Positions 1 to 64,000 of a stretch of DNA of 64,000 bases are shown in pieces; position 1 is the stretch's first letter, and each line of letters opens with the position of its first letter. The notes below the pieces were generated by a model, which was not told the DNA's origin, made no database searches, and worked only from the letters and a program-made list of their open reading frames with translations. The stretch is from Haloarcula sp. DT43 (GTDB lineage: Archaea > Halobacteriota > Halobacteria > Halobacteriales > Haloarculaceae): NCBI RefSeq assembly GCF_037078405.1, contig NZ_JAYMGZ010000003.1, positions 124,001 through 188,000 on the forward strand, in the 5' to 3' direction. Made by a program: the position numbers and the translations under genes.

Positions 1-950
1 TTCCCCTGTTTCCCCTTGCCGAACAGCTGTTCCTTCCGCTCGTCCGGGATGCCGGGGCCGTTGTCCGCGACGGCCACGCGGGCCACGTCGTCGGTGGTCT
101 CGACCGAGACGGTTACCTGCGGCACGTCCTTGTCACAGTGCTGGACGGCGTTGTTGAGGAGGTTCCGGAAGACGGACGACAGCATGCCGTTGGCTTCCAC
201 TGCAATGTCCGGGAGGGTCGAGGGGTAGTCGAACTCCGCGTCCGGGTAGGCCGATTCGGCTTTCCGGCACTCGATAGAGAGGAGGTCGTCGAGGCGGACG
301 GTCGTCAGCCGCATCGGCTCGCTTCCCCCGACGAGCTGCATGTACTCCCTGGTGTTCGCAGTCATCTCCTCCATGTGCTCGACGGTGTCGAGCGCGTTGT
401 CCAGGTAGGTGTTCTCGCCGTCGGCCACCATCTGTGCCGTGTCCAGCCACCCGGTGAGGACCTGCAAGTCGTTCTTCAGGTCGTGTCTGAGAATCCGGTT
501 CAAGACCTCCAGTTGCTCGGAGGTCCGTCGGAGTTCGGCCTCTCGGTCCTGGCGTTCCAGCGCGTAGCGGACCGATTTGATGAGCCGGTCGCGGTCCAGG
601 GACGCCTTGTTGAGGTAGTCCTGTGCCCCCTGCTGGAGGAGGTCCACCGCGGCCTGCTCGTCCTGGAGCCCCGTCAGGACGATGACGGGCAGGTTCCCGA
701 CCACCCCCTCGATGCGTTCGAACGTCTCGATGCCGCTGCTCTCCGGCAGACCGAGGTCGAGCAACAGGAGGTCGAGGCCGTCCCGTTCGAGCCTGTCCAG
801 GCCGTCCGTGAGCGTCGTCTCGTGGTGTACGTCGACGGAGCCCGGAATGAAGACGGTGGTCGTCTCCCGGAGGTGGCGCTCGATGAGCGTGGCGTCGTTG
901 GGGTTGTCTTCGATGAGGAGGACCGATAGAACGTCGTCTGACGTGCTCAT
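1..950 (-). CDS. Receiver-histidine kinase hybrid (3' end outside window)
   Basis: The protein opens with a response-regulator receiver domain (about residues 8-125; phosphoacceptor Asp65 in LLLLDLGLPE, acidic pocket IEDN). After a short coiled linker comes a kinase dimerisation helix with the haloarchaeal H-box RILRHDLKNDLQ near residue 155, then an HATPase_c domain with an N-box around SVFRNLLNNAVQH and a G1 box DNGPGIPDE. The ORF is still open at base 1, so the G2 box and C-terminus are missing. There is no membrane segment, so it is probably cytosolic and takes a phosphoryl or protein-protein input. ATG at 950 is the first start in frame. The Rcp1-like receiver gene lies only 4 bp upstream on the same strand, so the two and the kinase beyond it are probably cotranscribed. 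The signal sensed is unknown. Confidence 0.9.
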   Translation of the reverse strand, partial: MSTSDDVLSVLLIEDNPNDATLIERHLRETTTVFIPGSVDVHHETTLTDGLDRLERDGLDLLLLDLGLPESSGIETFERIEGVVGNLPVIVLTGLQDEQAAVDLLQQGAQDYLNKASLDRDRLIKSVRYALERQDREAELRRTSEQLEVLNRILRHDLKNDLQVLTGWLDTAQMVADGENTYLDNALDTVEHMEEMTANTREYMQLVGGSEPMRLTTVRLDDLLSIECRKAESAYPDAEFDYPSTLPDIAVEANGMLSSVFRNLLNNAVQHCDKDVPQVTVSVETTDDVARVAVADNGPGIPDERKEQLFGKGKQG

Positions 951-954
951 GTAC

Positions 955-1431
955 TCATTCGGTCGGTGGGAGTTTCACAATCGAGAACCAGAAGTTCTCG
1001 ATTTCGCGGACGATGTCCTGAAAGGCCTGGTAGCCGACCGGCTTGGTCAGGTAGGCGTTCGCGGAGTGTTCGTACGATTCGACGATGTCCCGCTCGGCCT
1101 CCGAACTGGTCAACACGACGACCGGGAGCTTCTTCAACACCGGGTCCTGCTCCATGTCCTCCAGTACCTCCACGCCGCCCTTGCGGGGCATCTCCAAGTC
1201 GAGGAGGACGATGTCCGGGCGGGGCGCGTCGGCGTACTCGTCCTCCTGCCGGAGGAACTGTATCGCCTCCACGCCGTCCTGGACGACGTGGAGGTTGTTG
1301 AGCATCTTCCCCTCCTCGAACGCCTTCCTGGTGAGTTCGATATCGTTCGGGTTGTCCTCGGCGAGGAGTACCTCGACTGGCTCCCGGTCTTGGGATAGAG
1401 ACCTCTCAGATGGTGACTCGTCGGGCGTCAT
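955..1431 (-). CDS. Single-domain response regulator, Rcp1-like
   Basis: A 158-residue stand-alone receiver domain. The acidic pair is in LLAEDNPND, the phosphoacceptor is Asp78 in VLLDLEMPRKGG, the conserved Thr/Ser is in VVLTSS and the Lys is in YLTKPV. The spacing and the LDLEMPRKGG style resemble cyanobacterial Rcp1 and related regulators paired with bacteriophytochrome-type kinases. There is no output domain, so it should act by protein contact or as a phosphate shuttle. ATG at 1431 is preferred over an in-frame TTG at 1440. It sits between two kinase genes (11 bp from the upstream kinase stop and 4 bp from the downstream start), so it is the likely target of one or both. Confidence 0.9.
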   Translation of the reverse strand: MTPDESPSERSLSQDREPVEVLLAEDNPNDIELTRKAFEEGKMLNNLHVVQDGVEAIQFLRQEDEYADAPRPDIVLLDLEMPRKGGVEVLEDMEQDPVLKKLPVVVLTSSEAERDIVESYEHSANAYLTKPVGYQAFQDIVREIENFWFSIVKLPPTE

Positions 1432-1442
1432 CAATAACAACT

Positions 1443-2903
1443 CTACTCAGGTATGGTGAAGATGAAAGTTGAACCTTTCCCTTCTTCGGATTCGACGCGG
1501 ATGTCGCCGTCGTGGCGGTCGACGATGCGCTCGACGACGGCCAGCCCGATACCGCGGGCTTCGCTTTCGGTCTGGTAGTTCCGGCCGCTCTTGAATATCT
1601 TGAATATCTCGTCCTCGATGTAGGGGTCGATACCGTCGCCGTCGTCCGCGACGGTGAACCGACAGCCCTCGGCCGTCTCGGTCCCGGAGACGGTGACCTC
1701 GACGGGGTCGTCGCCCGAGTGCTGGAGCGCGTTCTTGATGAGGTTCTGGAACACCTGCCAGAGCTGGTCCCGGTCGGCGGTGACCGTCGGCAGCGACTCC
1801 ACCGTGATGGTTCCGCCGTTCTCCTCGGCGAGCACCTGCAGGTCCGTGACTACTTCGTCGACGACCGCGGCGGTGTCGACCTCCGACATCTCGTCCCCGC
1901 GGGTGGTGACCCGGGAGTAGTCCAGGAGCCCGTTGACCATCGAACTCATCCGCTCGGCCCCGGTCACGACCGTATCGAGGTACTTCCGCCCCATCTCGTC
2001 GAGGTCGTCCCCGTAATCCTCGGCGACCAGTTCCGCGTACCGCGACACGGTGCGGAGCGGTTCCTGGAGGTCGTGTGAGGCGATGTAGGCGAAGTCCTCC
2101 AGGCGCTCGTTCGAGGCTTCCAGTTCCGCGACTGTCTCCTCCAGTTCCGCCCGGACCTCCTGGAGCTCGGTCACGTCGCTGTACAGGAGGTAGGCGCTGT
2201 CCTCGCCGAAGGGGACGACCCGGAGCTGGTAGTGTCGCGTCCCGTCGGCGGTGTCGACGGTGACGGTCTCTTCGAGCGGCTCGCCGTCGAGGACGTGGTC
2301 CCGAATCCGCGCCACCGCCGACTCGTCGTGAGCGGCGACAGCCGACAGCCGGTCGCCGGTGGAGGGCGCGGAGAACGCCGACCGGAAGGCGTCGTTCGCC
2401 CGCCGGATGCGGACGTCCGTTCCCGTAGCGCTCACGTCGACTATCTCGGCGGACGCGTTCTGGAACAGCGCCTCGGCGCGGTCGCGCTCGCGCTGGGCCG
2501 CCTGCGTCGTCTGTTCCTGCTGGGCGCTCGCGTAGCCGACGAACGAGCCCGCTGCGGTGCCGCCGATGGCTATCTGTGTCATGAGGAGGTACGGCTTTAT
2601 CTCGCCCTGGATGAGTTGGACGCCGACGACGAGCAGCGCCAGCGTCAGCGTCCCGAGCCCGCTGAGGAGCTGCCAGCGGACGACCGAAGCGAGGTAGAGC
2701 CGCTCGCGGTTCCGGTAGAGCCAGTAGCCCGCCAGGAAGATGCTGCCGGCGAGGGCGAGCGGGAAACTGTTCTCCAGGACCGTCGTCCAGAGCGGTTTCC
2801 CTTCGACGACCCAGTCGACGTAGATGTCACGGACGATGACCCCTGACAACACTGCCGCGACGAGTCCCGAGAGACAGAGATACACCCGCTTGCTGTAACG
2901 CAT
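1443..2903 (-). CDS. Membrane PAS-domain histidine kinase
   Basis: 486 residues from ATG 2903; a longer frame exists, but the extra N-terminus is out of character. The first 125 residues hold about four hydrophobic segments (around 8-25, 45-62, 78-98 and 105-125), so the N-terminus is in the membrane. A PAS-like domain (145-245) and a coiled coil (248-270) follow. The H-box is YIASHDLQEPLR with His277, a form typical of phytochrome-like and haloarchaeal kinases. The HATPase_c domain has the N-box FQNLIKNALQH, G1 DDGDGID and G2 GIGLAVV. It is the first gene of a three-gene signalling operon with the Rcp1-like receiver directly downstream. The sensed signal cannot be read from the sequence. Confidence 0.9.
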   Translation of the reverse strand: MRYSKRVYLCLSGLVAAVLSGVIVRDIYVDWVVEGKPLWTTVLENSFPLALAGSIFLAGYWLYRNRERLYLASVVRWQLLSGLGTLTLALLVVGVQLIQGEIKPYLLMTQIAIGGTAAGSFVGYASAQQEQTTQAAQRERDRAEALFQNASAEIVDVSATGTDVRIRRANDAFRSAFSAPSTGDRLSAVAAHDESAVARIRDHVLDGEPLEETVTVDTADGTRHYQLRVVPFGEDSAYLLYSDVTELQEVRAELEETVAELEASNERLEDFAYIASHDLQEPLRTVSRYAELVAEDYGDDLDEMGRKYLDTVVTGAERMSSMVNGLLDYSRVTTRGDEMSEVDTAAVVDEVVTDLQVLAEENGGTITVESLPTVTADRDQLWQVFQNLIKNALQHSGDDPVEVTVSGTETAEGCRFTVADDGDGIDPYIEDEIFKIFKSGRNYQTESEARGIGLAVVERIVDRHDGDIRVESEEGKGSTFIFTIPE

Positions 2904-3242
2904 TACTTCGTGATTGGCAGTCGGACCGTTAACGTTTGGGAGAAATGTAACTGAAACGTACGCTGAGAACACGAGCGGATGTGTCGAGGCGTCGGACCGG
3001 GCGGGCGGCCGGAGACCGCGTTCGACCGGAGCCACGGGGGCGGTCTCCAAATCGCGGACACTATCATACTCCCTACCTGTCCGGCCGGATAGATGACTGC
3101 ATCCGGAGCAATCGGGCTGGTACAGGCCAGTGCAACCCACATTACGGCGCCGACCCGACCGGTCGCCACCGTCCCGGGCGCTGTCAGGTCGCCCGAGCGG
3201 AGCGCCCAACCTTATGCCGCGTGACTATAATCGTTCAGTATA
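2904..3242. other. Divergent intergenic region between kinase genes
   Basis: About 340 bp separates two outward-facing kinase genes. It must contain both promoters. I see only a weak TATA-like CTTATG at about 3211-3216, some 29 nt before the GTG start at 3243, which would suit a leaderless transcript. No RNA gene or convincing repeat was found. Confidence 0.5.
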
Positions 3243-5837
3243 GTGAGCCAACCAGCAGCGATTTCCGTGCTCCACGTCGACGAAGACCCCGACTTCGCGG
3301 CGCTGACGGCCGAGATGCTCGCGGAGCAGGCGGGGCAGTTCACCGTCGAGACGGCGTCGAGCGTGCGCGAAGGGATGGACCGACTGGCCACGGGAACCGT
3401 CGACTGTGTCGTCAGCGACTATCAGCTCCCCGACCGGAACGGTATCGACTTCCTCGAATCGGTCCGGGAGGAGTATCCGGACTTGCCGTTTCTCCTCTAC
3501 ACCGGCGAAGGGAGCGAAGTGGTCGCGAGCGACGCCATCTCAGCCGGCGTCACCGACTACCTCCAGAAGGATGTCGGGACCAGCCAGTACGCCATCCTCG
3601 CCAACAGAATCCGAAACGCCGTCGAGTCGCGACGGCGCGAGCGAGCCCGGACGCGCCACCTCGAAGCCATCGACACGGCCGGTGAGGGTATCAGCATCCT
3701 CGACGAAGAGGGGCAGTTCCGCTACGTCAACGAAGCGTTCGCCGACCTCTACGGCTACGCCGCCGAGGAACTGGTCGGGGAGCACTGGGCCGTGCTCTAC
3801 CCCGACGAGGAGACCGACGTCGTCCGCGAGGAGATATTACCGGCTGTCGAGGAGACGGGCTCTTGGCGCGGCGTGACGACCGGGCTCCGGGCCGACGGGA
3901 GTACCTTCCAGGAGGACCACCGGGTCGCCGCGACCGAGAACGACGAACTCGTCTGTACCGTGGAGGACATCACCGAGCGGGAACAGCGCGAGCGGGAACT
4001 CGGCCGCACCAGCACCGTCCTCCAGACCGTCATCGACAACCTCCCGATGGGCGTGTTAGTCGAAAACGCCGAGCGCGAGGTGCTAATGGCGAACGACCAG
4101 CTGGGGTCGGTACTGGGCACCTCCCACGCCGCCGAGTCGTTCATCGGACGGGACTGTGACGTGGTGGCCAGGGAACTCAAAGAACGGTTCGCCGACCCCG
4201 AGCGGTTCACGGACGGCATCGTCGACCGGCTCGAACAGCGGGAGCCGGTGCGGAACGAGGAGTTCAGGCTCGCCGACGGCCGCGTCCTCGAACGCGATTA
4301 CGTGCCCTACAGCCTGCCGGACGGCGAGGGGAACCTGTGGCTGTACCGCGAAGCGACCGAGCGCAAAGAGCGGGAACAGCGGCTGCAAACCCACCGCAAG
4401 GCGATGGAGGCGTCAATCGACGGGATGGCGCTGCTCGACGGGGACGGGAAGTACAGCTACGTCAACGAGGCCCACGCCGACATCTACGGCTACGACGACC
4501 CGGAGGCCTTCGCGGGCGAGTCGTGGCGGCTGTGCTACGACGACGACACGGTGACGCGGTTCGAGGACGAGATACTCCCGACGCTGTTTGCGGAGGGGAG
4601 CTGGCGCGGCGAGGCGACCGGCGTCCGCAGCGACGGCAGCACGTTCCCACAGGAGCTGTCCCTGACCGTCACCGACGAGGACGGCATCATCTGTGTCATC
4701 CGCGACGTCACCGAGCGCAAGGCCCACGAGGACAGACTGGAGCAGTTACACGACGCGACGCGGGACCTGATGACGGCCACGGCGACCGAGGAAGTGGCGA
4801 CAATCGCCTCCGAAACCGCCACGGAGGTCCTTGACCAGCCGCTGAACAGCGTCCACCTGTACGACACGGAGGCGGACGCGCTGGAGCCCGTCGCGTGGGC
4901 CGAGGAGGTAGGGGACCTGCTGGATGGCGCACCGGCGGCGCTCCCGGTGGACGACAGCCTGGCAGGGGAGACGTACCGAACCGGCGACGTGCAGCGTCGC
5001 ACAGACGGCGGCGACGCGGACGGCGCGGCGGCTGCGGGCACCCCGTTCCACAGCGACTGGTACTTCCCGCTGGGCGACCACGGCGTCTTCAGAATCGCGT
5101 CGCGGACGGCGGAGGCCGTCGAGGCGACCGACAGGGCGCTCGCGGACGTGTTCGCCGCCAACGTCGAAACCGCGTTCGACCACGTGAAACAGCGACAGCA
5201 GCTCCAGCGCGAACGCGACAGGCTCGATAGGTTCGCCAGTATCCTGTCCCACGACCTTCGGAACCCGCTGAGCGTGGCGCGGGGACACCTAGAGCTGGTC
5301 GAGTGTGACAGCGACCGCCTCGACGACATCGCCCGGGCACACGCCCGGATGGAGACGCTCATCGACGAGATGCTGACGCTCGCACGCGAGGGGGAGCGGG
5401 TCGACTCGCCGGAGGCGGTCGCGCTCGCGGACGCGGTCGAGGAGTGTCTCCGGACCGTCGAGACGGACGGGGTGACAGTCGACACCGCGACGACGCAGAC
5501 GCTCCGGGCGGACCCGAACCGGCTGAAACAGCTCCTCGAGAACCTGCTACGGAACGCGGTCCAACACGGCGGCGACGATGTCACGGTCACCGTCGACGAC
5601 CTGGACGGCGGCTTCTACGTCGCCGACGACGGCCCGGGCATCCCGCGGGCCGACCGCGAGGACGTGTTCGCGGTCGGGTACTCGACCGCGGATGAGGGGA
5701 CGGGCTTCGGGCTGAACATCGTCCGGGAAATCTGCGACGCGCACGGGTGGACCGTCGCGGTTACCGAGAGCGAGGCCGGTGGCGCGCGAATCGAGGTCAC
5801 CGGCGTGACGGCCGCCGCCGGCGACACTGGCCACTGA
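3243..5837 (+). CDS. Multi-sensor hybrid histidine kinase (REC-PAS-PAS-PAS-GAF-HisKA-HATPase)
   Basis: 864 residues starting at GTG 3243. The receiver domain spans about 8-125, with Asp59 in VVSDYQLPD and Lys in LQKDVG. Three PAS repeats follow (about 140-255, 262-378 and 385-500). The first and third closely resemble each other (YVNEAFADLYGY and YVNEAHADIYGY), which suggests internal duplication. A GAF-like domain lies at about 505-640. The H-box is ILSHDLRNPLSVARGH near residue 665. HATPase_c has the N-box LLENLLRNAVQHGG, G1 VADDGPGIP and G2 GTGFGLNIV. There are no membrane spans, so it is cytosolic. It is divergent from the neighbouring kinase operon and has no DNA-binding regulator beside it, as is common for haloarchaeal kinases. 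Its ligands are unknown. Confidence 0.9.
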   Translation: MSQPAAISVLHVDEDPDFAALTAEMLAEQAGQFTVETASSVREGMDRLATGTVDCVVSDYQLPDRNGIDFLESVREEYPDLPFLLYTGEGSEVVASDAISAGVTDYLQKDVGTSQYAILANRIRNAVESRRRERARTRHLEAIDTAGEGISILDEEGQFRYVNEAFADLYGYAAEELVGEHWAVLYPDEETDVVREEILPAVEETGSWRGVTTGLRADGSTFQEDHRVAATENDELVCTVEDITEREQRERELGRTSTVLQTVIDNLPMGVLVENAEREVLMANDQLGSVLGTSHAAESFIGRDCDVVARELKERFADPERFTDGIVDRLEQREPVRNEEFRLADGRVLERDYVPYSLPDGEGNLWLYREATERKEREQRLQTHRKAMEASIDGMALLDGDGKYSYVNEAHADIYGYDDPEAFAGESWRLCYDDDTVTRFEDEILPTLFAEGSWRGEATGVRSDGSTFPQELSLTVTDEDGIICVIRDVTERKAHEDRLEQLHDATRDLMTATATEEVATIASETATEVLDQPLNSVHLYDTEADALEPVAWAEEVGDLLDGAPAALPVDDSLAGETYRTGDVQRRTDGGDADGAAAAGTPFHSDWYFPLGDHGVFRIASRTAEAVEATDRALADVFAANVETAFDHVKQRQQLQRERDRLDRFASILSHDLRNPLSVARGHLELVECDSDRLDDIARAHARMETLIDEMLTLAREGERVDSPEAVALADAVEECLRTVETDGVTVDTATTQTLRADPNRLKQLLENLLRNAVQHGGDDVTVTVDDLDGGFYVADDGPGIPRADREDVFAVGYSTADEGTGFGLNIVREICDAHGWTVAVTESEAGGARIEVTGVTAAAGDTGH

Positions 5838-5863
5838 GACCGGGACTCGGGGCGCGGGACCGC

Positions 5864-8101
5864 TCAGAACAGCCGTTCGAGCAGGCCGCGGTCGCGGTCT
5901 TTCTCCGCCAGCAGGACCGAACACTCCACGTCGTCGACGATGTCGAGGACGAGCGACTTCGAGACGAGCCGACGGAGCAGCCCCTCCTCGGTCGCGCCGA
6001 TGAGCAGCAGCGTCGCGTCGGCGGCGGCGTTCTGGATGGCGGTCTCGACGTCGCCGGACTTGACCAGCAACTCGGCGTCCTCCAGCCCCTGTTCGGCCGC
6101 CCACTCCTGGAGGAAGCGTTCGCCGTCCTCGCGGTCGTCGGCGACGTTGAGCAGCGTCACCTCGGAATCGTATTCGGTCTGCAGCAGTTTCGCGATGGCG
6201 GCCGACAGCTCGGAGTCCGGGCCACCGGCTGTCGGGAGCAGGATGCGCGAGGGGTCGAACCCGCGGTCCCGGAGGACGAGGAAGTCACAGGGCACCGCCT
6301 CGGTGAGTTCGTCCATGGCCGACTCGGCCCGCCCGGGCGAGCCGTGTGCGTCCGGCCCCCATCCCATCACGACGAGGTCCGCCGTGTGCGTGCGAGCGGC
6401 ATCGAAGATGGCCTCGAATGACTTGTGCGAGAGGATGGTATGCGTCTCGACGTCGACGCCGAACGTCTCGGCGTCGTCGCGGGCGCTGTCGAGCAGTTGC
6501 TGTGAGGTCCGGTCTATCTCGTCGGAGCGGTCGGCGGCGGCCGACAGCGCCGTCTGGTCGGGGACCGTGACGATGTGGGTGGCGATGACGGTGCCGCCCC
6601 GCTGTTTGGCGATGGCGCTGGCGAGTGTGATGAGGTCCTGTTCGTGTGCGGGGTTGGCCAGGGGCACCATCACGCGGTACTGCCCGCCGTCGGGCTGGAC
6701 GCCGGCGGCCGCGCTGACGGCCGCGTCCGGCATCTCCTCGGACCGCGAGATGATGTGTTTCGACAGGATGCCCTGTTTCTCCGTCCGTGACCTGGCGTAG
6801 AGCCCGTACCACAGCACCGCCGCGGCGGCGATGCCAAAGGAGAGCAACAGGGCGTCGCTGGCGACGAACACCAGCAACGCAAAGGAGAGCGCGGCACCGA
6901 GAATCGGCAGCAGTGGGTACAGCGGCACCACGAAATCAGGGGCGTACTCCTCGGGGTCGACGTAGCGCATGACGATGAGCGCGAGGTTCAACAGCCCGTA
7001 GATGATGAGGTGCAGCCCCGACGCGGCACCCGACAGCAGCGTCAGGTCCCCGACAACGATGAACAGGAGAATCAGGCCGCCGGTGATGCCGATTGCCCGG
7101 TAGGGGGTCCCGAACCGGGGGTGTATCTCGTTGAGCGCCGGCGTGACGATTCGGTCCCGACCCATGGCGAAGTTGATGCGCGAGGACGCGAGGATTGAGG
7201 CGTTCGCACTGGAGGCGGTCGCGAGCAGGCCGCCGAACAGGAGCGCGCCGCCCATGGCGGCCCCCTGGATGTAGCTCCCGACCTCGACGACGGCGATGGG
7301 GTTCTCGGCGTCGGAGGTGATGACGTCGGCGATGAACCCCTGCGGAACGGCCGCGCTCATGATGACCAGCACGAGGGCGTAGATGACCGTCACGATGACG
7401 ACGCTGCCGATGACCGCCCGCGGGAGGTTCTTGCCGGGGTCCTTTATCTCCTCGGCCACGCTCGTAATCTGGACAAAACCGAGATAGGAGACGAAGATGA
7501 GCCCCGTGGTCTCGAGGGTGGTTATCATGTCGGTGGCCGCCGGGAGGTTCGACGGCTCGGCCCGGAGCGTCCCCAGGAGCGTAAAGACCGTGAGGATGCC
7601 GATGAGCAGGACGACGATGACGTTCTGGAGTCGGCCGGTCTCCTTGGCTCCGACGTAGTTGATGAACACGAAGAACGCGCCGCCGACGAGCGCCACGAGC
7701 TTGACGACGGTAATCGACACCGGGCCGACGCCGACGCTCCCGGAGAGGCCGAAGATGCGGGCGATGTACCGGCCGAACCCGACCATGTAGAAGGCGGAGG
7801 CGAAGGCCAGGCCGAGCCAGTTGGCCCAGCCGGCGACCGAGCCGAACATCGGCCCGAGCGCGTGGTTGACGTAGTAGTAGGCCCCGCCGGAGCGTGGCAT
7901 CGCCGTGCCGAGTTCGCTGGCCGACAGCGCCGTGAACATGGCGATGACCCCGCCCAGGACGAACGCCACCGACGCCAGCGACCCCGCGGTGAGGATTGCC
8001 TCGCCCGGGAGCACGAAGATGCCGGCGCCAATCATCGTCCCGACGCCTATCGTCAGGGCGGCCAGCGGCCCGAGGTCCTTGGCGAGGTCCTCCTCGCTCA
8101 T
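5864..8101 (-). CDS. APC-family permease with C-terminal tandem UspA domains
   Basis: 745 residues. Residues 1 to about 440 form an APC-superfamily carrier with about 12 membrane helices; the first carries IGVGTMIGAGIFVLPG, the unwound TM1 signature. Two UspA-type nucleotide-binding domains follow (about 460-600 and 605-735; ATP-loop-like segments VVMGWGPDAHGS and LLIGATEEGLL). The layout recalls KimA-type potassium carriers, whose C-terminal USP-like domain binds c-di-AMP, and also haloarchaeal amino-acid permease-USP fusions; the sequence alone does not decide between K+ and amino acids. Its ATG (8101) overlaps the stop of an upstream UspA gene by 4 bp, so the two are translationally coupled. 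A TrkA-type RCK protein is the next gene upstream. Confidence 0.88.
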   Translation of the reverse strand: MSEEDLAKDLGPLAALTIGVGTMIGAGIFVLPGEAILTAGSLASVAFVLGGVIAMFTALSASELGTAMPRSGGAYYYVNHALGPMFGSVAGWANWLGLAFASAFYMVGFGRYIARIFGLSGSVGVGPVSITVVKLVALVGGAFFVFINYVGAKETGRLQNVIVVLLIGILTVFTLLGTLRAEPSNLPAATDMITTLETTGLIFVSYLGFVQITSVAEEIKDPGKNLPRAVIGSVVIVTVIYALVLVIMSAAVPQGFIADVITSDAENPIAVVEVGSYIQGAAMGGALLFGGLLATASSANASILASSRINFAMGRDRIVTPALNEIHPRFGTPYRAIGITGGLILLFIVVGDLTLLSGAASGLHLIIYGLLNLALIVMRYVDPEEYAPDFVVPLYPLLPILGAALSFALLVFVASDALLLSFGIAAAAVLWYGLYARSRTEKQGILSKHIISRSEEMPDAAVSAAAGVQPDGGQYRVMVPLANPAHEQDLITLASAIAKQRGGTVIATHIVTVPDQTALSAAADRSDEIDRTSQQLLDSARDDAETFGVDVETHTILSHKSFEAIFDAARTHTADLVVMGWGPDAHGSPGRAESAMDELTEAVPCDFLVLRDRGFDPSRILLPTAGGPDSELSAAIAKLLQTEYDSEVTLLNVADDREDGERFLQEWAAEQGLEDAELLVKSGDVETAIQNAAADATLLLIGATEEGLLRRLVSKSLVLDIVDDVECSVLLAEKDRDRGLLERLF

Positions 8102-8529
8102 TCTTCCTCCTCGCGGGGGAGGGCGACGACCGGCCGGTCGGCCTCTGTCACCAGTTCGAGCGAGAGGTCGCCGGAGAGGAACTGCGTGAGGCGGTTCCCG
8201 CCGCGGGACTGGTACGCGATGGCGCTGGCGTCGACCGCCTCGGCCGCCTCGAAGATCTCCGCCGCGACGTCCCGGCCGTAGGCGGTGTGTTCGTCGGCGT
8301 CCGGGAACACCGTCCGGACGGCGGCGTACGCTTCCTCGGCCAGTTGTTCGGACTGTTCGACCGGCGTCTTGTCCGGCGCGCCGTCACCTTTCTCTACGAC
8401 GTGGAGGGCCGTCACGCGGCCCGGACCGTAGGGTTCGAGTGCTCTGGCTGTCGCCAGCGCGTCGTCTTCGGTCGCGACAGGAAGGACCACGTGGGCAAGG
8501 AGGTCCCTGCCCTTGGACTCACTGCTCAT
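8098..8529 (-). CDS. Universal stress protein UspA family
   Basis: 143 residues, a single USP domain: the N-terminal beta strand LLAHVVLPVAT followed by an alternating alpha/beta pattern. The last third (TQFLSGDLSLELVTEADRPV) fits the region that closes the nucleotide pocket, although a perfect G-2x-G-9x-G-S/T motif is not obvious. ATG 8529 is chosen; an in-frame ATG at 8547 would add six residues. The stop overlaps the start of the APC-USP fusion by 4 bp (ATGA). With the two USP domains of that fusion, this operon encodes three USP modules, so the protein is probably a soluble regulatory partner of the carrier rather than a general stress protein. Confidence 0.85.
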   Translation of the reverse strand: MSSESKGRDLLAHVVLPVATEDDALATARALEPYGPGRVTALHVVEKGDGAPDKTPVEQSEQLAEEAYAAVRTVFPDADEHTAYGRDVAAEIFEAAEAVDASAIAYQSRGGNRLTQFLSGDLSLELVTEADRPVVALPREEEE

Positions 8530-8625
8530 AGTGGGTGGTGTATCCACTCGCTGTTAAGCGTGTGTATCCACTTTCACTCGGCCGAGTAAATATTACGAGA
8601 CAATGGCCCGAACACTGACAGATAG

Positions 8626-9279
8626 CTAGCCGCGCAGCAGGTGCAACACCTCGTCGACCACGTCGGCCTCGACGGCGACGATGTAGCGCTCGCCGGGCTC
8701 TAAAACCGTGTCGGGGCCCGCGAGTTCCGTCCGGTCGGCCGTCGAAATCAGCAGGCTCCCGGCCGGCAGCGCGATTTCGTCGAGTCGCCGGCCGGCGACG
8801 GGGGCCGACGGGGCGACGCCCACCTCGATGATGTCGAGGTCGGCGGTCGGATAGACGAGCGTCCGGACGTCCGCGCCGGTCAGCATGTCCGCCGCGTGGT
8901 CGCCGCCGAGATACTCCGGCAGCAGCGTCGCGTCGACGACTTCGTCGTACTCCTGGTCGGTCCCCGTCTCAGCCCTGGCGATGGTCCGAACCGACGGGGC
9001 GTACTGCTGGGCCTCCATGCAGATAGCGAGGTTCGTGCCCGGTTCGTCGGTGAGCGCGGCGACGGCGTCGGCCTCGGCCAGGTCGGCCTGTTTCAGAATC
9101 GACGGGCGCGTCGCGTCACCGTGGATGACGGGACCGATGTACGCGTCCGAGAGCGCCTCGACGCGCTCCTCGTCGGACTCGATGACCAGCACGTCGTGAC
9201 CCTGCTCGGCGAGGTTCCGGGCGGTCTGTGTCCCGACGCGGCCGCCGCCGGCGATGACGAATCGCTTTGTTCGGGTCAT
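8626..9279 (-). CDS. TrkA-type RCK regulatory protein (TrkA_N + TrkA_C)
   Basis: 217 residues. The N-terminal Rossmann fold starts with VIAGGGRVGTQTA, and the strand-2 acidic residue in VIESDEE contacts the NAD(H) ribose. The segment VIHGDATRPSILKQA is characteristic of TrkA/RCK_N. Residues about 135-217 form an RCK_C domain, a module that binds ATP, c-di-AMP or other ligands in known systems. There is no transmembrane part, so it must gate a separate carrier. It lies upstream of the UspA/APC-USP pair on the same strand, and is divergent from a second APC carrier followed by a second RCK gene. The two RCK proteins have equal length and end in nearly the same segment (VDEVLHLLRG and VDEVLNLMRG), so they are paralogues. 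Confidence 0.9.
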   Translation of the reverse strand: MTRTKRFVIAGGGRVGTQTARNLAEQGHDVLVIESDEERVEALSDAYIGPVIHGDATRPSILKQADLAEADAVAALTDEPGTNLAICMEAQQYAPSVRTIARAETGTDQEYDEVVDATLLPEYLGGDHAADMLTGADVRTLVYPTADLDIIEVGVAPSAPVAGRRLDEIALPAGSLLISTADRTELAGPDTVLEPGERYIVAVEADVVDEVLHLLRG

Positions 9280-9484
9280 TGGTATACTGTTTCAAACGCG
9301 TCATCTTCAATGCCCCGACAGTTCCGACGACGCGGGAACCGGGTGACCGTCTCCGTGACCAGCCAGCAGAAGGCTTTATCAAATCCCTTCACGGTTCTTA
9401 CAATAGAAGAACGCACCCGGTCGGTGAAGTGGGCCGGAGCGTACGGGGCGTACGATAGATGGCACACCGAACGAAACCACGACA

Positions 9485-10939
9485 ATGAGTAAGGGCCAGA
9501 CGCGGTCACCGGAGGCCGAACTCGGGTTGCTCGACGCGACGATGATAGGGATGGGCGCGATGATAGGGGCCGGTATCTTCGTGCTGACGGGGCTGGCCGC
9601 CGAAATCGCCGGCCCGGCCGCGATTGTCGTCTTCGCCCTGAACGGCGTTGTGACGGCGTTCACCGGGCTCTCGTACGCGGAACTCGCCGCGTCGATTCCG
9701 AAAAGCGGCGGCGGATACGCCTTCGTGCGAGAGATATTCGACGACTTCGCCTCGTTCATCATGGGGTGGATGCTCTGGTTCGCCTACATGATAGCAGGGG
9801 CGCTGTACGCGCTGGGGTTCGCGCCGAACTTCCTCGAACTGCTGCACGTCTACGGCGTGGTCCCGCCGCCAGAGCAGGTGGGTGCCGTGGCGCTGCCGGT
9901 GCTGGACGCGGCGCTCCCGCTGTCGTTCCTGCTCGCGTTTCTCGCGGTCTTGGGCCTAGTGGCGCTCAACGCCGTCTCGACGGCCGCGAGCGGGAGCGTC
10001 GAGACGATTTTCACCGTCATCAAGGTGTCAATCCTGGTGGTGTTCGTCGCTTTCGGGCTCGCCTCGCCGATGTTCTCCGGGGCCGAGTTCCAGCCGCTGT
10101 TCCCGGAGGGCAGCGGGGCGGCCGCCGTCTTGCCGGCGATGGGGCTCACCTTCATCGCCTTCGAAGGCTACGACCTCATCACCACGGTGACAGAGGAGGT
10201 ACAGAACCCGCGCGAGAACATCCCGAAGGCCATCTTCATCAGCCTCGCCGTGACCGTCGTCGTCTACCTCGCGGTCGTGACGGTCGCCGTCGGAACCCTC
10301 GGCGCGGGGGGTCTGGCCGAGGCCGGCGAGGCGGGCATCGCCACGGCGGCGACGTCGTTCATGCCGACCGGGCTCCCGGTCATCCAGAACGGCGGCGCGC
10401 TCATCGTCTTCGGGGCCGTGTTCTCGACGCTCACCGCCCTCAACGCGGTCGTCATCGCCTCCTCGCGCGTGGCGTTCTCGATGGGGCGCGAGGGGCAGTT
10501 GCTCCCCTCTGTGGGTCAGCTACACCACCGTTACGGGACGCCGTTCGTCGCAATCCTCGCCAGCGCGGTCGTGATGCTCGCGTCGGTCGCATTACCGACC
10601 CAGAGCGCCGGCAACATGTCGAGCCTGTTTTTCTTGCTGTCGTTCATCATCGTCAACGTCGCCGTCATCAGGCTCCGCCGGGAGCGGCCGAACATGAACC
10701 GCCCGTACGAGATGCCGTTCTACCCCGCCCCGCCGATAATCGGCATCGCGCTCAATCTGCTCCTGACCGGGGTGCTCGTGGAGTTTCTCCTCCGGACGGA
10801 CCCGCTGGCGCTGGCGCTCAGCGCGGCGTGGATTCTGCTCGGCGCGGCCGCGTATTTCGCCCTCAAGCGGGCGAAGACCCCGCCGGAGTCAGGACCGGCG
10901 ACCGACGACACCGAAATAACACCGGAGGCAGAAGACTGA
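9485..10939 (+). CDS. APC-superfamily permease
   Basis: 484 residues with about 12 hydrophobic helices. TM1 carries MIGMGAMIGAGIFVLTG, the glycine-rich unwound segment of APC carriers; TM6 has GLTFIAFEGYDLITT, where family members contact substrate. There is no USP domain, unlike the permease at 5864, but a short acidic tail (residues 465-484). The RCK gene starts 3 bp after this stop, strongly suggesting cotranscription and RCK control. The substrate may be a cationic or neutral amino acid, or potassium; the sequence does not decide. ATG at 9485 follows 205 bp shared with the divergent RCK gene. Confidence 0.87.
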   Translation: MSKGQTRSPEAELGLLDATMIGMGAMIGAGIFVLTGLAAEIAGPAAIVVFALNGVVTAFTGLSYAELAASIPKSGGGYAFVREIFDDFASFIMGWMLWFAYMIAGALYALGFAPNFLELLHVYGVVPPPEQVGAVALPVLDAALPLSFLLAFLAVLGLVALNAVSTAASGSVETIFTVIKVSILVVFVAFGLASPMFSGAEFQPLFPEGSGAAAVLPAMGLTFIAFEGYDLITTVTEEVQNPRENIPKAIFISLAVTVVVYLAVVTVAVGTLGAGGLAEAGEAGIATAATSFMPTGLPVIQNGGALIVFGAVFSTLTALNAVVIASSRVAFSMGREGQLLPSVGQLHHRYGTPFVAILASAVVMLASVALPTQSAGNMSSLFFLLSFIIVNVAVIRLRRERPNMNRPYEMPFYPAPPIIGIALNLLLTGVLVEFLLRTDPLALALSAAWILLGAAAYFALKRAKTPPESGPATDDTEITPEAED

Positions 10940-10942
10940 GCC

Positions 10943-11596
10943 ATGACCAGTACTCTCGACATCATCATCGCGGGCGGTGGGCGCGTCGGCTTCCAGACGG
11001 CCGAGATACTCGCCGACCGCGGGCACGACGTAACGATTATCGAACGCGACGAGCGAACCGTCTCCGACATCGCCGACCAGTGGCTGGCGACCGTCATCCG
11101 CGGCGACGCGACGAACCCGGAAATCATCGACCAGGCGGGCATCGAGCGAGCGGACGTAATCGCCGCACTCACGGGCGAGAGCGGGCTGAACCTCGCGGTC
11201 TGTCTGGCCGCGGGGGAGCTGAACCCGGACATCCGGACGGTCGCGCGCATCGACCGCAAGGGGGGCGAGGCCTACACCGAGTTCGTCGACGCGGTGGTCT
11301 TCCCCGAGCGGGCCGGCTCCAGGGTGGCGGCCAACGAAATCCTGGGCAGTGACGTGCAGACGCTGGCCGACGTGACCGGCAACCTCGATATCATGCTCAT
11401 CAGGGTCGCCGAGGGCGCTCCGGCGGCCGGGAAGGCGCTCTCTGACGTGCGCTTCCCCGAGGGCACGGTGGTCGTGTCGGACGCCGACGGCGAGCGAATC
11501 GCCCGCGCCGACACGACCCTGACGCCGGGCAGCAGCTACGTCGTCGCCGTCGAGCCCGACGTGGTCGACGAGGTGCTGAACCTGATGCGCGGCTAG
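10943..11596 (+). CDS. TrkA-type RCK regulatory protein (TrkA_N + TrkA_C)
   Basis: 217 residues, paralogous to the RCK protein at 8626 and the same length. The Rossmann motif is IIAGGGRVGFQTAEIL, the strand-2 acidic residue lies in IIERDER, and the RCK motif is VIRGDATNPEIID. The C-terminal RCK_C domain starts near residue 135. It begins 3 bp after the APC permease stop. In the usual K+ systems an RCK protein pairs with TrkH/KtrB; neither occurs in the window, so the APC carrier next door is the natural partner. This pairing is inferred from gene order. Confidence 0.9.
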   Translation: MTSTLDIIIAGGGRVGFQTAEILADRGHDVTIIERDERTVSDIADQWLATVIRGDATNPEIIDQAGIERADVIAALTGESGLNLAVCLAAGELNPDIRTVARIDRKGGEAYTEFVDAVVFPERAGSRVAANEILGSDVQTLADVTGNLDIMLIRVAEGAPAAGKALSDVRFPEGTVVVSDADGERIARADTTLTPGSSYVVAVEPDVVDEVLNLMRG

Positions 11597-11682
11597 GGAC
11601 CGTCGGACGGAACGTGGACACGGACCGGTCCGGGCGGCCCCGGACCGGTTCGTTCATCTGTCAGTAGTCGAATCACGAAGCC

Positions 11683-12978
11683 ATGTCCCTGTCCGGACCG
11701 GGTCTGGGTGGCGAGCGCAGCCGTCGGGCGGAGCTACTCAGCGTCGTCGTCGCGAACGCGCTCCCGGTCGTCGGCGTCCTGGCCCTCGGCTGGAGCGGGG
11801 TCGCGCTGTTGCTCCTGTACTGGCTCGAACTCGGTATCGACTCGGTGTGGGCACTCGTCCGGGCGCTGTTTGCCGGTCGCCCACCGGACGTCGACGCCGA
11901 CGGCCTGCTCGTCGGCCCGCTGGCGGCACGGCGGGCGACGCTCTCGGTCCCCCGTACCGGCCTCCGTATCTACCTGACGACCCTGGCGACGCTCCCGCTC
12001 GCCGTCCTGATTCTCGGGATAGCCTGGCTCGTCACCGGCGCGCTGCTCGTCGGCCCGGTGCCGAGGCCGGGTTCGGAGACGGTGCGCAGCGTGACGCTCG
12101 CGGGCCTCGGGATTTTCCTCCTGACCGGCTGGGACACGGTACGGAACTACTTCTACAACGGGGCGTACCGGGAGCACAACTCACAGACGGCGTTCGGCGG
12201 CCTCCTGTTCGAGATGTGTACCGTCTTTTTCGGCGGCGTGTGCACCCTCGTGCTGGTGACGGCGGCCACGAACGGACCGGACGCGGAACTCGGTGCGCTC
12301 GCTCCAGGCGCGGCCGAACTGCCGCTGTTGCTCACGATAGTCGCGCTCAAGTTCGCCTCCGACCTCCTTGGCGTGTACAGCGACCGGCTCGCCGTCTACT
12401 TCGAGTCATACGACCGGGAGTACGGGTGGTCGCAGGCCCCACCGCAGCCGAAGTCGATTGACGGGACGCTGCCCGACGCGCCGACCCGGCTCCGTCCGGC
12501 TCGGTTGGGGCGCGTCCTGGGCGGGCCGCTCAGGCTCCCACGACATCCGGGAGCCGCGTATCTCGGCGGGCTGGGGCTGCTCGTCGCGGCGCTGTTCGCA
12601 ATCGGCGGGGCGTGGACCGTCGTCGCCACGGTGGCTGTCGCGAGCGTCGCCATCCCCCTGCTCCTGCTGTGTTGCGACCAGCTACTGCGCTACGGGGCGG
12701 TCGAGTATCGGGTCGCCCCCGAGGCCGGCGCAGTCGTCGCGTACGACCGGCTACTCGGCGAGGCGCTGTGGCGCATCGAGTCGTGGGACGAGAGGGGCCT
12801 CCGGGTCGAACGGACCGCCGTCGATGCCCTGCTCGGAACCGAGACGGTCACCATCGAGCACGCTGACGGCGACTACGTGCTGCCACACGTGCCCGATGCC
12901 GCCCCGGTGCTAGCGGTGTTCGACCGACAGCCGGAGCGGGACCCAGGGGGAGCGGGCGGCCTCGGCTTCGTCGGGTAG
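11683..12978 (+). CDS. DUF6498-like multi-pass membrane protein
   Basis: 431 residues. I see about eight hydrophobic segments: two near 20-60, one near 100-125, one near 140-155, 175-200, 215-240, and two near 290-345. The segment LLLYWLELGIDSVWALVRALF near the N-terminus is the type seen in DUF6498 proteins of haloarchaea. The last 90 residues are soluble and beta-rich, and resemble a small cytosolic domain. No catalytic motif is apparent. It is a single gene between the RCK gene and a convergent small membrane protein. The function is unknown; the family name is from memory of similar sequences. Confidence 0.75.
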   Translation: MSLSGPGLGGERSRRAELLSVVVANALPVVGVLALGWSGVALLLLYWLELGIDSVWALVRALFAGRPPDVDADGLLVGPLAARRATLSVPRTGLRIYLTTLATLPLAVLILGIAWLVTGALLVGPVPRPGSETVRSVTLAGLGIFLLTGWDTVRNYFYNGAYREHNSQTAFGGLLFEMCTVFFGGVCTLVLVTAATNGPDAELGALAPGAAELPLLLTIVALKFASDLLGVYSDRLAVYFESYDREYGWSQAPPQPKSIDGTLPDAPTRLRPARLGRVLGGPLRLPRHPGAAYLGGLGLLVAALFAIGGAWTVVATVAVASVAIPLLLLCCDQLLRYGAVEYRVAPEAGAVVAYDRLLGEALWRIESWDERGLRVERTAVDALLGTETVTIEHADGDYVLPHVPDAAPVLAVFDRQPERDPGGAGGLGFVG

Positions 12979-13006
12979 TCGCCGGCGGACCCGCGGAACC
13001 GGGCCG

Positions 13007-13237
13007 TCACTGCCCCGGGCGCTCGACGCTCCGTTTCGGGTCGGTGTCGACGGCGAGTTGCCACACGACGATGCCGATGGAGACGAACGCGACCGCGGCG
13101 GTGGCGACGTAGCCGGCGGTGCCGAGGGTGAACAGGCGGTCCGGAAAGAGCGCGAGCAAGACGAGCAGTCCCGTCGTCGAGAGCCCGGTCAGCGCCGGGA
13201 CGACCGTGAGCCAGAACCGTCGCGCTACACTACCCAT
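13007..13237 (-). CDS. Small two-helix membrane protein
   Basis: 76 residues with two clear hydrophobic helices (about 8-30 and 40-62), a charged loop with FPDRLF, and a polar C-terminus DPKRSVERPGQ. The codon bias is typical of the region. The gene is convergent with the DUF6498-like gene (28 bp apart) and 96 bp from the phosphoesterase gene upstream. No family recognised. Confidence 0.6.
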   Translation of the reverse strand: MGSVARRFWLTVVPALTGLSTTGLLVLLALFPDRLFTLGTAGYVATAAVAFVSIGIVVWQLAVDTDPKRSVERPGQ

Positions 13238-13333
13238 GTGCCGAGATAGCAGTGCGGATTATATGTTTGTTTCCACCCGACAGGTCGGTCCCGGGCCGGG
13301 CGGTCCGTCGGGCCCACCGCATGCGTCGCCGCC

Positions 13334-13981
13334 CTAGTCGGGGGCCAGTCGCGCTCCGTTCCGGTCGGGAATAGTGGTCTCCGCGATTCGCCGTCGGACG
13401 CGGTCGACGTCGTACGGAACCCGGCGGAGGTCGACGGACAGGTCGGACAGGTCGAGGACCGCGTAGGCGGCGTCCGGGTCGCCGTCGCGGGGCTGGCCGA
13501 CACTGCCGGGGTTGACCACGAGCCCCTCGTCGAACCGCTCTGCGTGCTGGACGTGCGTGTGCCCCAGGACGAGGACATCCTCGTCGCCCAGAAGCGTCGG
13601 CGCGAAGTCGGCCGGGTCCGTGTAGCGGTCCCGTTCGTCGGGGTGGTCGTGGACGGCTTTGAGCCGGCCGTCGAAGCGCCGCAGTTTCCGGGGCAGGTCC
13701 CCCAGCCACTCGATGTCGGCCGTCGAGAGGACGCGGCGGGCGTACTCGTCGCCCGGTTCCCAGGTCATCCCGTCGACCACCGCCCGGTCGTGGTTGCCGG
13801 CGACGGTCGGGATGGCCCGGTCCCTGACGGCCGCGAGACACGGTTCGGGCGACGGCCCGTAGCCGACGACGTCGCCGGCACAGACGAGTGCGTCGACGGG
13901 GCCCATGTCGTCGAAGACCGCGTTCAGCGCGACGGCGTTGCCGTGGATGTCCGAGAGCAAGCCGACGCGCGTTGTCGTCAT
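13334..13981 (-). CDS. Calcineurin-like metallophosphoesterase (YfcE/MJ0936-like)
   Basis: 215 residues. All five metallophosphoesterase blocks are visible in order: LLSDIHGN (D-x-H), VCAGDVVGYG (GD), VAGNHDRA (GNHD), VLGHTHVQHA (GH-x-H), and a preceding His in KAVHDHPDE. This is the compact single-domain type that hydrolyses phosphodiesters such as model substrates or cyclic nucleotides with two metal ions; the natural substrate is not predictable. ATG 13981 follows V-T-x type spacing to the divergent oxidoreductase gene at 14083, with which it shares a 101-bp promoter region. Confidence 0.9.
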   Translation of the reverse strand: MTTTRVGLLSDIHGNAVALNAVFDDMGPVDALVCAGDVVGYGPSPEPCLAAVRDRAIPTVAGNHDRAVVDGMTWEPGDEYARRVLSTADIEWLGDLPRKLRRFDGRLKAVHDHPDERDRYTDPADFAPTLLGDEDVLVLGHTHVQHAERFDEGLVVNPGSVGQPRDGDPDAAYAVLDLSDLSVDLRRVPYDVDRVRRRIAETTIPDRNGARLAPD

Positions 13982-14053
13982 CGTGTCCGTTCATCGACAC
14001 GTACCCTGTTTAATCCTCGGTCGGACGGGACGCGGCGGTTTCCGCACTCAACG

Positions 14054-14060
14054 CTTAGTA
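14054..14060 (+). promoter_or_regulatory. TATA-like element before the flavoprotein gene
   Basis: CTTAGTA is centred 26 nt before the ATG at 14083. That is the distance expected for a leaderless archaeal transcript and supports the chosen start. Confidence 0.5.
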
Positions 14061-14082
14061 CCACGGCGACGCGAGTGTCCGT

Positions 14083-15504
14083 ATGACGGACCCGTTCGTA
14101 GTCATCGGCGGCGACGCGGCCGGACTGAGCGCCGCGAGCAAGTTCGCCCGAGAGGCCCCGACCCGTGACGGTATCGTCTTCGAGAGGGGCGAGTGGGTGT
14201 CCTACGCCCACTGCGGCACGCCCTATTACGTGAAAGGAACGGTCGAGCGGCTGACGGACCTGCTCTCGCTGACGCCCGCGGACGCGGCCGACCGGGGTAT
14301 CGACCTCCGCCGGAACCACGAGGTGGTCGGCATCGACACCGACGCCGGGACGGTCACCGTCGCCCACGACGGCGGAACGTTCAGCCAGCCCTACGGCGAC
14401 CTGCTGGTCGCGACGGGGGCCCACGCCGTGACCGGGTCGATACCGGGGTCGGACCTCGACGGCGCGTTCACGATGCACGGGCTGGACTCGGCGGCCGCGG
14501 TCCGGGCCGCGCTGGCAGCACCCGGCGAGTCCGCCGTCGACACGACCATCGAGTACGTCGACGCGGCGCTGGTCGAGAAGTACGCCGACTGGCAGCCGCC
14601 GGAGCGGGTGGCCGTCGTCGGCGGCGGCTACGTCGGCGTTGAGATGGCCGAAGCGTTCCGGGCTCACGGCGTCGAGACGCACCTCTTCCAGCGGTCCGGC
14701 CGCCTCCTACCGCCGTTCGGCGAGACGGTGGGCGAGCGCGTCGCCGACCACCTCCGGGAACAGGGTGTGACGCTGCATTTGAACACCGCCGTCCAGGAAC
14801 TCCGCGGCGACGACGGGCGCGTCGCGGCGGTCGTCCACGACGGCGGGGCGACCGACGTGGGCCTCGCGCTGGTCGGTATCGGGGTCGGGCCGAACACCGA
14901 CCTCGTCGCGGACACCCCGGTCGCCCTCGGGGACACCGGCGCGATAGCGGTCGACGAGTACGGGGCGACGAGCGTCGACGGCGTCTACGCCGCCGGTGAC
15001 TGCGCCGAGGCCCGCCACGCCGTGACCGGCGCGCCGGACTGGGTGCCGCTCGGACTGACCGCGAACCGGGCCGGGCGCGCCATCGGGGCGACCGTCGCCG
15101 GGGAGCCCTCGCCCGTCGGCGACATCGCCGGCACGGCCGTTGTCAAGGCGTTCGACCTCGAATGCGGGCGCGTCGGCCTCCTCGACGACGAGCGGGCCAG
15201 CGACGCCGGCTTCGACCCGGTGTCGGAGTCGGTCACGGCCGGCTCCCGGTCGGGCTATTACCCCGGCGGCGACGCCACCGACGTGACGCTCGTCACCGAC
15301 CGGGGGAGCGGCCGCCTGCTGGGCGGCGCAATCGTCGGCCGGGACCGGGCGGCGATACGCATCGACACCCTGGCGACGGCCATCGAGGCGGACATGACCG
15401 TCGACGAACTCGAACGGCTGGACCTGGGGTACGCCCCGCCGTTCAGCCCCGTCTGGGACCCGGTGCTCGTCGCCGCGAAAGTCCTCGACGGGCGTCTTGA
15501 GTGA
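14083..15504 (+). CDS. FAD/NAD(P)-dependent disulfide oxidoreductase, CoA-disulfide reductase/NADH oxidase type
   Basis: 473 residues. The N-terminal FAD motif is VVIGGDAAGLSAASK. The active-site region is SYAHCGTPYYVKG with a single redox Cys near residue 44, the hallmark of the CoADR/Nox group that works through Cys-SH rather than a Cys pair. The second Rossmann motif VAVVGGGYVGVEMAEAF (about residue 172) binds NAD(P)H, and YAAGDCAEA is the second FAD contact. The C-terminal 120 residues form the dimerisation domain. Candidates are reduction of CoA disulfide (CoA replaces glutathione in many archaea) or of O2. It stands alone, with its own leaderless promoter. Confidence 0.88.
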   Translation: MTDPFVVIGGDAAGLSAASKFAREAPTRDGIVFERGEWVSYAHCGTPYYVKGTVERLTDLLSLTPADAADRGIDLRRNHEVVGIDTDAGTVTVAHDGGTFSQPYGDLLVATGAHAVTGSIPGSDLDGAFTMHGLDSAAAVRAALAAPGESAVDTTIEYVDAALVEKYADWQPPERVAVVGGGYVGVEMAEAFRAHGVETHLFQRSGRLLPPFGETVGERVADHLREQGVTLHLNTAVQELRGDDGRVAAVVHDGGATDVGLALVGIGVGPNTDLVADTPVALGDTGAIAVDEYGATSVDGVYAAGDCAEARHAVTGAPDWVPLGLTANRAGRAIGATVAGEPSPVGDIAGTAVVKAFDLECGRVGLLDDERASDAGFDPVSESVTAGSRSGYYPGGDATDVTLVTDRGSGRLLGGAIVGRDRAAIRIDTLATAIEADMTVDELERLDLGYAPPFSPVWDPVLVAAKVLDGRLE

Positions 15505-15614
15505 GCATGGTGTGGTGGGAACGGTGGCCGCCGAGTCCGGCGGGGGACCCCGCTCTACCTTTTTTAGCGTGGGGTCGCATTCGTGATACGTAACTGGATG
15601 GTTAGACGCGACCC

Positions 15615-16094
15615 ATGACAATCGACCAACTAGCGGAGTACGGACTCGAACAGATGGCCGACGAGGAGATACGGGCGTTCCTCGCCGACCACTCGACCGG
15701 GGTACTGGGCCTGCCGACGGCGGACATCCCGTATCTGGTGCCGCTGTCGTACGGCTTCGACGACGGGGCCGCACTCTACTTCACCTACCTCCTCGGCGAG
15801 TCGAGTCGGAAGGCCGACCTGACCGAGCAGGCGGGCCGTGGCCGGTTTCTCGTCTACGACATCGAAACCGCCTTCGAGTGGCAGAGCGTGATGCTCGACG
15901 GCGATATCAGCAGAGTGCCCGAAGCGGAGTGGGACGATATCACGGCGCTGACACAGAACGCCTGGCGACCCAACACGCTCCAGACGGCCACCACCTCCGG
16001 CGGTGTCGCGCTCTACGAGTTCGAGATTACGGACCTGGCCGGCATCCGCCAGACCGGGCTGGCCCCCGGCTTCCGGGAGAACATCGAGCCGTGA
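15615..16094 (+). CDS. Pyridoxamine 5'-phosphate oxidase-fold (PPOX) family protein
   Basis: 159 residues. After a short helix (EEIRAFLADHSTGVLGL) comes the split-barrel pattern of flavin/heme-binding PPOX proteins: LPTADIPYLVPLSYGFD and ALYFTYLLGESSRKADL, where the Arg/Lys contacts flavin phosphate in relatives. Haloarchaea carry many such single-domain proteins near redox or stress genes. I cannot tell whether it binds FMN, F420 or heme. The 110-bp upstream gap has a T-run (ACCTTTTTTAGC, about 15558) that may serve as terminator of the previous gene and TATA region of this one. Confidence 0.82.
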   Translation: MTIDQLAEYGLEQMADEEIRAFLADHSTGVLGLPTADIPYLVPLSYGFDDGAALYFTYLLGESSRKADLTEQAGRGRFLVYDIETAFEWQSVMLDGDISRVPEAEWDDITALTQNAWRPNTLQTATTSGGVALYEFEITDLAGIRQTGLAPGFRENIEP

Positions 16095-16188
16095 CCGTCG
16101 CCCGTCGGTGACCGCCGGCTGTCACCCCGGAGCGGCGACGCCGACCGAAACCGATTCCAGTGCGACCGCCGGAGGATGAACCCGAGAG

Positions 16189-16509
16189 ATGCTCCAACCG
16201 ACGGCTGACTGGCTCGGCCCTCGCCAGACGGTCATCTTGCTTGCCGTGCTGGGTCTCGCCGCGCTCGGGACGCTGGCGCTGTTTTTCGTCGCGTCGGTCA
16301 GCACCTACCGACGCCGGTCACGGCCGTACGTCCTGTTGACGGTCGCTATCGGGCTGTTGGTCCTCCGGTCCGTAGTCGGCATCGGGACCGTCCTCGGGAC
16401 CGTCCCGATGGTGGTCCACCACCTCACCGAGCACGGAATCGACTTCCTCATCGCGCTGTTGGTGCTGAGCGCGATTTACTCGGTCGCACCGCCGAGTGCC
16501 CCCGATTGA
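16189..16509 (+). CDS. Small three-helix membrane protein (DUF7521-like)
   Basis: 106 residues with three hydrophobic helices (about 15-36, 48-68 and 78-97) and a basic loop TYRRRSRPY. Short haloarchaeal membrane proteins of this layout often sit beside HTH regulators. Here it starts the plus-strand group membrane protein, nosL, HTH. A gap of 58 bp precedes nosL, so cotranscription is likely. The family assignment is tentative and no biochemical role can be read. Confidence 0.65.
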   Translation: MLQPTADWLGPRQTVILLAVLGLAALGTLALFFVASVSTYRRRSRPYVLLTVAIGLLVLRSVVGIGTVLGTVPMVVHHLTEHGIDFLIALLVLSAIYSVAPPSAPD

Positions 16510-16567
16510 CCGGAGTTTCGACGGTCGCACCAAGAACGATTTGGCGTCGTTCGGAGAACCGGCTAGT

Positions 16568-17128
16568 ATGTCCGAACACGCGATAGGCCTGACACGGCGA
16601 AACCTCCTGGTCGGGACCGCATCCGTCGTATCGCTCTCCGGATGTCTGGGGACCAGCGAGGAGCGGGGCCCGGTCAACATCGAGCGCGGCGCGAGCTGCG
16701 ATCAGTGCGGGATGGTCATCGACCAACAGCCCGGGCCGGTCGGACAGACCTACTACCGGGACAACGCACCCGAGGGGCACGACCCGCCGGCCCGGTTCTG
16801 CAGTACGGTCTGTACGTACCGACACCGGTTCGCCAAGGCGCAGTCGGGGTGGGCCCCGGCGGTGACGTTTCTGACCGACTACAGCGCCGTCGACTACGAG
16901 GTCCGGAGCGACGGGGGCACGACGGTCATCTCCCGGCACGAGGAGGTCGAGGCGTTCGCTCCGACGGGAGAACTCACCGTCGTCGCTAACTCGGACGTGG
17001 AGGGGTCGATGGGGACCGCTATCGTCCCGTTCAGCGACAGCGCGGACGCGCGGTCGTTCGCCGAAGCACACGGCGGCCAGACCCTCCCCGCGGAGGAGAT
17101 ACCGCGGGAACTGGTCGGTGGAATGTAG
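16568..17128 (+). CDS. nosL: NosL copper-binding lipoprotein
   Basis: 186 residues from ATG 16568. The N-terminus has a twin Arg (TRRNLLVG) followed by a lipobox LSGC at about residues 26-29, so it is exported and lipid-anchored on the outer membrane face. The mature domain opens with CDQCGMVID, the Cys-x2-Cys-x-Met motif that binds Cu(I) in NosL, and ends with IVPFSDSADARSFAEAHGG, the conserved NosL tail. NosL delivers copper for the CuZ/CuA sites of nitrous oxide reductase. The convergent nosY-nosF-nosD operon lies 600 bp away. A second NosL-like domain is fused to NosD here. Confidence 0.92.
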   Translation: MSEHAIGLTRRNLLVGTASVVSLSGCLGTSEERGPVNIERGASCDQCGMVIDQQPGPVGQTYYRDNAPEGHDPPARFCSTVCTYRHRFAKAQSGWAPAVTFLTDYSAVDYEVRSDGGTTVISRHEEVEAFAPTGELTVVANSDVEGSMGTAIVPFSDSADARSFAEAHGGQTLPAEEIPRELVGGM

Positions 17129-17198
17129 GTCGGTTCTCGCCCGATGGGAACAGCCGATACCCTGTTGGCCCGGTGGCGAAAAGCCCGTACCGAGAACC

Positions 17199-17726
17199 AT
17201 GTCTACAGTCACCGAGCAGGTGCGGGCCCACGTCGAGGCCAAACCGGGGGTCCACTTCAACGCGCTCGCGTCCGACCTCGATATCGCGACGGGACAGGCG
17301 CAGTATCACCTCCGGAAGCTACGGCGCGCCGGCGACATCGTCGCCGAGGAAATCCAGGGCAAGACCCACTACTACAGCCGCGAGTACGGCCCCTGGGAAC
17401 GCCGGGTGCTCGCGTTCGCCCGGCGGGAGACGGCCCGGACGCTGCTTTTCCACCTGCTCGAAGCGGAGTCCCTGTCGGCGGACGACCTGGCCGACCGGCT
17501 GGAGGTCGCGCGCAGCACCGTCGCGTGGCACGTTTCGGCGCTGGCCGAGGCGGGGATACTCGAGAAGTCCTACGGCGAGCGGGGGCGCGTCGTCGTGACC
17601 CTGACCGACCCGGACGCGACACAGCGACTGCTCGCGGCGGTCCGGCCCTCGCTTACCGACCGCCTCGTCGACCGGTTCACGCGGTTGGTCGATGGAGGGC
17701 TCGGGACCGGAGCGGACGACCGCTGA
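17199..17726 (+). CDS. Tandem winged-helix transcription regulator near nos genes
   Basis: 175 residues from ATG 17199. Two winged-helix domains lie in tandem: the first about 5-65 (FNALASDLDIATGQAQYHL is the recognition unit), the second about 90-150 (LADRLEVARSTVAWHVSAL). Duplicated wHTH proteins of this sort are common archaeal regulators and often bind palindromic sites as dimers. It lies 70 bp after nosL on the same strand and converges with nosY (3 bp between stops). I infer that it controls the nos genes in response to nitrogen oxides or oxygen; no ligand-binding Cys cluster is present, so the signal is unclear. Confidence 0.83.
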   Translation: MSTVTEQVRAHVEAKPGVHFNALASDLDIATGQAQYHLRKLRRAGDIVAEEIQGKTHYYSREYGPWERRVLAFARRETARTLLFHLLEAESLSADDLADRLEVARSTVAWHVSALAEAGILEKSYGERGRVVVTLTDPDATQRLLAAVRPSLTDRLVDRFTRLVDGGLGTGADDR

Positions 17727-17729
17727 CAG

Positions 17730-18542
17730 TCAGGCCGCATCCGTGGCGAGCATCGCCCCGGCGAACGTGACAGCCGCCCAGAACACCAGCGAGGCGGCGG
17801 CGACCCACGTCGGAACGAACGCCGACCGACCGGGGACGGCGACGTACAGGACCTGGTCGAAGACGAGTCCACGGTACGCCTCCGCCGGAGTCAGGGCGAG
17901 CGCGCCGCCGAGCGTCCGCGTCGTGACGCCGGTGTCGAGCGCGGCGAACACTGCGAGGTCGCTGCCGACGGTGAGAGCGAGGAGCCCGGCGAGTGCGAGC
18001 ACGAGTGCGCGTCCCCGGCTCCCGGCGAGCGCCGACAACAGGAGCACGACAGTCAGCGAGACCAGCGCGTACAGGAACGTGAGAGCGACGTACCGAACGA
18101 ACAGGAACGGCGAGTCGACGCCGCGGTGGCTCGCGAACACCGCCGTCTCCGGCCCCGCGGTCGTCGCAACAGCGACACCCAGAGCCAGCAACGGGATGCC
18201 GACGATGGCGAGCAACAGCAGGGCACGGCCTGCGTACACGCCGCCGACGTACGACCACGTCGAGAGCGGGTAGGTGTCGAGGACGTCGAGTTCGCCCCGG
18301 ACGACCGGGTCGGCGATGGCGCGATAGCCGACCGCGAAGGCGAGCGTCGGCACCAGCACTTCGACGGCCACCAGCGTATCGACGACGGTGGGGACGTAGC
18401 CGCCGGCCAGACCGCCCCCGGCGCGGGCCAGACCGAACAGGACGACCACGGTGACCAGCGCGAGCGCGAGATAGGTGCGCGTCCTGACCGCACTCCGGAC
18501 CTCCCGGGCGAAGACCGTCCAGAATCGGTGTCCGTCCGTCAC
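17730..18542 (-). CDS. nosY: ABC-2 type permease NosY
   Basis: 270 residues with six hydrophobic helices (about 22-40, 60-78, 102-128, 140-170, 175-195 and 240-262). The first, RTYLALALVTVVVLFGLARAG, and the segment VRGELDVLDTYPLSTWSYVGG match the NosY branch of ABC-2 permeases, which work with NosF and NosD in sulfur supply for the tetranuclear CuZ centre of N2O reductase. Its start overlaps the nosF stop by 4 bp (18539-18542), so the order nosD-nosF-nosY is a coupled operon read on the minus strand. Confidence 0.88.
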   Translation of the reverse strand: MTDGHRFWTVFAREVRSAVRTRTYLALALVTVVVLFGLARAGGGLAGGYVPTVVDTLVAVEVLVPTLAFAVGYRAIADPVVRGELDVLDTYPLSTWSYVGGVYAGRALLLLAIVGIPLLALGVAVATTAGPETAVFASHRGVDSPFLFVRYVALTFLYALVSLTVVLLLSALAGSRGRALVLALAGLLALTVGSDLAVFAALDTGVTTRTLGGALALTPAEAYRGLVFDQVLYVAVPGRSAFVPTWVAAASLVFWAAVTFAGAMLATDAA

Positions 18543-19264
18543 GACTGCGACCCCTCCGGTGCGGCGATAGCGGCGCTGTCCTGTTCCAGCAGCGACGTGA
18601 ACGTCTCGTAGAGCGGGCCGCCGGCTTGGTCCCGCAGAGCGTCGACCGTCCCGGTCCGGACGAGACGGCCGGATTCGAGCACCGCCACCCGGTCGGCGGT
18701 CTCCTCGACCAGCAGCAGTTCGTGCGAACAGAGGACCACGGCGCGGCCGTCGTCGGCTATCGATGCGATGACGTCGAATATGTGCCGACTCATCGCCGGG
18801 TCGAGGCCGCTGGCGGGTTCGTCGAGCATCACGACCGGCGGGTCCCCGGCCAGTGCCTGCGCGATGCCCAGGAGACGCGTCATCCCCCCGGAGAGCCCCG
18901 AGACGGGTCGGGTGGCCACGTCTTCGAGGCCCACACGTTCGAGGAGTCGGTCCGGGTCGTCATCGACGAGGTCGGCGTAGAACGCGGCGGTCTCCCTGAC
19001 GGTAAAGCCCGGCCGGAACGCCGGCCGCTGTGGCAGATAGCCCAGTCGCCGTTGGGCCGCGGGGCCGGCGTAGGAGACGGTGCCGCTGGTCGGTCCCTCG
19101 ACGCCCAGGAGCACGCGCAGGAGCGTCGTCTTCCCGGAGCCGTTGGGGCCGATGAGTCCGGTCACGGCGTCGAAAGGGACGTCGAGCGACACCGCCGAGA
19201 CGGCCGTCACGTCGCCGTACCGTTTCGTGACCTCGTCGGCCGCGAGGTACGTCTCGCCCGTCAC
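18539..19264 (-). CDS. nosF: ABC ATPase NosF
   Basis: 241 residues. Walker A is GLIGPNGSGKTT, the signature is SGLSGGMTRLLGIAQAL, Walker B is PPVVMLDEPASGLDP, and the H-loop His is in VVLCSHELLL. It is the energising subunit of the NosDFY complex. Start and stop each overlap the neighbour by 4 bp (nosD upstream at 19261-19264, nosY downstream), so the three subunits should be made in fixed proportion. Confidence 0.92.
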   Translation of the reverse strand: MTGETYLAADEVTKRYGDVTAVSAVSLDVPFDAVTGLIGPNGSGKTTLLRVLLGVEGPTSGTVSYAGPAAQRRLGYLPQRPAFRPGFTVRETAAFYADLVDDDPDRLLERVGLEDVATRPVSGLSGGMTRLLGIAQALAGDPPVVMLDEPASGLDPAMSRHIFDVIASIADDGRAVVLCSHELLLVEETADRVAVLESGRLVRTGTVDALRDQAGGPLYETFTSLLEQDSAAIAAPEGSQS

Positions 19265-21174
19265 GATGCCCCCGCCGCGGCGGTCTCGTTTCGGAGTCGC
19301 CTGACGGCCTCGGGATTGGCGGGCGCTGCCAGCGGTGCCCGGTCGACGATACTACCCCGGCGGAATCCCGGCGTGGTTCCGCGGAGCGCGCGGAGCCCCC
19401 GGACGCTCGGTGCCGACCCGAGGACGACCGCGGCGTCGGTCCGATGGAGTCGGCGGTCGATGGGGTCGGTCGGCGAGTACGGTTGGGTCAGCACCGGAGC
19501 GGCCCCACCGGTGAGGTCGTACGCGCCGCTCCAGTAGTTCCCCCTCCCCTCGTGAGTGTACACGCGCAGGGGCCCCGGCCCGGAGACGGCGTGGCGGTCG
19601 TTGGCGACGAAGTCGTTCTCTGCCACGACGTTCGACGGGACGGCCGTCGACGCCCGGAGGCCGAGTTCGTTCCCGTAGAGGACGTTGTGCTCGTACAGGG
19701 ACCGACCGGCGTTCGTCGACATCGCCTGGCCGGTGTCGGACACCACGTTGTGGGCGATGTAGCTCCGGGACCCCGCGAGCATGACGCCACTGCCGGCGTG
19801 GCGCACGTCGTTCCCGACGATGGCGTTGGCCACGGGATTGGTCATGACGACGACGCCGGCGTAGGCCTGCCCCCGAGCGGCGTTGTCGGCGACGAGCGAC
19901 CGCGAGGTGTACATCAGGTGGACGCCGAAGCGGTTGTCCCTGAACGTGTTGTTCCGGACGGCGGTCCCGTCGGCCCGGTGGAGGTACACGCCGTCGCGGC
20001 CGCCGTCGAACACCGAATCCTGCACGACAATCGGCCCGTGCATCCCGACGACGCCCATGAACCCATCTCGCCAGTCCGCCGTCCCGTCGACCGTGACGTT
20101 CTCGACGACCGCACCGGGCGTCCGCCGTAGCACGACGCCGCTCGCGGGCGTCTCGACGGTGAGGTCAGCGACGTAGAGCCCGGAGGCGTTGCGACCGGTG
20201 ACGGCGGCGTCGCTGTTGCCGTAGGCGGTGGTCACGGTCGCATCCCAGGCGCTGTCGCTGGCGTTGGTCGGGTCACCCACCGTCGCGTTCCCGACGCCGA
20301 CGATGTCGAACCCGGTGACGCCGACACGGTCGGCGGTCACCGTCACGACTGTGCCGTTCCCGCCGCCGTCGAGCGTCGCGCCGGGGCCGCTGAGGGTGAG
20401 CGGCTTGTCTATCGTCACCCGTTCGGCGTAGCTGCCGGCCGGGACCGCGACTGTCGTGTTCGGCGGTGCCGCATCGACGGCCGCCTGGATGGTCGGCGCA
20501 TCGGGTCCGACTTCGACCGACACCGGTCGGGTCCGGCGCTGTCGCGCCGCCCGGACGGTGGCGTCGGCGTCGCGTCGCCGCGGGTCGACCTGGTTTCGGA
20601 CCGCCGCCGCTCGCTGGAGGTGGAACGACCGACTTTGGAGGGTCTCCCAGTCGACGATTCGCCCGCCACACGACTCGGCAAACGCCGCGGCGTCGGCCCG
20701 GTCGGCGAACGGCACCACGGCCGGCCCGGACGGAACGCGCACCGACCCGTCGACGACGTAGTGGGCCTGGCTGGCTTCGACCCAGTCCGGCGGTGCGGCG
20801 GTCCGCAGAGAGCCGTCGTCGCCACACCGGACCGGCCTGTCGCTGTAGTCGGAGACGTACACCACGAGCGGGTATCCGAACTGCCGTTCGTGCCCCGGTT
20901 CGGCGAGCGCCGTCACGGCCTGGTCGAGACCGACGTAGCCGACGACGTAGCGGTACTGCGAGTAGAAGACCTCGGCCCGGGGGACGCTGACGCTCCGGTT
21001 CCGGGCTATCTGTTCGTCGGCCATCGTAATCCCGCGCTGGACCGTGGTGTCGAACGGGACTGGCTCCGGACGGGCGCTGGTGGTGTCGACAGCGAACGAC
21101 ACAGCGAACACCAGCGTGCCGAGAACCACGGCGAGGAGAGCCAGGAGTTGCGTGGTCGTCAGGGCTGGTCGCAT
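19261..21174 (-). CDS. nosD: NosD with N-terminal NosL-like domain
   Basis: 637 residues from ATG 21174; TGTAATG centred about 28 nt upstream supports this leaderless start over the ATG at 21201. Residues 1-28 form a signal/anchor helix. Residues about 50-180 look like NosL without its metal motif: there is a NosL-type ending VVPFADRADAAAFAESCGG, but the position of CxxCxM reads as FYSQYRY. From about 215 onward comes a right-handed beta-helix of CASH repeats (VTIDKPLTLSGPGATLDGGG and many N-T/D-F/R turns), which is the canonical NosD. NosD scaffolds CuZ assembly on the outside of the cell. The gene heads nosDFY. The fusion puts a chaperone-like module on the scaffold itself; whether it still handles copper is unknown. 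Confidence 0.9.
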   Translation of the reverse strand: MRPALTTTQLLALLAVVLGTLVFAVSFAVDTTSARPEPVPFDTTVQRGITMADEQIARNRSVSVPRAEVFYSQYRYVVGYVGLDQAVTALAEPGHERQFGYPLVVYVSDYSDRPVRCGDDGSLRTAAPPDWVEASQAHYVVDGSVRVPSGPAVVPFADRADAAAFAESCGGRIVDWETLQSRSFHLQRAAAVRNQVDPRRRDADATVRAARQRRTRPVSVEVGPDAPTIQAAVDAAPPNTTVAVPAGSYAERVTIDKPLTLSGPGATLDGGGNGTVVTVTADRVGVTGFDIVGVGNATVGDPTNASDSAWDATVTTAYGNSDAAVTGRNASGLYVADLTVETPASGVVLRRTPGAVVENVTVDGTADWRDGFMGVVGMHGPIVVQDSVFDGGRDGVYLHRADGTAVRNNTFRDNRFGVHLMYTSRSLVADNAARGQAYAGVVVMTNPVANAIVGNDVRHAGSGVMLAGSRSYIAHNVVSDTGQAMSTNAGRSLYEHNVLYGNELGLRASTAVPSNVVAENDFVANDRHAVSGPGPLRVYTHEGRGNYWSGAYDLTGGAAPVLTQPYSPTDPIDRRLHRTDAAVVLGSAPSVRGLRALRGTTPGFRRGSIVDRAPLAAPANPEAVRRLRNETAAAGAS

Positions 21175-21366
21175 CGACCGGGGATACGAGCAGTGGCCCA
21201 TTACAGTGTTTGGTGCACCTCTCGAAACTGACGGCGTCTCCGACCGTCACGGCCGCCGGTTCGGGACGCCCCGAGCGCAGTGCGGCCGCGTGGTGACACG
21301 CTGATAAACTCACCGAGGTTTGACCGAGTAGCTACTTGTATCCCCGTTCCGTTCACGTAGAGTGAC

Positions 21367-23421
21367 ATGAGTGGCAACCAGGAGCCCAACCACCGGGCCG
21401 AGCAGACGGTCTGCCCGTACTGTGGCGTCGGCTGTACGATAGAACACGCGGGCAACGGCAAAGCGACCGGCACAGCGGGACCGGTGAACACGAAGGGCGA
21501 GGTCTGTCCCAAGGGCGCGGCCGCGTTCGACGTGGTGGACCACGAGGAGCGGCTGACCGAGCCACTCGTCCGGGAGGACGGGCGGTTCGTCACCACATCC
21601 TGGGAGACCGCCCTAGCCCGCGTGGCCGAGGGACTCGGGGACGTCGTCGACGAGCACGGGCCGGACGCCGTCGAGTTCTTCGCGTCCTCGAACTGCACGA
21701 ACGAGGAGAACTACGTCTTCCAGAAGACGGCGCGGCTGCTCGGCACCAACAACGTCGACAACTGCGCCAGGCTCTGTCACTCCTCGACCGTCGCCGCGAT
21801 GAGCGAGCGCCTCGGTGCCGGGGCGATGACGAACACGCTCGACGACCTCGCCGAGACCGACTGCCTGCTCGTCACCGGCGCGAACCCGGCCGAACAGCAC
21901 CCGGTCATCTTCCGGTCGTACTTCCTGCCGGCCATCCGCGACGGGGCGACGCTGATACACGTCGACCCGCGCGAGACGGACACGACCGACGCCGCCGACG
22001 TCCACCTCGACGTCCGCCCCGGGTACGACATCCAGCTGCTCAACTCGATGGCGACGGTCGTACTCGAGGAGGGGCTCGTCGACGAGTCGTTCGTCGAGGC
22101 GCGGACGGCCGGCTACACGGACCTGACGGCGCACCTCGACGACGTGGACGTCGAGACGGGTGCCGACGCGGCCGGCGTCGACCCGGAGACCGTCCGGGAG
22201 GCCGCCAGAGCGTACGCCGAGGCCGACAGGGCGGCAATCGTCACCGGGATGGGGATGAGCCAGCACACCTGCGGCACCGACAACGTCCACGCGCTGTTGA
22301 ACCTCGCGCTCCTGACCGGCAACGTCGGCCGACCGGGGACGGGCGTGAACCCGCTGCGCGGCCAGAACAACGTCCAGGGGGCCGGCGACGTGGGCGCGCT
22401 CCCCAACGTCCTCCCGGGGTACCAGCCCGTGACCGACGCCGAGGCCCGCCAGCGGGTCGCCGAGGAGTGGGGCGTCGAACCCCCGAGCGAGCCCGGGCTG
22501 ACGGAGACGACCGCGACACACCGGTTCGGCGACGAGGTCCGGGCGGCGGTCGTGTTCGGCGAGAACCCCGCCGTCACGGAGCCAAACGCCAACGCCGTCA
22601 GGGCCGGCTTCGACGAGCTGGACTTCTGTGTCGTCGTCGACCTCTTCGAGACGGCGACCACCGACCACGCCGACGTGGTGCTTCCCGGCAGTAGCTGGGC
22701 GGAGAAGGCGGGGACGGTGACCAACACGGACCGCCGGGTGATGCGAATGCGACCGAACGCCGACCTGCCCGGGAACGCCCGCCGGGACCTCGACATCCTC
22801 ACCGACCTCGGTGGGCGGCTGGTCGGCGAGCCGGACGCGTTCGACTACGACGGGCCGGGAGCGGTGTTCGACGAGCTGACGCGGGTCTGCCCGCCGTACG
22901 CCGGCATGAGCTACGACGGCATCGGCGACGGCTACCAGCGGTGGCCGTTCCCGGCGGAGGCCGAGTCCGGCACCGACGTGCTTCACGCGGAGACGTTCGC
23001 GTCGGGGGCGGAGACGGCACCGCTGCTCCCGGTTTCACCGACGCCGCCGGCCGACAGCGTCGGCGAGGACGAGCTCGTGCTCACGACGGGACGGGCGCTC
23101 CAGCACTTCAATAGCGGGGCGCTCACCCGCCGGTCGGAGACGCTCATGCGGATGCGCGGGGAGGACGTCCTCGAAATCCATCCGGACGACGCCGCCTTCC
23201 GCGGCATCGAGGAGGGCGACACCGTCGTCGTCGAGAACGACCGCGGCAGCGTGCGGGTGTCGGCGGCCGTGACGGGGGCGATACAGCCCGGCGTCGTGTT
23301 CTGTACGTTCCACTACCTGGACCCGCTCGCGAACGCCCTGACCGGCGACGCCCTCGACCCGGTCGCCGAGATTCCCGAGTACAAGCACTCGGCAGTGCGC
23401 GTACGGAAGCCAGCGGCGTAG
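21367..23421 (+). CDS. Formate-dehydrogenase-like molybdopterin oxidoreductase, catalytic subunit
   Basis: 684 residues. The N-terminal [4Fe-4S] ligands are CPYCGVGCTIE and, 27 residues on, VCPKGAA. The Mo/W ligand lies in DNCARLCHSSTVA: the Cys occupies the position of Sec/Cys in FdhF. A Lys-Gly after the cluster (PKGAAAF), molybdopterin-binding stretches such as MGMSQHTCGTDNVHALLNLALLTGNVG, and a C-terminal molydopterin-dinucleotide domain (TTGRALQHFNSGALTRRSE) are all present. The length fits the single-subunit alpha type (FdhF ~715). There is no signal peptide, so it is cytosolic. No beta, gamma or FdhD gene lies in the window. An assimilatory nitrate-reductase-like role is less likely given the ARLCHSSTV context. 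Confidence 0.85.
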   Translation: MSGNQEPNHRAEQTVCPYCGVGCTIEHAGNGKATGTAGPVNTKGEVCPKGAAAFDVVDHEERLTEPLVREDGRFVTTSWETALARVAEGLGDVVDEHGPDAVEFFASSNCTNEENYVFQKTARLLGTNNVDNCARLCHSSTVAAMSERLGAGAMTNTLDDLAETDCLLVTGANPAEQHPVIFRSYFLPAIRDGATLIHVDPRETDTTDAADVHLDVRPGYDIQLLNSMATVVLEEGLVDESFVEARTAGYTDLTAHLDDVDVETGADAAGVDPETVREAARAYAEADRAAIVTGMGMSQHTCGTDNVHALLNLALLTGNVGRPGTGVNPLRGQNNVQGAGDVGALPNVLPGYQPVTDAEARQRVAEEWGVEPPSEPGLTETTATHRFGDEVRAAVVFGENPAVTEPNANAVRAGFDELDFCVVVDLFETATTDHADVVLPGSSWAEKAGTVTNTDRRVMRMRPNADLPGNARRDLDILTDLGGRLVGEPDAFDYDGPGAVFDELTRVCPPYAGMSYDGIGDGYQRWPFPAEAESGTDVLHAETFASGAETAPLLPVSPTPPADSVGEDELVLTTGRALQHFNSGALTRRSETLMRMRGEDVLEIHPDDAAFRGIEEGDTVVVENDRGSVRVSAAVTGAIQPGVVFCTFHYLDPLANALTGDALDPVAEIPEYKHSAVRVRKPAA

Positions 23422-23432
23422 TCGCGTGGCGG

Positions 23433-23650
23433 TCAGTCGTCGCCGTCGACCGCCGCCCCGGTGCCGGCGTCGCCGACCCCCGCGGCTTCGCTGTCGACGT
23501 TGATGCCCTCCCAGTCGTGGTCGGTGTGGAACCACTCGCGCTCCGAGCGACGCGGATTAATTCCGCCTTCTCGCGGGCCGCGGCGATGGTGTGGCCGCCA
23601 CAGTGGGAGAGGCCCGAGCGGATGCCAGCACAGAACTCCTCGGCGACGGC
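23433..23650 (-). pseudogene. Degraded C-terminal fragment of IMP dehydrogenase (guaB)
   Basis: Minus-strand translation gives EEFCAGIRSGLSHCGGHTI followed by AAAREKAELIRVA, then, after a one-base change of frame near 23540, REWFHTDHDWEGINVDSEA and a stop at 23433. Archaeal GuaB ends in the same order: a (Y/H)CGxHTI segment, EAREKAEFIRVA, then SAxEREGFHxDxDWEGVxVD. No catalytic Cys loop, CBS domains or start codon are present upstream, so only about 70 codons survive. It abuts the stop of the molybdopterin oxidoreductase (12 bp). I take it as the scar of a past recombination or duplication of guaB. Confidence 0.72.
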
Positions 23651-23720
23651 GGGAGTGCGGTCCCGGTCGGAAGAGCACCGAACGTCCTGACGTTAAGTCC
23701 GTCCGGGGACGAGAGGGGGT

Positions 23721-24266
23721 ATGCCGACCGACCGAGTCACCGTCTCCCTGGACGAGGAGACGAGCGAGACGCTGGGGGAACTGACCGATCGAACCGGTGA
23801 GAGCCAGAGCCAACTGGTCCGCGAGGCCATCGCCTTCTACGCGGCGAACTTCGACTCGGCACACGCCAGCGACAGCGACCACCTGCAGACGTACTACGAG
23901 ATGCTCTCGACGGGCGAGCACGTCCTCCTGGACGTCGACCTGCTGCACGCGCTGTTGCGCCAGTTCGACGACCCGGACGCGCGCGACGAGGAAGTGCTCG
24001 AACTCATCGACCAGGTCGCGCGGTACCACGCCCGGGAGTACGCCGACCGGTTCGACTCGCTCGGGGACGTCCTCGACTGGCTGTCGCTGTGCGGGTTCCT
24101 GACCGTCCGGCGGGACGACGACGGGGGCTTCCACGTGGTCTTCCCGTCGGAGTCGGTGCGGTGGCTGATGATTCGCTTCATCCGCGGGAGCATCGCCGAC
24201 CTGCCGTTCGAGATAGACGTCGAGGAGAGCGTCTCGAAAGTGCTCTTGCGAGAGCGAGCCCAGTGA
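23721..24266 (+). CDS. Ribbon-helix-helix (CopG-like) DNA-binding protein with C-terminal domain
   Basis: 181 residues. Residues 1-45 are a classic ribbon-helix-helix: beta strand RVTVSLDEE, then helices ETLGELTDRTG and SQSQLVREAIAFY. The remaining 135 residues are an acidic mixed helical/beta domain (for example LEVVLELIDQVARYHAREYA-like helices and GFLTVRRDDDGGFHVVF strands) that I do not recognise but that occurs on other haloarchaeal RHH proteins. It lies 138 bp upstream of the Nramp-like/hyuAB operon on the same strand, and the intervening segment holds a near-perfect inverted repeat, so it is a candidate regulator of that operon. Confidence 0.8.
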   Translation: MPTDRVTVSLDEETSETLGELTDRTGESQSQLVREAIAFYAANFDSAHASDSDHLQTYYEMLSTGEHVLLDVDLLHALLRQFDDPDARDEEVLELIDQVARYHAREYADRFDSLGDVLDWLSLCGFLTVRRDDDGGFHVVFPSESVRWLMIRFIRGSIADLPFEIDVEESVSKVLLRERAQ

Positions 24267-24357
24267 GGGGGCCGGCAGAGCGGCGGGGGCGTTCTTACTC
24301 GGTACGCGGCGTTCATACGACCGACGTGGCGACCACACACGGGTCTTAACAACGTTT

Positions 24358-24394
24358 TTTGATACCTGCCGGGACCCTGGCAGTAGGTATCAAA
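24358..24394. repeat. Inverted repeat before Nramp-like/hyuAB operon
   Basis: Arms TTTGATACCT (24358-24367) and AGGTATCAAA (24385-24394) are perfect 10-bp complements around a 17-bp GC-rich centre that itself contains TGCC...GGCA. The repeat ends 10 bp before the ATG at 24405, between a TATA-like CTTAACAA (about 24344) and the start. It could be an operator for a dimeric repressor or form a hairpin in the 5' leader. Confidence 0.6.
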
Positions 24395-24404
24395 GGTAAC
24401 AATC

Positions 24405-25613
24405 ATGGATATTACGCAACGACTCAAAGCCGTCGGCCCGGGAGCGATGGTCGCGGCCGCGTTCATCGGTCCGGGCACGGTCACGACTGCCAGCGTCACC
24501 GGGGCGGAGTTCGGCTACGCGCTCCTGTGGACGATGGCGTTCTCCATCGTGGCGACGATAGTTCTCCAGGAGATGAGCGCGCGGCTCGGCCTCGTGTCCG
24601 GCGAGGGGCTGGGCGAAGCGCTCCGGGGCCGGTTCGACAGCCAGGCCGTCGAGTACGTGAGCATGGGGCTGGTCGTCGGCGCAATCGGCGTCGGGACCGC
24701 CGCCTACGAGGCCGGGAACATCCTCGGCGGTGCCGCGGGACTCGCGACGATTACCGGGCTGGACGCGCGGGTGTGGGGCGTCGTCATGGGGCTGGTCGCC
24801 GGCGCGCTCCTCTACACCGGGCGGTACAAGCTGATAGAGCGGGCGCTGGTGGGGCTCGTCGGCGTGATGGCGCTCTCGTTCGTGGCGTCGGCGCTGCTCA
24901 TCGGTCCCGACCCCGGTGCGATTGCGATGGGGTTCGTCCCCGGCATCCCCTCGGGGTCGCTGTACCTCATCACCGGCCTCATCGGGACGACCATCGTCGG
25001 GTACAACCTGTTCCTGCACGCGAGCAACGTCCAGGAGCGGTGGAGCGGGCCCGAGGACATCGGTCGCTCGCGCGTCGACACGGTGGTGTCAATCGTCGCG
25101 GGCGGCGTGATTACGATTACCATCATGGTGACCGCCGCCGCGGCCTTCGAGCCGGGGACGCAGATAAGCGACATCGGCCGAATGGCCGAACAGCTCCGGC
25201 CCATCGCGGGGCCGTACGCGGAACTGTTCTTCAGCATCGGCATCTTCGCTGCCGGGTTCACCAGCGCGACGACGGCACCGCTGGCGGGCGCGTGGGCGAC
25301 GACGGGCGCGCTGGGCTGGGACTCTGACATGCAGAGCACGCAGTTCCGGGCCGTCTGGGGGACCATCCTCGGCGTCGGGATTCTCTCGGTGTTGCTCGGG
25401 GGCAGCCCAGTCGAAATCATCGTGTTCGCACAGGTGGTCAACGGGATTTTATTGCCAATCGTCGCCGTGTTCCTGATATACGCGATGAACCAGCAGGACC
25501 TCCTGGGCGAGTACACGAACGGCACGGTAGCGAACGCGCTCGGGGCCATCGTGACGCTCATCGTCGTGTGGCTCGGGATTCGAACGCTGCTCGACGTCGC
25601 GGGGGTGCTGTAG
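24405..25613 (+). CDS. Nramp-superfamily transporter lacking canonical metal ligands
   Basis: 402 residues with 11 hydrophobic helices. Overall similarity to Nramp is clear (VGPGAMVAAAFIGPGTVTTAS in TM1, GYNLFLHASNVQERW in TM6). However, the TM1 motif DPGN reads GPGT and the TM6 MPH reads VGY, so the residues that coordinate Mn2+/Fe2+ in Nramp are absent. The hyuA ATG follows its stop with no gap, so the gene belongs to a hydantoinase/oxoprolinase operon. Bacterial 5-oxoprolinase clusters also carry an Nramp-like carrier (Bacillus YcsG), which suggests import of 5-oxoproline, hydantoin or a similar compound here. The function is inferred from context. Confidence 0.83.
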   Translation: MDITQRLKAVGPGAMVAAAFIGPGTVTTASVTGAEFGYALLWTMAFSIVATIVLQEMSARLGLVSGEGLGEALRGRFDSQAVEYVSMGLVVGAIGVGTAAYEAGNILGGAAGLATITGLDARVWGVVMGLVAGALLYTGRYKLIERALVGLVGVMALSFVASALLIGPDPGAIAMGFVPGIPSGSLYLITGLIGTTIVGYNLFLHASNVQERWSGPEDIGRSRVDTVVSIVAGGVITITIMVTAAAAFEPGTQISDIGRMAEQLRPIAGPYAELFFSIGIFAAGFTSATTAPLAGAWATTGALGWDSDMQSTQFRAVWGTILGVGILSVLLGGSPVEIIVFAQVVNGILLPIVAVFLIYAMNQQDLLGEYTNGTVANALGAIVTLIVVWLGIRTLLDVAGVL

Positions 25614-27608
25614 ATGGCGGACCGGACGGTCGGCGTCGACGTCGGCGGGACCTTCACCGACGTGGTACTGTCCCTGGACGGGGACCTGGTGACCGCGAAG
25701 GTCCCGAGCACCGAAGACCAGAGCGAGGGCGTCATCGCCGGCATCGAGAAGGCGTGTGCGGAGGCCAGCATCGAACCCGAGACGATACGGGATTTCTCAC
25801 ACGCGATGACCGTCTCGGTCAACGCGCTCCTCGAAGAGAACGGCGCGAAGACCGCGCTCGTTACGACCGAGGGGTTCCGGGACGTGCTGGAAATCGGCCG
25901 CCAGGACCGCCCGTCGCTGTACGACCTGTCCGCCGAGAAGCCGACGCCGCTCGTCCCCAGACGGCGGCGGTTCGAGGTGGCCGAGCGGACGACGACCGAC
26001 GGGGTCGAACAGCCCGTCGACGAAGACGAGGTCCGGGCGGTCGCCGAGCAGATACGCGAGGCGGGCGTCGAGTCAGTCGCCGTCTCGCTCCTGCACGCCT
26101 ACGCCCACCCGGAGAACGAGACGCGCGTCGCGGAGATACTGCGGGACGAGCTCGACGTTCCCGTCTCAGCCTCGCACGAGGTGCTCGCGGAGTTCCGCGA
26201 GTACGAGCGGACGTCGACGACCGTCGTCGACGCGTACGTCCGGCCGGCAATCGACCGCTACGTCAGCCGCCTCACCGAGCGCGCACGGGACCTCGGCCTC
26301 CCACAGCCTCGGATTATGCAGGCCAACGGCGGGATTACCGACGCCGACACCGTCAGGCGAAACGCCGTGACGACGGTCCTGTCCGGCCCCGCCGCCGGCG
26401 TCGTCGGGGCGGGGTCGATGGCGGGCGACGAGCAGGACGGCCTGGTCACGTTCGACATGGGCGGGACGTCCAGCGACGTGAGCCTCGTCCGCGACGGAGA
26501 GGCCGAGCGGACGACGGAGGGGGTCATCAACGAGCGGCCGATAAAGACGCCGATGGTCGACGTCGAGACGGTCGGGGCGGGCGGCGGGTCCATCGCCTGG
26601 GTCGACGCCGGGGGCGCGCTGCGAATCGGCCCGCGCTCGGCCGGCGCGACCCCCGGCCCCGCCTGCTACGGCAAGGGCGGTACCGAGCCGACCGTCACCG
26701 ACGCGAACCTAGTGCTCGGCTACATCGGCGAGAGCACCAGCCTCGGCGGCGAACTCTCGCTGGACGCGGACGCGGCCCACGACGCGCTGGCGGCCCTCGC
26801 CGAGGAGGCCGGTCTGGACGGCCCGCTGGCGGCGGCACGTGGCGTCTACCGCGTGGCGAACGCCAACATGACCAGGGCCATCCGCTCCGTGACGGTCGAG
26901 CGGGGCTACGACCCCCGGAAGTTCGGCATCGCGGCGTTCGGCGGAGCCGGGCCGATGCACGCGGTCTCGATTGCGGACGGCCTCGACATCGACCGGGTCG
27001 TGGTTCCGCGCGCCTCGGGCGTGCTGTCGGCCTACGGCCTGCTCGCGGCCGACGAGAAGCGCGACGCGGTCCGGACCTACCAGCGGTCGCTCGACGCGGT
27101 CGAGGCCGAGGCGGTCGACGCGGTCTACGGGGAACTGGCCGACGAGCTGCTGGCTGAGGTCAGCGACCGCGAGGCGGCGGCGGTTCAGTACGCCGCGGAC
27201 CTCCGGTACGCGGGCCAGAGCTTCGAACTCACCGTGCCCGTCGACCGGCCGTTCGACACCGCGGAAGCCCGGGAACGGTTCGCGGCGGCCCACGAGTCCG
27301 CGTACGGCTACCGGGCCGAGGAGCCGGTCGAACTGGTGAACTGCCGCGTGACGACGACGGTCGAACGGGACGCGCCGCCGGTCGAGTACGACGCCGAGGG
27401 CGACCCGCTGAAGGGGTCCCGCGAGGCGGCCTTCGCCGACGAGGTCCGCGAGACGCCCGTCTACGACCGGGCGCGGCTTCCCCCGGGAGACGGAATCGAC
27501 GGCCCCGCAATCGTCGAGGGCGACGAGAGCACGATTGTCGTCCCGCCAGCCTGGGGCGTACAGGTGCGCGAGGACGGGGCGCTGATTGCGGAGGTGAGCG
27601 AGGCATGA
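25614..27608 (+). CDS. hyuA: HyuA: hydantoinase A / 5-oxoprolinase ATPase subunit
   Basis: 664 residues. The actin-like ATP-binding motifs are present: VGVDVGGTFTDVVLS at the N-terminus, VTFDMGGTSSDVSL near residue 280, and AFGGAGPMHAVSIAD near 445. The length is that of stand-alone HyuA (about 680). HyuA couples ATP hydrolysis to opening of a five-membered cyclic amide (hydantoin, N-methylhydantoin or 5-oxoproline) together with HyuB. The gene starts directly after the carrier stop and overlaps hyuB by 4 bp (ATGA at 27605), giving a tightly coupled three-gene operon. Confidence 0.92.
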   Translation: MADRTVGVDVGGTFTDVVLSLDGDLVTAKVPSTEDQSEGVIAGIEKACAEASIEPETIRDFSHAMTVSVNALLEENGAKTALVTTEGFRDVLEIGRQDRPSLYDLSAEKPTPLVPRRRRFEVAERTTTDGVEQPVDEDEVRAVAEQIREAGVESVAVSLLHAYAHPENETRVAEILRDELDVPVSASHEVLAEFREYERTSTTVVDAYVRPAIDRYVSRLTERARDLGLPQPRIMQANGGITDADTVRRNAVTTVLSGPAAGVVGAGSMAGDEQDGLVTFDMGGTSSDVSLVRDGEAERTTEGVINERPIKTPMVDVETVGAGGGSIAWVDAGGALRIGPRSAGATPGPACYGKGGTEPTVTDANLVLGYIGESTSLGGELSLDADAAHDALAALAEEAGLDGPLAAARGVYRVANANMTRAIRSVTVERGYDPRKFGIAAFGGAGPMHAVSIADGLDIDRVVVPRASGVLSAYGLLAADEKRDAVRTYQRSLDAVEAEAVDAVYGELADELLAEVSDREAAAVQYAADLRYAGQSFELTVPVDRPFDTAEARERFAAAHESAYGYRAEEPVELVNCRVTTTVERDAPPVEYDAEGDPLKGSREAAFADEVRETPVYDRARLPPGDGIDGPAIVEGDESTIVVPPAWGVQVREDGALIAEVSEA

Positions 27609-29224
27609 CCGACGGCGAGCCGGCGGGCGGGTCCGACATCGACCCCGTCACGCTGGAGATACTCAGAAACCAACTGGAGAGCGTGGCGACGGAGATGGGC
27701 CACGTCCTCATCCGCGGGGCCTACTCCCCGAACATCAAGGAGCGCCAGGACTGCTCGACGGCGCTGTTCGACGCGTCGGGCCGGATGGTCGCACAGGCCG
27801 AGCACATCCCGGTCCACCTCGGCGCGATGCCCGACGCGGTGGACGCCGTGCTCGGAAAGGACCCGAAGCCGGGCGACGTGTTCATCGTCAACGACCCGTT
27901 CGTGGGCGGGACCCACCTCCCGGACATCACGCTCGTCTCGACGATTGCGCCCGACGACGAGGTCATCGGCTACGCGGTCTCGCGGGCCCACCACGCCGAC
28001 GTCGGCGGACGGTCGCCGGGGAGCATGCCGCCCGGCGCGCGCGAGATTTACGAGGAGGGGCTCCGACTGCCGGCGGTTCGCCTCGTCGACGGCGGCGAGC
28101 CAAACGAGGCAGTCCACGACCTCATCCGTGCCAACGTCCGGACGCCGGACGAGCGCGAGGCCGACCTCCGGGCCCAGCGGGCCGCGAACGCGCGGGCCGA
28201 GGAGCGGGTCGGCGAACTCCTGGAAGAACACGGGTCGACTCTGCTCGACGCGTTCGACGCCGTCATCGACTACTCCCGCGAGCGGGTCGAGGCCGAACTC
28301 GACTCGCTCCCGGACGGCACGTACCGGGCCGAAGACGTCCTCGAAGGCGACGGCGTGACCGACGCCGACGTCCCGATAGCGGCGACCGTCACCGTCGACG
28401 GGGCCTCGATAGCGGTCGACTTCGACGGGACCGCCGACCAGGTGGCGGGCAACCTGAACGCGCCGCTGTCCGTGGCCAAGAGCGCGGTCTACTTCGTCGT
28501 CCGGGCAATCACGGACCCGGAGATTCCGCCGAACCACGGCTGTTACGAGCCGGTGTCCGTCTCCGCACCCGAGGGGTCGGTGCTCAACCCGAACCCGCCG
28601 GCCGCGGTCGTCGGCGGCAACGTAGAGACGAGCCAGCGGGTCATGGACGTCACGCTGGCGGCGCTGGCCGTCGCCGCCCCGGACGAGGTGCCCGCCGGCG
28701 GACAGGGGACGATGAACAACCTCATCATCGGCGACCGCGCCGGCGAGTTCACCTACTACGAGACCATCGGCGGCGGGTTCGGGGCCCGACCCGGGAAAGA
28801 CGGGATGGACGGCGTACAGGTCGGCATGACGAACACGCTCAACACGCCCGTCGAAGCGATGGAGACGGAGTACCCGCTCCGGGTCGAGCGGTACGCGCTG
28901 CGGCCGTCCAGCGGCGGCGATGGCCGACATCGCGGCGGACTTGGCCTGGAACGGACCGTCACCGTCGAGACCGACGCCACCGTCTCGCTGCTGACCGAGC
29001 GTCGGCGGACGGCCCCGGCGGGAATCGACGGCGGCGAGGACGGCGCGACGGGGGCGAACCTGGTCGACGGCGAGCCGGTCCCGGCGAAGGCGTCCGTCGA
29101 CGTCGCAGCCGGGACGACCGTCTCCGTGCTGACGCCCGGTGGCGGCGGCCACGGCGACCCGGCGGACCGCGACCCGGACGCGAGAGCGCGGGACCGCCGC
29201 GACGGGAAGGTCGACGACCGCTGA
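27605..29224 (+). CDS. hyuB: HyuB: hydantoinase B / 5-oxoprolinase subunit
   Basis: 539 residues, the normal HyuB length. Characteristic segments are DPVTLEILRNQLESVATEMG, RGAYSPNIKERQDCSTALFD, FIVNDPFVGGTHLPDITLV (metal-type Asp/His) and the glycine-rich TYYETIGGGFGARPGKDG. Near the C-terminus RVERYALRPSSGGDGRHRGG and VLTPGGGGHGDP match the family tail. It is the hydrolytic partner of HyuA. The substrate stereochemistry and ring type cannot be deduced from the sequence. Confidence 0.92.
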   Translation: MTDGEPAGGSDIDPVTLEILRNQLESVATEMGHVLIRGAYSPNIKERQDCSTALFDASGRMVAQAEHIPVHLGAMPDAVDAVLGKDPKPGDVFIVNDPFVGGTHLPDITLVSTIAPDDEVIGYAVSRAHHADVGGRSPGSMPPGAREIYEEGLRLPAVRLVDGGEPNEAVHDLIRANVRTPDEREADLRAQRAANARAEERVGELLEEHGSTLLDAFDAVIDYSRERVEAELDSLPDGTYRAEDVLEGDGVTDADVPIAATVTVDGASIAVDFDGTADQVAGNLNAPLSVAKSAVYFVVRAITDPEIPPNHGCYEPVSVSAPEGSVLNPNPPAAVVGGNVETSQRVMDVTLAALAVAAPDEVPAGGQGTMNNLIIGDRAGEFTYYETIGGGFGARPGKDGMDGVQVGMTNTLNTPVEAMETEYPLRVERYALRPSSGGDGRHRGGLGLERTVTVETDATVSLLTERRRTAPAGIDGGEDGATGANLVDGEPVPAKASVDVAAGTTVSVLTPGGGGHGDPADRDPDARARDRRDGKVDDR

Positions 29225-29274
29225 GCGGCGGCGGTCGCTCGAACTTTGAAATAGCTACCGCTGGAAGGTCCCGC

Positions 29275-30312
29275 ATGAGAGTTTCCATCGTCGGCGGGGG
29301 GTTCGCCGGGCTAGCCGCAGCGCAGTTGGCCGAGAGGGCCACCGCCGACGTCCAACTCTACGACGAAGGGTCGTACAGCGGACCGCGGCGGGGTGCCTGG
29401 GGAGAGATGGTCTGGGACTACTCGAAGCTGCCCGTAGAGCGGGACGTGCCAGGGTACGTCAGAGAAGCGACGACGGGCATCTTCGTCGGTTCGGAGGGGA
29501 AAACCACGGTGAACGTCCCCGACGGCGTGATACTGAACCGGGGAGAGCTGGAGAAACACTGGGCCAGAACGCTCGACAGAACGGAAATCGTGGAAAACGC
29601 GGCCGTCAACGAGGCGGCGTTCCGGCAGCTGGCGGCGGAGTCGGACCTGCTGGTAGACGCCACCGGCCAGTTCCCGATATCCCAACAGTTCACCGACCTG
29701 TCCTACGACGTGGCGTGTCCGACCCTGAGCGGGCGGATTGAGGCCGACTTCTCCCATCTGTACCCGGAGCCGAGGGCGCTCGCGTACGAGAACTACTTCC
29801 TGTGGATTGTGCCCCAGTCGCCCGAGGAGGCGACTGTCGGCCTCGGCTGTCGGGCGGACAGGTCCGCCGACGAACTGTACGCGGACATGCGGACCTTGCT
29901 CACGGAGATAGACGTCGAACCACCGGAGCGAGGGACGCTTTACAGCGGAACTGACGTCTCGAACGGCCTGCGGAGCCTGGCGGACTGTTCGTACGAACTG
30001 AACGGCTGTACGGTCCACGTCGCGGGCGACGCCATCGGCGTGGCGAACCGCCTGACGGGGTTCGGGATGATACACGCGGCACAGTCCGGCCGAGCGGCCG
30101 TGGGTGCCTTCTTCGGAGCGGAGTCGTACAGACGCAGACTGCTCTGTCAGAACTTCTGGCCGAAGGCGGTCACCGGCGCGCTCGCCCCCGTCCACGACAC
30201 TATCGGATTGGAAGGCATCGCTCGGTTGGCAACGTCGGACATCGAGTACCAGGAGAGCTTCGAGCCACAGGGGCCGAGCGACATCGTCAGCGCCGTCCGA
30301 GCCTTCCTGTAG
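29275..30312 (+). CDS. Geranylgeranyl-reductase-like FAD-dependent oxidoreductase
   Basis: 345 residues. The N-terminal Rossmann motif is VSIVGGGFAGLAAAQLA with an acidic end of strand 2 (LYDEGSY). The C-terminal FAD motif VHVAGDAIGVANRLTGFGM and the segment EATVGLGCRADRSAD are arranged as in the geranylgeranyl reductase family, which saturates prenyl chains of archaeal lipids or quinones. It is shorter than typical lipid GGR (about 400-450) and the usual YxWxFP substrate motif reads NYFLWIVP. A CTTTGAAATAGC element about 25 nt upstream suggests a leaderless transcript. It is the last ordinary gene before the par/integrase island. Confidence 0.82.
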   Translation: MRVSIVGGGFAGLAAAQLAERATADVQLYDEGSYSGPRRGAWGEMVWDYSKLPVERDVPGYVREATTGIFVGSEGKTTVNVPDGVILNRGELEKHWARTLDRTEIVENAAVNEAAFRQLAAESDLLVDATGQFPISQQFTDLSYDVACPTLSGRIEADFSHLYPEPRALAYENYFLWIVPQSPEEATVGLGCRADRSADELYADMRTLLTEIDVEPPERGTLYSGTDVSNGLRSLADCSYELNGCTVHVAGDAIGVANRLTGFGMIHAAQSGRAAVGAFFGAESYRRRLLCQNFWPKAVTGALAPVHDTIGLEGIARLATSDIEYQESFEPQGPSDIVSAVRAFL

Positions 30313-30796
30313 CTGTTCACGCGAGAGTGATTACCGGTTTCGACACGGCGATGTCGGAGGCGTCCACCACGGTGCGGACTGCCACCAGGACAGCCGGACG
30401 CTCACAGTAATCGGGTCGTCGGGCGGTTCAGATGTGAGGAGAGGAAGAGCAATCCGCGCCAGCGAACTGGTGGGCTTACGGGAAATTGCGACGGAGGCCA
30501 GCTATCGTAGCTGACTATTTAGTGTAGTTCTTTAATATTGTCGTTTAGTATAGCTATTCAGTATAGCTGGCCGACATAGCCAGATGGCTTAGCTACAAAG
30601 AGTAGCCAATTGAGGTAACAGTACAGTATAGTCAACAGAGATAGCCAGAGGGGCTGTCTGCATCGTTTCACTGGCGTGGTCAGCCACACGGACTGGCGAG
30701 AAGGGGGAGCCAGCCGGCACAGCTACCGGGCATAGTTGGCAGAGACGGTCAAGAAGAGCAGAACCGGACAGGCCGTAAGCGAATCCAGTAGCGGCG
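30313..30796. other. AT-rich gene-free region holding the par repeat array
   Basis: About 480 bp downstream of the ParA-family operon. The only structure I see is the 13-bp-phased array described separately, plus GCTATCGTAGC (30501-30511), a short palindrome at its left edge. No ORF here has haloarchaeal codon use. Confidence 0.6.
30525..30654. repeat. 13-bp-phased direct repeat array, about ten units (putative centromere)
   Basis: TAG-type tetranucleotides occur at 30525, 30551, 30564, 30577, 30590, 30603, (TAAC) 30616, 30629 and 30642; 30538 is degenerate (TTGT). The spacing is exactly 13 bp throughout. The best units read agtaTAGCtattc, agtaTAGCtggcc and gacaTAGCcagat, giving a core near AGTATAGCCA. 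All are in the same orientation. The array follows the stop of the small partner gene by about 145 bp. Fixed short phasing fits cooperative binding by a ribbon-helix-helix-like partition protein. Confidence 0.85.
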
Positions 30797-31171
30797 TCAG
30801 CGGGGGGCGGTCTGGTCCCAGTCGTACCCCCACTCGCGTAGCTTCTCGGCGACGAGGGCCGGGTTGTCCATGGCGACGACGAGGGCGGCCTCCAGTGCGT
30901 CGGTCTTGTACACGTCCTCGCCGACTTCGTCTTCCAGGGTCCGGAGGAAGGTCGACTCCCGCTCCTCGACCTCGGGTCGGATGAATATCGGCCGCTGCTT
31001 GCGGTCCTGCTTGACCGAGTCACGGCGGAACTTGTACGGGATGTCGGGGTGGGTCGTCCGCTCTGTGTCGGTGGGCGACGGGTCGGTGGCCGCCGGCTCG
31101 TCGTCCCCGGCGTCCGATTCTGGCTCCGAGTCCGTCTCGGCGAAGGGGTCGTCGCCGGAGCCGGACTTCAT
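30797..31171 (-). CDS. Small acidic partner of ParA-family ATPase (putative DNA-binding)
   Basis: 124 residues from ATG 31171, which overlaps the ParA stop by 4 bp (ATGA). Residues 1-45 are strongly acidic and low complexity (DETDSEPESDAGDD-like), so probably disordered. A basic stretch FRRDSVKQDRKQRPIFIRPEV follows, then helices about ERESTFLRTLEDEVGE and KTDALEAALVVAMDNP. A beta strand followed by two helices would suit a ribbon-helix-helix fold, as in ParG, Omega or SegB-type partners, but I do not recognise the family. Its position after parA and the 13-bp arrays on both sides of the operon make it the likely repeat-binding adaptor. Disorder at the N-terminus could contact the ATPase. Confidence 0.75.
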   Translation of the reverse strand: MKSGSGDDPFAETDSEPESDAGDDEPAATDPSPTDTERTTHPDIPYKFRRDSVKQDRKQRPIFIRPEVEERESTFLRTLEDEVGEDVYKTDALEAALVVAMDNPALVAEKLREWGYDWDQTAPR

Positions 31172-32013
31172 GCCGTCGCCTCCTGTTCGCGAGTCCGGCG
31201 GAGATGCGCGGCCAGTTCTTCGAACTGCTCCAGCGTTTCGAGTTCGTAGTCGCGTTCCCGGCTTCGGTGGTCTTCGATATATTTGAACGCCGAGCACTGT
31301 TTGCGCCAGCACCCCTCCAACAGCGACGTCCGCTCGCGGAACACGACCGGGATGTCGTACGACTCGGCCCGGAGCCGTTTGAGCATCTCTTCCTGGTCGT
31401 TCGTGCCCTTGAACCGGTTCGGCACCGCGGCCAACACGCCCACGTTGATGTCGAGCGTCTCCTCAAGGCCGGTGACGAGGTCCGCCAGGCCCTCGACGGA
31501 CTGCTGGCCTTTCCCGCTGGGCTCGAACGGGATGACGAGGTTCCGGGTCGCGTGCAACGCGTTGTACAGTTTCACGTCCGCGGTCGCCGGCGGGTCGATG
31601 ATGACCGTATCGTACTCGGACGGAACGTCGGCGTCTTTCAGCACGCGCAGGAGCTGGACGTTCGGGTTCCAGTTCTCGCCGAAGTCCGCCGCTTCCTCCT
31701 CACGGCGACGGAGGTGCTTCGAGAGCACTTCCAGGGAGTTGTGGGCCGGGAGCACGTCGACGCCTTCGGACGTTTCGACGAGGTCCGCGAACGGTCCGCG
31801 GGGTCGTTCGACAAGGTGCCGGACCAGGCTGTCGGCCTCCGAGTCCGTCCGGTGGTCCGCGACGTCGAACAGGAACGAGAGGCTCCCCTCCTGTGGGTCC
31901 ATGTCGATTGCCAGCACGTCGTGACCGGCGCGGGCGTCGGCGACGGCGAGGTTCGCCGCCATCGTCGTCTTGCCGACACCGCCGGCCTCGCTGTACACGG
32001 TGTAGGTCAGCAT
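31168..32013 (-). CDS. ParA/Soj-family partition ATPase
   Basis: 281 residues. The Walker A region is YSEAGGVGKTTMAANLA: the second Lys (GKTT) is kept, but the signature Lys of the KGGVGKT form is Ala. The switch I/A' region LAIDMDPQEGSLSFLFD and Walker B DTVIIDPPAT are intact, and LVIPFEPSGKGQQSVEGL matches the ParA core. Residues about 195-281 hold a helical C-terminus rich in basic residues. The protein should form ATP-dependent dimers on nucleoid DNA and move a partner-DNA complex. It is the first gene of a two-gene operon with a leaderless promoter overlapped by three 13-bp repeats. No ParB with a HTH domain is nearby; the small protein downstream is the candidate adaptor. Confidence 0.9.
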   Translation of the reverse strand: MLTYTVYSEAGGVGKTTMAANLAVADARAGHDVLAIDMDPQEGSLSFLFDVADHRTDSEADSLVRHLVERPRGPFADLVETSEGVDVLPAHNSLEVLSKHLRRREEEAADFGENWNPNVQLLRVLKDADVPSEYDTVIIDPPATADVKLYNALHATRNLVIPFEPSGKGQQSVEGLADLVTGLEETLDINVGVLAAVPNRFKGTNDQEEMLKRLRAESYDIPVVFRERTSLLEGCWRKQCSAFKYIEDHRSRERDYELETLEQFEELAAHLRRTREQEATA

Positions 32014-32036
32014 ACCCTACGGAAGACACTACCCAG

Positions 32037-32043
32037 ATATAAA
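32037..32043 (-). promoter_or_regulatory. TATA box of the ParA-family operon
   Basis: TTTATAT on the minus strand is centred 27 nt before the ATG at 32013, so the transcript should be leaderless. The adjacent BRE position falls inside the three-unit 13-bp repeat block, so binding there would block TFB/TBP and give autoregulation. Confidence 0.7.
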
Positions 32044-32046
32044 GAT

Positions 32047-32085
32047 TAGTCAGACGGTATAGCTATACTGTATAGCCACATCGAC
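32047..32085. repeat. Three-unit 13-bp repeat at the ParA promoter (putative operator)
   Basis: Units start at 32047 (TAGTcagacggta), 32060 (TAGCtatactgta) and 32073 (TAGCcacatcgac), exactly 13 bp apart and in the same orientation as the larger array at 30525. The best units share the GTATAGC core with that array. Confidence 0.82.
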
Positions 32086-32104
32086 AATCCACGGTGACCG
32101 CGGG

Positions 32105-33340
32105 CTACTCGTCGAACAGCCCCGCAAGCGTCTCGCGCATCTCCGCTCGTCGGTGGGACCGGGCCTCGGACTCGGAGAGGTAGTTATCCAGGACGACCTG
32201 TGCGGAGGCCGAGCCCTGCTCGGCCGCCACGTCTTCGAACCGCTCGGCGACCCGCCGGACGGCAGCGCCGTACGTCGTGTACCAGAAGCGACGCCCCGTC
32301 TTCGGCGTCGGTCGAGCGCCGTCGACGGTGATATCGGCGGCTTCGGCTACCGATTTGAACCGTCGACGGACGGTTTCGGCGGTCAGATGGCCGGTGGCCG
32401 ACGCCGCAGAGGGGAGGAGATAGCCGTTCCAGTCCGGACCGGAGAGCGCTTCGATGCGCTCGCTGATCGTCGCCAGACCAGCCAACAGGGCCACGGTTCC
32501 GGGGCCGTTCTTCCGCTCGCCGTCGGTGAACTCTATGTACGGATGCGAGTCGTCGTCCGGTTCGAGGTTGAGCTGACGGACGTGCAGCGACGCGACTTCG
32601 CTCGGTCGGAGTCCCCAGCCACAGCACGCGACGACGATGAATCGGTCCCGTGGCTCGGCCGCGGCCGCGTATAGGCGCTCGACAGCGCTTCTATCGAGTG
32701 CCTCGTTGTCCCAGGAAGGGGTCTCGTCCCACCCGAATCGGGTTTCGAGGTCGGCGAGCGGATTGTACGCGGCGGTTCCGAACATCACCTGGTGCTTGTA
32801 GAACTGCCGGGTGTCCTGGACGTACTTGCGCCGCGAGGCGAGCGTCGTCAGCGTCTCGTCAGACCGGTCGAGGGCGTCGAAAGTCGCTGCGACCCGGTTC
32901 ATCTCCGCGACGCGTTCGTCGGGATTTTCCAGCGGTCCGAGCAAGTCTTTCGTATCGTGGATATTGGTATATACTTTCGCGTATCGGCGTAGAATCGACC
33001 GCCGTGTGTCGATTGTGGCGTCGGCACGGCCGCGCCGGGTCGCAAGCTCGTCGAGGTACCCCTCGAGTGCCTGCTGTGTGTTGTCAGAGAGGAACGCGAA
33101 CGGAGCGGTCGACCGGTCCACGTCCGGGACGCCGATTTCGTCGTAGAACTGACCGGGAGACAGGTCCAGTCGCCGCTGCAGGTGCTTGACGAATCCGGGG
33201 AACTGGCCGTTCAGCCATGCGTACGTCGGCGTCTCCGAATCCGGGTCGAAGCCATCGTCTTCCATCACCGGCACGACGGTTTCGCGGTAGAAGGACGCAC
33301 AGTCCGCCAGGTCCATCGTCGCATAGCGAGTCTCAGTCAT
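32105..33340 (-). CDS. Tyrosine recombinase / XerC-D-like integrase
   Basis: 411 residues from ATG 33340 (an upstream in-frame ATG at 33439 adds an atypical N-terminus). An N-terminal SAM-like core-binding domain (about 90-190, ALEGYLDELATRRGR) precedes the catalytic domain. Box I is CCGWGLRPSEVASLHV with the first catalytic Arg. The Box II region reads GRRFWYTTYGAAVRR where HxxR is expected, so the His is replaced; the final Tyr is in VVLDNYLSESEA. This reduced motif set occurs in haloarchaeal plasmid and provirus integrases. It lies directly upstream of the ParA operon on the same strand, so the island may be an integrated plasmid or may keep its own multimer resolution. Confidence 0.8.
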   Translation of the reverse strand: MTETRYATMDLADCASFYRETVVPVMEDDGFDPDSETPTYAWLNGQFPGFVKHLQRRLDLSPGQFYDEIGVPDVDRSTAPFAFLSDNTQQALEGYLDELATRRGRADATIDTRRSILRRYAKVYTNIHDTKDLLGPLENPDERVAEMNRVAATFDALDRSDETLTTLASRRKYVQDTRQFYKHQVMFGTAAYNPLADLETRFGWDETPSWDNEALDRSAVERLYAAAAEPRDRFIVVACCGWGLRPSEVASLHVRQLNLEPDDDSHPYIEFTDGERKNGPGTVALLAGLATISERIEALSGPDWNGYLLPSAASATGHLTAETVRRRFKSVAEAADITVDGARPTPKTGRRFWYTTYGAAVRRVAERFEDVAAEQGSASAQVVLDNYLSESEARSHRRAEMRETLAGLFDE

Positions 33341-33739
33341 CGACTCGCGCTCGCTCGTGGAGCTGCAGTAACCGTCGCGCTGTCCGAGTTGACGCATCTG
33401 AATCACTTGATTTTCGCATACAGAGTGCTTCAGTCGCATCACTAATAATTTGTCTTGTATTGTTTTCTCACGCAGAAACCCACAACAAGACAGTTAGCGG
33501 AGGATATATTACTACAGCGGATAAATCATATGGCGCTATATCAAATTCGGGGCTCGGCGACGGATATTCCAAGCGGTTTAGACGGGCTATGAAGCGCAAA
33601 TTCGGCCGATAAGCCGGCTATCCGACCCCATAGCGGTGCCTGTGAAACCCCCGTCGTCCGAGCGGGGTTGATTCGTATTTTCTCACCCCGGTAAGTCCGC
33701 GTAGGAGGTCCGTCGTTCGGTCAGGGCCGATTCCGTATC
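33341..33739. other. AT-rich region upstream of the recombinase
   Basis: About 400 bp with no gene of convincing codon use. It contains an 8-bp perfect inverted repeat (TGTCTTGT 33451-33458, ACAAGACA 33485-33492) and then a change back to GC-rich sequence near 33620, which may mark the right edge of the accessory island. No tRNA gene or obvious att duplication was seen. Confidence 0.5.
33451..33492. repeat. Inverted repeat upstream of the recombinase gene
   Basis: TGTCTTGT and ACAAGACA are perfect complements separated by 26 bp, about 110 bp before the recombinase start. They could be a recombinase-binding site or an operator. The spacing is longer than the 6-8 bp usual for a crossover core. 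Confidence 0.45.
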
Positions 33740-34291
33740 TTAGGCGGCCGTGTTCCGGACGGTCTCTCTGTCCAGGAGCCACGCAGCGAGCAGAGAGGCG
33801 GCGATACCGATACCGACGCCGGCGACGGTATCGGTGAGGTAGTGTGTCCCCAGATAGACCCGCGAGACGGCGACCAGCGTCGCCAGCGTGGCCACTGTGC
33901 CGAACGGGAGGGCGTCGGACTTCCGGGCGGTCATGGCGTACACCGTCACGGCAGCGGCGTGGCCCGACGGGAACGACGTGGCCACCGTCTCGGCCCCGTC
34001 GGTCAGACAGACCGGGGCGGCCGGAAACGGACGCTGAATCGTCAGCATGAGCGCCCCGACGAACGCACCCGCGAGCACCAGCGCGAGGAGGCTGTGGCGA
34101 AACGCCTCGTCCCAGTCGGCCAGGTAGCAGACGCCGACGAAACAGAGCGCCGCCGTCGCCGAACCGAGCCCAGTCACCGAGGTGAGAAGCTTCGTCAGCA
34201 GAGGAGTCCGTGCGGCAACGATGGCGTCCATCGTCACCGCGTCGACTCGAACGAGCAGGTCGAGGAGGTCGGCGAGTAGCTGCGCTATCAC
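33740..34291 (-). CDS. PAP2-family membrane phosphatase
   Basis: 183 residues with five to six hydrophobic helices. The three-part phosphatase signature is present: RPFPAAP with a shortened first block (K-x6-RP reduced to a RP), PSGHAAAVTVY, and SRVYLGTHYLTDTVAG with the catalytic His. The active site faces outside in this family; substrates are lipid phosphates such as phosphatidic acid or prenyl diphosphates. It is the last gene of a minus-strand group with the YdjM-like protein and a CDP-alcohol phosphatidyltransferase, so a role in lipid or polyprenyl carrier recycling is plausible. Confidence 0.87.
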   Translation of the reverse strand: MIAQLLADLLDLLVRVDAVTMDAIVAARTPLLTKLLTSVTGLGSATAALCFVGVCYLADWDEAFRHSLLALVLAGAFVGALMLTIQRPFPAAPVCLTDGAETVATSFPSGHAAAVTVYAMTARKSDALPFGTVATLATLVAVSRVYLGTHYLTDTVAGVGIGIAASLLAAWLLDRETVRNTAA

Positions 34292-34315
34292 TCTCGCGTG
34301 GTAGCGCCTGCAGCA

Positions 34316-34792
34316 TCATAGGGACTCGGTCCCGACCGGGGGCGCTCCGCCTCGCCAGCGCCGAACGAGCAGTCCCGCGACGGCCAGCCAGAGCGCGACT
34401 TCGAGGAAAAACGACGGGCTCCAGAGGTAATACAGGAAGAAAGACCCCGGTGGAAGGGCGAGCGGGTCCGTCGGAACGACGACGGGCCACAGCAGGAAGA
34501 CGGCATCGCCGGGCCGGCCGTTGACGACGACGTGAACGGTATCGAGCAGGAGATGCAGCGCCCAGCCGACCGCGGCCGACAGCCCCACACGCCCGGACAG
34601 CGCCAGCGGCACCGCGAGGAGGACCAGCAGCGCCGAGTGGCCCACGGAGTGAAACAGCGACGTGACGCCGACGGTCGCCAGCGGCTTGTCGAGGAGGTCG
34701 GGGACCGCAGTGCCGGCGACCAGCCACGGCGTGGAGAGCCGGGACGCCCGGCCGGCGAGCCAGGCCGCGAGCAGGTGCGTCGGGAAGAGCAT
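34316..34792 (-). CDS. YdjM/DUF457-like membrane-bound metal-dependent hydrolase
   Basis: 158 residues, four hydrophobic helices. The pattern of conserved residues is MLFPTHLLAAW (His near residue 6), GTAVPDLLDKP (Asp pair near 32), SVGHSALL (His) and HLLLDTVHV (H-x3-D-x2-H), the putative metal site of the DUF457 family. A 24-bp gap separates it from PAP2 and 25 bp from the phosphatidyltransferase upstream, so the three are probably one operon. Enzyme activity of this family is poorly established. Confidence 0.78.
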   Translation of the reverse strand: MLFPTHLLAAWLAGRASRLSTPWLVAGTAVPDLLDKPLATVGVTSLFHSVGHSALLVLLAVPLALSGRVGLSAAVGWALHLLLDTVHVVVNGRPGDAVFLLWPVVVPTDPLALPPGSFFLYYLWSPSFFLEVALWLAVAGLLVRRWRGGAPPVGTESL

Positions 34793-34817
34793 ACGCGTAC
34801 GTCGTCGGCGAGACGTA

Positions 34818-35585
34818 TCAACGTCCCCCGTCGAACCACTCCCTCGGCAGCCGGCCGCTGACGACGAGGAAGTCCCGGACGAACACAGCGAGCGACGGCG
34901 CGAGGACGGCGGGCGCGAGCGCGAAGACGAGTCTGACCGGAACCGCGGGGACGAGCGCGACGGTGAGAAACGCCATCTGGACGCCCGCGAAGTACTTCCC
35001 GAGGTCGCTGTCCGGCCGGTCGAAGACCGGGCGACCGCGCAGCCGTCGCCACCGTATCCCCGCGAGGTAGACGTATCTGGCGGCGGAAATCGAGAGATAC
35101 CAGACGGGGAGCCGGCCCCACAGCACCGCGAGGACGGGCGCGACGACGAACCCGAAGGTGTCGAACGCCATGTCGAGGCGCGTGCCGAGCGCCGTCTGTT
35201 GCCCGACCGTGCGGGCGACCGCGCCGTCGAGTCTGTCGAGGGCGACGCCGACGCCGTAACACGCCGCCGGTACCCACGCGAGGTCGGTCGTCGCCGGGAC
35301 GACGAGGAACCCGGCGACGACGGCGTACAGCCCGCCCCGGAGCAGCGTCAGCGTGTTCGCCAGCCCGAAGACGTACCGCCACGGCCGGACGGTCTCCAGC
35401 CCGCGGCCCGCGTACCAGAGCTGTCCCGCCAGACAGACGCCCGCGACGGCGGCGGGGTGGACCATCCAGCGAGTCATCGCGTCGGCGGGGAACAGCGCGC
35501 CGACCACGGTGGCTACGGTTACGGCTCCGACGACCGGGAGGCCGACCCGGAGCCCTGCGGGCGCGTCACCCTGTCGGCCCGCCAT
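34818..35585 (-). CDS. CDP-alcohol phosphatidyltransferase
   Basis: 255 residues from ATG 35585 (a GTG at 35591 is also possible). The full family motif D-G-x2-A-R-x8-G-x3-D-x3-D is present as LDGAVARTVGQQTALG followed by TRLDMAFD near residues 113-136; the four Asp bind two metals for transfer of a phospho-alcohol to or from CMP. About six to seven hydrophobic helices surround it. In archaea such enzymes attach head groups (serine, inositol phosphate, glycerol) to CDP-archaeol. The head group cannot be named from the sequence. Neighbouring dehydrogenase, sulfatase-fold and glycosyltransferase genes suggest an unusual polar lipid or glycan. Confidence 0.9.
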   Translation of the reverse strand: MAGRQGDAPAGLRVGLPVVGAVTVATVVGALFPADAMTRWMVHPAAVAGVCLAGQLWYAGRGLETVRPWRYVFGLANTLTLLRGGLYAVVAGFLVVPATTDLAWVPAACYGVGVALDRLDGAVARTVGQQTALGTRLDMAFDTFGFVVAPVLAVLWGRLPVWYLSISAARYVYLAGIRWRRLRGRPVFDRPDSDLGKYFAGVQMAFLTVALVPAVPVRLVFALAPAVLAPSLAVFVRDFLVVSGRLPREWFDGGR

Positions 35586-35657
35586 CGCCACCTCCCGGGC
35601 CGCTCTGGGTCGGGTCGCCCACCGGCGTCGTCCGAGCCGCGTCCCGGCCGGCGCGGG

Positions 35658-36041
35658 TCATCGCAACAGGGCGACGAGGACGGCGAGGAGAACGACCTGT
35701 GCGAGCTTGTCGACCGCGCCCAGCGTCCCGATATCGGCCGGGAACGACTTCCCGAGCGCGACGAAGTTGACGTAGTACCACAACACGATTTGGACGAGCG
35801 TGAAGGGGACACCGACGGCGTAGACGGTCCGGCGGCGGTAGTCCAGCGCGACCAGCACAACCGCGCCCAGGAACCCGAGCCCGGCGAGCACGAAACTGAT
35901 ACCCATGGCCGACGGGAGCATCCTGACGCCGAGCAGGAGGTGAACGGCGGCGGAGACGAGTGCGGCGGCGATGCCGACCCAGTGCAGGCTATCGAGCGAG
36001 GCCAGGTCCGGTGAGAGCGCTTGTGTCTCGGTCGTGCTCAT
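35658..36041 (-). CDS. Four-helix membrane protein (DUF7475-like)
   Basis: 127 residues with four hydrophobic helices (about 20-38, 47-66, 73-93 and 106-126) and a polar N-terminal 18-residue tail. Sequence such as GVPFTLVQIVLWYYVNF is typical of a small haloarchaea-only family that I recall as DUF7475. It precedes the phosphatidyltransferase by 72 bp on the same strand. No functional residues are evident. Confidence 0.7.
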   Translation of the reverse strand: MSTTETQALSPDLASLDSLHWVGIAAALVSAAVHLLLGVRMLPSAMGISFVLAGLGFLGAVVLVALDYRRRTVYAVGVPFTLVQIVLWYYVNFVALGKSFPADIGTLGAVDKLAQVVLLAVLVALLR

Positions 36042-36089
36042 GCCTTACAATCGGTTTTCAGTCACATAATGATAGTGCCAAATCGGCGT

Positions 36090-38063
36090 TTACCGCTCGA
36101 AATCGGGCCGTTCGAGTGCCTCGATTCGGGCGCACGCCTCGGCATCCAGTCGCCGACCGGCGGCGGCGAGGTTCTCGACGACGTGGGACGGGGTCGTGCT
36201 CGACGGGATGGGGACGACGCCCTGTGTGACGTTCCACGCCAGCACGACGCCGGCGGGCGTGAGTCCGGCCTCGTCGGCGATATCGGCCAGGACTGGCTCG
36301 TCGAGCAACCCGGGGGCCGACAGCGGCGAGTGGGCAATCACGCGGATACCGCGCTCGTGACAGAACGCCACGAACTCGGGCCGTGGCTGATAGGGGTGGC
36401 GCTCTATCTGGACGAGCGCGGGCCGGACGCTCGCGGCGTCCAGAATCGTTTGCAACTGGGCTTTCGAGACGTTACAGACCCCGAGCGTGCGCGCCAGCCC
36501 CCGCCCGCGGACCGCTTCGAGGTTCGCCCACGCCCGTTCGAGCGGGACGTCGGCCGTCTCGACGTCGCCGCCGTCGTCCCGGGGGAACGTCAGCGCCTCC
36601 TGCCGGGCGACGGGCTGCTCTGCCAGCCGCGAGAGCGGCCCGCGATGGGCCCACGCCTCGGGCCAGTGCAGCGCGTAGCAGTCGAAGGCGTCGAGGCCGA
36701 GTTCGTCGAGGCTCCCCCGACACGCTTCGAGCAGGTGGTCGCGACGGTGGTTCGTGCGCCACACCTTCCCGAGGACGAACAGGCCGTCGCGGTCGGGAGT
36801 GCCCGGCGCGGCCAGCAGTTCACCGATGCGGTGTTCGTTGCCGTACAGTTCCGCGCTGTCGAGCAGGCGGTAGCCGGCGTCGAGCGCCGTCGCGATGGAG
36901 TCCGCGCGGTCGACGTACTCGCCGTCGCGGTAGCGCGAACAGCCGAAGCCGACGGGCGGCAGTCGGAGCGCGTGCTCGGCGGTCCGGCCCGCGCGGTCCC
37001 GGCTAGGTCGGACCGTCGGTACGGGAACGGGGTCGGCCGTCGCGCCGTGGTCGGGCACGTCGACCGGACCACCCGACTCGGCGGCCGCCTCGATGGCGTT
37101 GCAGACGGCGACGACGTGTGCGCCGCGCCGCCCGGTCGCTCGCGGGGGCCTGCCGCGGGCGACCCCGGCCGCCAGCGATTCGACGGGGTCAAGATACCGG
37201 TAGGGGCGGGTTGGGTGCTGTGCGGGGGCGTCGACGTACTCGCGGCCGACGCGGCCAAAGCGAACGGCGTCGGCGCTGTCGGTCATCGCACCAGTGCCCC
37301 GTAGATACAGCGACCCGTCGTCGCCGTGCAGTTCCAGCCCGTAGAACTCCCGGCTCCGATGTGGCGCGTAGAGGCTCGCGGTGAGCCGAACCGTCGGCCC
37401 CGCGGCGAACGCGAGCGTCGCTTCGACGTGGCTGGGGGCCGAGGGCCGTCGGTCCTCGCGGTCTGGCCAGCTATCGAGCGCGTCGGCGGTCCGAACCGAC
37501 GCCACGGGGCCGAACCAAGAGGTCAGCAGGGCGAGCGGGTAGACGCCGCCGTCGTACAGCGGTCCGATGTCGAGGAAGGAGTCCGGCCGGTCGTGCCAGT
37601 CGGTGACGCGACCGACGTGCGCGTGGGCGTATCCCAGTTGGACGGGGCCGAGGCGTCCGTCTGACAGGAGCCGGCCCGCGCGGCGCTGGCTGGGAGCCCC
37701 CGGCGTGCCGGGCGCGCAGCCGAGCGCCAGGTCCCGCTCGCGGGCCAGTTCGAGGAGTGCCGCGGCCGCCTCGGCGTCGAGAGCCAGGGGCTTCTGTGAG
37801 TAGACGTGCCGGCCCGCCTCCAGGGCCGTCCGGGTCACGGGCGCGTGGGCGGCGTGGCTCGTCAGATTCACCACCAGCGGCGCGTCCACCGCCCCGAGCG
37901 CGGCGTCGAAGTCGGTGAAGGACGGACAGTCGTACGCGTCGGACAGCGTCCTCGCCCGCTCGCCGTCGAGGTCACAGACGCCCGCGAGCGCGAGCGGCCC
38001 ATCCTCCAGTTCGGCCGCGTACTCGGACGCGATGGCCCCCGCGCCGACGAACAGACAGTGCAC
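36090..38063 (-). CDS. Fusion of Gfo/Idh/MocA oxidoreductase and aldo/keto reductase
   Basis: 657 residues. Residues 1 to about 345 form a Gfo/Idh/MocA dehydrogenase: Rossmann start LFVGAGAIASEYAAEL, VYSQKPLALDAEAA (the EKP-type nucleotide/sugar motif, with Q for E), and DIGPLYDGGVYPLALL. A linker rich in Pro/Arg joins about residues 375-657, a full aldo/keto reductase: LLDSAELYGNEHRIGE (Asp and catalytic Tyr), VLGKVWRT (Lys), CYALHWPEAW (His), and IPSSTTPSHVVENL for NADPH. Both halves have their catalytic residues. The reading frame runs through without a stop, and the linker shows no start. Two NAD(P)-dependent steps on one sugar or polyol are suggested. It is divergent from the sulfatase-fold gene. 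Confidence 0.87.
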   Translation of the reverse strand: MHCLFVGAGAIASEYAAELEDGPLALAGVCDLDGERARTLSDAYDCPSFTDFDAALGAVDAPLVVNLTSHAAHAPVTRTALEAGRHVYSQKPLALDAEAAAALLELARERDLALGCAPGTPGAPSQRRAGRLLSDGRLGPVQLGYAHAHVGRVTDWHDRPDSFLDIGPLYDGGVYPLALLTSWFGPVASVRTADALDSWPDREDRRPSAPSHVEATLAFAAGPTVRLTASLYAPHRSREFYGLELHGDDGSLYLRGTGAMTDSADAVRFGRVGREYVDAPAQHPTRPYRYLDPVESLAAGVARGRPPRATGRRGAHVVAVCNAIEAAAESGGPVDVPDHGATADPVPVPTVRPSRDRAGRTAEHALRLPPVGFGCSRYRDGEYVDRADSIATALDAGYRLLDSAELYGNEHRIGELLAAPGTPDRDGLFVLGKVWRTNHRRDHLLEACRGSLDELGLDAFDCYALHWPEAWAHRGPLSRLAEQPVARQEALTFPRDDGGDVETADVPLERAWANLEAVRGRGLARTLGVCNVSKAQLQTILDAASVRPALVQIERHPYQPRPEFVAFCHERGIRVIAHSPLSAPGLLDEPVLADIADEAGLTPAGVVLAWNVTQGVVPIPSSTTPSHVVENLAAAGRRLDAEACARIEALERPDFER

Positions 38064-38160
38064 ACAGAGACGGTGTGGGCGAGACGTATATATTGTCGGC
38101 CGGGGGACGTGGCGCTCGCCGTCCGACGTCGTGCCGGGCTCCGGGCGGTAGCCCGACCAG

Positions 38161-38167
38161 TTTTACC
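38161..38167 (+). promoter_or_regulatory. TATA-like element before the sulfatase-fold gene
   Basis: TTTTACC lies about 27 nt before GTG 38189. This fits a leaderless transcript and favours the GTG over ATG 38204. Confidence 0.5.
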
Positions 38168-38188
38168 CGGACGGCACCAACACCGTGT

Positions 38189-39073
38189 GTGACAGAACCG
38201 GGGATGGGCCGGCTCGGGACGGCGTACCTGCGGGCGCTCCAGGCAGTCGGCCGCCGACTCGACTACGGGACGAACGTCTACGAGCGCGAGTGGGACGTCC
38301 TCGTGGTGCTCGACGGCTGTCGAGCCGACGTGCTCCGGTCGGTCGCGCCGGACGTGGGCTTCCTCGGGACGGTCGAGACGGTCCGGTCGGTCGGTAGTTC
38401 CTCCTCCGAGTGGTTGGAGAACACGTTTCTCGGCCACCCGGAGACTGGACACACCGCGATGGTCACCGGCAACACGTGGACCGACCGGTACCTCGACGCC
38501 GGGGCGTTCGCGGCGCTGGACGAGGTCTGGAAGTACGCGTGGGACGAGGACCTGGCGACCGTACCGGCGGCGGCGGTCACCGACCGCGCTATCGCACTGG
38601 CCCGCGAGCGGACCCCCGAGCGGCTGGTCGTCCACTACATGCAACCGCACCACCCGTTCGTGCCGGCGCCGCTGGAGGGCGACGACGGACTGGCCCGGAC
38701 CGGCGACCACAGCAACACGGCGAACCCGTGGGTGTCCCTGCGCCGCGGCGAATTCCGGGCCGAGCGGGTCTGGGCGGCCTACGAGGCGAACCTCCGGTAC
38801 GTCCTGGCGTCGGTCGGGACCCTGCTCGACAACGTCGACGGCCGGGTCGCCATCACGGCGGACCACGGCAACCTCTTCGGGGAGTGGGGGCTGTACGGCC
38901 ATCCGATGCACACGCCGGTCCCGGCGCTGCTCGCGGTGCCGTGGGCCGAGGCGACGGGCGTCGACAGCGGCCGGTTCGAGCCGGAGCTGTCACCCCCCGA
39001 GCGGCTCCCGGTCTCGCGAGTCTACGGGGCCGAAGGGGACCGCGAGCGCCTCGACGCCCTCGGGTACCGCTGA
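38189..39073 (+). CDS. Alkaline-phosphatase-superfamily (sulfatase-like) hydrolase
   Basis: 294 residues from GTG 38189. The first metal Asp is in VLVVLDGCRAD, the region RSVGSSSSEWLENTF would carry the nucleophile Ser/Thr, MQPHHPF supplies His, and ITADHGNLFGEWGLYGHP supplies the D-H pair and distal His typical of sulfatases and phosphoglycerol transferases. There is no signal peptide, so it is likely cytosolic. The family acts on sulfate or phosphate esters or phosphonates of sugars and lipids. It leads the plus-strand group that continues, after 123 bp, with dehydrogenase, PTPS-like, glycosyltransferase and methyltransferase genes. Confidence 0.82.
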   Translation: MTEPGMGRLGTAYLRALQAVGRRLDYGTNVYEREWDVLVVLDGCRADVLRSVAPDVGFLGTVETVRSVGSSSSEWLENTFLGHPETGHTAMVTGNTWTDRYLDAGAFAALDEVWKYAWDEDLATVPAAAVTDRAIALARERTPERLVVHYMQPHHPFVPAPLEGDDGLARTGDHSNTANPWVSLRRGEFRAERVWAAYEANLRYVLASVGTLLDNVDGRVAITADHGNLFGEWGLYGHPMHTPVPALLAVPWAEATGVDSGRFEPELSPPERLPVSRVYGAEGDRERLDALGYR

Positions 39074-39196
39074 CCGGGATAGCTTTTAGTCGGAGAAAGC
39101 CTGGGTGCAAGACGTGCATTCCAGGAGCCGCTCCCGCACGCGCCCAGTTTGGCACCGACACACCGGCACCGACGCCCCACTGGAGGCGGCAGCCTG

Positions 39197-40177
39197 ATGC
39201 CCGGCAAGGAGCTGTACTTCACCGGCTCGGAGTCGGTCGCCGTCGAGGAGGCCCCGATACCACGTCCCGGACCGGCGGAGGTCCGCGTCCGGACGGAGCT
39301 TTCGGGTATCAGCCCCGGGACGGAACTGCTCGTCTACCGCGGCGAGGTGTCGTCGCAGTTCGATACCGACGAGACTATCGACGCGCTGGCGGGGACGTTC
39401 TCTTATCCCCTGCGGTACGGCTACGCCGCCGTCGGCCGCGTCACGGCCGTCGGTGACGGGGTCGACGACGACTGGCTCGACCAACGCGTGTTCGCGTTCA
39501 ACCCCCACGAGAGCCACTTCCTGGCCGACCCGGAGACGCTCGTCCCGACGACGCTGTCGCCCGAGCGGGCCGTGTTCATCCCCAACGCGGAGGCGGCGGT
39601 CAACTTCGTCATGGACGCCCGGCCACGCATCGGCTCCCGCGTGGTCGTCTTCGGACAGGGTCCGGTGGGGCTGTTGACCACGGCCGTCCTCGCCGAGTTC
39701 CCGCTGACCTCGCTGGTGACCGTCGACCCCTGCCAGCGCCGGCGGGACCTCTCCGAATCGTTCGGCGCGGACCGCTCGGTCGCACCCGAGGCCCTCGCCG
39801 TCGAGGACGCCGACATCACGTTCGAGCTCTCGGGGAACCCGACGGCGCTGGACGACGCTATCGACGCGACCGGCTACGCGGGCCAGGTCGTCGTCGGGTC
39901 CTGGTACGGCACCAAGGACGTGCAGCTGGCGCTTGGAAGCGACTACCACCGCAGCCACATCCGGGTCCGGAGCAGCCAGGTGAGCCGCATCGACCCCGAC
40001 CACGCCGACCGCTGGGACAAGGACCGCCGGCTCGACGTCGTCCGGTCGTGGCTGGCCGAACGGGACCTCTCGGCGCTGCTGACCCACCAAATACCTATCG
40101 ACCGTGCGGCCGAGGCCTATCGACTGCTGGACGAGCGGCCCGACGACGCCGTCCAGGTCGTTCTCTCCTACGAGTGA
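39197..40177 (+). CDS. Zinc-independent medium-chain dehydrogenase (BchC/MDR type)
   Basis: 326 residues from ATG 39197. The N-terminal domain has ELSGISPGTELLVYRGEV in place of the Cys-His catalytic-zinc motif of alcohol dehydrogenases; SGISxGTE is seen in BchC-like and some polyol dehydrogenases. The cofactor domain starts VVVFGQGPVGLLTTAVLA, and LVTVDPCQRRRDL suggests NADP preference. The structural Cys4 zinc lobe is also absent. It begins an operon with the PTPS-like (35 bp gap), glycosyltransferase and methyltransferase genes. Substrate unknown; oxidation of a sugar- or pterin-linked alcohol is a reasonable guess. Confidence 0.85.
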   Translation: MPGKELYFTGSESVAVEEAPIPRPGPAEVRVRTELSGISPGTELLVYRGEVSSQFDTDETIDALAGTFSYPLRYGYAAVGRVTAVGDGVDDDWLDQRVFAFNPHESHFLADPETLVPTTLSPERAVFIPNAEAAVNFVMDARPRIGSRVVVFGQGPVGLLTTAVLAEFPLTSLVTVDPCQRRRDLSESFGADRSVAPEALAVEDADITFELSGNPTALDDAIDATGYAGQVVVGSWYGTKDVQLALGSDYHRSHIRVRSSQVSRIDPDHADRWDKDRRLDVVRSWLAERDLSALLTHQIPIDRAAEAYRLLDERPDDAVQVVLSYE

Positions 40178-40212
40178 CACCATTTACGTGACTCCCAGCC
40201 CTGTATCGGGTC

Positions 40213-40590
40213 GTGTACTCGACGACAGTGCTGACGGACTTCGTGGCACAGCACTACCTCACCGTCCCGGACGCCGGCCCCGAGGGGGAGCCCCACTCCC
40301 ACCACTACGAGGTGGAACTGTGCTTTCGCGGCCCCACCCTCAACGAGTTCGACTACATCGTCGACATCGACGACGCCGAGGCCGCGCTCTCGGGCCTCGC
40401 GGACCGCTACCGCGATACCTTGCTCAACGACTGTGCGGAGTTCGAGGGGCACAACCCCAGCGTCGAACGGTTCGCCAGGGTCATCTTCGAGCGCGTCACC
40501 GACCGCGTCAGCGACGACACCGTCACCGAACTCGCCGTGACGGTCTGGGAGGACGACGAGGCCGCCGCGAGCTACGACGACGCCGTATGA
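40213..40590 (+). CDS. 6-pyruvoyltetrahydropterin synthase/QueD-like protein
   Basis: 125 residues from GTG 40213. Zinc ligands are recognisable as FVAQHYL and HSHHYEVEL, and GHNPSVERFARVIFERV carries the substrate-anchoring Glu. The catalytic Cys that precedes the HxH block in PTPS and QueD is missing: the loop reads VPDAGPEGEPHSHH. A T-fold enzyme with altered chemistry is therefore likely, rather than the archaeosine pathway QueD. The stop overlaps the glycosyltransferase start by 4 bp (ATGA 40587-40590), so it is a coupled part of the operon. Confidence 0.83.
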   Translation: MYSTTVLTDFVAQHYLTVPDAGPEGEPHSHHYEVELCFRGPTLNEFDYIVDIDDAEAALSGLADRYRDTLLNDCAEFEGHNPSVERFARVIFERVTDRVSDDTVTELAVTVWEDDEAAASYDDAV

Positions 40591-41642
40591 GGGTCGGGCT
40601 GACGCTGTACGGGAGCCTGGAGGCGCAGTCGGGCGGGTTTCGATACGACCGGAAGCTCGTCGAGGGCCTCCGGGCCGCCGGCGACACCGTCGAAGTGGTC
40701 GAACTGCCGTGGCGCGCGTACCACCGTGGCCTGCTCGACAACGGGTCGCGGGCCCTGCGCCGGCGACTCGGCGTGGACGTCGACGTCATGTTGCAGGACG
40801 AACTCGCCCATCCGTCGCTCGTCTACACGAACCGCGCGCTCCCCTATCCCATCGTCAGCGTCGTCCACCACCTGCGGGCGAGCGAGCCCCGGCGGCTGAC
40901 GCCGCTGTACCGGGCGGTCGAACGCCGCTACCTCGACACCGTCGACGCCGCCGTCTGCAACAGCCGGCCGACGCAACGCGTGGTCGCCGACCTCGGCGTC
41001 GACCGGACCGTCGTCGCGCCCCCGGCCGGCGACCGGTTCGACCCAGCGATAGATGACGAAACTATAGACGACCGCGCACGCGCGGACCCGCTCCGGGTCG
41101 TCTTCGTCGGCAACGTCACGCCCCGGAAGGGGCTGGACACGCTCGTCGACGGAGTGGCCGCCGCCGACGCCGAGGTCGCGCTCACCGTCGTCGGAACCCC
41201 GGCCGACAGGGACCACCTCGAGTCAGTCGAGGCGAGCGTCCGCGAGCGCGGCCTGTCCGACCGCGTCAGTTTCGCGGGGCGTCTCAGCGACGACGGACTG
41301 GCGGCGACCCTCGAAGCCAGTCACGTTCTCGCGGTGCCGTCCCGCTACGAGGGGTTCGGTATCGTCTATCTGGAAGGGATGAGCTACGGCCTGCCGGCCG
41401 TCGCGTCGCGGGCCGGTGGGGCCACCGACCTGGTCACCGACGGGGAGACCGGCGCGCTCGTCGACCCGGACGACCCGGCGGCCGTGGCCCGCGAACTGGA
41501 GCGGTTCGCGGCCGACCGCGACCGGCTGGCCGCGATGGGGCGGGCGGCCAGAGACCGCTACGAGGCCCACCCAGACTGGGACGAGACGACGGCGCGGGTC
41601 CGCCAGCTGCTGGCCGACGTGGCCACGGAGGTACCGGCGTGA
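40587..41642 (+). CDS. GT4-family glycosyltransferase
   Basis: 351 residues from ATG 40587. A GT-B fold is indicated by an N-terminal domain with VGLTLYGSLEAQSGGFRY, a middle boundary VVFVGNVTPRKGLDTLVDG (start of the nucleotide-sugar-binding domain), and the GT4 donor site VPSRYEGFGIVYLEGMSYG with Glu-x7-Glu. Retaining transfer from a UDP- or GDP-sugar is expected. There is no membrane segment. It overlaps the PTPS-like gene before it and the methyltransferase after it (4 bp each), so these three proteins are probably used in one pathway. Confidence 0.9.
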   Translation: MRVGLTLYGSLEAQSGGFRYDRKLVEGLRAAGDTVEVVELPWRAYHRGLLDNGSRALRRRLGVDVDVMLQDELAHPSLVYTNRALPYPIVSVVHHLRASEPRRLTPLYRAVERRYLDTVDAAVCNSRPTQRVVADLGVDRTVVAPPAGDRFDPAIDDETIDDRARADPLRVVFVGNVTPRKGLDTLVDGVAAADAEVALTVVGTPADRDHLESVEASVRERGLSDRVSFAGRLSDDGLAATLEASHVLAVPSRYEGFGIVYLEGMSYGLPAVASRAGGATDLVTDGETGALVDPDDPAAVARELERFAADRDRLAAMGRAARDRYEAHPDWDETTARVRQLLADVATEVPA

Positions 41643-42538
41643 CCGACCCCTTCCAGCGGTACCTGCGGGCGAAACGGACCGTCGACGACCGGGCGCTGGA
41701 CCGGCGGCTCGTCCAGACGCTACGGGGCCGACTGGGCGACCGCGCCGCCGACACCGACGGGCCGCTCCGGGTACTCGAAGTCGGGGCCGGCATCGGAACG
41801 ATGCTGGCCCGGTTCGTGGACTGGGGCGTGCTCCCGGCCGGCGACGTTCGCTACACCGCGGTCGACATCGAAGCCGCGAACACCGCCGCTATCCCGGGAT
41901 TCCTGCGAGAGTGGGGGGCCGACAGCGGGGTCACCGTAACCGACGCCCCGCTGACGGTCAAGACCGGTGACCGACGTATCGAGGTCGAGACCGTCGCGGC
42001 GGACGGCGTCGCGTACGCCGCCGACGCCGACGGCTACGACCTGCTGGTCGGTGCCGCGCTGCTCGACATCGTCGACCGCGACGGGCTCCCGACGCTGCTC
42101 GGCGCGCTCGCGCCCGGTGGGCACTACTACTTCCCCATCACCTTCGGCGGCGCGACCCGCTTTCGCCCGCGACACCCGGCCGACCGGGCAGTTGAGGCCC
42201 GCTACCACGACCACATGGACCGAAAGCCCGGCGGCGACAGCCGCGCCGGCGACGACGTGCTCGACCGCCTCCAGCGGCTGGACGGAGCGACGCTGACCGC
42301 GGTCGGCGGCTCGGACTGGGTCGTCCGGCCGGTCGACGGCGCGTACCCCGCCGACGAGGCGTACTTCCTCCGGCACATCCTCGACACAATCGAGGGCGCG
42401 GTCCGGGAGGTGACCGGCGACGACTTCGACGCGCTGGACGACTGGCTGGCCAGTCGACGCGAACAGGTCGCGGCCGCGGAACTACTGTATGCCACCCACC
42501 AACTGGACTTTCTGGGTCGGGCCACCCGCGGCGTTTGA
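41639..42538 (+). CDS. Class I SAM-dependent methyltransferase
   Basis: 299 residues from GTG 41639. Motif I is LRVLEVGAGIGTMLARFVDWG, the acidic end of strand 2 is YTAVDIEAANTA, and motif post-I reads YDLLVGAALLDIVDRDGLP. The C-terminal part (150-299) has an extra domain with HMDRKPGGDSRAGD and a helix DDWLASRREQVAAAELLY. No substrate-specific motif is recognised. It is the last gene of the dehydrogenase-PTPS-glycosyltransferase-methyltransferase operon and starts 4 bp before the glycosyltransferase stop. Confidence 0.87.
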   Translation: MTDPFQRYLRAKRTVDDRALDRRLVQTLRGRLGDRAADTDGPLRVLEVGAGIGTMLARFVDWGVLPAGDVRYTAVDIEAANTAAIPGFLREWGADSGVTVTDAPLTVKTGDRRIEVETVAADGVAYAADADGYDLLVGAALLDIVDRDGLPTLLGALAPGGHYYFPITFGGATRFRPRHPADRAVEARYHDHMDRKPGGDSRAGDDVLDRLQRLDGATLTAVGGSDWVVRPVDGAYPADEAYFLRHILDTIEGAVREVTGDDFDALDDWLASRREQVAAAELLYATHQLDFLGRATRGV

Positions 42539-42838
42539 TTCGTGACGAGGTGCCAGATAGTCAGGTGCGAGGGCTCAATAGACGTATATTAGCGAATTCA
42601 CGACCATTTATTATCTTTTTATATATGGCAGGGGAAAGTTAGAACGTAGTCCCGGTTTCGTGGACGTAGTAGTTATAGGGTGATCTAAATACCTATCTAG
42701 AGGGGAGATTCTGATGACCGACTCACACACGGCGGCCGCGGCTCGACCCGACACCGCAGTGCTGAAAATATTTTCAGTTAGAGCGCGGGCCGCCCGCTGC
42801 GGAGGCCCCTATCGCTCGAAGCGGTTCCGGGAATCGGG
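42539..42838. other. AT-rich intergenic region downstream of the methyltransferase
   Basis: About 300 bp between convergent genes. It has an AT-rich stretch (42590-42630), a perfect 16-bp palindrome and a 42-codon ORF, both listed separately. Nothing else was recognised. Confidence 0.5.
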
Positions 42839-42842
42839 CTAG
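42714..42842 (+). CDS. Possible 42-residue small protein
   Basis: ATG at 42714 is preceded by GGGGAGA at 6-7 nt spacing, a possible ribosome site. The product would be MTDSHTAAAARPD followed by a basic tail with RARAARCGGPYRSKRF. Its stop overlaps the convergent SDR stop by a few bases. The third-position GC is high except within the palindrome CTGAAAATATTTTCAG, which lies inside the frame. It may be chance. Confidence 0.25.
   Translation: MTDSHTAAAARPDTAVLKIFSVRARAARCGGPYRSKRFRESG
42762..42777. repeat. Perfect 16-bp palindrome
   Basis: CTGAAAATATTTTCAG is its own reverse complement. It lies about 60 bp beyond the SDR stop codon and inside the possible small ORF. It could be a protein-binding site or part of a transcription terminator. 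Confidence 0.5.
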
Positions 42843-43606
42843 GGCTGGACCTGGTCGAGGGGGCGAATCAGGACCTCGTTGATGTCGACGCGTTCGGGCT
42901 GGGACACGACGAACGTGATAGTGCGGGCGATGTCCTCGGGCGCGAGCGCGTCCATCGACCCGACGTACTCCTTGACCCCCGCCTGGAGTTCGTCGTCCGG
43001 GATGTGTTCGAGGAGTTCGGTGTCGACCGCACCCGGCTCGATTGTGGCGACGTGGACGCCCGCTTCGGCGACGTCGAGGCGCAGCGAGTCGCCGAACATC
43101 TTCACGCCGGCTTTCGCCGCGTTGTAGTGGGAACTGTTCTCCTGGAGGAACCGGCCGACGACGGAGGAGAGGTTGACGACGTAGCCGCTCCCCTGGTCTA
43201 TCATCGTCGGGACGACGGCGTGGGTGAGGGTGATGAGGCCGGTGAGGTTCACGTCGATGGTCGTCTGGAGGGTCTCGCGGTCCGCCTCCGTGATGTGTGC
43301 GAGCGGCATCACGCCGGCGTTGTTGACGAGGATGTCGATTTGGCCGTACTCGTCGAGTGTTGTCTCGACCAACTCGTCGATGTCGTCGTCGTCGGTGATG
43401 TCCGTCGTGACGGCGAGGGCCTCACCGTCGGTGTCCGACTCAATGCGACCGGCGAGTTCGTCAAGTTCGTCGCCGCGCCGGGCGGCGAGGACGACGCTCG
43501 CGCCGCGGGACGCGAGCGACTCCGCGGTGGCACTGCCGATGCCGGAGGAAGCGCCGGTGACGATTGCGACCTGTTCGTTCAGTTCTGAGCCGAATTCGGT
43601 TGTCAT
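42839..43606 (-). CDS. Short-chain dehydrogenase/reductase
   Basis: 255 residues from ATG 43606 (GTG at 43609 is also in frame). The classical SDR elements are all present: TGASSGIGSATAESLASRG, NNAGVMP, the catalytic Ser in NLSSVVGRF, and YxxxK as SHYNAAKAG. This resembles NADP-linked SDRs of the YdfG/serine-dehydrogenase type (AARRGDELDELA, and a C-terminal VNINEVLIRP-like strand). No operon partner: it is divergent from the HTH gene at 43860, with 250 bp between. Confidence 0.9.
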   Translation of the reverse strand: MTTEFGSELNEQVAIVTGASSGIGSATAESLASRGASVVLAARRGDELDELAGRIESDTDGEALAVTTDITDDDDIDELVETTLDEYGQIDILVNNAGVMPLAHITEADRETLQTTIDVNLTGLITLTHAVVPTMIDQGSGYVVNLSSVVGRFLQENSSHYNAAKAGVKMFGDSLRLDVAEAGVHVATIEPGAVDTELLEHIPDDELQAGVKEYVGSMDALAPEDIARTITFVVSQPERVDINEVLIRPLDQVQP

Positions 43607-43859
43607 CACACGAACGGACGCCGGCCGTCCGCTTCGGCGTTATCCTATACTCAAAGTACGTTTAAATAGTCGGGCGGCAGGCCGTCGCGCTGGGACAATC
43701 TTCGCCAGAGAATCCCACTGTATCGACACCGCGCGGGCAACGAACTGGCCGGCGACCGCGAGCGGCGCAGAGCGTTTGGCACACAGGCCGGACTCCCCGA
43801 TGCCGGTCGTGTGAACGCCCACCAATAGACTTACCCGGCGGCCAGACCGATAGAGCGGT

Positions 43860-44831
43860 ATGAGCAGATTCGGTCGTGAAGCGGACTCCGAACCGGAGTT
43901 CGGCGACGCCGTCGAGGAGGATTCCGGGTCCGCGGCGGAGCATCTCGGAACCGAGGCGTCGAAAGACGGGATGGTGCCCGCGGAGGCGTTCGCGCTGCTC
44001 GGGAGCGACACCCGAATCGAGATACTGCAGGCGATGCTGGACGCGAACGCCGACGCGACGCCGGTCGGGTTCACTGACCTGTTCGAGCGGGTCGACATCG
44101 CGGACACCGCCAACTTCAACTACCACTTACAGAAGCTCACCGGCCACTTCATCAGACAGACCGAGGACGGCTACGAGTTCCGCCACCCCGGCCGGAAGGT
44201 CGTCAGTTCGATATTCGCGGGGACGCTCACCGACCACGCTCAACTGGGCTTTTTCCCCGTCGCCGGCTCCTGTCACACCTGCGGCGGGGACCTCCACGGA
44301 TGGTACGTCGACGAGGTGCTCAGCATCGCCTGTGTCGACTGCACGACGGTGCTCGTTCGGTACCCGTTCCCGCCGGGCGGCATCGACGAGCGAACGCCCG
44401 AGGAGTTACTGCAGGCGTTTCACCACTACGTCCGGCACCACTACTGCATGGCCGCCGACGGGGTCTGTCCCGAGTGTACCGGGCCTGTTGAGACGGAGCC
44501 GGCCTACGAACCGACGGACGGCGGCGACTTCGACGTGACAGTCGAGCACACGTGCCAGCGGTGTGGCTACGAGCTCCAGTCGAGCGTCGGGGTGAACCTC
44601 CTCGACAACGCCGAGGTGCTCCTGTTTCACTCCGAACGCGGTATCGACCTGAGCACGGAGCCGTTCTGGCACTTCGAGTGGTGCGTGAGCGACGCGCACA
44701 CGGAGGTGCTCGACGAGGACCCGCTCCGCCTGCGCATCGACATCCCCTGTGCGGGCGACGAGTTACACGTCGTGTTAGACGAGACGCTCTCGGTCATCGA
44801 GACGGCGCGACAGGAACAGCTCTCGTACTGA
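43860..44831 (+). CDS. Haloarchaeal HTH regulator with zinc-ribbon domains (DUF7351-like)
   Basis: 323 residues. An acidic N-terminal extension (1-35) precedes an ArsR-like winged helix (about 38-115, LLGSDTRIEILQAML and ANFNYHLQKL). Then come two Cys-rich modules: SCHTCGG paired with IACVDCTT (about 140-165) and VCPECTG paired with HTCQRCGYE (about 205-240), probably binding zinc. The C-terminal 85 residues are soluble and mixed. Many haloarchaea encode several such regulators, mostly of unknown targets. The adjacent divergent SDR is the closest candidate target. Confidence 0.82.
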   Translation: MSRFGREADSEPEFGDAVEEDSGSAAEHLGTEASKDGMVPAEAFALLGSDTRIEILQAMLDANADATPVGFTDLFERVDIADTANFNYHLQKLTGHFIRQTEDGYEFRHPGRKVVSSIFAGTLTDHAQLGFFPVAGSCHTCGGDLHGWYVDEVLSIACVDCTTVLVRYPFPPGGIDERTPEELLQAFHHYVRHHYCMAADGVCPECTGPVETEPAYEPTDGGDFDVTVEHTCQRCGYELQSSVGVNLLDNAEVLLFHSERGIDLSTEPFWHFEWCVSDAHTEVLDEDPLRLRIDIPCAGDELHVVLDETLSVIETARQEQLSY

Positions 44832-44902
44832 GAGCAGTGTGCGTCAGAAACGGGGCCGACCGATGATGCCCACGGTCGGAAAGCCAGCGGTCGTCTGCCG
44901 GC

Positions 44903-45505
44903 CTATTCGAACAGCTGGACGGCCTCGTCGTACCGGGAACTCGGCTCGTCCCAGTCGACGACCTCGAAGAATGCGTCGATGAAGTCGCCGCGGGCCGGAC
45001 CGTAGTCGTAGTAGTAGGAGTGTTCCCAGACGTCGAGCGCGAGGATGGGGTGGCTCCCCCAGAGCGCGCCCTGGTCGTGCTTGTCGACGGCGACGTTTCG
45101 CAGTTGGTTGCTGAAGCTGTCGTAGACCAGCAGTGCCCAGCCGCCGGCGGCCGAGGCCGCGGCCTCGAACTCGTCCCGCCACGCCTCGTAGCTGCCGAAG
45201 TCCTCCTCGATGCGGTCCGCGAGGTCGCCCGCGGGTTCGTCGCCGTCCTCGGGGCTCATCGACTGCCAGAACAGGTCGTGGAGGATGTGTCCGGAGCCGT
45301 TGTGTGTCACGTTACCGAGCGCCGAGGCCGTCGAGGAGTGGTCGCCTTCCTCGCGGTTCTCGGCGAGCGTCTCTTCGGCGCTGTTCCAGCCGTTTACGTA
45401 GCCCTGGTGGTGGGTGTCGTGGTGCCACGTCAGGACCTGTTCGCTGATGTGCGGTTCGAGTGCGTCGTAGTCGTACGGAAGCGGCGGAAGTTCGTAGTCT
45501 GTCAT
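44903..45505 (-). CDS. sod: Fe/Mn superoxide dismutase
   Basis: 200 residues. The metal ligands are in LTWHHDTHHQGYVNGWN (His), GSGHILHDLFW (His) and LALDVWEHSYYYDYG (Asp and His), exactly the order of Fe/Mn-SOD. YELPPLPYDYDALEPHIS is the usual N-terminus, and the acidic loops are typical for haloarchaeal enzymes. Sequence alone does not settle Mn versus Fe; haloarchaeal enzymes are usually Mn. It detoxifies superoxide in the cytosol. The gene is monocistronic, with a 308-bp gap upstream. Confidence 0.95.
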   Translation of the reverse strand: MTDYELPPLPYDYDALEPHISEQVLTWHHDTHHQGYVNGWNSAEETLAENREEGDHSSTASALGNVTHNGSGHILHDLFWQSMSPEDGDEPAGDLADRIEEDFGSYEAWRDEFEAAASAAGGWALLVYDSFSNQLRNVAVDKHDQGALWGSHPILALDVWEHSYYYDYGPARGDFIDAFFEVVDWDEPSSRYDEAVQLFE

Positions 45506-45813
45506 TCGTCGTCACTACCGTCAACGGGGGTGAGCAACATGAGCGTTTTCTGTAGCGCGATATAGTTGAGTTGCTGTCATTGTTGTGGGGAGGGTTCCGG
45601 TCCCGCTCTGGCGAGAGCCGAGCGAATGCCGCCCTTGGCGACCGGACCGAGAGCGTCGTCGAAGCGTGCAACGACGTGCCACGGGCGTCACGCCCGCTGG
45701 GCGGCGAGGCTCACGATGGCGTGACCACCGTTTTCGGCGACGGATGTGCTCGCGTTGCTCGCACAGCACTCCTGGAAAAACGTGGGCCGAAAAGCCTCGC
45801 TCCGCTCGCGTCG
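45506..45813. other. Gene-free gap between sod and maeB
   Basis: About 308 bp. It carries the sod promoter (a TATA-like CTATATC lies some 55 nt from the start on the minus strand, so the transcript may have a leader) and GC-rich sequence beyond the maeB stop. No gene or repeat is convincing. Confidence 0.4.
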
Positions 45814-48075
45814 CTACTCCTGCTGTGCGTCGACGACGGCGACGCCGGCGAGGTTCACGATGTCTTTGACCTCGTCGCCGCGCTGGAGGACGTGGACGGG
45901 CTTGTCCATGCCGACGAGCATGGGGCCGATGGCTTCGGCTCCGCCCAGCCGCTGGAGGAGCTTGTAGGCGATATTGCCCGCTTCCAGGTTCGGGAACACG
46001 AGGACGTTCGCGGGGTCGTCGAGTTCGGAGAACGCGTAGGAGTCCGTGAGGATGTCCTCCACGACGGCGGTGTCGGCCTGCATCTCCCCATCGACCGGGA
46101 AGTCGACGGTCGGGTCGGTCCTGAGCCGGTCGGCGGCCGTCCGCGGTTTGGCAGTGCCGGTGTTCTGGACGCTGCCGAAGTCGGAGTACGACAGCAGCGC
46201 CGCGCGCGGTTCGACGTTGAAACGGCGGGCCAGGTCGGCGGTGAGACGCGTGACCTCCGCCAGCACGTCCGCGTCGGGGTCCTGATTGACCGTCGTGTCG
46301 GCACAGAAGACGACGCGGTTCTTGAACGTCAGCATGTAGACGCCGGCCGCGTAGTCGGTGTCGTCGTCGGTGCCGATGACCTGCAGCGGCGGTCGTAGCG
46401 CCTCCGGGTAGTGGTGGGTCAGGCCGGTCAGCATCGCGTCGGCCTCGCCCATCTCGACCATGACGCTGGCGAGGTAGTCGCCGTTCCCGACCAGGTCCGT
46501 CGCCTCCTGTCGGGTGACGCCCTTTCGCTTCCTGAGGGCGTGTAGCCTGTCGGCGTACGGCGTCAGGTCGATTTCCTCTGGGTCCACCACTTCGGGGACC
46601 GCGTCGAACCCGAGGCTGTCGACGGTCGCCCGAATCCGGTCGCGGTCGCCCACGAGAATCGGCTCGGCGATGCCCTGGTCGGCGAGCTGATGTGCCGCTC
46701 GAATCATCTTCTCGTTGCTGCCCTCCGGTAAGACGAGCCGCTTGGGGTCGCTCCGAGCCTTGTTGAGCACGATGCGCATCATCTCGCGGGACTTGCCCAG
46801 GCGGGCCTCGAGCTTCTCGACGTAGGCGTCGGTTTCGAGCGTCTCCCGGGCGACGCCGCTCTCGATTGCGGCCTCGGCGACCGCGGGCGCGACTTCGAAG
46901 AGGACGCGTGGGTCGAGGGGTTTCGGGAGGATGTACTCGGGTCCGAACTGCAGGGGCTGGTCGCCGTAGGCCTTGACGACGGCGTCGGGGACGTCCTGCC
47001 GGGCGAGGTCGGCCAGCGCTTCGGCGGCCGCTCGCTTCATCTCCTCGTTGATTTCGGTCGCGCGCACGTCCAGCGCGCCCCGGAAGATGAACGGGAAGCC
47101 CAGAACGTTGTTCACTTGATTGGGGTAGTCGGAGCGGCCAGTGGCCATGATTACCGTGTCGTCGCGGGCCGCTTTAGCGTCCTCGTAGGCGATTTCGGGG
47201 TCGGGGTTGGCCATGGCGAAGATGATGGGGTCGCTGGCCATCGACCGCACCATCTCCTGGTCGACGATGCCGCCCACGGAGAGCCCGACGAACACGTCCG
47301 CCCCCTCCATCGCGTCCGACAGGTCGCCGGCCGGCACGTCCTGGGCGAACTCGCGGCTGTACGGGTCGATGTCCCCGGCTTCCGCACGCTCGGTCGTCAG
47401 AATCCCGTCGACGTCACACATCGTGATGTTCGCCGTCGGCACGCCCAGCGAGGTGAAAAACTGCGCCGTCGCGGTGGCGGCCGCCCCGGCCCCCGCGAAC
47501 GTCACGTCGAGGTCCGCGAGGTCCTTGCCGGCAATCTCCGCGGCGTTCAGGAGTCCGGCCCCCGAGATTATCGCGGTGCCGTGCTGGTCGTCGTGGAAGA
47601 CAGGAATGTCCATCTCCTCGCGGAGTCGGCGCTCGATTTCGAAACACTCCGGGGCGGCGATGTCTTCGAGGTTGATTCCGCCGAAGGTCGGCTCCATCGC
47701 CCGGACGTTGTCGACGAACCCGTCGGTCGATTCGGCGTCTAACTCCACGTCGAAGACGTCGATGTCGGCGAAACGCTTGAACAGCACGCCCTTACCTTCC
47801 ATGACGGGTTTCGACGCCTCCGGGCCGATGTTCCCCAGGCCGAGCACCGCCGACCCGTCCGAGACGACCGCCACCAGGTTCCCCCGCGCCGTGTAGGTGA
47901 ACGACTGCTCCCGGTCCCGGTCGATTTCCCGACAGGGTGCCGCGACGCCGGGGGAGTACGCCAGCGAGAGGTCCCGCTGGGTGTTCGTCGGCTTCGTCGT
48001 CGATATCTCTATCTTGCCCGGCGGCGCTGTGCGGTGATAGTCGAGGGAGTCCTCGTCGAGTCCCATGGCAGCCAT
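45814..48075 (-). CDS. maeB: NADP-dependent malic enzyme MaeB type (malic domain + phosphotransacetylase-like domain)
   Basis: 753 residues from ATG 48075, the normal MaeB length. Residues 1 to about 425 are malic enzyme: SLAYSPGVAAPCREI, FHDDQHGTAIISGAGLLNA (metal/substrate), VTFAGAGAAATATAQFF (NADP) and MATGRSDYPNQVNNVLGFPF. Residues about 435-753 are a phosphotransacetylase-like domain (RLVLPEGSNEKMIRAAHQL, VFCADTTVNQDPDAD) which in MaeB is regulatory and not known to be active. The enzyme converts malate to pyruvate and CO2. It stands alone, with an AT-rich 725-bp gap upstream. Confidence 0.93.
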   Translation of the reverse strand: MAAMGLDEDSLDYHRTAPPGKIEISTTKPTNTQRDLSLAYSPGVAAPCREIDRDREQSFTYTARGNLVAVVSDGSAVLGLGNIGPEASKPVMEGKGVLFKRFADIDVFDVELDAESTDGFVDNVRAMEPTFGGINLEDIAAPECFEIERRLREEMDIPVFHDDQHGTAIISGAGLLNAAEIAGKDLADLDVTFAGAGAAATATAQFFTSLGVPTANITMCDVDGILTTERAEAGDIDPYSREFAQDVPAGDLSDAMEGADVFVGLSVGGIVDQEMVRSMASDPIIFAMANPDPEIAYEDAKAARDDTVIMATGRSDYPNQVNNVLGFPFIFRGALDVRATEINEEMKRAAAEALADLARQDVPDAVVKAYGDQPLQFGPEYILPKPLDPRVLFEVAPAVAEAAIESGVARETLETDAYVEKLEARLGKSREMMRIVLNKARSDPKRLVLPEGSNEKMIRAAHQLADQGIAEPILVGDRDRIRATVDSLGFDAVPEVVDPEEIDLTPYADRLHALRKRKGVTRQEATDLVGNGDYLASVMVEMGEADAMLTGLTHHYPEALRPPLQVIGTDDDTDYAAGVYMLTFKNRVVFCADTTVNQDPDADVLAEVTRLTADLARRFNVEPRAALLSYSDFGSVQNTGTAKPRTAADRLRTDPTVDFPVDGEMQADTAVVEDILTDSYAFSELDDPANVLVFPNLEAGNIAYKLLQRLGGAEAIGPMLVGMDKPVHVLQRGDEVKDIVNLAGVAVVDAQQE

Positions 48076-48800
48076 GGTGCGGCGACCGCCAATATTCTGA
48101 CGCTCCTGTGCAAAGTTGCGGAATCCACTCAGACCAACCGAGCCGCGACGACTGTGTCGTGTCCACCGCCCGGGACGGATGCGTTGACTGGCAGTGAGAT
48201 ACAGTTGCTCCAGCACCGCACTCGAATTTCGAGAGCGTTCAGTCCCGCAGAAATATAATCTTTGCATATATTATATTATTCTTATATTTCTGACGCGATG
48301 GGTTCTCGAAAAGCCGTCCACCAGTTGAAACCGATACACCGTGTTTGACTCCCCGGCGTGACGTACCAGATTCGATTGCGGTCGCCGCAAGGGTGGGTGA
48401 GTCGGAACCGGTTCTTCCGGCCGTGTGCTGGGCCAGACCATTGACGGCGTCTTCACCAGTTTCGGGACGCCTACACGATATCGCACTTACAGAGATGTTC
48501 CAAGGAGGTGGGTAACGTCCCGTTGTTACTGAGAGCGCGCGGACCACCACAAGTTCGGATTTCGACGGCCCGGGGACAGACTGGAGACGGAACGTTACGG
48601 AGTTCGGAAGAGTGCCAGATATATTTGTCTTATGGAAGTATTTTGTATTAGTAAGATTTTGTACCGTTTTAATTACCACCGGGGCGGAGACTGCCGAACC
48701 CGGTGTCGAGGGCCTATTCTCTGGCGCGGCGGCTCCGAGTCGGCGGTGACGTGCTGGCGAGGCACAATAGTTATACGACCCGGAGTGGATTCCAAAACGT
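48076..48800. other. AT-rich gene-free region upstream of maeB
   Basis: 725 bp with several T/A-rich stretches (48250-48295 and 48620-48680). An ORF on the minus strand (48239-48679) has no haloarchaeal codon bias and no recognisable domain. It may be a decayed gene. The TATA element of the GH51 gene lies at its right end. Confidence 0.5.
48771..48776 (+). promoter_or_regulatory. TATA element of the GH51 gene
   Basis: TTATAC is centred about 27 nt before ATG 48801, consistent with a leaderless mRNA. Confidence 0.6.
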
Positions 48801-50333
48801 ATGTCGAGCGAAGTTAGCGTCAGCGGCGGCGAGACTATCGACCGGATATCCGAGAACGTCTACGGCCATTTCGCCGAGCACCTCGGCCGATGTATCTACG
48901 GCGGCATCTGGGTCGGCGACGACGACCGGGTCGAGACGGCAGACGGCATCCGGATGGACACGGTCGAACTGCTCCGGGACCTCGAAATGCCCGTCCTGCG
49001 GTGGCCCGGTGGCTGTTTTGCGGACGACTACCACTGGGAGGACGGCGTCGGTCCCCGCGACGAACGCCCCCGCCGCCGGAACCTGTGGTGGACACAGGGC
49101 CGAGACAACGTCCCCGAGGAGTCGAACCAGTTCGGCACAGACGAGTTCCTCCGCCTGTGTCAGCTCCTCGAAACGGACCCGTACATCGCGGTCAACGTCG
49201 GGTCCTCCACCCCCCAGGAGGCGCTGGACTGGATAGAGTACTGCAATTACGACGGCGACACGGAACTGGCGGAGCGACGCCGCGAGAACGGCCAGGACGA
49301 GCCCTACGGAGTGAAGTACTGGGGCATCGGCAACGAGAACTGGGGCTGTGGCGGCCGGTTCGCCCCGGACGAGTACGCCGACGAGTACCGCCGCTTCGCG
49401 AACTACTTCAACGGTTTCGACAATCTGATGAACGCCGACTCGACGGAGTTCATCGCCTGTGGCCACCTCACCGACGACTGGAACCGGGTCTTCTTCGAGA
49501 ACCTCAACGGCGGCATGGAGTTCGGCCCCGGGACGTTCCTCGGGATGGGGTCGCCGTTCAATCTGCTCGACCACTTTTCGGTCCACCGCTACTACCAAGC
49601 CGGCGGCGACGTGGACTTCTCCGACGACCAGTACTACAAGATGTTCGCCCGCGCCGAGAAAATCGCGGGCGACATCGACCGGGCCGCAGAGACTATCTCG
49701 GACTTCGTCCCGAAAGACGAGGTCGGCATCATCGTCGACGAGTGGGGCGCGTGGCATCCGGAAGCGACCAACGACAACGGCCTCGAACAGGAAAACACCG
49801 TCCGGGACGCGGTTGCGACGGCCGGTGTCCTCGACCTCATCCACGACCGCGCGGACGTCGTCTCGATGGCGAACATCGCCCAGACCGTCAACGTCCTGCA
49901 GTGTCTCGTCCAGACCGACGAGGAGGCCGCGTGGCGGACGCCGACGTTCCGCGTGTTCGAACTCTACGAGAACCACGTGGGCCAGACCGCGCTGGAGACG
50001 AGCATCGACACCGACGTGGAGTCCTTCGAGGAGGAGGACCACGACGTGCCGATGGTCTCGGCGTCCGCCTCGAAGGGCGACGGCGAACTGTTCGTCACGG
50101 CGTCGAACCGTCGCCACGACGAGGCCGAAGCCATCACCGTCGACGTCGGGTCGGACGCGTCCGTGGAGTCGGCCACCGTGCTGTTCGACGGGAAGGACAT
50201 CCGTGAGTACTCGACGAAGGACAACGCCGAATCCTTCGCGGGTTCGGACCTGGCCGTCGACGACGAGGGCGAGGGCACGATTACGTTCGATGCCCCGCCG
50301 GCTTCTGTCGTCGGACTGACGCTCTCGGAGTAA
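48801..50333 (+). CDS. GH51 alpha-L-arabinofuranosidase
   Basis: 510 residues, close to the usual GH51 length (about 500). GHFAEHLGRCIYGGIWVGD, LRWPGGCFADDYHWEDGVGP and YGVKYWGIGNENWGCGG are signatures; the Glu in GNENWG is the acid/base and the Glu in GIIVDEWGAWH the nucleophile. The C-terminal 120 residues form the beta-sandwich. No signal peptide, so it is cytosolic. It should release arabinose from arabino-oligosaccharides imported by the ABC transporter encoded on the opposite strand. The secreted BNR/GH93-like enzyme gene follows after 78 bp on the same strand. Confidence 0.92.
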   Translation: MSSEVSVSGGETIDRISENVYGHFAEHLGRCIYGGIWVGDDDRVETADGIRMDTVELLRDLEMPVLRWPGGCFADDYHWEDGVGPRDERPRRRNLWWTQGRDNVPEESNQFGTDEFLRLCQLLETDPYIAVNVGSSTPQEALDWIEYCNYDGDTELAERRRENGQDEPYGVKYWGIGNENWGCGGRFAPDEYADEYRRFANYFNGFDNLMNADSTEFIACGHLTDDWNRVFFENLNGGMEFGPGTFLGMGSPFNLLDHFSVHRYYQAGGDVDFSDDQYYKMFARAEKIAGDIDRAAETISDFVPKDEVGIIVDEWGAWHPEATNDNGLEQENTVRDAVATAGVLDLIHDRADVVSMANIAQTVNVLQCLVQTDEEAAWRTPTFRVFELYENHVGQTALETSIDTDVESFEEEDHDVPMVSASASKGDGELFVTASNRRHDEAEAITVDVGSDASVESATVLFDGKDIREYSTKDNAESFAGSDLAVDDEGEGTITFDAPPASVVGLTLSE

Positions 50334-50411
50334 TAGGGTCGCAGCCTTTCTCTTTCAAGCTGACAGCGGGAGTATAGTTATTATCGTGGCGTGTGAACAC
50401 GTGACTGCGTC

Positions 50412-51740
50412 ATGAGCGAACGCGATTCCACTAGCCAGCATAGCCGCCGGAAGTACCTCGCCGCAGTCGGTGCCGTCGGGGTCGGTGCAGTCGGGTCCGC
50501 CGGGGTCCTCGCGGGCCGCGGGCGCAAGGACGAACAGACTGACGTAGAGGGGACGCTGTACTCGCCTCCGACAGGCTCGCCCGCACCCGGGTCGCTGTAT
50601 CCCCGCGTCACACGCCTGAAACACGGGTCGGGGAAAGGCGGCGAGAAGGAACTGCTCGCCACCTTCGAGTTCTACCCGTCGATGAGCGGCGGGTCCGAGC
50701 CGTACTTCCCCGTCTACCGGAGCACGGACGGGGGAGAATCCTGGTCGAAGTTCTCCGAGATTCACGACACGAGCGGGAAAGAGTGGGGACTTCGCTACCA
50801 GCCGACCCTGTTCGAACTCCCGCGCGCTGTCGGCCCGTGGCCCGCCGGGACCGTCCTGGCCGCCGGAAACTCCATCCCGATTCTCGACGACCCCGAGGAC
50901 GTCCCGGAGGGCCAAATCGGCGAACTCGGCGAGACGAGCATCGACCTCTACGCGAGCACCGACAGCGGGGAGTCCTGGGAGTACGTGAGCACCGTCATCA
51001 CCGGCGGCAAGGCCGTTCCCTATGACGGGAACAGCCCCGTCTGGGAGCCGGAACTCGGCTTGGACGACGACGGGAACCTCGTCTGTTACTTCGCCGACGA
51101 GCGGATGGGGACCGACGACGACTACAATCAGCTGGTCGCGTACAAGGCCTCCGAGGACGGCGGCCAGACGTGGGGCGACGAGCAGTTCGTGGCGGCCGTC
51201 CCGAACGAGACGACGCGACCGGGGATGCCCACGGTCACTCCCCTTCCCAACGGCACCTACATGATGAGCTACGAGGTCGTCGGACCGGACTACCTCTACG
51301 GCGAGGTCCACGTCAAAACCTCGCCCGACGGGCGCGACTGGGGCGACCCGACCGACGTGGGGACGCTCGTCTCGACGGCCGACGGTCGGCGGTTCATCAA
51401 CGGCCCCTACGTCACGTGGACCCGCGCGGGCGGCAAGGACGGGACGATACTCGTCTCCGGGAAACAGCTCGTCGACGGGGACCGCGAACTCGCTGAGGGC
51501 AACGGCGAGGTCGTGCTGGCGACCTCGAACCTCGACGGGAGCGGCGACTGGGAGCCGGTCGAGGCCCCGCTGTCCTTCGAGACGGAGAGCGAACTCGGCG
51601 GCCGGACGTTCGTCGGTTGGACCACGCCGCTGCTGCCCTCGCGTCACGGCGACGAACTGCTCCAGTTGACCTCGACCGATCTCAACTCGGAGCTGTGTGA
51701 GATTCGCTACGGCGTCGAGTCGCTGAATCTGGACGGCTGA
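50412..51740 (+). CDS. Secreted BNR-repeat glycoside hydrolase (GH93-like exo-arabinanase or sialidase fold)
   Basis: 442 residues. The N-terminus is a twin-Arg signal (HSRRKYLAAVGAVGVGA) without a lipobox Cys, so the protein is exported folded. Four Asp-box turns are visible: STDGGESW, STDSGESW, SEDGGQTW and SPDGRDW, the mark of a six-bladed propeller. VWEPELGLDDDGNLVCYFADER resembles the catalytic blade of GH93 exo-arabinanases more than sialidases, which need an Arg triad. The GH51 and CUT1 genes around it support arabinan as substrate. The family call is an inference. A GTTATTA element about 32 nt upstream suggests a very short leader. Confidence 0.8.
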   Translation: MSERDSTSQHSRRKYLAAVGAVGVGAVGSAGVLAGRGRKDEQTDVEGTLYSPPTGSPAPGSLYPRVTRLKHGSGKGGEKELLATFEFYPSMSGGSEPYFPVYRSTDGGESWSKFSEIHDTSGKEWGLRYQPTLFELPRAVGPWPAGTVLAAGNSIPILDDPEDVPEGQIGELGETSIDLYASTDSGESWEYVSTVITGGKAVPYDGNSPVWEPELGLDDDGNLVCYFADERMGTDDDYNQLVAYKASEDGGQTWGDEQFVAAVPNETTRPGMPTVTPLPNGTYMMSYEVVGPDYLYGEVHVKTSPDGRDWGDPTDVGTLVSTADGRRFINGPYVTWTRAGGKDGTILVSGKQLVDGDRELAEGNGEVVLATSNLDGSGDWEPVEAPLSFETESELGGRTFVGWTTPLLPSRHGDELLQLTSTDLNSELCEIRYGVESLNLDG

Positions 51741-52457
51741 CTACCGTCCGAACGTCGTCGAGAAGTCGTTTCTCCGGTCCTCACCGACGACGGACGGCTC
51801 CTGTGAGACGGTCGCCTCCGTCTCCTCGCCGTCCGCCTCGCCCCGCGTCGCAACCACGAGTTCCGTGTGGAACGCGGCCGCCAGCGCGGGGAACACGAGC
51901 GGGAGCGCAATCGTCAGAACGGCGCTTGCCACCAGCAGCGTTCCGGTGACGATGCCGACGAGCACGGTCGCGACCGGGTTCTCCACCGACCACCGGTACC
52001 CGCTCGTGACGGCGTCGACCGCGTCCGCGCCCTCCGCGAGCGAGACGAACGCCAGGGCGAAGACGACCCAGGCGTGATACGCCAGGTAGAAGCCGACCGC
52101 GCCGAGGACGCCCGACAGCGGCGCACCCGTGGCCGCGTACTGACCGAGATAGAGGACGGCGATGACCGGGAACACAACCAGCAGCCCGCTGAACAGCACC
52201 GCATCGAGCCAGTGGGCCGCGAGCGTCTCCCTGACCGCGGCGCGGTCGACCCGGCCGTCCTCGCGGACGGACCGGACCGCGCGGTACGCGCCGAGCGTCG
52301 CCGGCCCGACGGTGACCAGCGGGAGGGACGCGAGGACCCAGCCCACGCTGATAGCCACCATCGGCAGCGGGTGGCGATACACCTGTCGGGCCGCCGTCGC
52401 GAGCGCGCGGTGGACGCCGACGGTGGCGTCCGCGGAGTCGCCGTCACTCATCGTCAT
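51741..52457 (-). CDS. DUF624/YesL-like membrane protein
   Basis: 238 residues with five to six hydrophobic helices (about 33-55, 88-108, 115-142, 155-190 and others) and an acidic C-terminal tail. VYRHPLPMVAISVGWVLASLPLVTVGPATLGAYRAVR is the YesL/DUF624 pattern (N-terminal helix, then TxGPA). DUF624 genes sit in carbohydrate ABC transporter operons in bacteria and archaea. Its start overlaps the MalG-type permease stop by 4 bp, so it is coupled to the importer. Confidence 0.82.
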   Translation of the reverse strand: MTMSDGDSADATVGVHRALATAARQVYRHPLPMVAISVGWVLASLPLVTVGPATLGAYRAVRSVREDGRVDRAAVRETLAAHWLDAVLFSGLLVVFPVIAVLYLGQYAATGAPLSGVLGAVGFYLAYHAWVVFALAFVSLAEGADAVDAVTSGYRWSVENPVATVLVGIVTGTLLVASAVLTIALPLVFPALAAAFHTELVVATRGEADGEETEATVSQEPSVVGEDRRNDFSTTFGR

Positions 52458-53329
52458 CCGGTCGCACCCTGCATCTGCACTGCGCGCACAATCTGTCCCT
52501 GGAAGATGAGATAGATGACGAACAGGGGCAGCGAGCCGAGGATGGCCACGGCCATGTGGAGGCCGGGCGTGTCGATGTTCCCCTGGTAGAGGTTCACGAG
52601 CCCGATGGGCAGCGTGTAGGCCGTCTCACTCGACAGCACGAGCAAGGGCCACAGGAACGCGTTCCAGTTGTAGACGAACATGAACAGCGCGAGCGCCGAG
52701 AGGATGGGCTTCGCGAGCGGCAGGATGATGCGCGTGTACACCTGGAACGTCGAGAAGCCGTCCAGTCTAGCTGCCTCCTCGTACTCCACTGGAATATCTC
52801 TGAAGAACTGATAGAGGAGGAACACCCCGAGCGGGCTGGCGGCCGCCGGCATGATGACGCCCCAGTAGGAGTTGATGAGCCCGAGGTTCGAGACAATCTG
52901 GTACAGGGGCACGATGTTCATGTAGTACGGGACCATGAAGCTCGCCAGGATGATGCCCATGACGGCTCCCTGTCCGGGCCAGTCCAGGCGGGTGAGCGAG
53001 AAGGCTATCATCGAGTCGATAGCCACGATGAGGATGGTCGCCCCGCCGGCGATGATGAACGTGTTGATGGTCCACTGGACCACCAGCGTGTTGTCCAGCA
53101 GGTACTGGTAGTGTTCGAGCGTGATGGGTTCGCCGACGAGCGGCGGTATCCAGTAGGGCCGCGGGTCCCGCAGCAGTTCGTTGGGCTGGAACGACCGCGA
53201 GATGGTGTACAGGTACGGGACCGCCATGAGGAACGCGAGCCCGTAGAGGAACACGTGCAACAGGGCGCTCCGAACGGCGTCCCCGCTCAGATAGGCGCTC
53301 ACCGAGCGTGATTGCGTCGATTCAGGCAT
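52454..53329 (-). CDS. CUT1 ABC sugar permease (MalG type)
   Basis: 291 residues from ATG 53329 (GTG 53338 also in frame). Six hydrophobic helices; the cytosolic EAA loop is EYEEAARLDGFSTFQVYTRI, which contacts the ATPase. The N-terminal segment FLMAVPYLYTISRSFQP and the periplasm-facing loop resemble MalG. It pairs with the MalF-type permease whose stop overlaps its start region by 8 bp. It should form the membrane pore of an oligosaccharide importer. Confidence 0.9.
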   Translation of the reverse strand: MPESTQSRSVSAYLSGDAVRSALLHVFLYGLAFLMAVPYLYTISRSFQPNELLRDPRPYWIPPLVGEPITLEHYQYLLDNTLVVQWTINTFIIAGGATILIVAIDSMIAFSLTRLDWPGQGAVMGIILASFMVPYYMNIVPLYQIVSNLGLINSYWGVIMPAAASPLGVFLLYQFFRDIPVEYEEAARLDGFSTFQVYTRIILPLAKPILSALALFMFVYNWNAFLWPLLVLSSETAYTLPIGLVNLYQGNIDTPGLHMAVAILGSLPLFVIYLIFQGQIVRAVQMQGATG

Positions 53330-54254
53330 TGGAATCACCGATTACCTTGAAGTTGACGACGGCTATCAGTATAAGGATGGCGACCAGCACGTACCCCATC
53401 GCCGCGCCGTACCCGAACTGCTGCTGGGAGAAGGCGCTCCGGTAGAGGTAGTAGACCAGCGTGTCCGAGGAGTTGCTCGGACCGCCCTGGGTCATGATGT
53501 AGGGCTGGGCGAACACCTGGAACTGGAGGATGAACTGGACCATCACGACGAACACGACCGAGTTCCGCATCTGCGGGAGCGTGATGTCCTTGAACGCACG
53601 CCAGCCGGTCGCGCCGTCGAGGCGAGCGGCCTCGTAGAGCCGTTCCGGGATGCTCTGGCGGGCGGCGAGGAAGATGACGAAGTTGAAGCCCACGAGCCAC
53701 CACACAGTCATGAACGCGAGCGACGCCATCACGAGGTCCGGCGACGTGAGCCACCCCGGCGGGTTCTCCATGACTAGGCCGAGGTAGTAGTTGATGAGCC
53801 CGTAGCTCTGGGAGTACACCTGACCCCAGACCAGCGCCACGACCGCGACGGTCAGGACGTAGGGACTGAAGTAGATAGCGCGGAGCGTCCGCTTGCCGGT
53901 GACGTCCCGGTTCACGCCCAGGGCCATCACGAGCCCGAGAATCACGAGCGCCGGGACCGAGACGGCGACGAACAGAAGCGTCCCCTCCATGGCGTTGTAG
54001 AACACCGGGTCCTGGAACAGTTCAACGTAGTTCTGGAGACCGACCCACTCGGTCTCCGTGAGGTCGAACTTGTTCGGGTAGGTGTGGAGGCTCATGTAGA
54101 GCCCCTTCACCGCGGGCCAGACGAGGAACACCGTGAACACGGCGAGGTACGGAATCGACCAGAGGATACCCTCTATCGTCTCCTTCCGGAGACCCATGAC
54201 CGTCTTCTGGTTCGTGGCTGTCTCACCTCCCGAAATACGTTCTGTTATGCCCAT
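53322..54254 (-). CDS. CUT1 ABC sugar permease (MalF type)
   Basis: 310 residues, six hydrophobic helices. The EAA loop is RLYEAARLDGATGWRAFKDI. N-terminal IPYLAVFTVFLVWPAVKGLY and GLQNYVELFQDPVFYNAMEGT are standard for the MalF/UgpA group. The gene starts 2 bp before the solute-binding-protein stop, giving the order binding protein, MalF-type, MalG-type, DUF624 in one minus-strand operon. Confidence 0.9.
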   Translation of the reverse strand: MGITERISGGETATNQKTVMGLRKETIEGILWSIPYLAVFTVFLVWPAVKGLYMSLHTYPNKFDLTETEWVGLQNYVELFQDPVFYNAMEGTLLFVAVSVPALVILGLVMALGVNRDVTGKRTLRAIYFSPYVLTVAVVALVWGQVYSQSYGLINYYLGLVMENPPGWLTSPDLVMASLAFMTVWWLVGFNFVIFLAARQSIPERLYEAARLDGATGWRAFKDITLPQMRNSVVFVVMVQFILQFQVFAQPYIMTQGGPSNSSDTLVYYLYRSAFSQQQFGYGAAMGYVLVAILILIAVVNFKVIGDSNA

Positions 54255-54256
54255 GC

Positions 54257-55615
54257 TTACTCAGAGATGCCGCTGGAGACCGTCTCGATGCCGGACTGGA
54301 CCCCCGCCTGGGGCTCGGCGTTGTGCGCCCAGATGTCGACGAGCCAGGTGTACCAGTTCTGGGCGTTCGGGTCGCCGTTCGGGACCTTCGGGTGGTAGAA
54401 GTAGTCGCCGTCCTCGGCCATCTCGACGTACTTGTCGAGCGTCTTGTCGTAGTACGGGCTGTTCTGGAACGCGTCGGACTCGTAGATGCTGTTCGCGGCC
54501 GGGAGGTGACCGGCTTCGGCACCCCACGAGGGGTTCTGCGTGGTCATCCAGTGACCGACCTGTGCTGCGATTTCCGACTTCGCGTCGCTCCGGCCGTCCT
54601 TCTTCGGGAGGACGAGCGAGTGGCCGTCGGCCCACACCCTGTCCTGTTGCTTGTTCGGGCCCACCGTCGGCTCGAAGAAGCCCCAGTTGAGGTCCTCGAC
54701 GCCAGAGAGGGCCGCGACGTACCACGTCCCGTTCATCGCCATCGCGCAGGACCCGTTCTGGAACGCGTTGTTCCCCCACGTGTCCTCGCTCGTGGCGGGA
54801 GCCCAGCCCATGTCACCGGTCATGTCGGAGAAGAGCTGTGCGATGTTCATCCCAGCCTCGTTGTCGAAGGTCGGGTTCCACTCCTCGTCGTAGAGGCTGC
54901 CGCCCTGCTGTTTGACCCAGGTGCTCCAGGTTCGGAACGACCCGAAGCCGTCGTTGTACGGCGACTGGGTGAACGCGGCCGCGTCGGTGTTCTGTGCGAC
55001 TGCGTTGCCGGCCGCCTCGAACTCGGACCAGTTCGTCGGCGGGCTCTCCGGGTCCAGTCCGGCCTGCTCGAACAGGTCCTTGTTGTAGTAGACGCCGATG
55101 GGGTGCATGTCCATCGGGAGGGCGTTCACGTTGCCGTCCACGGTGACGAGGTCCCAGTGGCTCTCGGTGTAGTCGCTCTGCATGGAGCCGGTGTCGGCGT
55201 ACTGGCCGATGGCGTCGACGCCGCCGGCCCAGGCACGCAGGTACGCGGCGTGCATTACTGCCATGTCCGGGGCCTGGCCGCCCGAGAGAGCCGTAAAGAG
55301 CTTGTTGTAGTACTCGTTCCACGGTGTGCGCTGTCGATTGATAGTGACTTCGGCGTCTGTGTCGAGGGGCTGTTCCTCGTTGAACCGGTTGACGATGCTC
55401 TCCATTATCGGCCCTTCGCCGCCGCTGAAGAGCTCCCAGAAGGTGATTTCGTAGGATTCGCTGCCACCACTGCCACCGGTCGACCCGCCGTCGCTTCCGC
55501 CGTCACCGCCGTCGCCGCCGTTGCCCCCACAGCCAGCGAGAGCGACTGTACCGGCGACACCGAGTGACTTGATGAACGTTCGACGGGATTTGCTACCTGA
55601 CGGTTTCGGAACCAT
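54257..55615 (-). CDS. Extracellular sugar-binding lipoprotein (CUT1)
   Basis: 452 residues. A twin-Arg (SRRTFIKSLGV) plus lipobox ALAGC near residue 29 show Tat export and lipid anchoring, followed by a Gly/Asp/Ser-rich linker (about 30-55) common in haloarchaeal lipoproteins. The binding domain starts YEITFWELFSGGEGP and includes the SBP_bac_1-type PIGVYYNKDLFEQAG and AMAMNGTWYVAAL. A TATA element (TTATTTATAA, minus, centred about 27 nt upstream) indicates a leaderless transcript. It heads the importer operon; arabino-oligosaccharides are the best guess for ligand from the adjacent GH51 and BNR enzyme. Confidence 0.92.
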   Translation of the reverse strand: MVPKPSGSKSRRTFIKSLGVAGTVALAGCGGNGGDGGDGGSDGGSTGGSGGSESYEITFWELFSGGEGPIMESIVNRFNEEQPLDTDAEVTINRQRTPWNEYYNKLFTALSGGQAPDMAVMHAAYLRAWAGGVDAIGQYADTGSMQSDYTESHWDLVTVDGNVNALPMDMHPIGVYYNKDLFEQAGLDPESPPTNWSEFEAAGNAVAQNTDAAAFTQSPYNDGFGSFRTWSTWVKQQGGSLYDEEWNPTFDNEAGMNIAQLFSDMTGDMGWAPATSEDTWGNNAFQNGSCAMAMNGTWYVAALSGVEDLNWGFFEPTVGPNKQQDRVWADGHSLVLPKKDGRSDAKSEIAAQVGHWMTTQNPSWGAEAGHLPAANSIYESDAFQNSPYYDKTLDKYVEMAEDGDYFYHPKVPNGDPNAQNWYTWLVDIWAHNAEPQAGVQSGIETVSSGISE

Positions 55616-55901
55616 GTGCTCATCCTATAATCCACGTTATTTATAATTTTATACTTAGAGGGGGTTTCTGCCGTTTGTTCGTCCGGGGCAGGGGCGAGAC
55701 GACCCAACGGTTAGGTTTAGTTACTCCTGTGCGCTGGCGAGGTGGTGTAACGGAGACAGTCACAGGGGGAAATCGACGGCAGGATAGCCGAACGGCGGCG
55801 AAGTACCGGGCGGGAGCGGGCGACGGGCGGGCAGAACAGAGGCGGGGTCCGGACGATATCCAGTCACAACTATTATTATGCCACTTGGCAATTACCGCAC
55901 T
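55616..55901. other. Divergent promoter region of the sugar importer
   Basis: About 286 bp between the binding-protein gene and the ATPase gene. It holds TATA elements for both sides (55637-55646 on the minus strand, and TTATTA about 55873-55878 on the plus strand, 27 nt before ATG 55902). No regulator gene and no clear inverted repeat was seen. Confidence 0.5.
55637..55646 (-). promoter_or_regulatory. TATA element of the sugar-binding-protein operon
   Basis: TTATAAATAA on the minus strand is centred about 27 nt before ATG 55615, one of the clearest TATA boxes in the window. Confidence 0.65.
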
Positions 55902-57044
55902 ATGGGTACAGTTACCATCGAAAACGTGCGGAAAGTCTACGACGGAGACCCGGAGGTCGTGGCAGTCGAGGACGTGAGCTTCGAAATCGCGGACGGCGAG
56001 TTCCTCACGATTGTCGGGCCCTCGGGGTCGGGGAAGTCGACACTGCTACGGATGATTGCGGGGCTAGAGGACATCTCGGACGGGACGATTCGAATCGGGG
56101 ACCGAGTCGTCAACGGCGTCCAGCCACAGGACCGGGACGTGGCGATGGTGTTCCAGAACTACGCGTTGTATCCCCACATGTCAGCCCGGAAGAACATGAG
56201 CTACGGGCTGGAGCTGACGACCGACCTCCCCGACGAGGAAATCCAGCAGCGCGTCGAGGAGGCCGCCGAGATGATGGGCGTGACCGAGCAACTCGACAAA
56301 CGGCCGGGGAACCTCTCGGGCGGCCAACAACAGCGTATCGCGACCGGGCGCGCCATCGTCCGCGAACCGTCCGTGTTCCTGTTCGACGAGCCGCTCAGTA
56401 ACCTAGACGCCAAGCTCCGGCTCCACATGCGGACGGAACTCCAGCAGTTGCAGGACAAGCTCGGCACCACGACGGTCTACGTCACACACGACCAGGAGGA
56501 GGCCATGACGATGAGCGACCGCATCGCCGTCGTCAACGCCGGCGAGCTCCAGCAGATAGGGACGCCGGAGGAGATATACGACGAACCGCGGAACCTGTTC
56601 GTGGGCGATTTCGTCGGCAGCCCGCCGATGAACCAGTTCGACGTGCGCCGTGACGGGTCGACGCTGGTCGGCAACGGCTTCACCTACGAGGTCTCGGACT
56701 CGACCCGGGAGCGGCTCGACCAGTACGCACAGGGGGTCGAGGAGTTCGTCCTCGGCATCCGGCCGGAGAACATCACTATCGCCGACGACGGGGAGTCGAA
56801 CACCGTCCGTGCGTATCTCGACGTCCGGGAACCGGTCGGTTCCGACAACTACCTCCACATGGACATCGACGGCGAGGAGTGCTGGGTCCGCGTTCCGGGT
56901 GAGGTCAAACCCGAGACGAACCAGGAACTCTCGCTCGCGTTCGACGAAGACCACCTTCACCTGTTCCGCCGGTCGGACGGCATCAACATTCTCGCCGGGG
57001 ACGACCCCTCGACCGAGATTCCACCCGCCGGACAGGCTCAGTAG
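55902..57044 (+). CDS. CUT1 ABC ATPase (MalK/UgpC/MsmK type)
   Basis: 380 residues. ATG 55902 is preferred over 55878 because the TATA box lies 27 nt before it. Walker A is VGPSGSGKSTLLRMIAGL, Q-loop VFQNYALYPHM, signature NLSGGQQQRIATGRAI, Walker B VFLFDEPLSNLDAKL, H-loop THDQEEAMTMSDR. The C-terminal 140 residues contain a TOBE/OB regulatory domain (FVGSPPMNQFDV, FVLGIRPENITI). It energises the divergently encoded importer, and in haloarchaea may serve several CUT1 systems. Confidence 0.92.
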   Translation: MGTVTIENVRKVYDGDPEVVAVEDVSFEIADGEFLTIVGPSGSGKSTLLRMIAGLEDISDGTIRIGDRVVNGVQPQDRDVAMVFQNYALYPHMSARKNMSYGLELTTDLPDEEIQQRVEEAAEMMGVTEQLDKRPGNLSGGQQQRIATGRAIVREPSVFLFDEPLSNLDAKLRLHMRTELQQLQDKLGTTTVYVTHDQEEAMTMSDRIAVVNAGELQQIGTPEEIYDEPRNLFVGDFVGSPPMNQFDVRRDGSTLVGNGFTYEVSDSTRERLDQYAQGVEEFVLGIRPENITIADDGESNTVRAYLDVREPVGSDNYLHMDIDGEECWVRVPGEVKPETNQELSLAFDEDHLHLFRRSDGINILAGDDPSTEIPPAGQAQ

Positions 57045-58265
57045 ACGGCCGCTCGGACTGCCTCGCCGTGACGCGTCGCCCGTGAGACGAGCGTCGGCGT
57101 CTGCAGCGGGTCGTTTCTCTTCGCCAGCTCAGCCGCCCGGTCTCGACACGTCGACAGGGATGACAAGCTATCGCAGTCGCGACACACTGGTCACACTGCG
57201 TCGACCGCCACGCTCTGTTGTCCGCGCGCCGTACTCCGTCCTGTCGCTATTGTCGTACGCTCGTTCCAGCTGTCTAAAATATTGTTCACGAATGCTGAAC
57301 GCCAAATATAACATGCGTACCCGTGTTATCCCAGTCTTACCGCCCGGTCAATTCCGCTCGTAGTGCTCGTATCGGCGTATCGTGGAGGATGTGTCCGGGT
57401 ACTCTGTTTTCCAGTTCGTGCTTCATGTCGGACTAATCAATCAGACATTATTCCACATGATTGAACGGTCGTCGGCCGTCTCCGGAGTGAGGCCAAATAA
57501 CGGGATAGAAGCGAACGGACCGACCCACGTCGGGAACGAGTAGCGCAGGCCCACGCAGCATCCGTTTCGAACCGACAACCCCGTGGCTGAAATCGGTCTG
57601 GCAGTGGGATGTCGAACAGCACCGGGCCTCAGTCGGAGTGGGGAGTGGCCGGCACCCAAAACTATTAGTACTTCGAAGTGGAAGCGTGAATCGTCCCGGA
57701 GCAGCGAAGGGACACAGTCAGCGGTACGAACACTGGCGCATCCCGAAACTGAGAGAATCGGTGTCTGTCCCGTCTCTCCACGTTGTCGTAGACCCCCATA
57801 TGCGTCAGCCACCCCCCAGCTCGGAGCGGTGGGACCGTCTGTTGTCCCACCGGAGTGGTCCCGTTCTTAGCGAGGCGTCGGAACCCACGACGGTACAGAG
57901 AGTCGTGAGACCCGCCCAGCAGGCGACGGGCCAGACGGCGAGCGCGGACCGTTTCGCACGGACCATTATGCTACGACGGGCAGTCACGTGTCGGTGCCTC
58001 GCGGCCAATCTGGCTCCGTACACGCCGACAGTGGGTCCGGTCGAGGGTGGCTCGAAGGTGCGTTTCTATTTTCCGTGTGCGGTATTTGATTTCCCAAAAC
58101 GTCCCCAATATCGACAGATAGTAGATTGTAGTCCCCAGTTTGGTATCGTATTTTCTTTTCTAGCTTCAAACTTCGTGTCTTAGTTAGAAATGTCGAGAAT
58201 TCACCTCCACACATGGATAGGTTCGGCTGTTCTACTGAGAGAACGGCAGTTCCTGACGGCAGGCG
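57045..58265. other. 1.2-kb gene-free region
   Basis: No ORF here has the acidic, G/C-third-position pattern of real haloarchaeal genes; several stops occur in every frame. One 7-bp inverted repeat pair (TCAATCA 57437-57443, TGATTGA 57458-57464) and AT-rich runs near 57280 and 58090-58190 are the only structures noted. It may hold an untranslated RNA, or be the decayed remains of a gene. Confidence 0.5.
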
Positions 58266-58703
58266 TCACGTACCGGGACCGAACTGCTGACAGCCGAACC
58301 GTTCCCTGTTTTCCGGCTGTGCACAGAGGTAGTCGAGACGCTTCTCCATTTCCGAGCGTGACATCCCCGCCTGGCCGTCCCGTGCCTTCGCGAGTCGGTC
58401 CCTGCTGGCGTTGAGCAGTTTCTCTTTCGTCTCCAGTTCCGAAACCAGCGTGTCGACGTCCTCGTTCCGGGTTTCCAACCGCCCGTCGAGGGTTTCGGCC
58501 CGGGCCCGCGCGGCCCGTCGGTCCTCCCGAGTCTCGTTCAGTCGTTCGCGTAGTTCCTCGTTTTCAGCGCGTAACTCCTCGTTTGTCGTCTGTATGTCCT
58601 GTGCCGAGTCCTGGAACGCGACGGTCGTCCCGACGGTCCCGCTGGCGGTCATCACGACGGCGACGATGACCCAGGAGCTGATATTGCGTGCGAGCGTCGT
58701 CAA
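58266..58703 (-). CDS. Single-pass membrane protein with long coiled coil
   Basis: 145 residues. An N-terminal hydrophobic helix (about 8-30; SSWVIVAVVMTASGTVGTTV) precedes a continuous heptad-rich coiled coil (about 38-105; EELRAENEELRERLNET and ETLDGRLETRNEDVD). The tail has two Cys (LCAQPENRERFGC) that could form a disulfide. The pattern suits a cell-surface or membrane-tethering protein. No family recognised, and no close gene neighbour: 240 bp separates it from the DUF2270 gene upstream on the same strand. Confidence 0.7.
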   Translation of the reverse strand: MTTLARNISSWVIVAVVMTASGTVGTTVAFQDSAQDIQTTNEELRAENEELRERLNETREDRRAARARAETLDGRLETRNEDVDTLVSELETKEKLLNASRDRLAKARDGQAGMSRSEMEKRLDYLCAQPENRERFGCQQFGPGT

Positions 58704-58943
58704 CGGCGGCTCACCCCCACCAGGGCACGATTCGTGGTCCGAGAGACAGTCCGGAACGAGAGTGCCAGAGGTTGAATCATCATGTGCCAGCCTGTTCGGT
58801 ATGTACTACTAATAGTAGTTTCTGGGTAGTTACGTTTAGACAGTAGTAGTCATCGTATACTAGCCGGTAGCGTTCCGCTGGGAGAAGCCGTCTTGTGGCC
58901 CCGAGACGACGGCGGACGCTCCGAAGTCTCGACGGCGACTCAC

Positions 58944-59642
58944 CTACTGCCGGAGGTCTTCGGACCGGAGTTCCCCTTTCGCGTGCCACGTCCGGGGCCG
59001 GACGGCGATACCGACTGCGGCGGCGTACAACACCGTGACGGTGCCGATGACGACACTGCCGGGGACCATGCCGACGGCGGCGCTTTCGACCCACCCGTCG
59101 GGACTGAACACGGTAATGCGGACGAGCCAAGCAGTCAGTAACACGGAGAAAAGCGGCAGGTACACGCGGCGGAGCCGGTGTGCGAGGGCTTCCTCCGTGC
59201 TGATTTTGATGGTCGGTCGCCGGTAATCCGCGCTCAGCGACTCGCGCCAGTCCGGGTCGGCCACGCCGGCCGACGGGTCCAGCCCGTAGGCGAAGACGTT
59301 CGCCTGCAGCGTTCTGACCCGGCTTCGCCAGATGTCGTACCCCCGGTATCGCCGCGCCTCGATGAACAGGAACACTGCCAGCGTCGCCGTCCCTATCAGG
59401 ACGATGTAGTGTGGGATGTCCGGCCGCGAGAACGACCACGTGAGAATCGCGGAGATGACCAGCACCGCCCAGTTGGTCGTCCGGTCCAAGCGTTCGCGCC
59501 AGAACTTCATGCGGTGAATCTCGCCGCGGTAGAGGTGTGCCATGGCCGAACTCGGCCCCATGTCCTCCTCCAGCAGGCCCTCGCCCAGCTCCCGGTGTGC
59601 CGAGTCCGTCACGTCGACCTCCTTGTCCGAGACCCGTGTCAT
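58944..59642 (-). CDS. DUF2270-like membrane protein
   Basis: 232 residues. A hydrophilic N-terminus contains the conserved segment AMAHLYRGEIHRMKFWRERL, followed by hydrophobic helices near 57-72, 78-94, 165-185 and 190-215. RVRTLQANVFAYGLDPS and ALAHRLRRVYLP match the DUF2270 family common in haloarchaea. No catalytic residues are evident. ATG 59642 overlaps the stop of a 34-codon ORF by 4 bp, which suggests translational coupling. Confidence 0.8.
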   Translation of the reverse strand: MTRVSDKEVDVTDSAHRELGEGLLEEDMGPSSAMAHLYRGEIHRMKFWRERLDRTTNWAVLVISAILTWSFSRPDIPHYIVLIGTATLAVFLFIEARRYRGYDIWRSRVRTLQANVFAYGLDPSAGVADPDWRESLSADYRRPTIKISTEEALAHRLRRVYLPLFSVLLTAWLVRITVFSPDGWVESAAVGMVPGSVVIGTVTVLYAAAVGIAVRPRTWHAKGELRSEDLRQ

Positions 59643-59743
59643 GAGTGCGCGGTGAGCCGAGCGTCTGGTTCGGTGCCGTTCCGGACCACAATTTCGGGGC
59701 CGTCGCGGTCGGCCGGCTTCTGAGTGAGTTCGGTGTCGTCCAT
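59639..59743 (-). CDS. Possible 34-residue upstream protein coupled to DUF2270 gene
   Basis: ATG 59743 reads MDDTELTQKPADRDGPEIV and on to a stop overlapping the DUF2270 start (ATGA, 59639-59642). The composition is acidic and polar like real haloarchaeal peptides, and a TATA-like AGTATTGG on the minus strand lies 20-30 nt upstream. A longer frame from 59860 has an atypical Arg-rich N-terminus. It could be a coding leader peptide. Confidence 0.4.
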   Translation of the reverse strand: MDDTELTQKPADRDGPEIVVRNGTEPDARLTAHS

Positions 59744-60071
59744 AGTATTGTTTTGTAGTTCCAATACTACACCCACGTACAAAAGCGCAGTGGTCCCGCC
59801 ATCAATCCCGTAGCGCCCTGTGTAGGTCCTGGGCCGGTTTCTGTACCTCGGCGTGGTCATAGAATTGTACGAAAATCTGCTTACTACAACACGGGGTCAC
59901 GGCCCGGACACCGCAACGGCTCGGAGAGTCGGCCTGGGTTCGGTGCCGATAGACGGGAGTCCCCGCGTCAGCGTTGAGACGCCGGTCGGCTCCGGAACGC
60001 GACCCGACGTGTGCGGTGGGGCTTCTGGAACACAGCGGGGAGTCGGCAGCCTCGAAGCCGCCGGCCGCTAG

Positions 60072-61745
60072 CTACGCCGAGGAGAGAATCGGAATCCGCA
60101 GGGAAACGGTCGTGCCGTCCGTCCCGCTGGACTCGATGTCGACGGCTCCGCCCGCGATGTCGGTTCCCCAGACGACCAGCGCCAGCCCGAAGCCGCTGCC
60201 GTGTCGCAGCGGCGTTTCCGAACCGTGTTCGACGAGAGCGAGTTCGTTCGAGTCGATGCCGGGCCCGTTGTCCCGAACCGAAACCTCGACGTACTCGCCG
60301 TCCCGTTCGGCGGTGACCGAGACGACCGGGTCGGGGGACGTGTTGTGCTGTGCGGCGTTGCGGATGACGTTCTGGCAGACGACGTCGAACAGGTGGTCGA
60401 CCGCGAAATCGACCTCCGGGGACGTGTACTCGAACGTGACCTCCGGATACGACTCCTCGGCCGACTCGATACATTCGGTGAGAATCGAGCCGAGTCTGAG
60501 CGTCCCCCGTTCCTTCCGGCTCTGCTCGAAGACGTCTATCACCGACCGGACTTTCTCGCCGAGGTCGTTGATGGCGATGGCGTGTTCCTGCAGGGTCTCG
60601 GCCTTCGACTCGCTGTTGTGCGTCGCTAGGTGTTCGGCGTTGCCGAGGATGACCTGCACGTTCGTGCGGATGTTGTGCCGGAACACCCGGTGGAGGACCT
60701 CCAGGCGCTGCTGGTCCCGGAGCAGGTCAGTGACGTCGTGTAACGTGATGACTCGGCCGATACTCCGGTCGTGGATGTCCCTCACGACGGTCTCGGAGAC
60801 GTCGTAGGATTTGGTCGTCCCAGAGGGGCGGTGGATGGTCTGGCCGGCCTGGGCTGCGGTGCCGAGCGCCGCGAGGTCCGGACTTATCTGGTCCACCGAC
60901 CGACCGAGGGCCTCCTCCGGCGTAGTCTGCAGGAACGCGGCGGCCTGGCCGTTCATATCGACGACGTGGTCGTGGGTGTCTAACACGAGCGCCCCCTGTT
61001 GCATCTGCTCGAACACCGAACTGCGGGCGTGGCGGATGGGGGTCGGGTTCGCACCGAACAGCTGGAACCTCGTGAGCGCGCCCAGGTACGCCACCCCGGA
61101 GACCGAGAAGGCAACCGGCGTCGGGTCGACACCCGAGAACGGGAGCGTGTCCATCAGGAAGAGGACGTTGGTCACCCAGGGCGCTAGCAGGCCGAGTAAG
61201 AGTGCGACGCTCTGGCCACGGAACGTGTCTACACGGCTCGTGAGGAGTTTCAACAGCGGCAGTATCCCGAGCAGGCCCAGCAGGTACGTGTAGCCGGCGA
61301 TGACCCAGAACCAGACGCCCGGCGTCCGGTTCAGTACCTGGACCCCGTTTTCCTGAACGAGCATCGAACTGGTGTACAGTAGCTGGTGGGCGTGACTCGT
61401 GAGTCCCAGAAAGACCGTAATCGCCGGCACGATTGAATAGAGCAGGATGTGCTTGCGGGCCGTGTACTCGGTGTAGCCCGCGTATTCGAGGGAGAAGAGC
61501 AGCCACGCGACCGGGATGATCGCGACACCCATCCAGGAGACGTCGACCCAGAAGACCTTCCAGTTCAGCGTCGCCGCGTCGATACGGAATATCAGCGTCG
61601 CCGACCACCAGCACTGGCCCGCGAGCAGCAACACGAGCGGGTCCGCGCCGGGTTCCGGGCGTTCCCGCCAGGCGAGCAGACCGCCGGCAACGCCGACCCC
61701 AATCGTGGCGACCAACACCATCTTCATCAGCGTCAGGGAGAACAC
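60072..61745 (-). CDS. Histidine kinase with N-terminal 7TM sensor region, PAS, HATPase
   Basis: 557 residues. Seven hydrophobic helices fill residues 1 to about 225 (histidine kinase 7TM N-terminal region; DVSWMGVAIIPVAWLLFSLEY and LTSHAHQLLYT are part of the pattern). A PAS domain follows (about 240-340; GALVLDTHDHVVDMNGQAA). The H-box is VFRHNIRTNVQVILGNAEHL with His near 365, the haloarchaeal RHNIR form. HATPase_c has VCQNVIRNAAQHN, DNGPGID and GSGFGLALV. No receiver gene is adjacent. The signal is unknown; the 7TM module suggests a membrane-embedded ligand or lipid-state sensor. Confidence 0.9.
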   Translation of the reverse strand: MFSLTLMKMVLVATIGVGVAGGLLAWRERPEPGADPLVLLLAGQCWWSATLIFRIDAATLNWKVFWVDVSWMGVAIIPVAWLLFSLEYAGYTEYTARKHILLYSIVPAITVFLGLTSHAHQLLYTSSMLVQENGVQVLNRTPGVWFWVIAGYTYLLGLLGILPLLKLLTSRVDTFRGQSVALLLGLLAPWVTNVLFLMDTLPFSGVDPTPVAFSVSGVAYLGALTRFQLFGANPTPIRHARSSVFEQMQQGALVLDTHDHVVDMNGQAAAFLQTTPEEALGRSVDQISPDLAALGTAAQAGQTIHRPSGTTKSYDVSETVVRDIHDRSIGRVITLHDVTDLLRDQQRLEVLHRVFRHNIRTNVQVILGNAEHLATHNSESKAETLQEHAIAINDLGEKVRSVIDVFEQSRKERGTLRLGSILTECIESAEESYPEVTFEYTSPEVDFAVDHLFDVVCQNVIRNAAQHNTSPDPVVSVTAERDGEYVEVSVRDNGPGIDSNELALVEHGSETPLRHGSGFGLALVVWGTDIAGGAVDIESSGTDGTTVSLRIPILSSA

Positions 61746-61888
61746 GACTGTGTCGAACAGCTAACGTGGGCTGTCGTTATAATCTATTTGCCATCGAAAA
61801 CATCCGGAGTCGTGGGCAGAGCCAGTAGGAGGGCCGAGACTGGTGTTTCGACATGGCTTTACAAATAATGGTTATGTGTCTGATAGAG

Positions 61889-62830
61889 CTACTGACCGAG
61901 CAGCGGGAGGACGGCGACCGCGAACGCCGGGAGGCGGGTACACTCCGCTGCGACCGCGAGCGCAGCGTCGTTTTCGACGCGGTCGAGGCAGAAAACGACG
62001 CCGGCAAGGAGGAGGAGGGTCGCCAGGAGGACGGTCGCCACGCCGGGACTGACGACGGTCGCGGCGAGCGCACCGGCCAGCAGAGCCGCCGTCAGGCCCG
62101 TGACGCCGTAGAGGGCGTATCTCGTCCGGCGCACGCCGACCACAACCGGGAGCGTCCGGACGCCGATTTCGCTGTCGCCCTCCAGGTCGCGCACGTTCGG
62201 GACTTCCGTGTTGACGAACGTCGCCAGCACGAAAAACAGGAAGACGACGCCGACCGCCGGGGTGACGGGCGCGCCGGCGAAGGCCAACGGCAGGAACACG
62301 ATGGCGAGCGCCCAAGCACCGGCGACGAGCAGGGAGTTCAGGAGGAAGACGTCCTTCAGCCGCGGGGTGTCACCGGAGAGGCTGGGCAGCAAGTCACGCG
62401 CGTAGAGAATCCAGACCACGCCGGGCAACAGCGAGAGACCGAACGTGAGCGGGCCGCCCACTGCGGAGAGGGCCACGGCGAGGCCGTACGCGAGAGCCGC
62501 CAAGACGTAGAAGCCGTCCTGATAACGTCGCACGAAGGCGGTCCGTGCGGGAGCGGTCTTCGCGTCGGTCTCCAGGTCGGCCAGCCGGTCGTTCCCGTAC
62601 ACCGCGAACGTCAGCAGTCCCGCCACGAGCGGGGCCGGGGTGAGCGGGAGCGACAGCAGTTCGCTCACGAGAACGACCTCGGCCATCGCGATGGCCGCGA
62701 GATACAGCGAACTGTGGAAAACCAGGTTCCGGGCCGGTCTCGTCAGCGTCGATAGTTTCGTGATGAGCGAGCGATTCGTCGCGGTCTCTACCCCGGGCTG
62801 TGCGCCCGGGGTTCGTGCATCTGTCGGCAT
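61889..62830 (-). CDS. UbiA-family prenyltransferase
   Basis: 313 residues, eight to nine hydrophobic helices. The first Asp-rich motif is YGNDRLADLETDAK (N-D-x3-D), the second is VPNVRDLEGDSEIGVRT (D-x3-D), both needed for Mg-diphosphate binding. Members of this family transfer a prenyl chain to an aromatic, lipid or carotenoid acceptor. Haloarchaeal relatives include the lycopene elongase of bacterioruberin synthesis, but no carotenoid gene is adjacent. So the substrate is open: carotenoid, menaquinone or a prenylated lipid. Confidence 0.87.
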   Translation of the reverse strand: MPTDARTPGAQPGVETATNRSLITKLSTLTRPARNLVFHSSLYLAAIAMAEVVLVSELLSLPLTPAPLVAGLLTFAVYGNDRLADLETDAKTAPARTAFVRRYQDGFYVLAALAYGLAVALSAVGGPLTFGLSLLPGVVWILYARDLLPSLSGDTPRLKDVFLLNSLLVAGAWALAIVFLPLAFAGAPVTPAVGVVFLFFVLATFVNTEVPNVRDLEGDSEIGVRTLPVVVGVRRTRYALYGVTGLTAALLAGALAATVVSPGVATVLLATLLLLAGVVFCLDRVENDAALAVAAECTRLPAFAVAVLPLLGQ

Positions 62831-63119
62831 TGCTGCGATAGAATGTCAGTAACTGAATAATAAAAGCCCACTGTACGGTTACATTTTAACGGTAATCGGG
62901 GCCTATCGCGTAGGTATCGTTGGTGTGCGTTTTCCCGCCAACAATTCCAACTGTATTCGAATCCACGTCGGAATGCGAGATTGAACGGAGCGTTAATTGA
63001 CAAACCGGTGAGGTTAGTTGCGGTAGTGTTCGTGTGCGTTCGAGAACGAGGGGTCCGGCCCAACCGCCGGACGGGACGCTAAAGTAAGCTTTTTTCTCCG
63101 CGCTTCGACACCCGGAGAT
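62831..63119. other. Intergenic region before the BASS gene
   Basis: About 289 bp between divergent genes. A T-rich CTTTTTT (63089-63095) about 25-30 nt before GTG 63120 may be the TATA region. No gene or repeat was recognised. Confidence 0.45.
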
Positions 63120-64000
63120 GTGACCGCGATATCCACGTTACGTGCGGTGAGTCGGGCCGCAAGCAAGTACTTCGTCGTCTGGGTCGTCGTCCTGGCGGGG
63201 GTCGCCCTTGTGAGGCCGGAACCGTTCGTCCCCGTGCTGAACTACGTCTCCCCGCTGCTCGGGCTCATCATGCTCGGGATGGGGCTGACGCTCCAGCCGG
63301 CGGACTTCCGTCGACTGGTCGAACAACCGGTGGACATCGGCATCGGCGCTGTAACGCAGTGGGTTGTCATGCCCGCCACCGCGTACGGGCTATACGTCCT
63401 GCTCGACCTGCCGGACGCGGTCGGTATCGGTCTCATCCTCGTTGGTGCCGCCCCCGGCGGGACCGCGTCGAACGTGATGTCGTATCTCGGACGGGGCGAC
63501 GTGGCGCTGTCCGTCGCTATCACGACGCTGACCACGCTCGCAGCGCCGCTCGTGATGCCGGCCTGGGTGGTGTTCACCCTCGGCCAGCAAATAGACGTGA
63601 CCTTCGCGGAGATGTTCGGGAGTATCGTCCAAATCGTCATCGTGCCGGTGTTGCTCGGGTCCACACTCCGGTATCTGCTGGACCGCTATTCGCCCAGGGC
63701 CGCCGAAATCGGCACCGACGTGTTCCCCGTCGTCAGCGTCGCCGCCATCGTCGCCATCGTCGCCGGCGTCGTCGGCGCGAACGTAGACAACATCCTCACG
63801 GCCGGACTGCTCGTGCTCGTCGCGGTCGTCGCTCACAACGCCGTCGGACTCGGTGCCGGATACGGCGTCGGGCGGGCGACAGGAATGTCGACGGACCGCG
63901 TGCGGACCTGCGCGTTCGAGGTGGGGCTCCAGAACAGCGGTCTCGCCGTCGCGCTGGCAACGACGCTGTTCGAACCCGCGGCCGCGCTCGTTCCCGCGCT
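63120..64000 (+). CDS. Bile acid:sodium symporter (BASS) family transporter, 3' end outside window
   Basis: At least 293 residues from GTG 63120 and open at the window end. Eight or more hydrophobic helices. The two BASS signatures are intact: the AAPGGTASNVMSYLGRGD loop and EVGLQNSGLAVALAT near the C-terminal part. Distant archaeal and bacterial members use Na+ to move organic anions such as bile acids, pantoate, pyruvate or sulfated compounds; the substrate cannot be named. The full protein is probably about 310-330 residues, so only a few dozen are missing. Confidence 0.88.
   Translation, partial: MTAISTLRAVSRAASKYFVVWVVVLAGVALVRPEPFVPVLNYVSPLLGLIMLGMGLTLQPADFRRLVEQPVDIGIGAVTQWVVMPATAYGLYVLLDLPDAVGIGLILVGAAPGGTASNVMSYLGRGDVALSVAITTLTTLAAPLVMPAWVVFTLGQQIDVTFAEMFGSIVQIVIVPVLLGSTLRYLLDRYSPRAAEIGTDVFPVVSVAAIVAIVAGVVGANVDNILTAGLLVLVAVVAHNAVGLGAGYGVGRATGMSTDRVRTCAFEVGLQNSGLAVALATTLFEPAAALVPA

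Follow-up and report, generated by a model that had tools for sequence, protein, structure and literature searches.

An Nramp-fold transporter branch without metal ligands, linked to HyuAB in haloarchaea and to other 5-oxoprolinase-type enzymes in bacteria, is a candidate carrier of 5-oxoproline

Although Nramp-fold proteins are described as metal transporters, some of those related to the family have been connected with 5-oxoproline, and a published dispute concerns whether YcsG and MumT carry metal or 5-oxoproline. PxpT, an Nramp-fold protein different from the one reported here, is needed for growth of Corynebacterium glutamicum on 5-oxoproline (PMC13274462), so the Nramp fold can serve 5-oxoproline use. 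YcsG (MntG) was reported to be an Mn importer, and its overexpression raised cellular Mn (PMC10448178); MumT was reported to facilitate Mn accumulation (PMC5050338), and transport of Mn or Mg can persist in Nramps whose site is altered (PMC8806188). One preprint (PMC12873925) assigns MntG to a "G-motif 3" group and describes the remaining Nramp-related groups as uncharacterised, apart from the NRMT-like one. Among the enzymes, eukaryotic 5-oxoprolinases have a fused HyuA-HyuB build of about 1250 aa (PMC8453981). Our literature search on oxoproline or hydantoin use by haloarchaea retrieved nothing relevant.

We analysed a 64,000-nucleotide stretch of Haloarcula sp. DT43 (GCF_037078405.1 NZ_JAYMGZ010000003.1:124001-188000), here called the window, in which genes for a ribbon-helix-helix (RHH) regulator, an Nramp-fold transporter, HyuA and HyuB follow one another on the plus strand. 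The features are as follows.

23721..24266, plus strand: gene for an RHH (CopG-type) protein, probable regulator (PF01402, E 1.2e-9); 88 of 102 haloarchaeal loci have an upstream homologue
24312..24328, plus strand: motif TTCATACGACCGACGTG, candidate operator in the gap between the RHH and transporter genes, one copy in the window
24405..25613, plus strand: Nramp-fold transporter of 402 aa without metal ligands (PF01566, 335 bits; AlphaFold2 model; PDB fold matches)
24468..24479, plus strand: TM1 motif GPGT (aa 22-25), which is DPGN in metal Nramps
24717..24719, plus strand: TM3 residue N105, equivalent to E134 of DraNramp; Asn is invariant in the branch
24996..25007, plus strand: TM6 motif VGYN (aa 198-201), which is MPHN in metal Nramps
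25614..27608, plus strand: hyuA, ATP-binding subunit, proposed 5-oxoprolinase alpha (PF05378/PF01968/PF19278)
27605..29224, plus strand: hyuB, metal-dependent ring-opening subunit (PF02538, 677 bits)

The genes are tightly packed, as a preliminary description of the locus had stated: the transporter TAG (25611-25613) abuts the hyuA ATG at 25614 with no gap, and the hyuA TGA (27606-27608) and the hyuB ATG at 27605 overlap by 4 nt in a common ATGA. The RHH gene, which ends 138 bp before the transporter start, is a member of the conserved cluster in haloarchaea and is the probable regulator of the transporter-hyuAB operon. Alignment of the regions upstream in Haloarcula and Halobellus-type loci shows that CATACGACCGATG-like sequences are retained, and from this conservation in Haloarcula and relatives the TTCATACGACCGACGTG motif upstream of the transporter may be proposed as the RHH operator. 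Near the operon, at 19261-21201 of the window, lies a gene for a NosL-NosD fusion-like protein (PF05573 + PF05048) of the nitrous oxide reductase maturation type.

HyuA and HyuB match the Hydantoinase_A and Hydantoinase_B families with E values of 3e-94 and 2e-203, respectively. The ATP motifs of HyuA (DVGGTFTD at 9, DMGGTSSD at 281 and GATPGP at 344) and the Asp-His-Asp-His metal tetrad of HyuB (D49/H104/D107/H129) place the pair among the HyuAB/OPLAH ATP-dependent cyclic-amide hydrolases. Because this build is also that of hydantoinases and lactamases, haloarchaeal HyuAB might act on another ring, and the operon could import and open a different cyclic amide or imide, such as a 5-substituted hydantoin, a dihydropyrimidine-like ring or another lactam, with the whole branch carrying a range of small cyclic amides. 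The match of HyuAB to hydantoinases and caprolactamase alike favours such a cargo, but the vicinal Cys pair of caprolactamase was sought in HyuB and no CC was found; with the neighbourhood evidence given below, we regard a cargo other than 5-oxoproline as unlikely, though the most serious of the alternatives.

We propose, with a probability of roughly 0.57, that the operon is an RHH-regulated system for scavenging 5-oxoproline (pyroglutamate), consisting of an Nramp-fold importer and a HyuAB enzyme that opens the ring to glutamate. The transporter would take up 5-oxoproline through the LeuT-fold site at the unwound parts of TM1 and TM6, where Gly22, Thr25, Asn105, Val198 and Tyr200 stand in place of the metal-binding residues of TM1, TM3 and TM6. 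HyuA would then carry out the ATP-dependent phosphorylation and HyuB the metal-dependent ring opening, and the conversion of 5-oxoproline to glutamate would supply carbon and nitrogen. The substrate and direction of transport, the ion to which it is coupled (H+ or Na+) and the part played by the replacement residues are inferred. Neither polarity nor coupling can be deduced from sequence; exchangers with a LeuT fold are known, and the weaker fold matches of the transporter model include AdiC and LAT1. Export of glutamate or of the ring-opened product, or exchange of 5-oxoproline for glutamate, could thus be imagined instead of plain import, but the functional analogue PxpT is required in C. 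glutamicum for growth on external 5-oxoproline, and we consider export or exchange very improbable.

The transporter matches the Pfam Nramp profile (PF01566) with 335 bits over profile positions 1-356 of 357, which assigns it to the Nramp superfamily (LeuT fold). Its AlphaFold2 model has a mean pLDDT of 90.9 and a pTM of 0.90, and its best PDB matches are all Nramps, with TM scores of about 0.82-0.90. Alignment to DraNramp pairs D56/N59/E134/M230/H232 with G22/T25/N105/V198/Y200. The preliminary description had noted GPGT in place of DPGN in TM1 and VGYN in place of MPHN in TM6, and had spoken of a loss of metal ligands; both motifs were found, at aa 22-25 and 198-201, and the loss proved to extend to every ligand, including the TM3 change from E134 to N105, which that description did not contain. 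None of the hallmarks of canonical metal Nramps (MntH/DMT), namely DPGN in TM1, MPH in TM6 and Glu in TM3, is present in the transporter (GPGT, VGY, N105). The NRMT magnesium-transporter site, DxxG - TxxA/T, is likewise absent, the aligned positions reading GxxT - TxxV. Across an alignment of the branch (84 rows), G22 is found in 84, T25 in 78 (Ser in the other 6), N105 in 84 and Y200 in 84, and the canonical Nramp rows of the same alignment retain D, N, E, M and H. Public records annotate proteins of the branch as "Nramp family divalent metal transporter". The genome encodes one other Nramp-family protein (L002 1384-2709; G000:C2:628224-629225), with GPAT in TM1 and HITL in TM6; since this sole other member also lacks the metal motifs, no canonical metal Nramp was found in the genome.

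Ligand loss by itself is no proof that metal transport is lost. The transporter could import Mn2+ or Mg2+ for the HyuB cofactor, as has been argued for MumT (with urea carboxylase) and MntG (YcsG), and the metal site of HyuB, the Mn results for YcsG and MumT cited above and the carriage of Mg by EleNRMT through a remodelled site are all in keeping with such a supply. Against it, D56, N59, M230, H232 and E134 are all lost here, whereas NRMTs retain the TM1 Asp and the TM3 Glu, and YcsG and MumT lie on another branch. Nor would a metal supply account for why the transporter is linked specifically to 5-oxoprolinase-type enzymes of three kinds, as described below; the neighbour of one DPGN Nramp in our survey is instead mntR (L046). 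Metal import is therefore judged improbable.

Linkage of the transporter to hyuAB is conserved in haloarchaea. The transporter was present in 112 of the 391 Halobacteria genomes searched. Of the 92 distinct haloarchaeal genomes whose neighbourhoods were read, 89 have hyuA as the very next gene after it in the same orientation (100 of 105 loci when duplicates are counted). Because hyuB occurs only once in the genome of the window, this arrangement is far beyond chance. The three exceptions are G079, in which hyuAB is near but on the opposite strand, and G210 and Natrononativus, which have no adjoining hyuAB. Two haloarchaeal transporters of 53% identity, L204 and L205 (same locus as L036), lack adjoining hyuAB; the isomerase gene follows one and the other retains the RHH gene. 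One haloarchaeal copy (G440:C1:3015879-3017072) has an in-frame TGA stop, and the gene may be broken.

Behind hyuB, a PF17645 gene of the arylmalonate decarboxylase/maleate isomerase/EutA type was found in 47 of the 65 loci with enough downstream sequence (for example L035 11892-12626, L040 11944-12690, L047 11879-12604 and most of L154-L213); it is missing in the Haloarcula loci whose downstream sequence was read, including the window. The two cysteines of the protein are kept in 47 and 48 of 49 copies, and since nearly all copies keep both, the family relationship makes an isomerase or racemase likelier than a decarboxylase; the encoded enzyme may isomerise the D-form of the substrate. This gene has no obvious need in 5-oxoproline breakdown and counts against our proposal. 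A two-cysteine gene in this position recalls the racemases of hydantoin pathways and so lends something to the idea of another cyclic amide, but the protein resembles arylmalonate decarboxylase/maleate isomerase and not hydantoin racemase, and no carbamoylase, nor any further strongly recurrent gene, was found near the haloarchaeal operon.

PxpA and the transporter co-occur in 27 Halobacteria genomes against 14.6 expected, a comparison uncorrected for relatedness, and the excess is perhaps partly due to both being common in the same families. Possession of PxpA alongside the operon in these genomes is a further point for a cargo other than 5-oxoproline. Given the excess of co-occurrence over chance, HyuAB is no mere stand-in for a missing PxpABC, and the idea that HyuAB simply displaced PxpABC in haloarchaea was rejected. 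PxpA is absent from the genome of the window and from 31 of 32 Haloarcula.

The bacterial members of the branch point more specifically to 5-oxoproline. Scanning GTDB genomes with the branch alignment gave 80 loci, mostly bacterial (Pseudomonadota, Bacteroidota, Bacillota, Actinomycetota and others), the bacterial sample being skewed to kin of the query, a Pseudoalteromonas protein. PxpA, PxpB and PxpC are the three gene clusters that keep reappearing next to the transporter, each in 32-33 of the 80 loci. The transporter is pxp-linked in 31 of the 80 loci: in 30, pxpA or pxpB follows it immediately in the same orientation, often with a gap of less than 10 bp, and in one it comes directly after pxpA. 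The next gene in two Bacteroidota loci encodes a HyuA-HyuB fusion of 1252 aa, built like the eukaryotic 5-oxoprolinases mentioned above, and the operon of Natroniella reads pxpA, D-glutamate cyclase (PF07286), transporter, pxpB, pxpC. Of 21 gammaproteobacterial genomes in which the transporter is unlinked, 20 encode PxpA at another locus. Within one order, PxpA is present in 10 of 10 genomes with the transporter compared with 53 of 109 others (Fisher p 0.0012, uncorrected for kinship and with the genes adjacent in some of the ten).

The branch is thus genetically linked to 5-oxoprolinase-type genes in three forms, pxpABC in bacteria, a fused gene in Bacteroidota and hyuAB in haloarchaea, and because one transporter pairs with three kinds of ring-opening enzyme, 5-oxoproline is the likely shared substrate. 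The preliminary description had suggested an organic cyclic amide such as 5-oxoproline or hydantoin. Of this, a cyclic amide remains likely and is narrowed to 5-oxoproline by the pxpABC neighbours of bacterial members of the same branch; hydantoin has become less likely, because there is no recurrent carbamoylase gene and the bacterial proteins most closely related to the transporter are linked to pxp genes.

A maximum-likelihood (ML) tree was built from 51 proteins, leaving out the long outlying rows of a quick 64-protein tree, and the two trees agree. The branch that contains the window protein is united with a support of 95/93 in the ML tree and spans Bacteria and Archaea with nearly invariant replacements at the metal site; the window protein is about 41% or more identical to its members and about 37% identical to an outlying Qipengyuania protein. 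The haloarchaeal HyuAB-linked transporters form one clade (100/99), which groups with the pxp-linked transporters of Alkalihalobacillus and Natroniella (95/90), at 55% and 59% identity among the most similar bacterial proteins, and pxp linkage is also seen in the deepest row of the branch. In the simplest reading, PxpABC would have been the first partner of the transporter, and two later exchanges would have replaced it, with HyuAB in haloarchaea and with the fused enzyme in Bacteroidota. The canonical Nramp rows stand together (100/99), and they, clade B and NRMT all fall outside the window branch, although an approximately unbiased (AU) test did not reject a union of the window branch with the canonical Nramps (p 0.35).

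The preliminary description had also drawn a parallel with Bacillus YcsG in oxoprolinase clusters, but kinship with YcsG was not supported. The PDB model of YcsG (9a52) ranks 20th among the fold matches of the transporter model at 23% identity. MumT-type proteins, probably of the YcsG type, lie on a long, distant branch of the ML tree, a Klebsiella member being 24% identical to the window protein. Membership of the window transporter in YcsG's branch was rejected on these grounds, while a union of the two oxoprolinase-linked branches, which the ML tree separates, was not rejected by the AU test (p 0.20). YcsG and PxpT probably belong with the MumT-type proteins, judging from the 23% identity and the operons rather than from alignment of their own sequences. 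A MumT-type protein searched against the PDB sequences gave no match.

Since MumT-type Nramp-related proteins (Klebsiella plasmids, Acinetobacter MumT, Lactiplantibacillus, Alkalihalobacillus) also adjoin pxp genes, two Nramp-fold branches are tied to 5-oxoprolinase. Alkalihalobacillus algicola has both types, each with its own adjoining pxp genes (L091 5962-9613; L225). The Klebsiella plasmid operon (L215 4748-10918; L219 6001-7242) encodes Nramp, PxpA, D-glutamate cyclase, a fused PxpBC-like protein and biotin carboxylase, the layout reported for mumTLUHC of A. baumannii; this suggests that the compound handled by mum may be 5-oxoproline or something similar rather than urea plus Mn. Motif-less Nramp-related proteins were also seen between Gfo/Idh/MocA oxidoreductases in Halomontanus (L041 3677-7361) and beside a DHDPS-family gene in Neorhizobium (L044 3813-6200), contexts hinting at further organic substrates for the Nramp fold.

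We tentatively extend the proposal to the whole branch, at slightly less than even odds: a second, so far unnamed Nramp-fold branch, distinct from YcsG/PxpT, may consist of 5-oxoproline importers that have come to work with PxpABC, a fused OPLAH-type enzyme or, in haloarchaea, split HyuAB, in which case HyuAB would be the archaeal 5-oxoprolinase. If the branch carries 5-oxoproline, many annotations as "Nramp family divalent metal transporter" mislead, and the YcsG/MumT dispute gains an independent test case in a branch without any metal ligand and with three kinds of enzyme. Haloarchaeal HyuAB would acquire a function, and a metal-type LeuT-fold site would be shown to have been rebuilt for an organic acid. 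At least two branches of a family known for metal transport would in that case carry organic substrates, the function being either ancestral or gained more than once. Haloferax and Haloarcula are genetically tractable.

Compared with known systems, the window enzyme carries the same ATP motifs and metal tetrad as other members of the OPLAH/HyuAB/CapAB family; eukaryotic OPLAH/OXP1 is fused, whereas HyuA and HyuB of the window are encoded by split genes, CapB of caprolactamase has a vicinal disulfide that HyuB lacks, and bacterial PxpABC is unrelated to HyuAB. The transporter has the fold of canonical Nramp/MntH proteins (DraNramp and BfraNramp, TM about 0.82-0.90, with BfraNramp the closest PDB sequence at E 1.6e-44) but none of their DPGN, MPH and TM3 Glu, and it lies outside their clade. 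EleNRMT, an Nramp-related protein that also has an altered site (TM 0.86 to the model), keeps the TM1 Asp and TM3 Glu, has Trp at H232 and falls in a different clade. The hydantoin transporter Mhp1 (NCS1) combines the LeuT fold with a cyclic-amide cargo and gave a weak fold match (4d1a, E 3e-6), but it belongs to a different family, and no sequence match between it and the window transporter was found. Like the window branch, MumT-type rows carry Gly, Asn and Tyr at D56, E134 and H232, respectively; they differ in having F at N59 and G at M230, where the window branch has T and V. PxpT, YcsG and MumT share with the window transporter both the Nramp fold and genes that adjoin those of a 5-oxoprolinase, their partner being PxpABC and not HyuAB; a PxpT-like use of the Nramp fold is already known, and the window operon, best explained as one for 5-oxoproline uptake and ring opening, would make this use of a transporter from a distinct Nramp-fold branch.

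Follow-up and report, generated by a model that had tools for sequence, protein, structure and literature searches.

Which compound is made by an operon that combines a dehydrogenase, a PTPS-like protein, a glycosyltransferase and a methyltransferase? These four genes lie on the same strand at 39197-42538 of the window, the 64,000-nt stretch of Haloarcula sp. DT43 DNA analyzed here (Table 1). A sequence-only reading had proposed that they, together with lipid and sugar genes nearby, build a glycosylated, methylated pterin-like or lipid-linked compound by new chemistry. The last three genes overlap by 4 bp each, as that reading stated (ATGA at the PTPS/glycosyltransferase junction, 41639-41642 at the glycosyltransferase/methyltransferase junction), and 35 bp separate the end of the dehydrogenase gene from the PTPS start.

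Table 1. Genes of the operon and its upstream flank, in window positions.
Gene product	Position	Strand	Remarks
PAP2-family phosphatase	33740-34291	-	PF01569, 55.0 bits
CDP-alcohol phosphatidyltransferase, 257 aa	34818-35591	-	PF01066, 58.8 bits (cut-off 22)
DUF7475 small protein, probably membrane	35658-36041	-	PF24287, 53.4 bits
GFO/IDH/MocA-aldo/keto reductase fusion, 657 aa	36090-38063	-	PF01408, 62.0 bits; PF00248, 144.3 bits
Sulfatase/alkaline-phosphatase-fold protein	38204-39073 (start uncertain)	+	PF00884, 24.2 bits, just below cut-off 25
Zinc-less MDR dehydrogenase, BchC-like	39197-40177	+	ATG start at 39197
PTPS/QueD-fold protein, 125 aa	40213-40590	+	GTG start
GT4 glycosyltransferase	40587-41642	+	PF00534
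Class I SAM-dependent methyltransferase	41639-42538	+	GTG start; weak PF13489

Conservation of the cluster in haloarchaea

Neighborhoods were counted in 100 PTPS-centered regions from other haloarchaea and in 28 named loci. The dehydrogenase family is found near the PTPS gene in 87 of the 100 regions and 23 of the 28 named haloarchaeal loci, the glycosyltransferase in 88 regions and the methyltransferase in 76; the neighborhood check suggested along with the first reading thus shows that the four genes stay together widely. Conservation of the cluster in distant genomes and other phyla is far beyond chance, because GTP cyclohydrolase IIa (GCH_III, PF05165), which has only one or two copies per genome, is located no more than 3.6 kb from PTPS (median 1.1 kb) in 43 of the 100 regions. 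The clustered GCH_III gene is the sole copy of its genome in 24 of these 43 regions and must therefore be the working ArfA there. Two GCH_III copies are more common in genomes with the PTPS gene (29/159) than in those without it (7/134; Fisher p 0.0006). A RibD_C reductase was found in none of the 100 regions, and cyclohydrolase, creatininase and reductase genes are all missing from the window cluster. Outside the cluster, its genome encodes one GCH_III, one RibD_C and three creatininases, as well as MptA (C2:317967).

The PTPS-like protein carries glutamate at the cysteine position

The PTPS-like protein matches PF01242 with 89.8 bits. SCO6650 of Streptomyces coelicolor (PDB 3d7j) is both the best Foldseek match to its AlphaFold2 model (pLDDT 96.5; TM 0.91) and its best PDB sequence match (E 6.6e-6). 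The catalytic Cys is absent, as had been noticed from the sequence, and Glu24 takes the QueD Cys position in 138 of 142 aligned rows. The zinc His positions are kept (His14 in 142, His28 in 137 and His30 in 138 of the 142 rows), and so is Glu113, which we take to be the pterin-ring anchor of PTPS enzymes, in 140 rows, the other two being gaps.

Fold, zinc His positions and Glu113 are common to QueD (PTPS-I), with TM values of 0.77-0.82 for the best-ranked QueD chains, and TIGR03367 (QueD) is the top NCBIfam model. The protein could on these grounds be a back-up QueD, or a folate enzyme like PTPS-III/VI, in a loosely linked operon. It reaches 42.3 bits with TIGR03367 (cut-off 89.25), and the Cys-bearing QueD of the same genome also stays below the cut-off (79.7 bits). 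This separate QueD adjoins QueC, however, and no que gene is annotated near the cluster at the annotated loci (L068-L070, L073). Moreover, the window protein, with its ExxxHSH, carries neither the QueD/PTPS-I motif CxxxHGH nor the PTPS-III motif ExxHGH as defined in PMC5041015. Gly25 stands at the Glu position of PTPS-III, followed by His28-Ser-His30, and the Glu is one residue farther from a His pair that reads HSH instead of HGH. A folate or archaeosine paralogue is therefore very improbable.

The PTPS-IV signature FGPAQ (PMC5445326) is likewise absent: the window protein has GPEGEP, and among the rows listed FGPAQ is found only in L071, L072 and L074. The zinc triad is complete in the window protein, which reads P-E-G-x-x-H-S-H here; in the bacterial plasmid members, with FGPAQ-x-L-H-G-A, its third His is missing. 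By its motifs, the window protein thus does not fit QueD, PTPS-III or PTPS-IV. As the exchange of Cys for Glu near the zinc His pair resembles the PTPS-III motif without matching it, new chemistry does not necessarily follow for this enzyme.

Dehydrogenase, glycosyltransferase and methyltransferase

The dehydrogenase is assigned to the MDR fold by weak profile matches. PF00107 (30.4 bits, cut-off 31.8) and PF16912 (30.5 bits) fall just under their cut-offs and ADH_N reaches 18.3 bits (cut-off 23.5), so that the ADH_N and ADH_zinc_N cut-offs are both missed. The best NCBIfam model for the dehydrogenases of all three groups tested is bchC, with 71 bits for the window protein against a cut-off of 291. 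Ser40 (121 of 123 rows) and Tyr75-Gly76-Tyr77 (123 of 123) occupy what are presumably the positions of the zinc ligands, Cys and Gly-His-Glu, in zinc MDR enzymes, bearing out the reported lack of ligands. Thus, the protein shares the fold and an S-x-x-S-x-G-T-E segment with BchC and zinc MDR polyol dehydrogenases, but differs from them in its missing ligands and its score far under the bchC cut-off. Zinc-less MDR enzymes are common, and new chemistry does not follow for the dehydrogenase either.

The glycosyltransferase matches PF00534 with 120.7 bits (cut-off 26.4). The AlphaFold2 model of the methyltransferase (pLDDT 96.6) has the Rossmann-type fold of class I SAM methyltransferases; Foldseek matched it to many generic SAM enzymes (best 3mgg, TM 0.57), a comparison that gave no clue to the substrate.

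Related clusters in bacteria and other archaea

Similar clusters are present in Gammaproteobacteria, Alphaproteobacteria and Actinobacteria, where GTP cyclohydrolase II is joined by a RibD-type reductase; those of Streptomyces also encode a creatininase-family hydrolase. GTP_cyclohydro2 was detected in five of the six gammaproteobacterial loci (L062 is an incomplete locus), at L072, L183, L185, L186 and L189, and at the non-haloarchaeal archaeal loci L192 and L193. A RibD_C reductase without deaminase domain is likewise encoded in five of the six gammaproteobacterial loci, with the L066 copy passing TIGR00227 (156.8 vs 150.15), and at L071, L074, L182, L183, L185, L186, L187 and L189.

The cluster is common to haloarchaea and bacteria and is probably of the SCO6650/PTPS-IV type, PTPS-IV being a subfamily of COG0720: relatives of SCO6650 have the same companions, i.e., a BchC-like dehydrogenase, GT4, methyltransferase and CDP-alcohol phosphatidyltransferase. 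In contrast, bacterial clusters carry cyclohydrolase II and haloarchaeal clusters IIa or none. The published PTPS-IV neighborhood of 561 sequences contains PF00925 and PF01872 (PMC5445326), which are absent from the window but present in gammaproteobacterial relatives with the window-type motif; haloarchaea have PF05165 instead. Glycosyltransferase, methyltransferase and phosphatidyltransferase are each absent from some clusters, and PTPS-IV occurs by itself at three (L180, L181, L190) of the 11 plasmid loci from bacteria.

The two Streptomyces clusters that encode a cyclohydrolase (L072 and L189) both have Met at the position of E. coli RibA Tyr105 and an adjacent creatininase gene, whereas gammaproteobacterial and alphaproteobacterial cyclohydrolases keep the Tyr and have no creatininase. 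SCO6655, a Streptomyces homologue, presumably makes a formylamino compound owing to the Tyr105-to-Met change, and a creatininase-type deformylase would therefore be needed. The creatininase matches are under the ArfB cut-off (37.0 and 20.4 vs 180), and L192 has a creatininase nearby though its cyclohydrolase has Tyr. Various lineages have GCH_III, creatininase-family and RibD_C genes within or close to the cluster, which recalls ArfA-ArfB-ArfC, the archaeal riboflavin/F420 front end, but none of the annotated cluster neighbors is a deaminase, a lumazine synthase or an F0 synthase.

Lipid and sugar genes flank the operon

The phosphatidyltransferase, sulfatase-fold enzyme and sugar oxidoreductase fusion that had been pointed out nearby are all real. 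For the CDP-alcohol phosphatidyltransferase, which is near the PTPS gene at 20 of the 28 named haloarchaeal loci and in 49 of the 100 regions, the best NCBIfam models (archaetidylinositol phosphate synthase, PssA and PgsA) all score under cut-off. The PAP2 phosphatase, its possible partner, accompanies the cluster less frequently (6/28 and 7/100). The oxidoreductase fusion occurs at 22/28 loci and in 18/100 regions, the DUF7475 protein at 19/28 and 13/100, with a diverged DUF7475-like family at 34 loci, and the sulfatase-fold protein at 20/28, yet in just 7/100. A de novo search for further common neighbors (ten families scanned) returned only DUF7475-like proteins, a HAD phosphatase and lineage-specific genes. 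A seemingly conserved plus-strand ORF at 34662-36014 simply reads the phosphatidyltransferase and DUF7475 genes in antisense.

Together with the LPG-synthase-type membrane protein and CDP-alcohol phosphatidyltransferase found in gammaproteobacterial and Rhizobiaceae clusters, this flank would fit a glycolipid or surface-glycan cluster. In that case, a sugar-phospholipid would be the substrate of the oxidoreductase fusion, GT4, the methyltransferase, the phosphatidyltransferase, PAP2 and the sulfatase-fold protein; the dehydrogenase and the PTPS-like protein would have sugars as substrates, not pterins. However, the smallest conserved core is the dehydrogenase-PTPS pair, often beside a cyclohydrolase and without lipid genes, and the near-complete retention of the presumed ring anchor Glu113 also argues against sugar substrates; we consider this explanation unlikely.

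A candidate pathway from GTP

We propose, with a probability of about one half, that GTP is converted to a glycoconjugate derived from a 2-aminopyrimidine or a pterin by a cluster found in both domains, whose haloarchaeal form is this operon. The steps would be as follows. Since unrelated cyclohydrolase families fill one slot, the precursor is probably a riboflavin-branch diaminopyrimidine. The first step is strongly indicated: GTP would be opened by a cyclohydrolase, IIa in haloarchaea and II in bacteria, yielding the 6-ribosylamino diaminopyrimidine phosphate; where this enzyme leaves a formyl group, a creatininase-family deformylase would remove it. Moderately indicated is a second step, in which an ArfC/RibD-type reductase would convert ribosyl to ribityl. 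In the window genome, housekeeping ArfA/B/C genes elsewhere would supply both steps.

The later steps are weakly suggested. The zinc-less dehydrogenase would oxidize one hydroxyl of the ribityl chain, in the simplest case that at C2'; condensation of the resulting ketone with the adjacent 5-amine would close the 7,8-dihydropterin ring and give a dihydroneopterin-type phosphate without GTP cyclohydrolase I. This oxidation and ring closure by the molecule's own amine would be a redox stand-in for the Amadori rearrangement. The PTPS-like enzyme would then edit the polyol side chain, using zinc and Glu24 as the likely base while Glu113 holds the 2-amino-4-oxo ring; glycosylation by GT4 and methylation by the methyltransferase would follow. 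Finally, the CDP-alcohol phosphatidyltransferase and a phosphatase may link the product to archaeol or diacylglycerol phosphate.

Alternatively, the substrate of the PTPS-like enzyme could be the dihydroneopterin phosphates normally supplied by MptA or GTP cyclohydrolase I, and the dehydrogenase could act on the PTPS product, in a sepiapterin-reductase-like or hydroxyl-oxidizing manner. The end product would still be a glycosylated, methylated pterin, and cyclohydrolase II/IIa and RibD would be riboflavin/F420 genes that drifted in. The intact PTPS fold and zinc site, the genome's own MptA, the 24 regions with a sole GCH_III, and MptA 3.5-8 kb from PTPS at three of the four non-haloarchaeal archaeal loci (L192, L194, L195) all suit this explanation. 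It is nevertheless doubtful: the haloarchaeal and bacterial loci tested all lacked MptA, cyclohydrolase II and RibD_C recur in three bacterial groups and in the published PTPS-IV neighborhood, and double GCH_III is more common alongside the PTPS gene.

Several observations count against the GTP-derived glycoconjugate pathway. A sole in-cluster GCH_III also serves riboflavin and F420, and its presence could therefore be mere co-location; where GTP cyclohydrolase I or MptA is already present, it is not obvious why another dihydroneopterin route should be required. The missing cyclohydrolase, creatininase and reductase in the window cluster, the archaeal MptA neighbors, the creatininase at L192 and the sub-cut-off creatininase scores, the lack of haloarchaeal RibD_C and the incomplete clusters are counted on the same side.

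Of the original proposal, the glycosylated, methylated pterin-like or lipid-linked product has gained from the wide co-conservation and the GTP cyclohydrolase, RibD-type reductase and CDP-alcohol phosphatidyltransferase neighbors, while its new chemistry stays conjectural. The product is probably a glycosylated, pterin-like compound made from GTP, perhaps attached to membrane lipid. Only tentatively do we suggest a GTP cyclohydrolase I-independent pterin route in archaea and bacteria, with oxidative ring closure and a Glu-based PTPS, that leads to a membrane-anchored glycosylated, methylated pterin. Phosphohalopterin is present in haloarchaea. Our literature search, which covered few subscription papers, returned nothing on the haloarchaeal cluster, phosphohalopterin, SCO6650 or the combined gene set.

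Implications

If correct, the proposed pathway would reveal a hidden branch of GTP metabolism across haloarchaea, proteobacteria and actinomycetes, with a product as yet nameless. SCO6650 and PTPS-IV, whose function is so far unpublished, would acquire a role, and the pathway would account for the additional ArfA copy in some haloarchaea and for the unusual cyclohydrolases of Streptomyces. A pterin-type group might thereby be added to membrane lipids.

Neighbourhood of the PTPS-like gene in haloarchaea

The zinc-less BchC-like dehydrogenase, QueD-fold PTPS-like protein, GT4 glycosyltransferase and SAM methyltransferase are encoded together on the plus strand at 39197-42538, with 4-bp overlaps at the PTPS/glycosyltransferase and glycosyltransferase/methyltransferase junctions, confirming the sequence-only reading. 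No recurring neighbour was seen 3′ of 42538. The minus strand directly before the cluster (31168-33442) encodes a ParA-like ATPase and has a gene with weak resemblance to phage integrases. A seemingly conserved plus-strand ORF of 450 codons (34662-36014) was rejected as the antisense of real minus-strand genes.

Genes of the cluster and its upstream flank in the window
Gene	Position	Strand	Remark
PAP2 phosphatase	33740-34291	-	
CDP-alcohol phosphatidyltransferase	34818-35591	-	
DUF7475	35658-36041	-	
GFO/IDH/MocA-aldo/keto reductase fusion	36090-38063	-	
Sulfatase-fold gene	to 39073	+	directly upstream of four-gene set
Dehydrogenase	39197-40177	+	
PTPS-like	40213-40590	+	
GT4 glycosyltransferase	40587-41642	+	
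Methyltransferase	41639-42538	+	

PTPS matches occur in 159 of 293 genomes of the order (E <= 1e-5), a count that takes in every paralogue reaching this threshold, and are patchy inside the sampled genus (7/17 genomes). Neighbours were counted in 28 named loci from a genome-contig scan, some of which stop at contig ends, and in 100 regions from 97 additional genomes, each 18 kb long, centred on PTPS and picked by hand. All four core genes occur together in 61 of the 100 regions.

Occurrence of genes near PTPS in haloarchaea
Gene	28 named loci	100 regions
Dehydrogenase	23	87
Glycosyltransferase	27	88
Methyltransferase	27	76
GFO/aldo-keto reductase fusion	22	18
CDP-alcohol phosphatidyltransferase	20	49
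Sulfatase-fold	20	7
DUF7475	19	13
GTP cyclohydrolase IIa (GCH_III)	7	43
PAP2	6	7
Creatininase	1	1

One genome, G120, harbors both a window-type cluster (with fusion, sulfatase-fold and CDP-alcohol phosphatidyltransferase genes) and a more diverged one with GCH_III (L108, L109), which suggests that the window-type cluster moved horizontally among haloarchaeal families. In a genus relative (G201, locus L023) one TGA lies inside the PTPS match, so that this gene appears disrupted, with its neighbours retained. The PTPS gene of Haloarcula marismortui pNG700 has no annotation, and its match is split in two pieces (L070:9001-9335).

Altered active sites

The window PTPS matches PF01242 with 89.8 bits. 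As proposed earlier, it lacks the catalytic Cys: among 142 aligned rows (141 loci plus the window), Glu occupies the QueD Cys position in 138, whereas the zinc His positions are retained in 142, 137 and 138 rows and Glu113 in 140, the remaining two being gaps. Its predicted model (mean pLDDT 96.5) has SCO6650 of S. coelicolor (3d7j, TM 0.91) as top Foldseek match, with QueD ranking behind (best-ranked chains TM 0.77-0.82). A second PTPS gene in the window genome carries the Cys motif and adjoins queC.

The dehydrogenase likewise proved to be without zinc ligands, with Ser40 in 121 and YGY75-77 in all of 123 aligned rows at positions where zinc enzymes carry Cys and GHE. Its best NCBIfam match is BchC, but far under cut-off. 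By its predicted fold, the methyltransferase belongs to the class I SAM enzymes.

Related clusters in bacteria and other archaea

Our literature search, which mostly did not cover subscription journals, found no paper on the haloarchaeal cluster. In the AGeNNT paper, a PTPS-IV cluster of 561 sequences has PF00925 and PF01872 in its neighbourhood (PMC5445326); PF00925 is labelled GTP cyclohydrolase I there, Pfam's name being GTP cyclohydrolase II (GCHII). A second source states, as unpublished, that PTPS-IV is involved in F420 synthesis, and describes PTPS-V function as unclear (PMC5041015).

Five of six gammaproteobacterial loci share the order glycosyltransferase-methyltransferase-GCHII-RibD_C-dehydrogenase-PTPS, followed on the opposite strand by an LPG-synthase-type membrane protein and a CDP-alcohol phosphatidyltransferase; the sixth (L062) is interrupted by a contig end. 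The window-type PTPS motif was seen in two of them (L061, L066). Further clusters were found in plasmid records of Thiodictyon (L074), Methylosinus (L182), Peteryoungia (L183), Neorhizobium (L184), Agrobacterium (L185), Palleronia (L186), Microbacterium (L187), Arthrobacter (L188) and Rhodobacteraceae (L071). Two more, from the Streptomyces species S. fungicidicus (L072) and S. globisporus (L189), contain creatininase and GCHII; RibD_C was found in just one of the two, L189. The FGPAQ signature of PTPS-IV was seen in the three sequences inspected (L071, L072, L074). Three of 11 bacterial plasmid loci (L180, L181, L190), all on Streptomyces linear plasmids, carry PTPS-IV without other cluster genes; MEKHLA- or cupin-domain genes and metallo-hydrolase genes are close by. 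A tree built from 39 dehydrogenases has the haloarchaeal sequences on one side of a branch (95/94), where the gammaproteobacterial ones also fall, and the PTPS-IV-linked bacterial sequences on another (100/100).

Scanning 120 genomes of the phylum gave 18 with a match (E <= 1e-10), four outside the order: L192 (methyltransferase-GCHII-dehydrogenase-PTPS-glycosyltransferase, plus creatininase and MptA), L193 (GCHII-dehydrogenase-PTPS-glycosyltransferase), and L194 and L195 (dehydrogenase-PTPS, MptA 7-8 kb off). The L192 GCHII (6771-7964) has a C-terminal extension of ~200 residues with no Pfam match. MptA near PTPS in three of these four loci favours the rival reading of an enzyme working on ordinary dihydroneopterin phosphates; MptA is found in none of the remaining haloarchaeal and bacterial loci scanned.

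A probable diaminopyrimidine precursor

One slot is filled by unrelated cyclohydrolases, GCH_III and GCHII, and RibD_C and creatininase accompany some of the bacterial clusters; together these observations point to the diaminopyrimidine as precursor. RibD_C without a deaminase domain would keep the 2-amino group, which Glu113 would hold; on chemical grounds, a ribityl chain oxidised at C2′ could react with the 5-amine, and a dihydropterin ring would close.

Tyr105 of E. coli RibA (the Tyr within IRAYALQ) is retained in L061, L063-L066, L183, L185, L186, L192 and L193. Met takes its place in the two clusters that have a creatininase beside the cyclohydrolase, L072 and L189. In SCO6655, Met at this position presumably leaves the formyl group on, so that a deformylase would be needed. 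The two cases of this pairing, both from Streptomyces, are few, and L192 is an exception, with Tyr yet a creatininase ~2 kb from PTPS on the opposite strand.

Glycosyltransferase, methyltransferase and CDP-alcohol phosphatidyltransferase genes hint weakly at an end product that carries a sugar, a methyl group and perhaps a lipid, weakly because the lipid gene is absent within 9 kb in roughly half of the 100 regions.

GCH_III makes FAPy from GTP (PMC7288161). It lies a median of 1.1 kb (maximum 3.6 kb) from PTPS in 43 regions. In the window genome itself, a single GCH_III, a single RibD_C and three creatininase genes are present, all outside the cluster. Two GCH_III copies occur in 29 of 159 genomes with PTPS versus 7 of 134 without (Fisher p 0.0006, kinship ignored). 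Among the 43 genomes with a cluster copy, 19 have two and in 24 the cluster copy is the only one; in these, riboflavin and F420 synthesis would therefore depend on the cluster enzyme.
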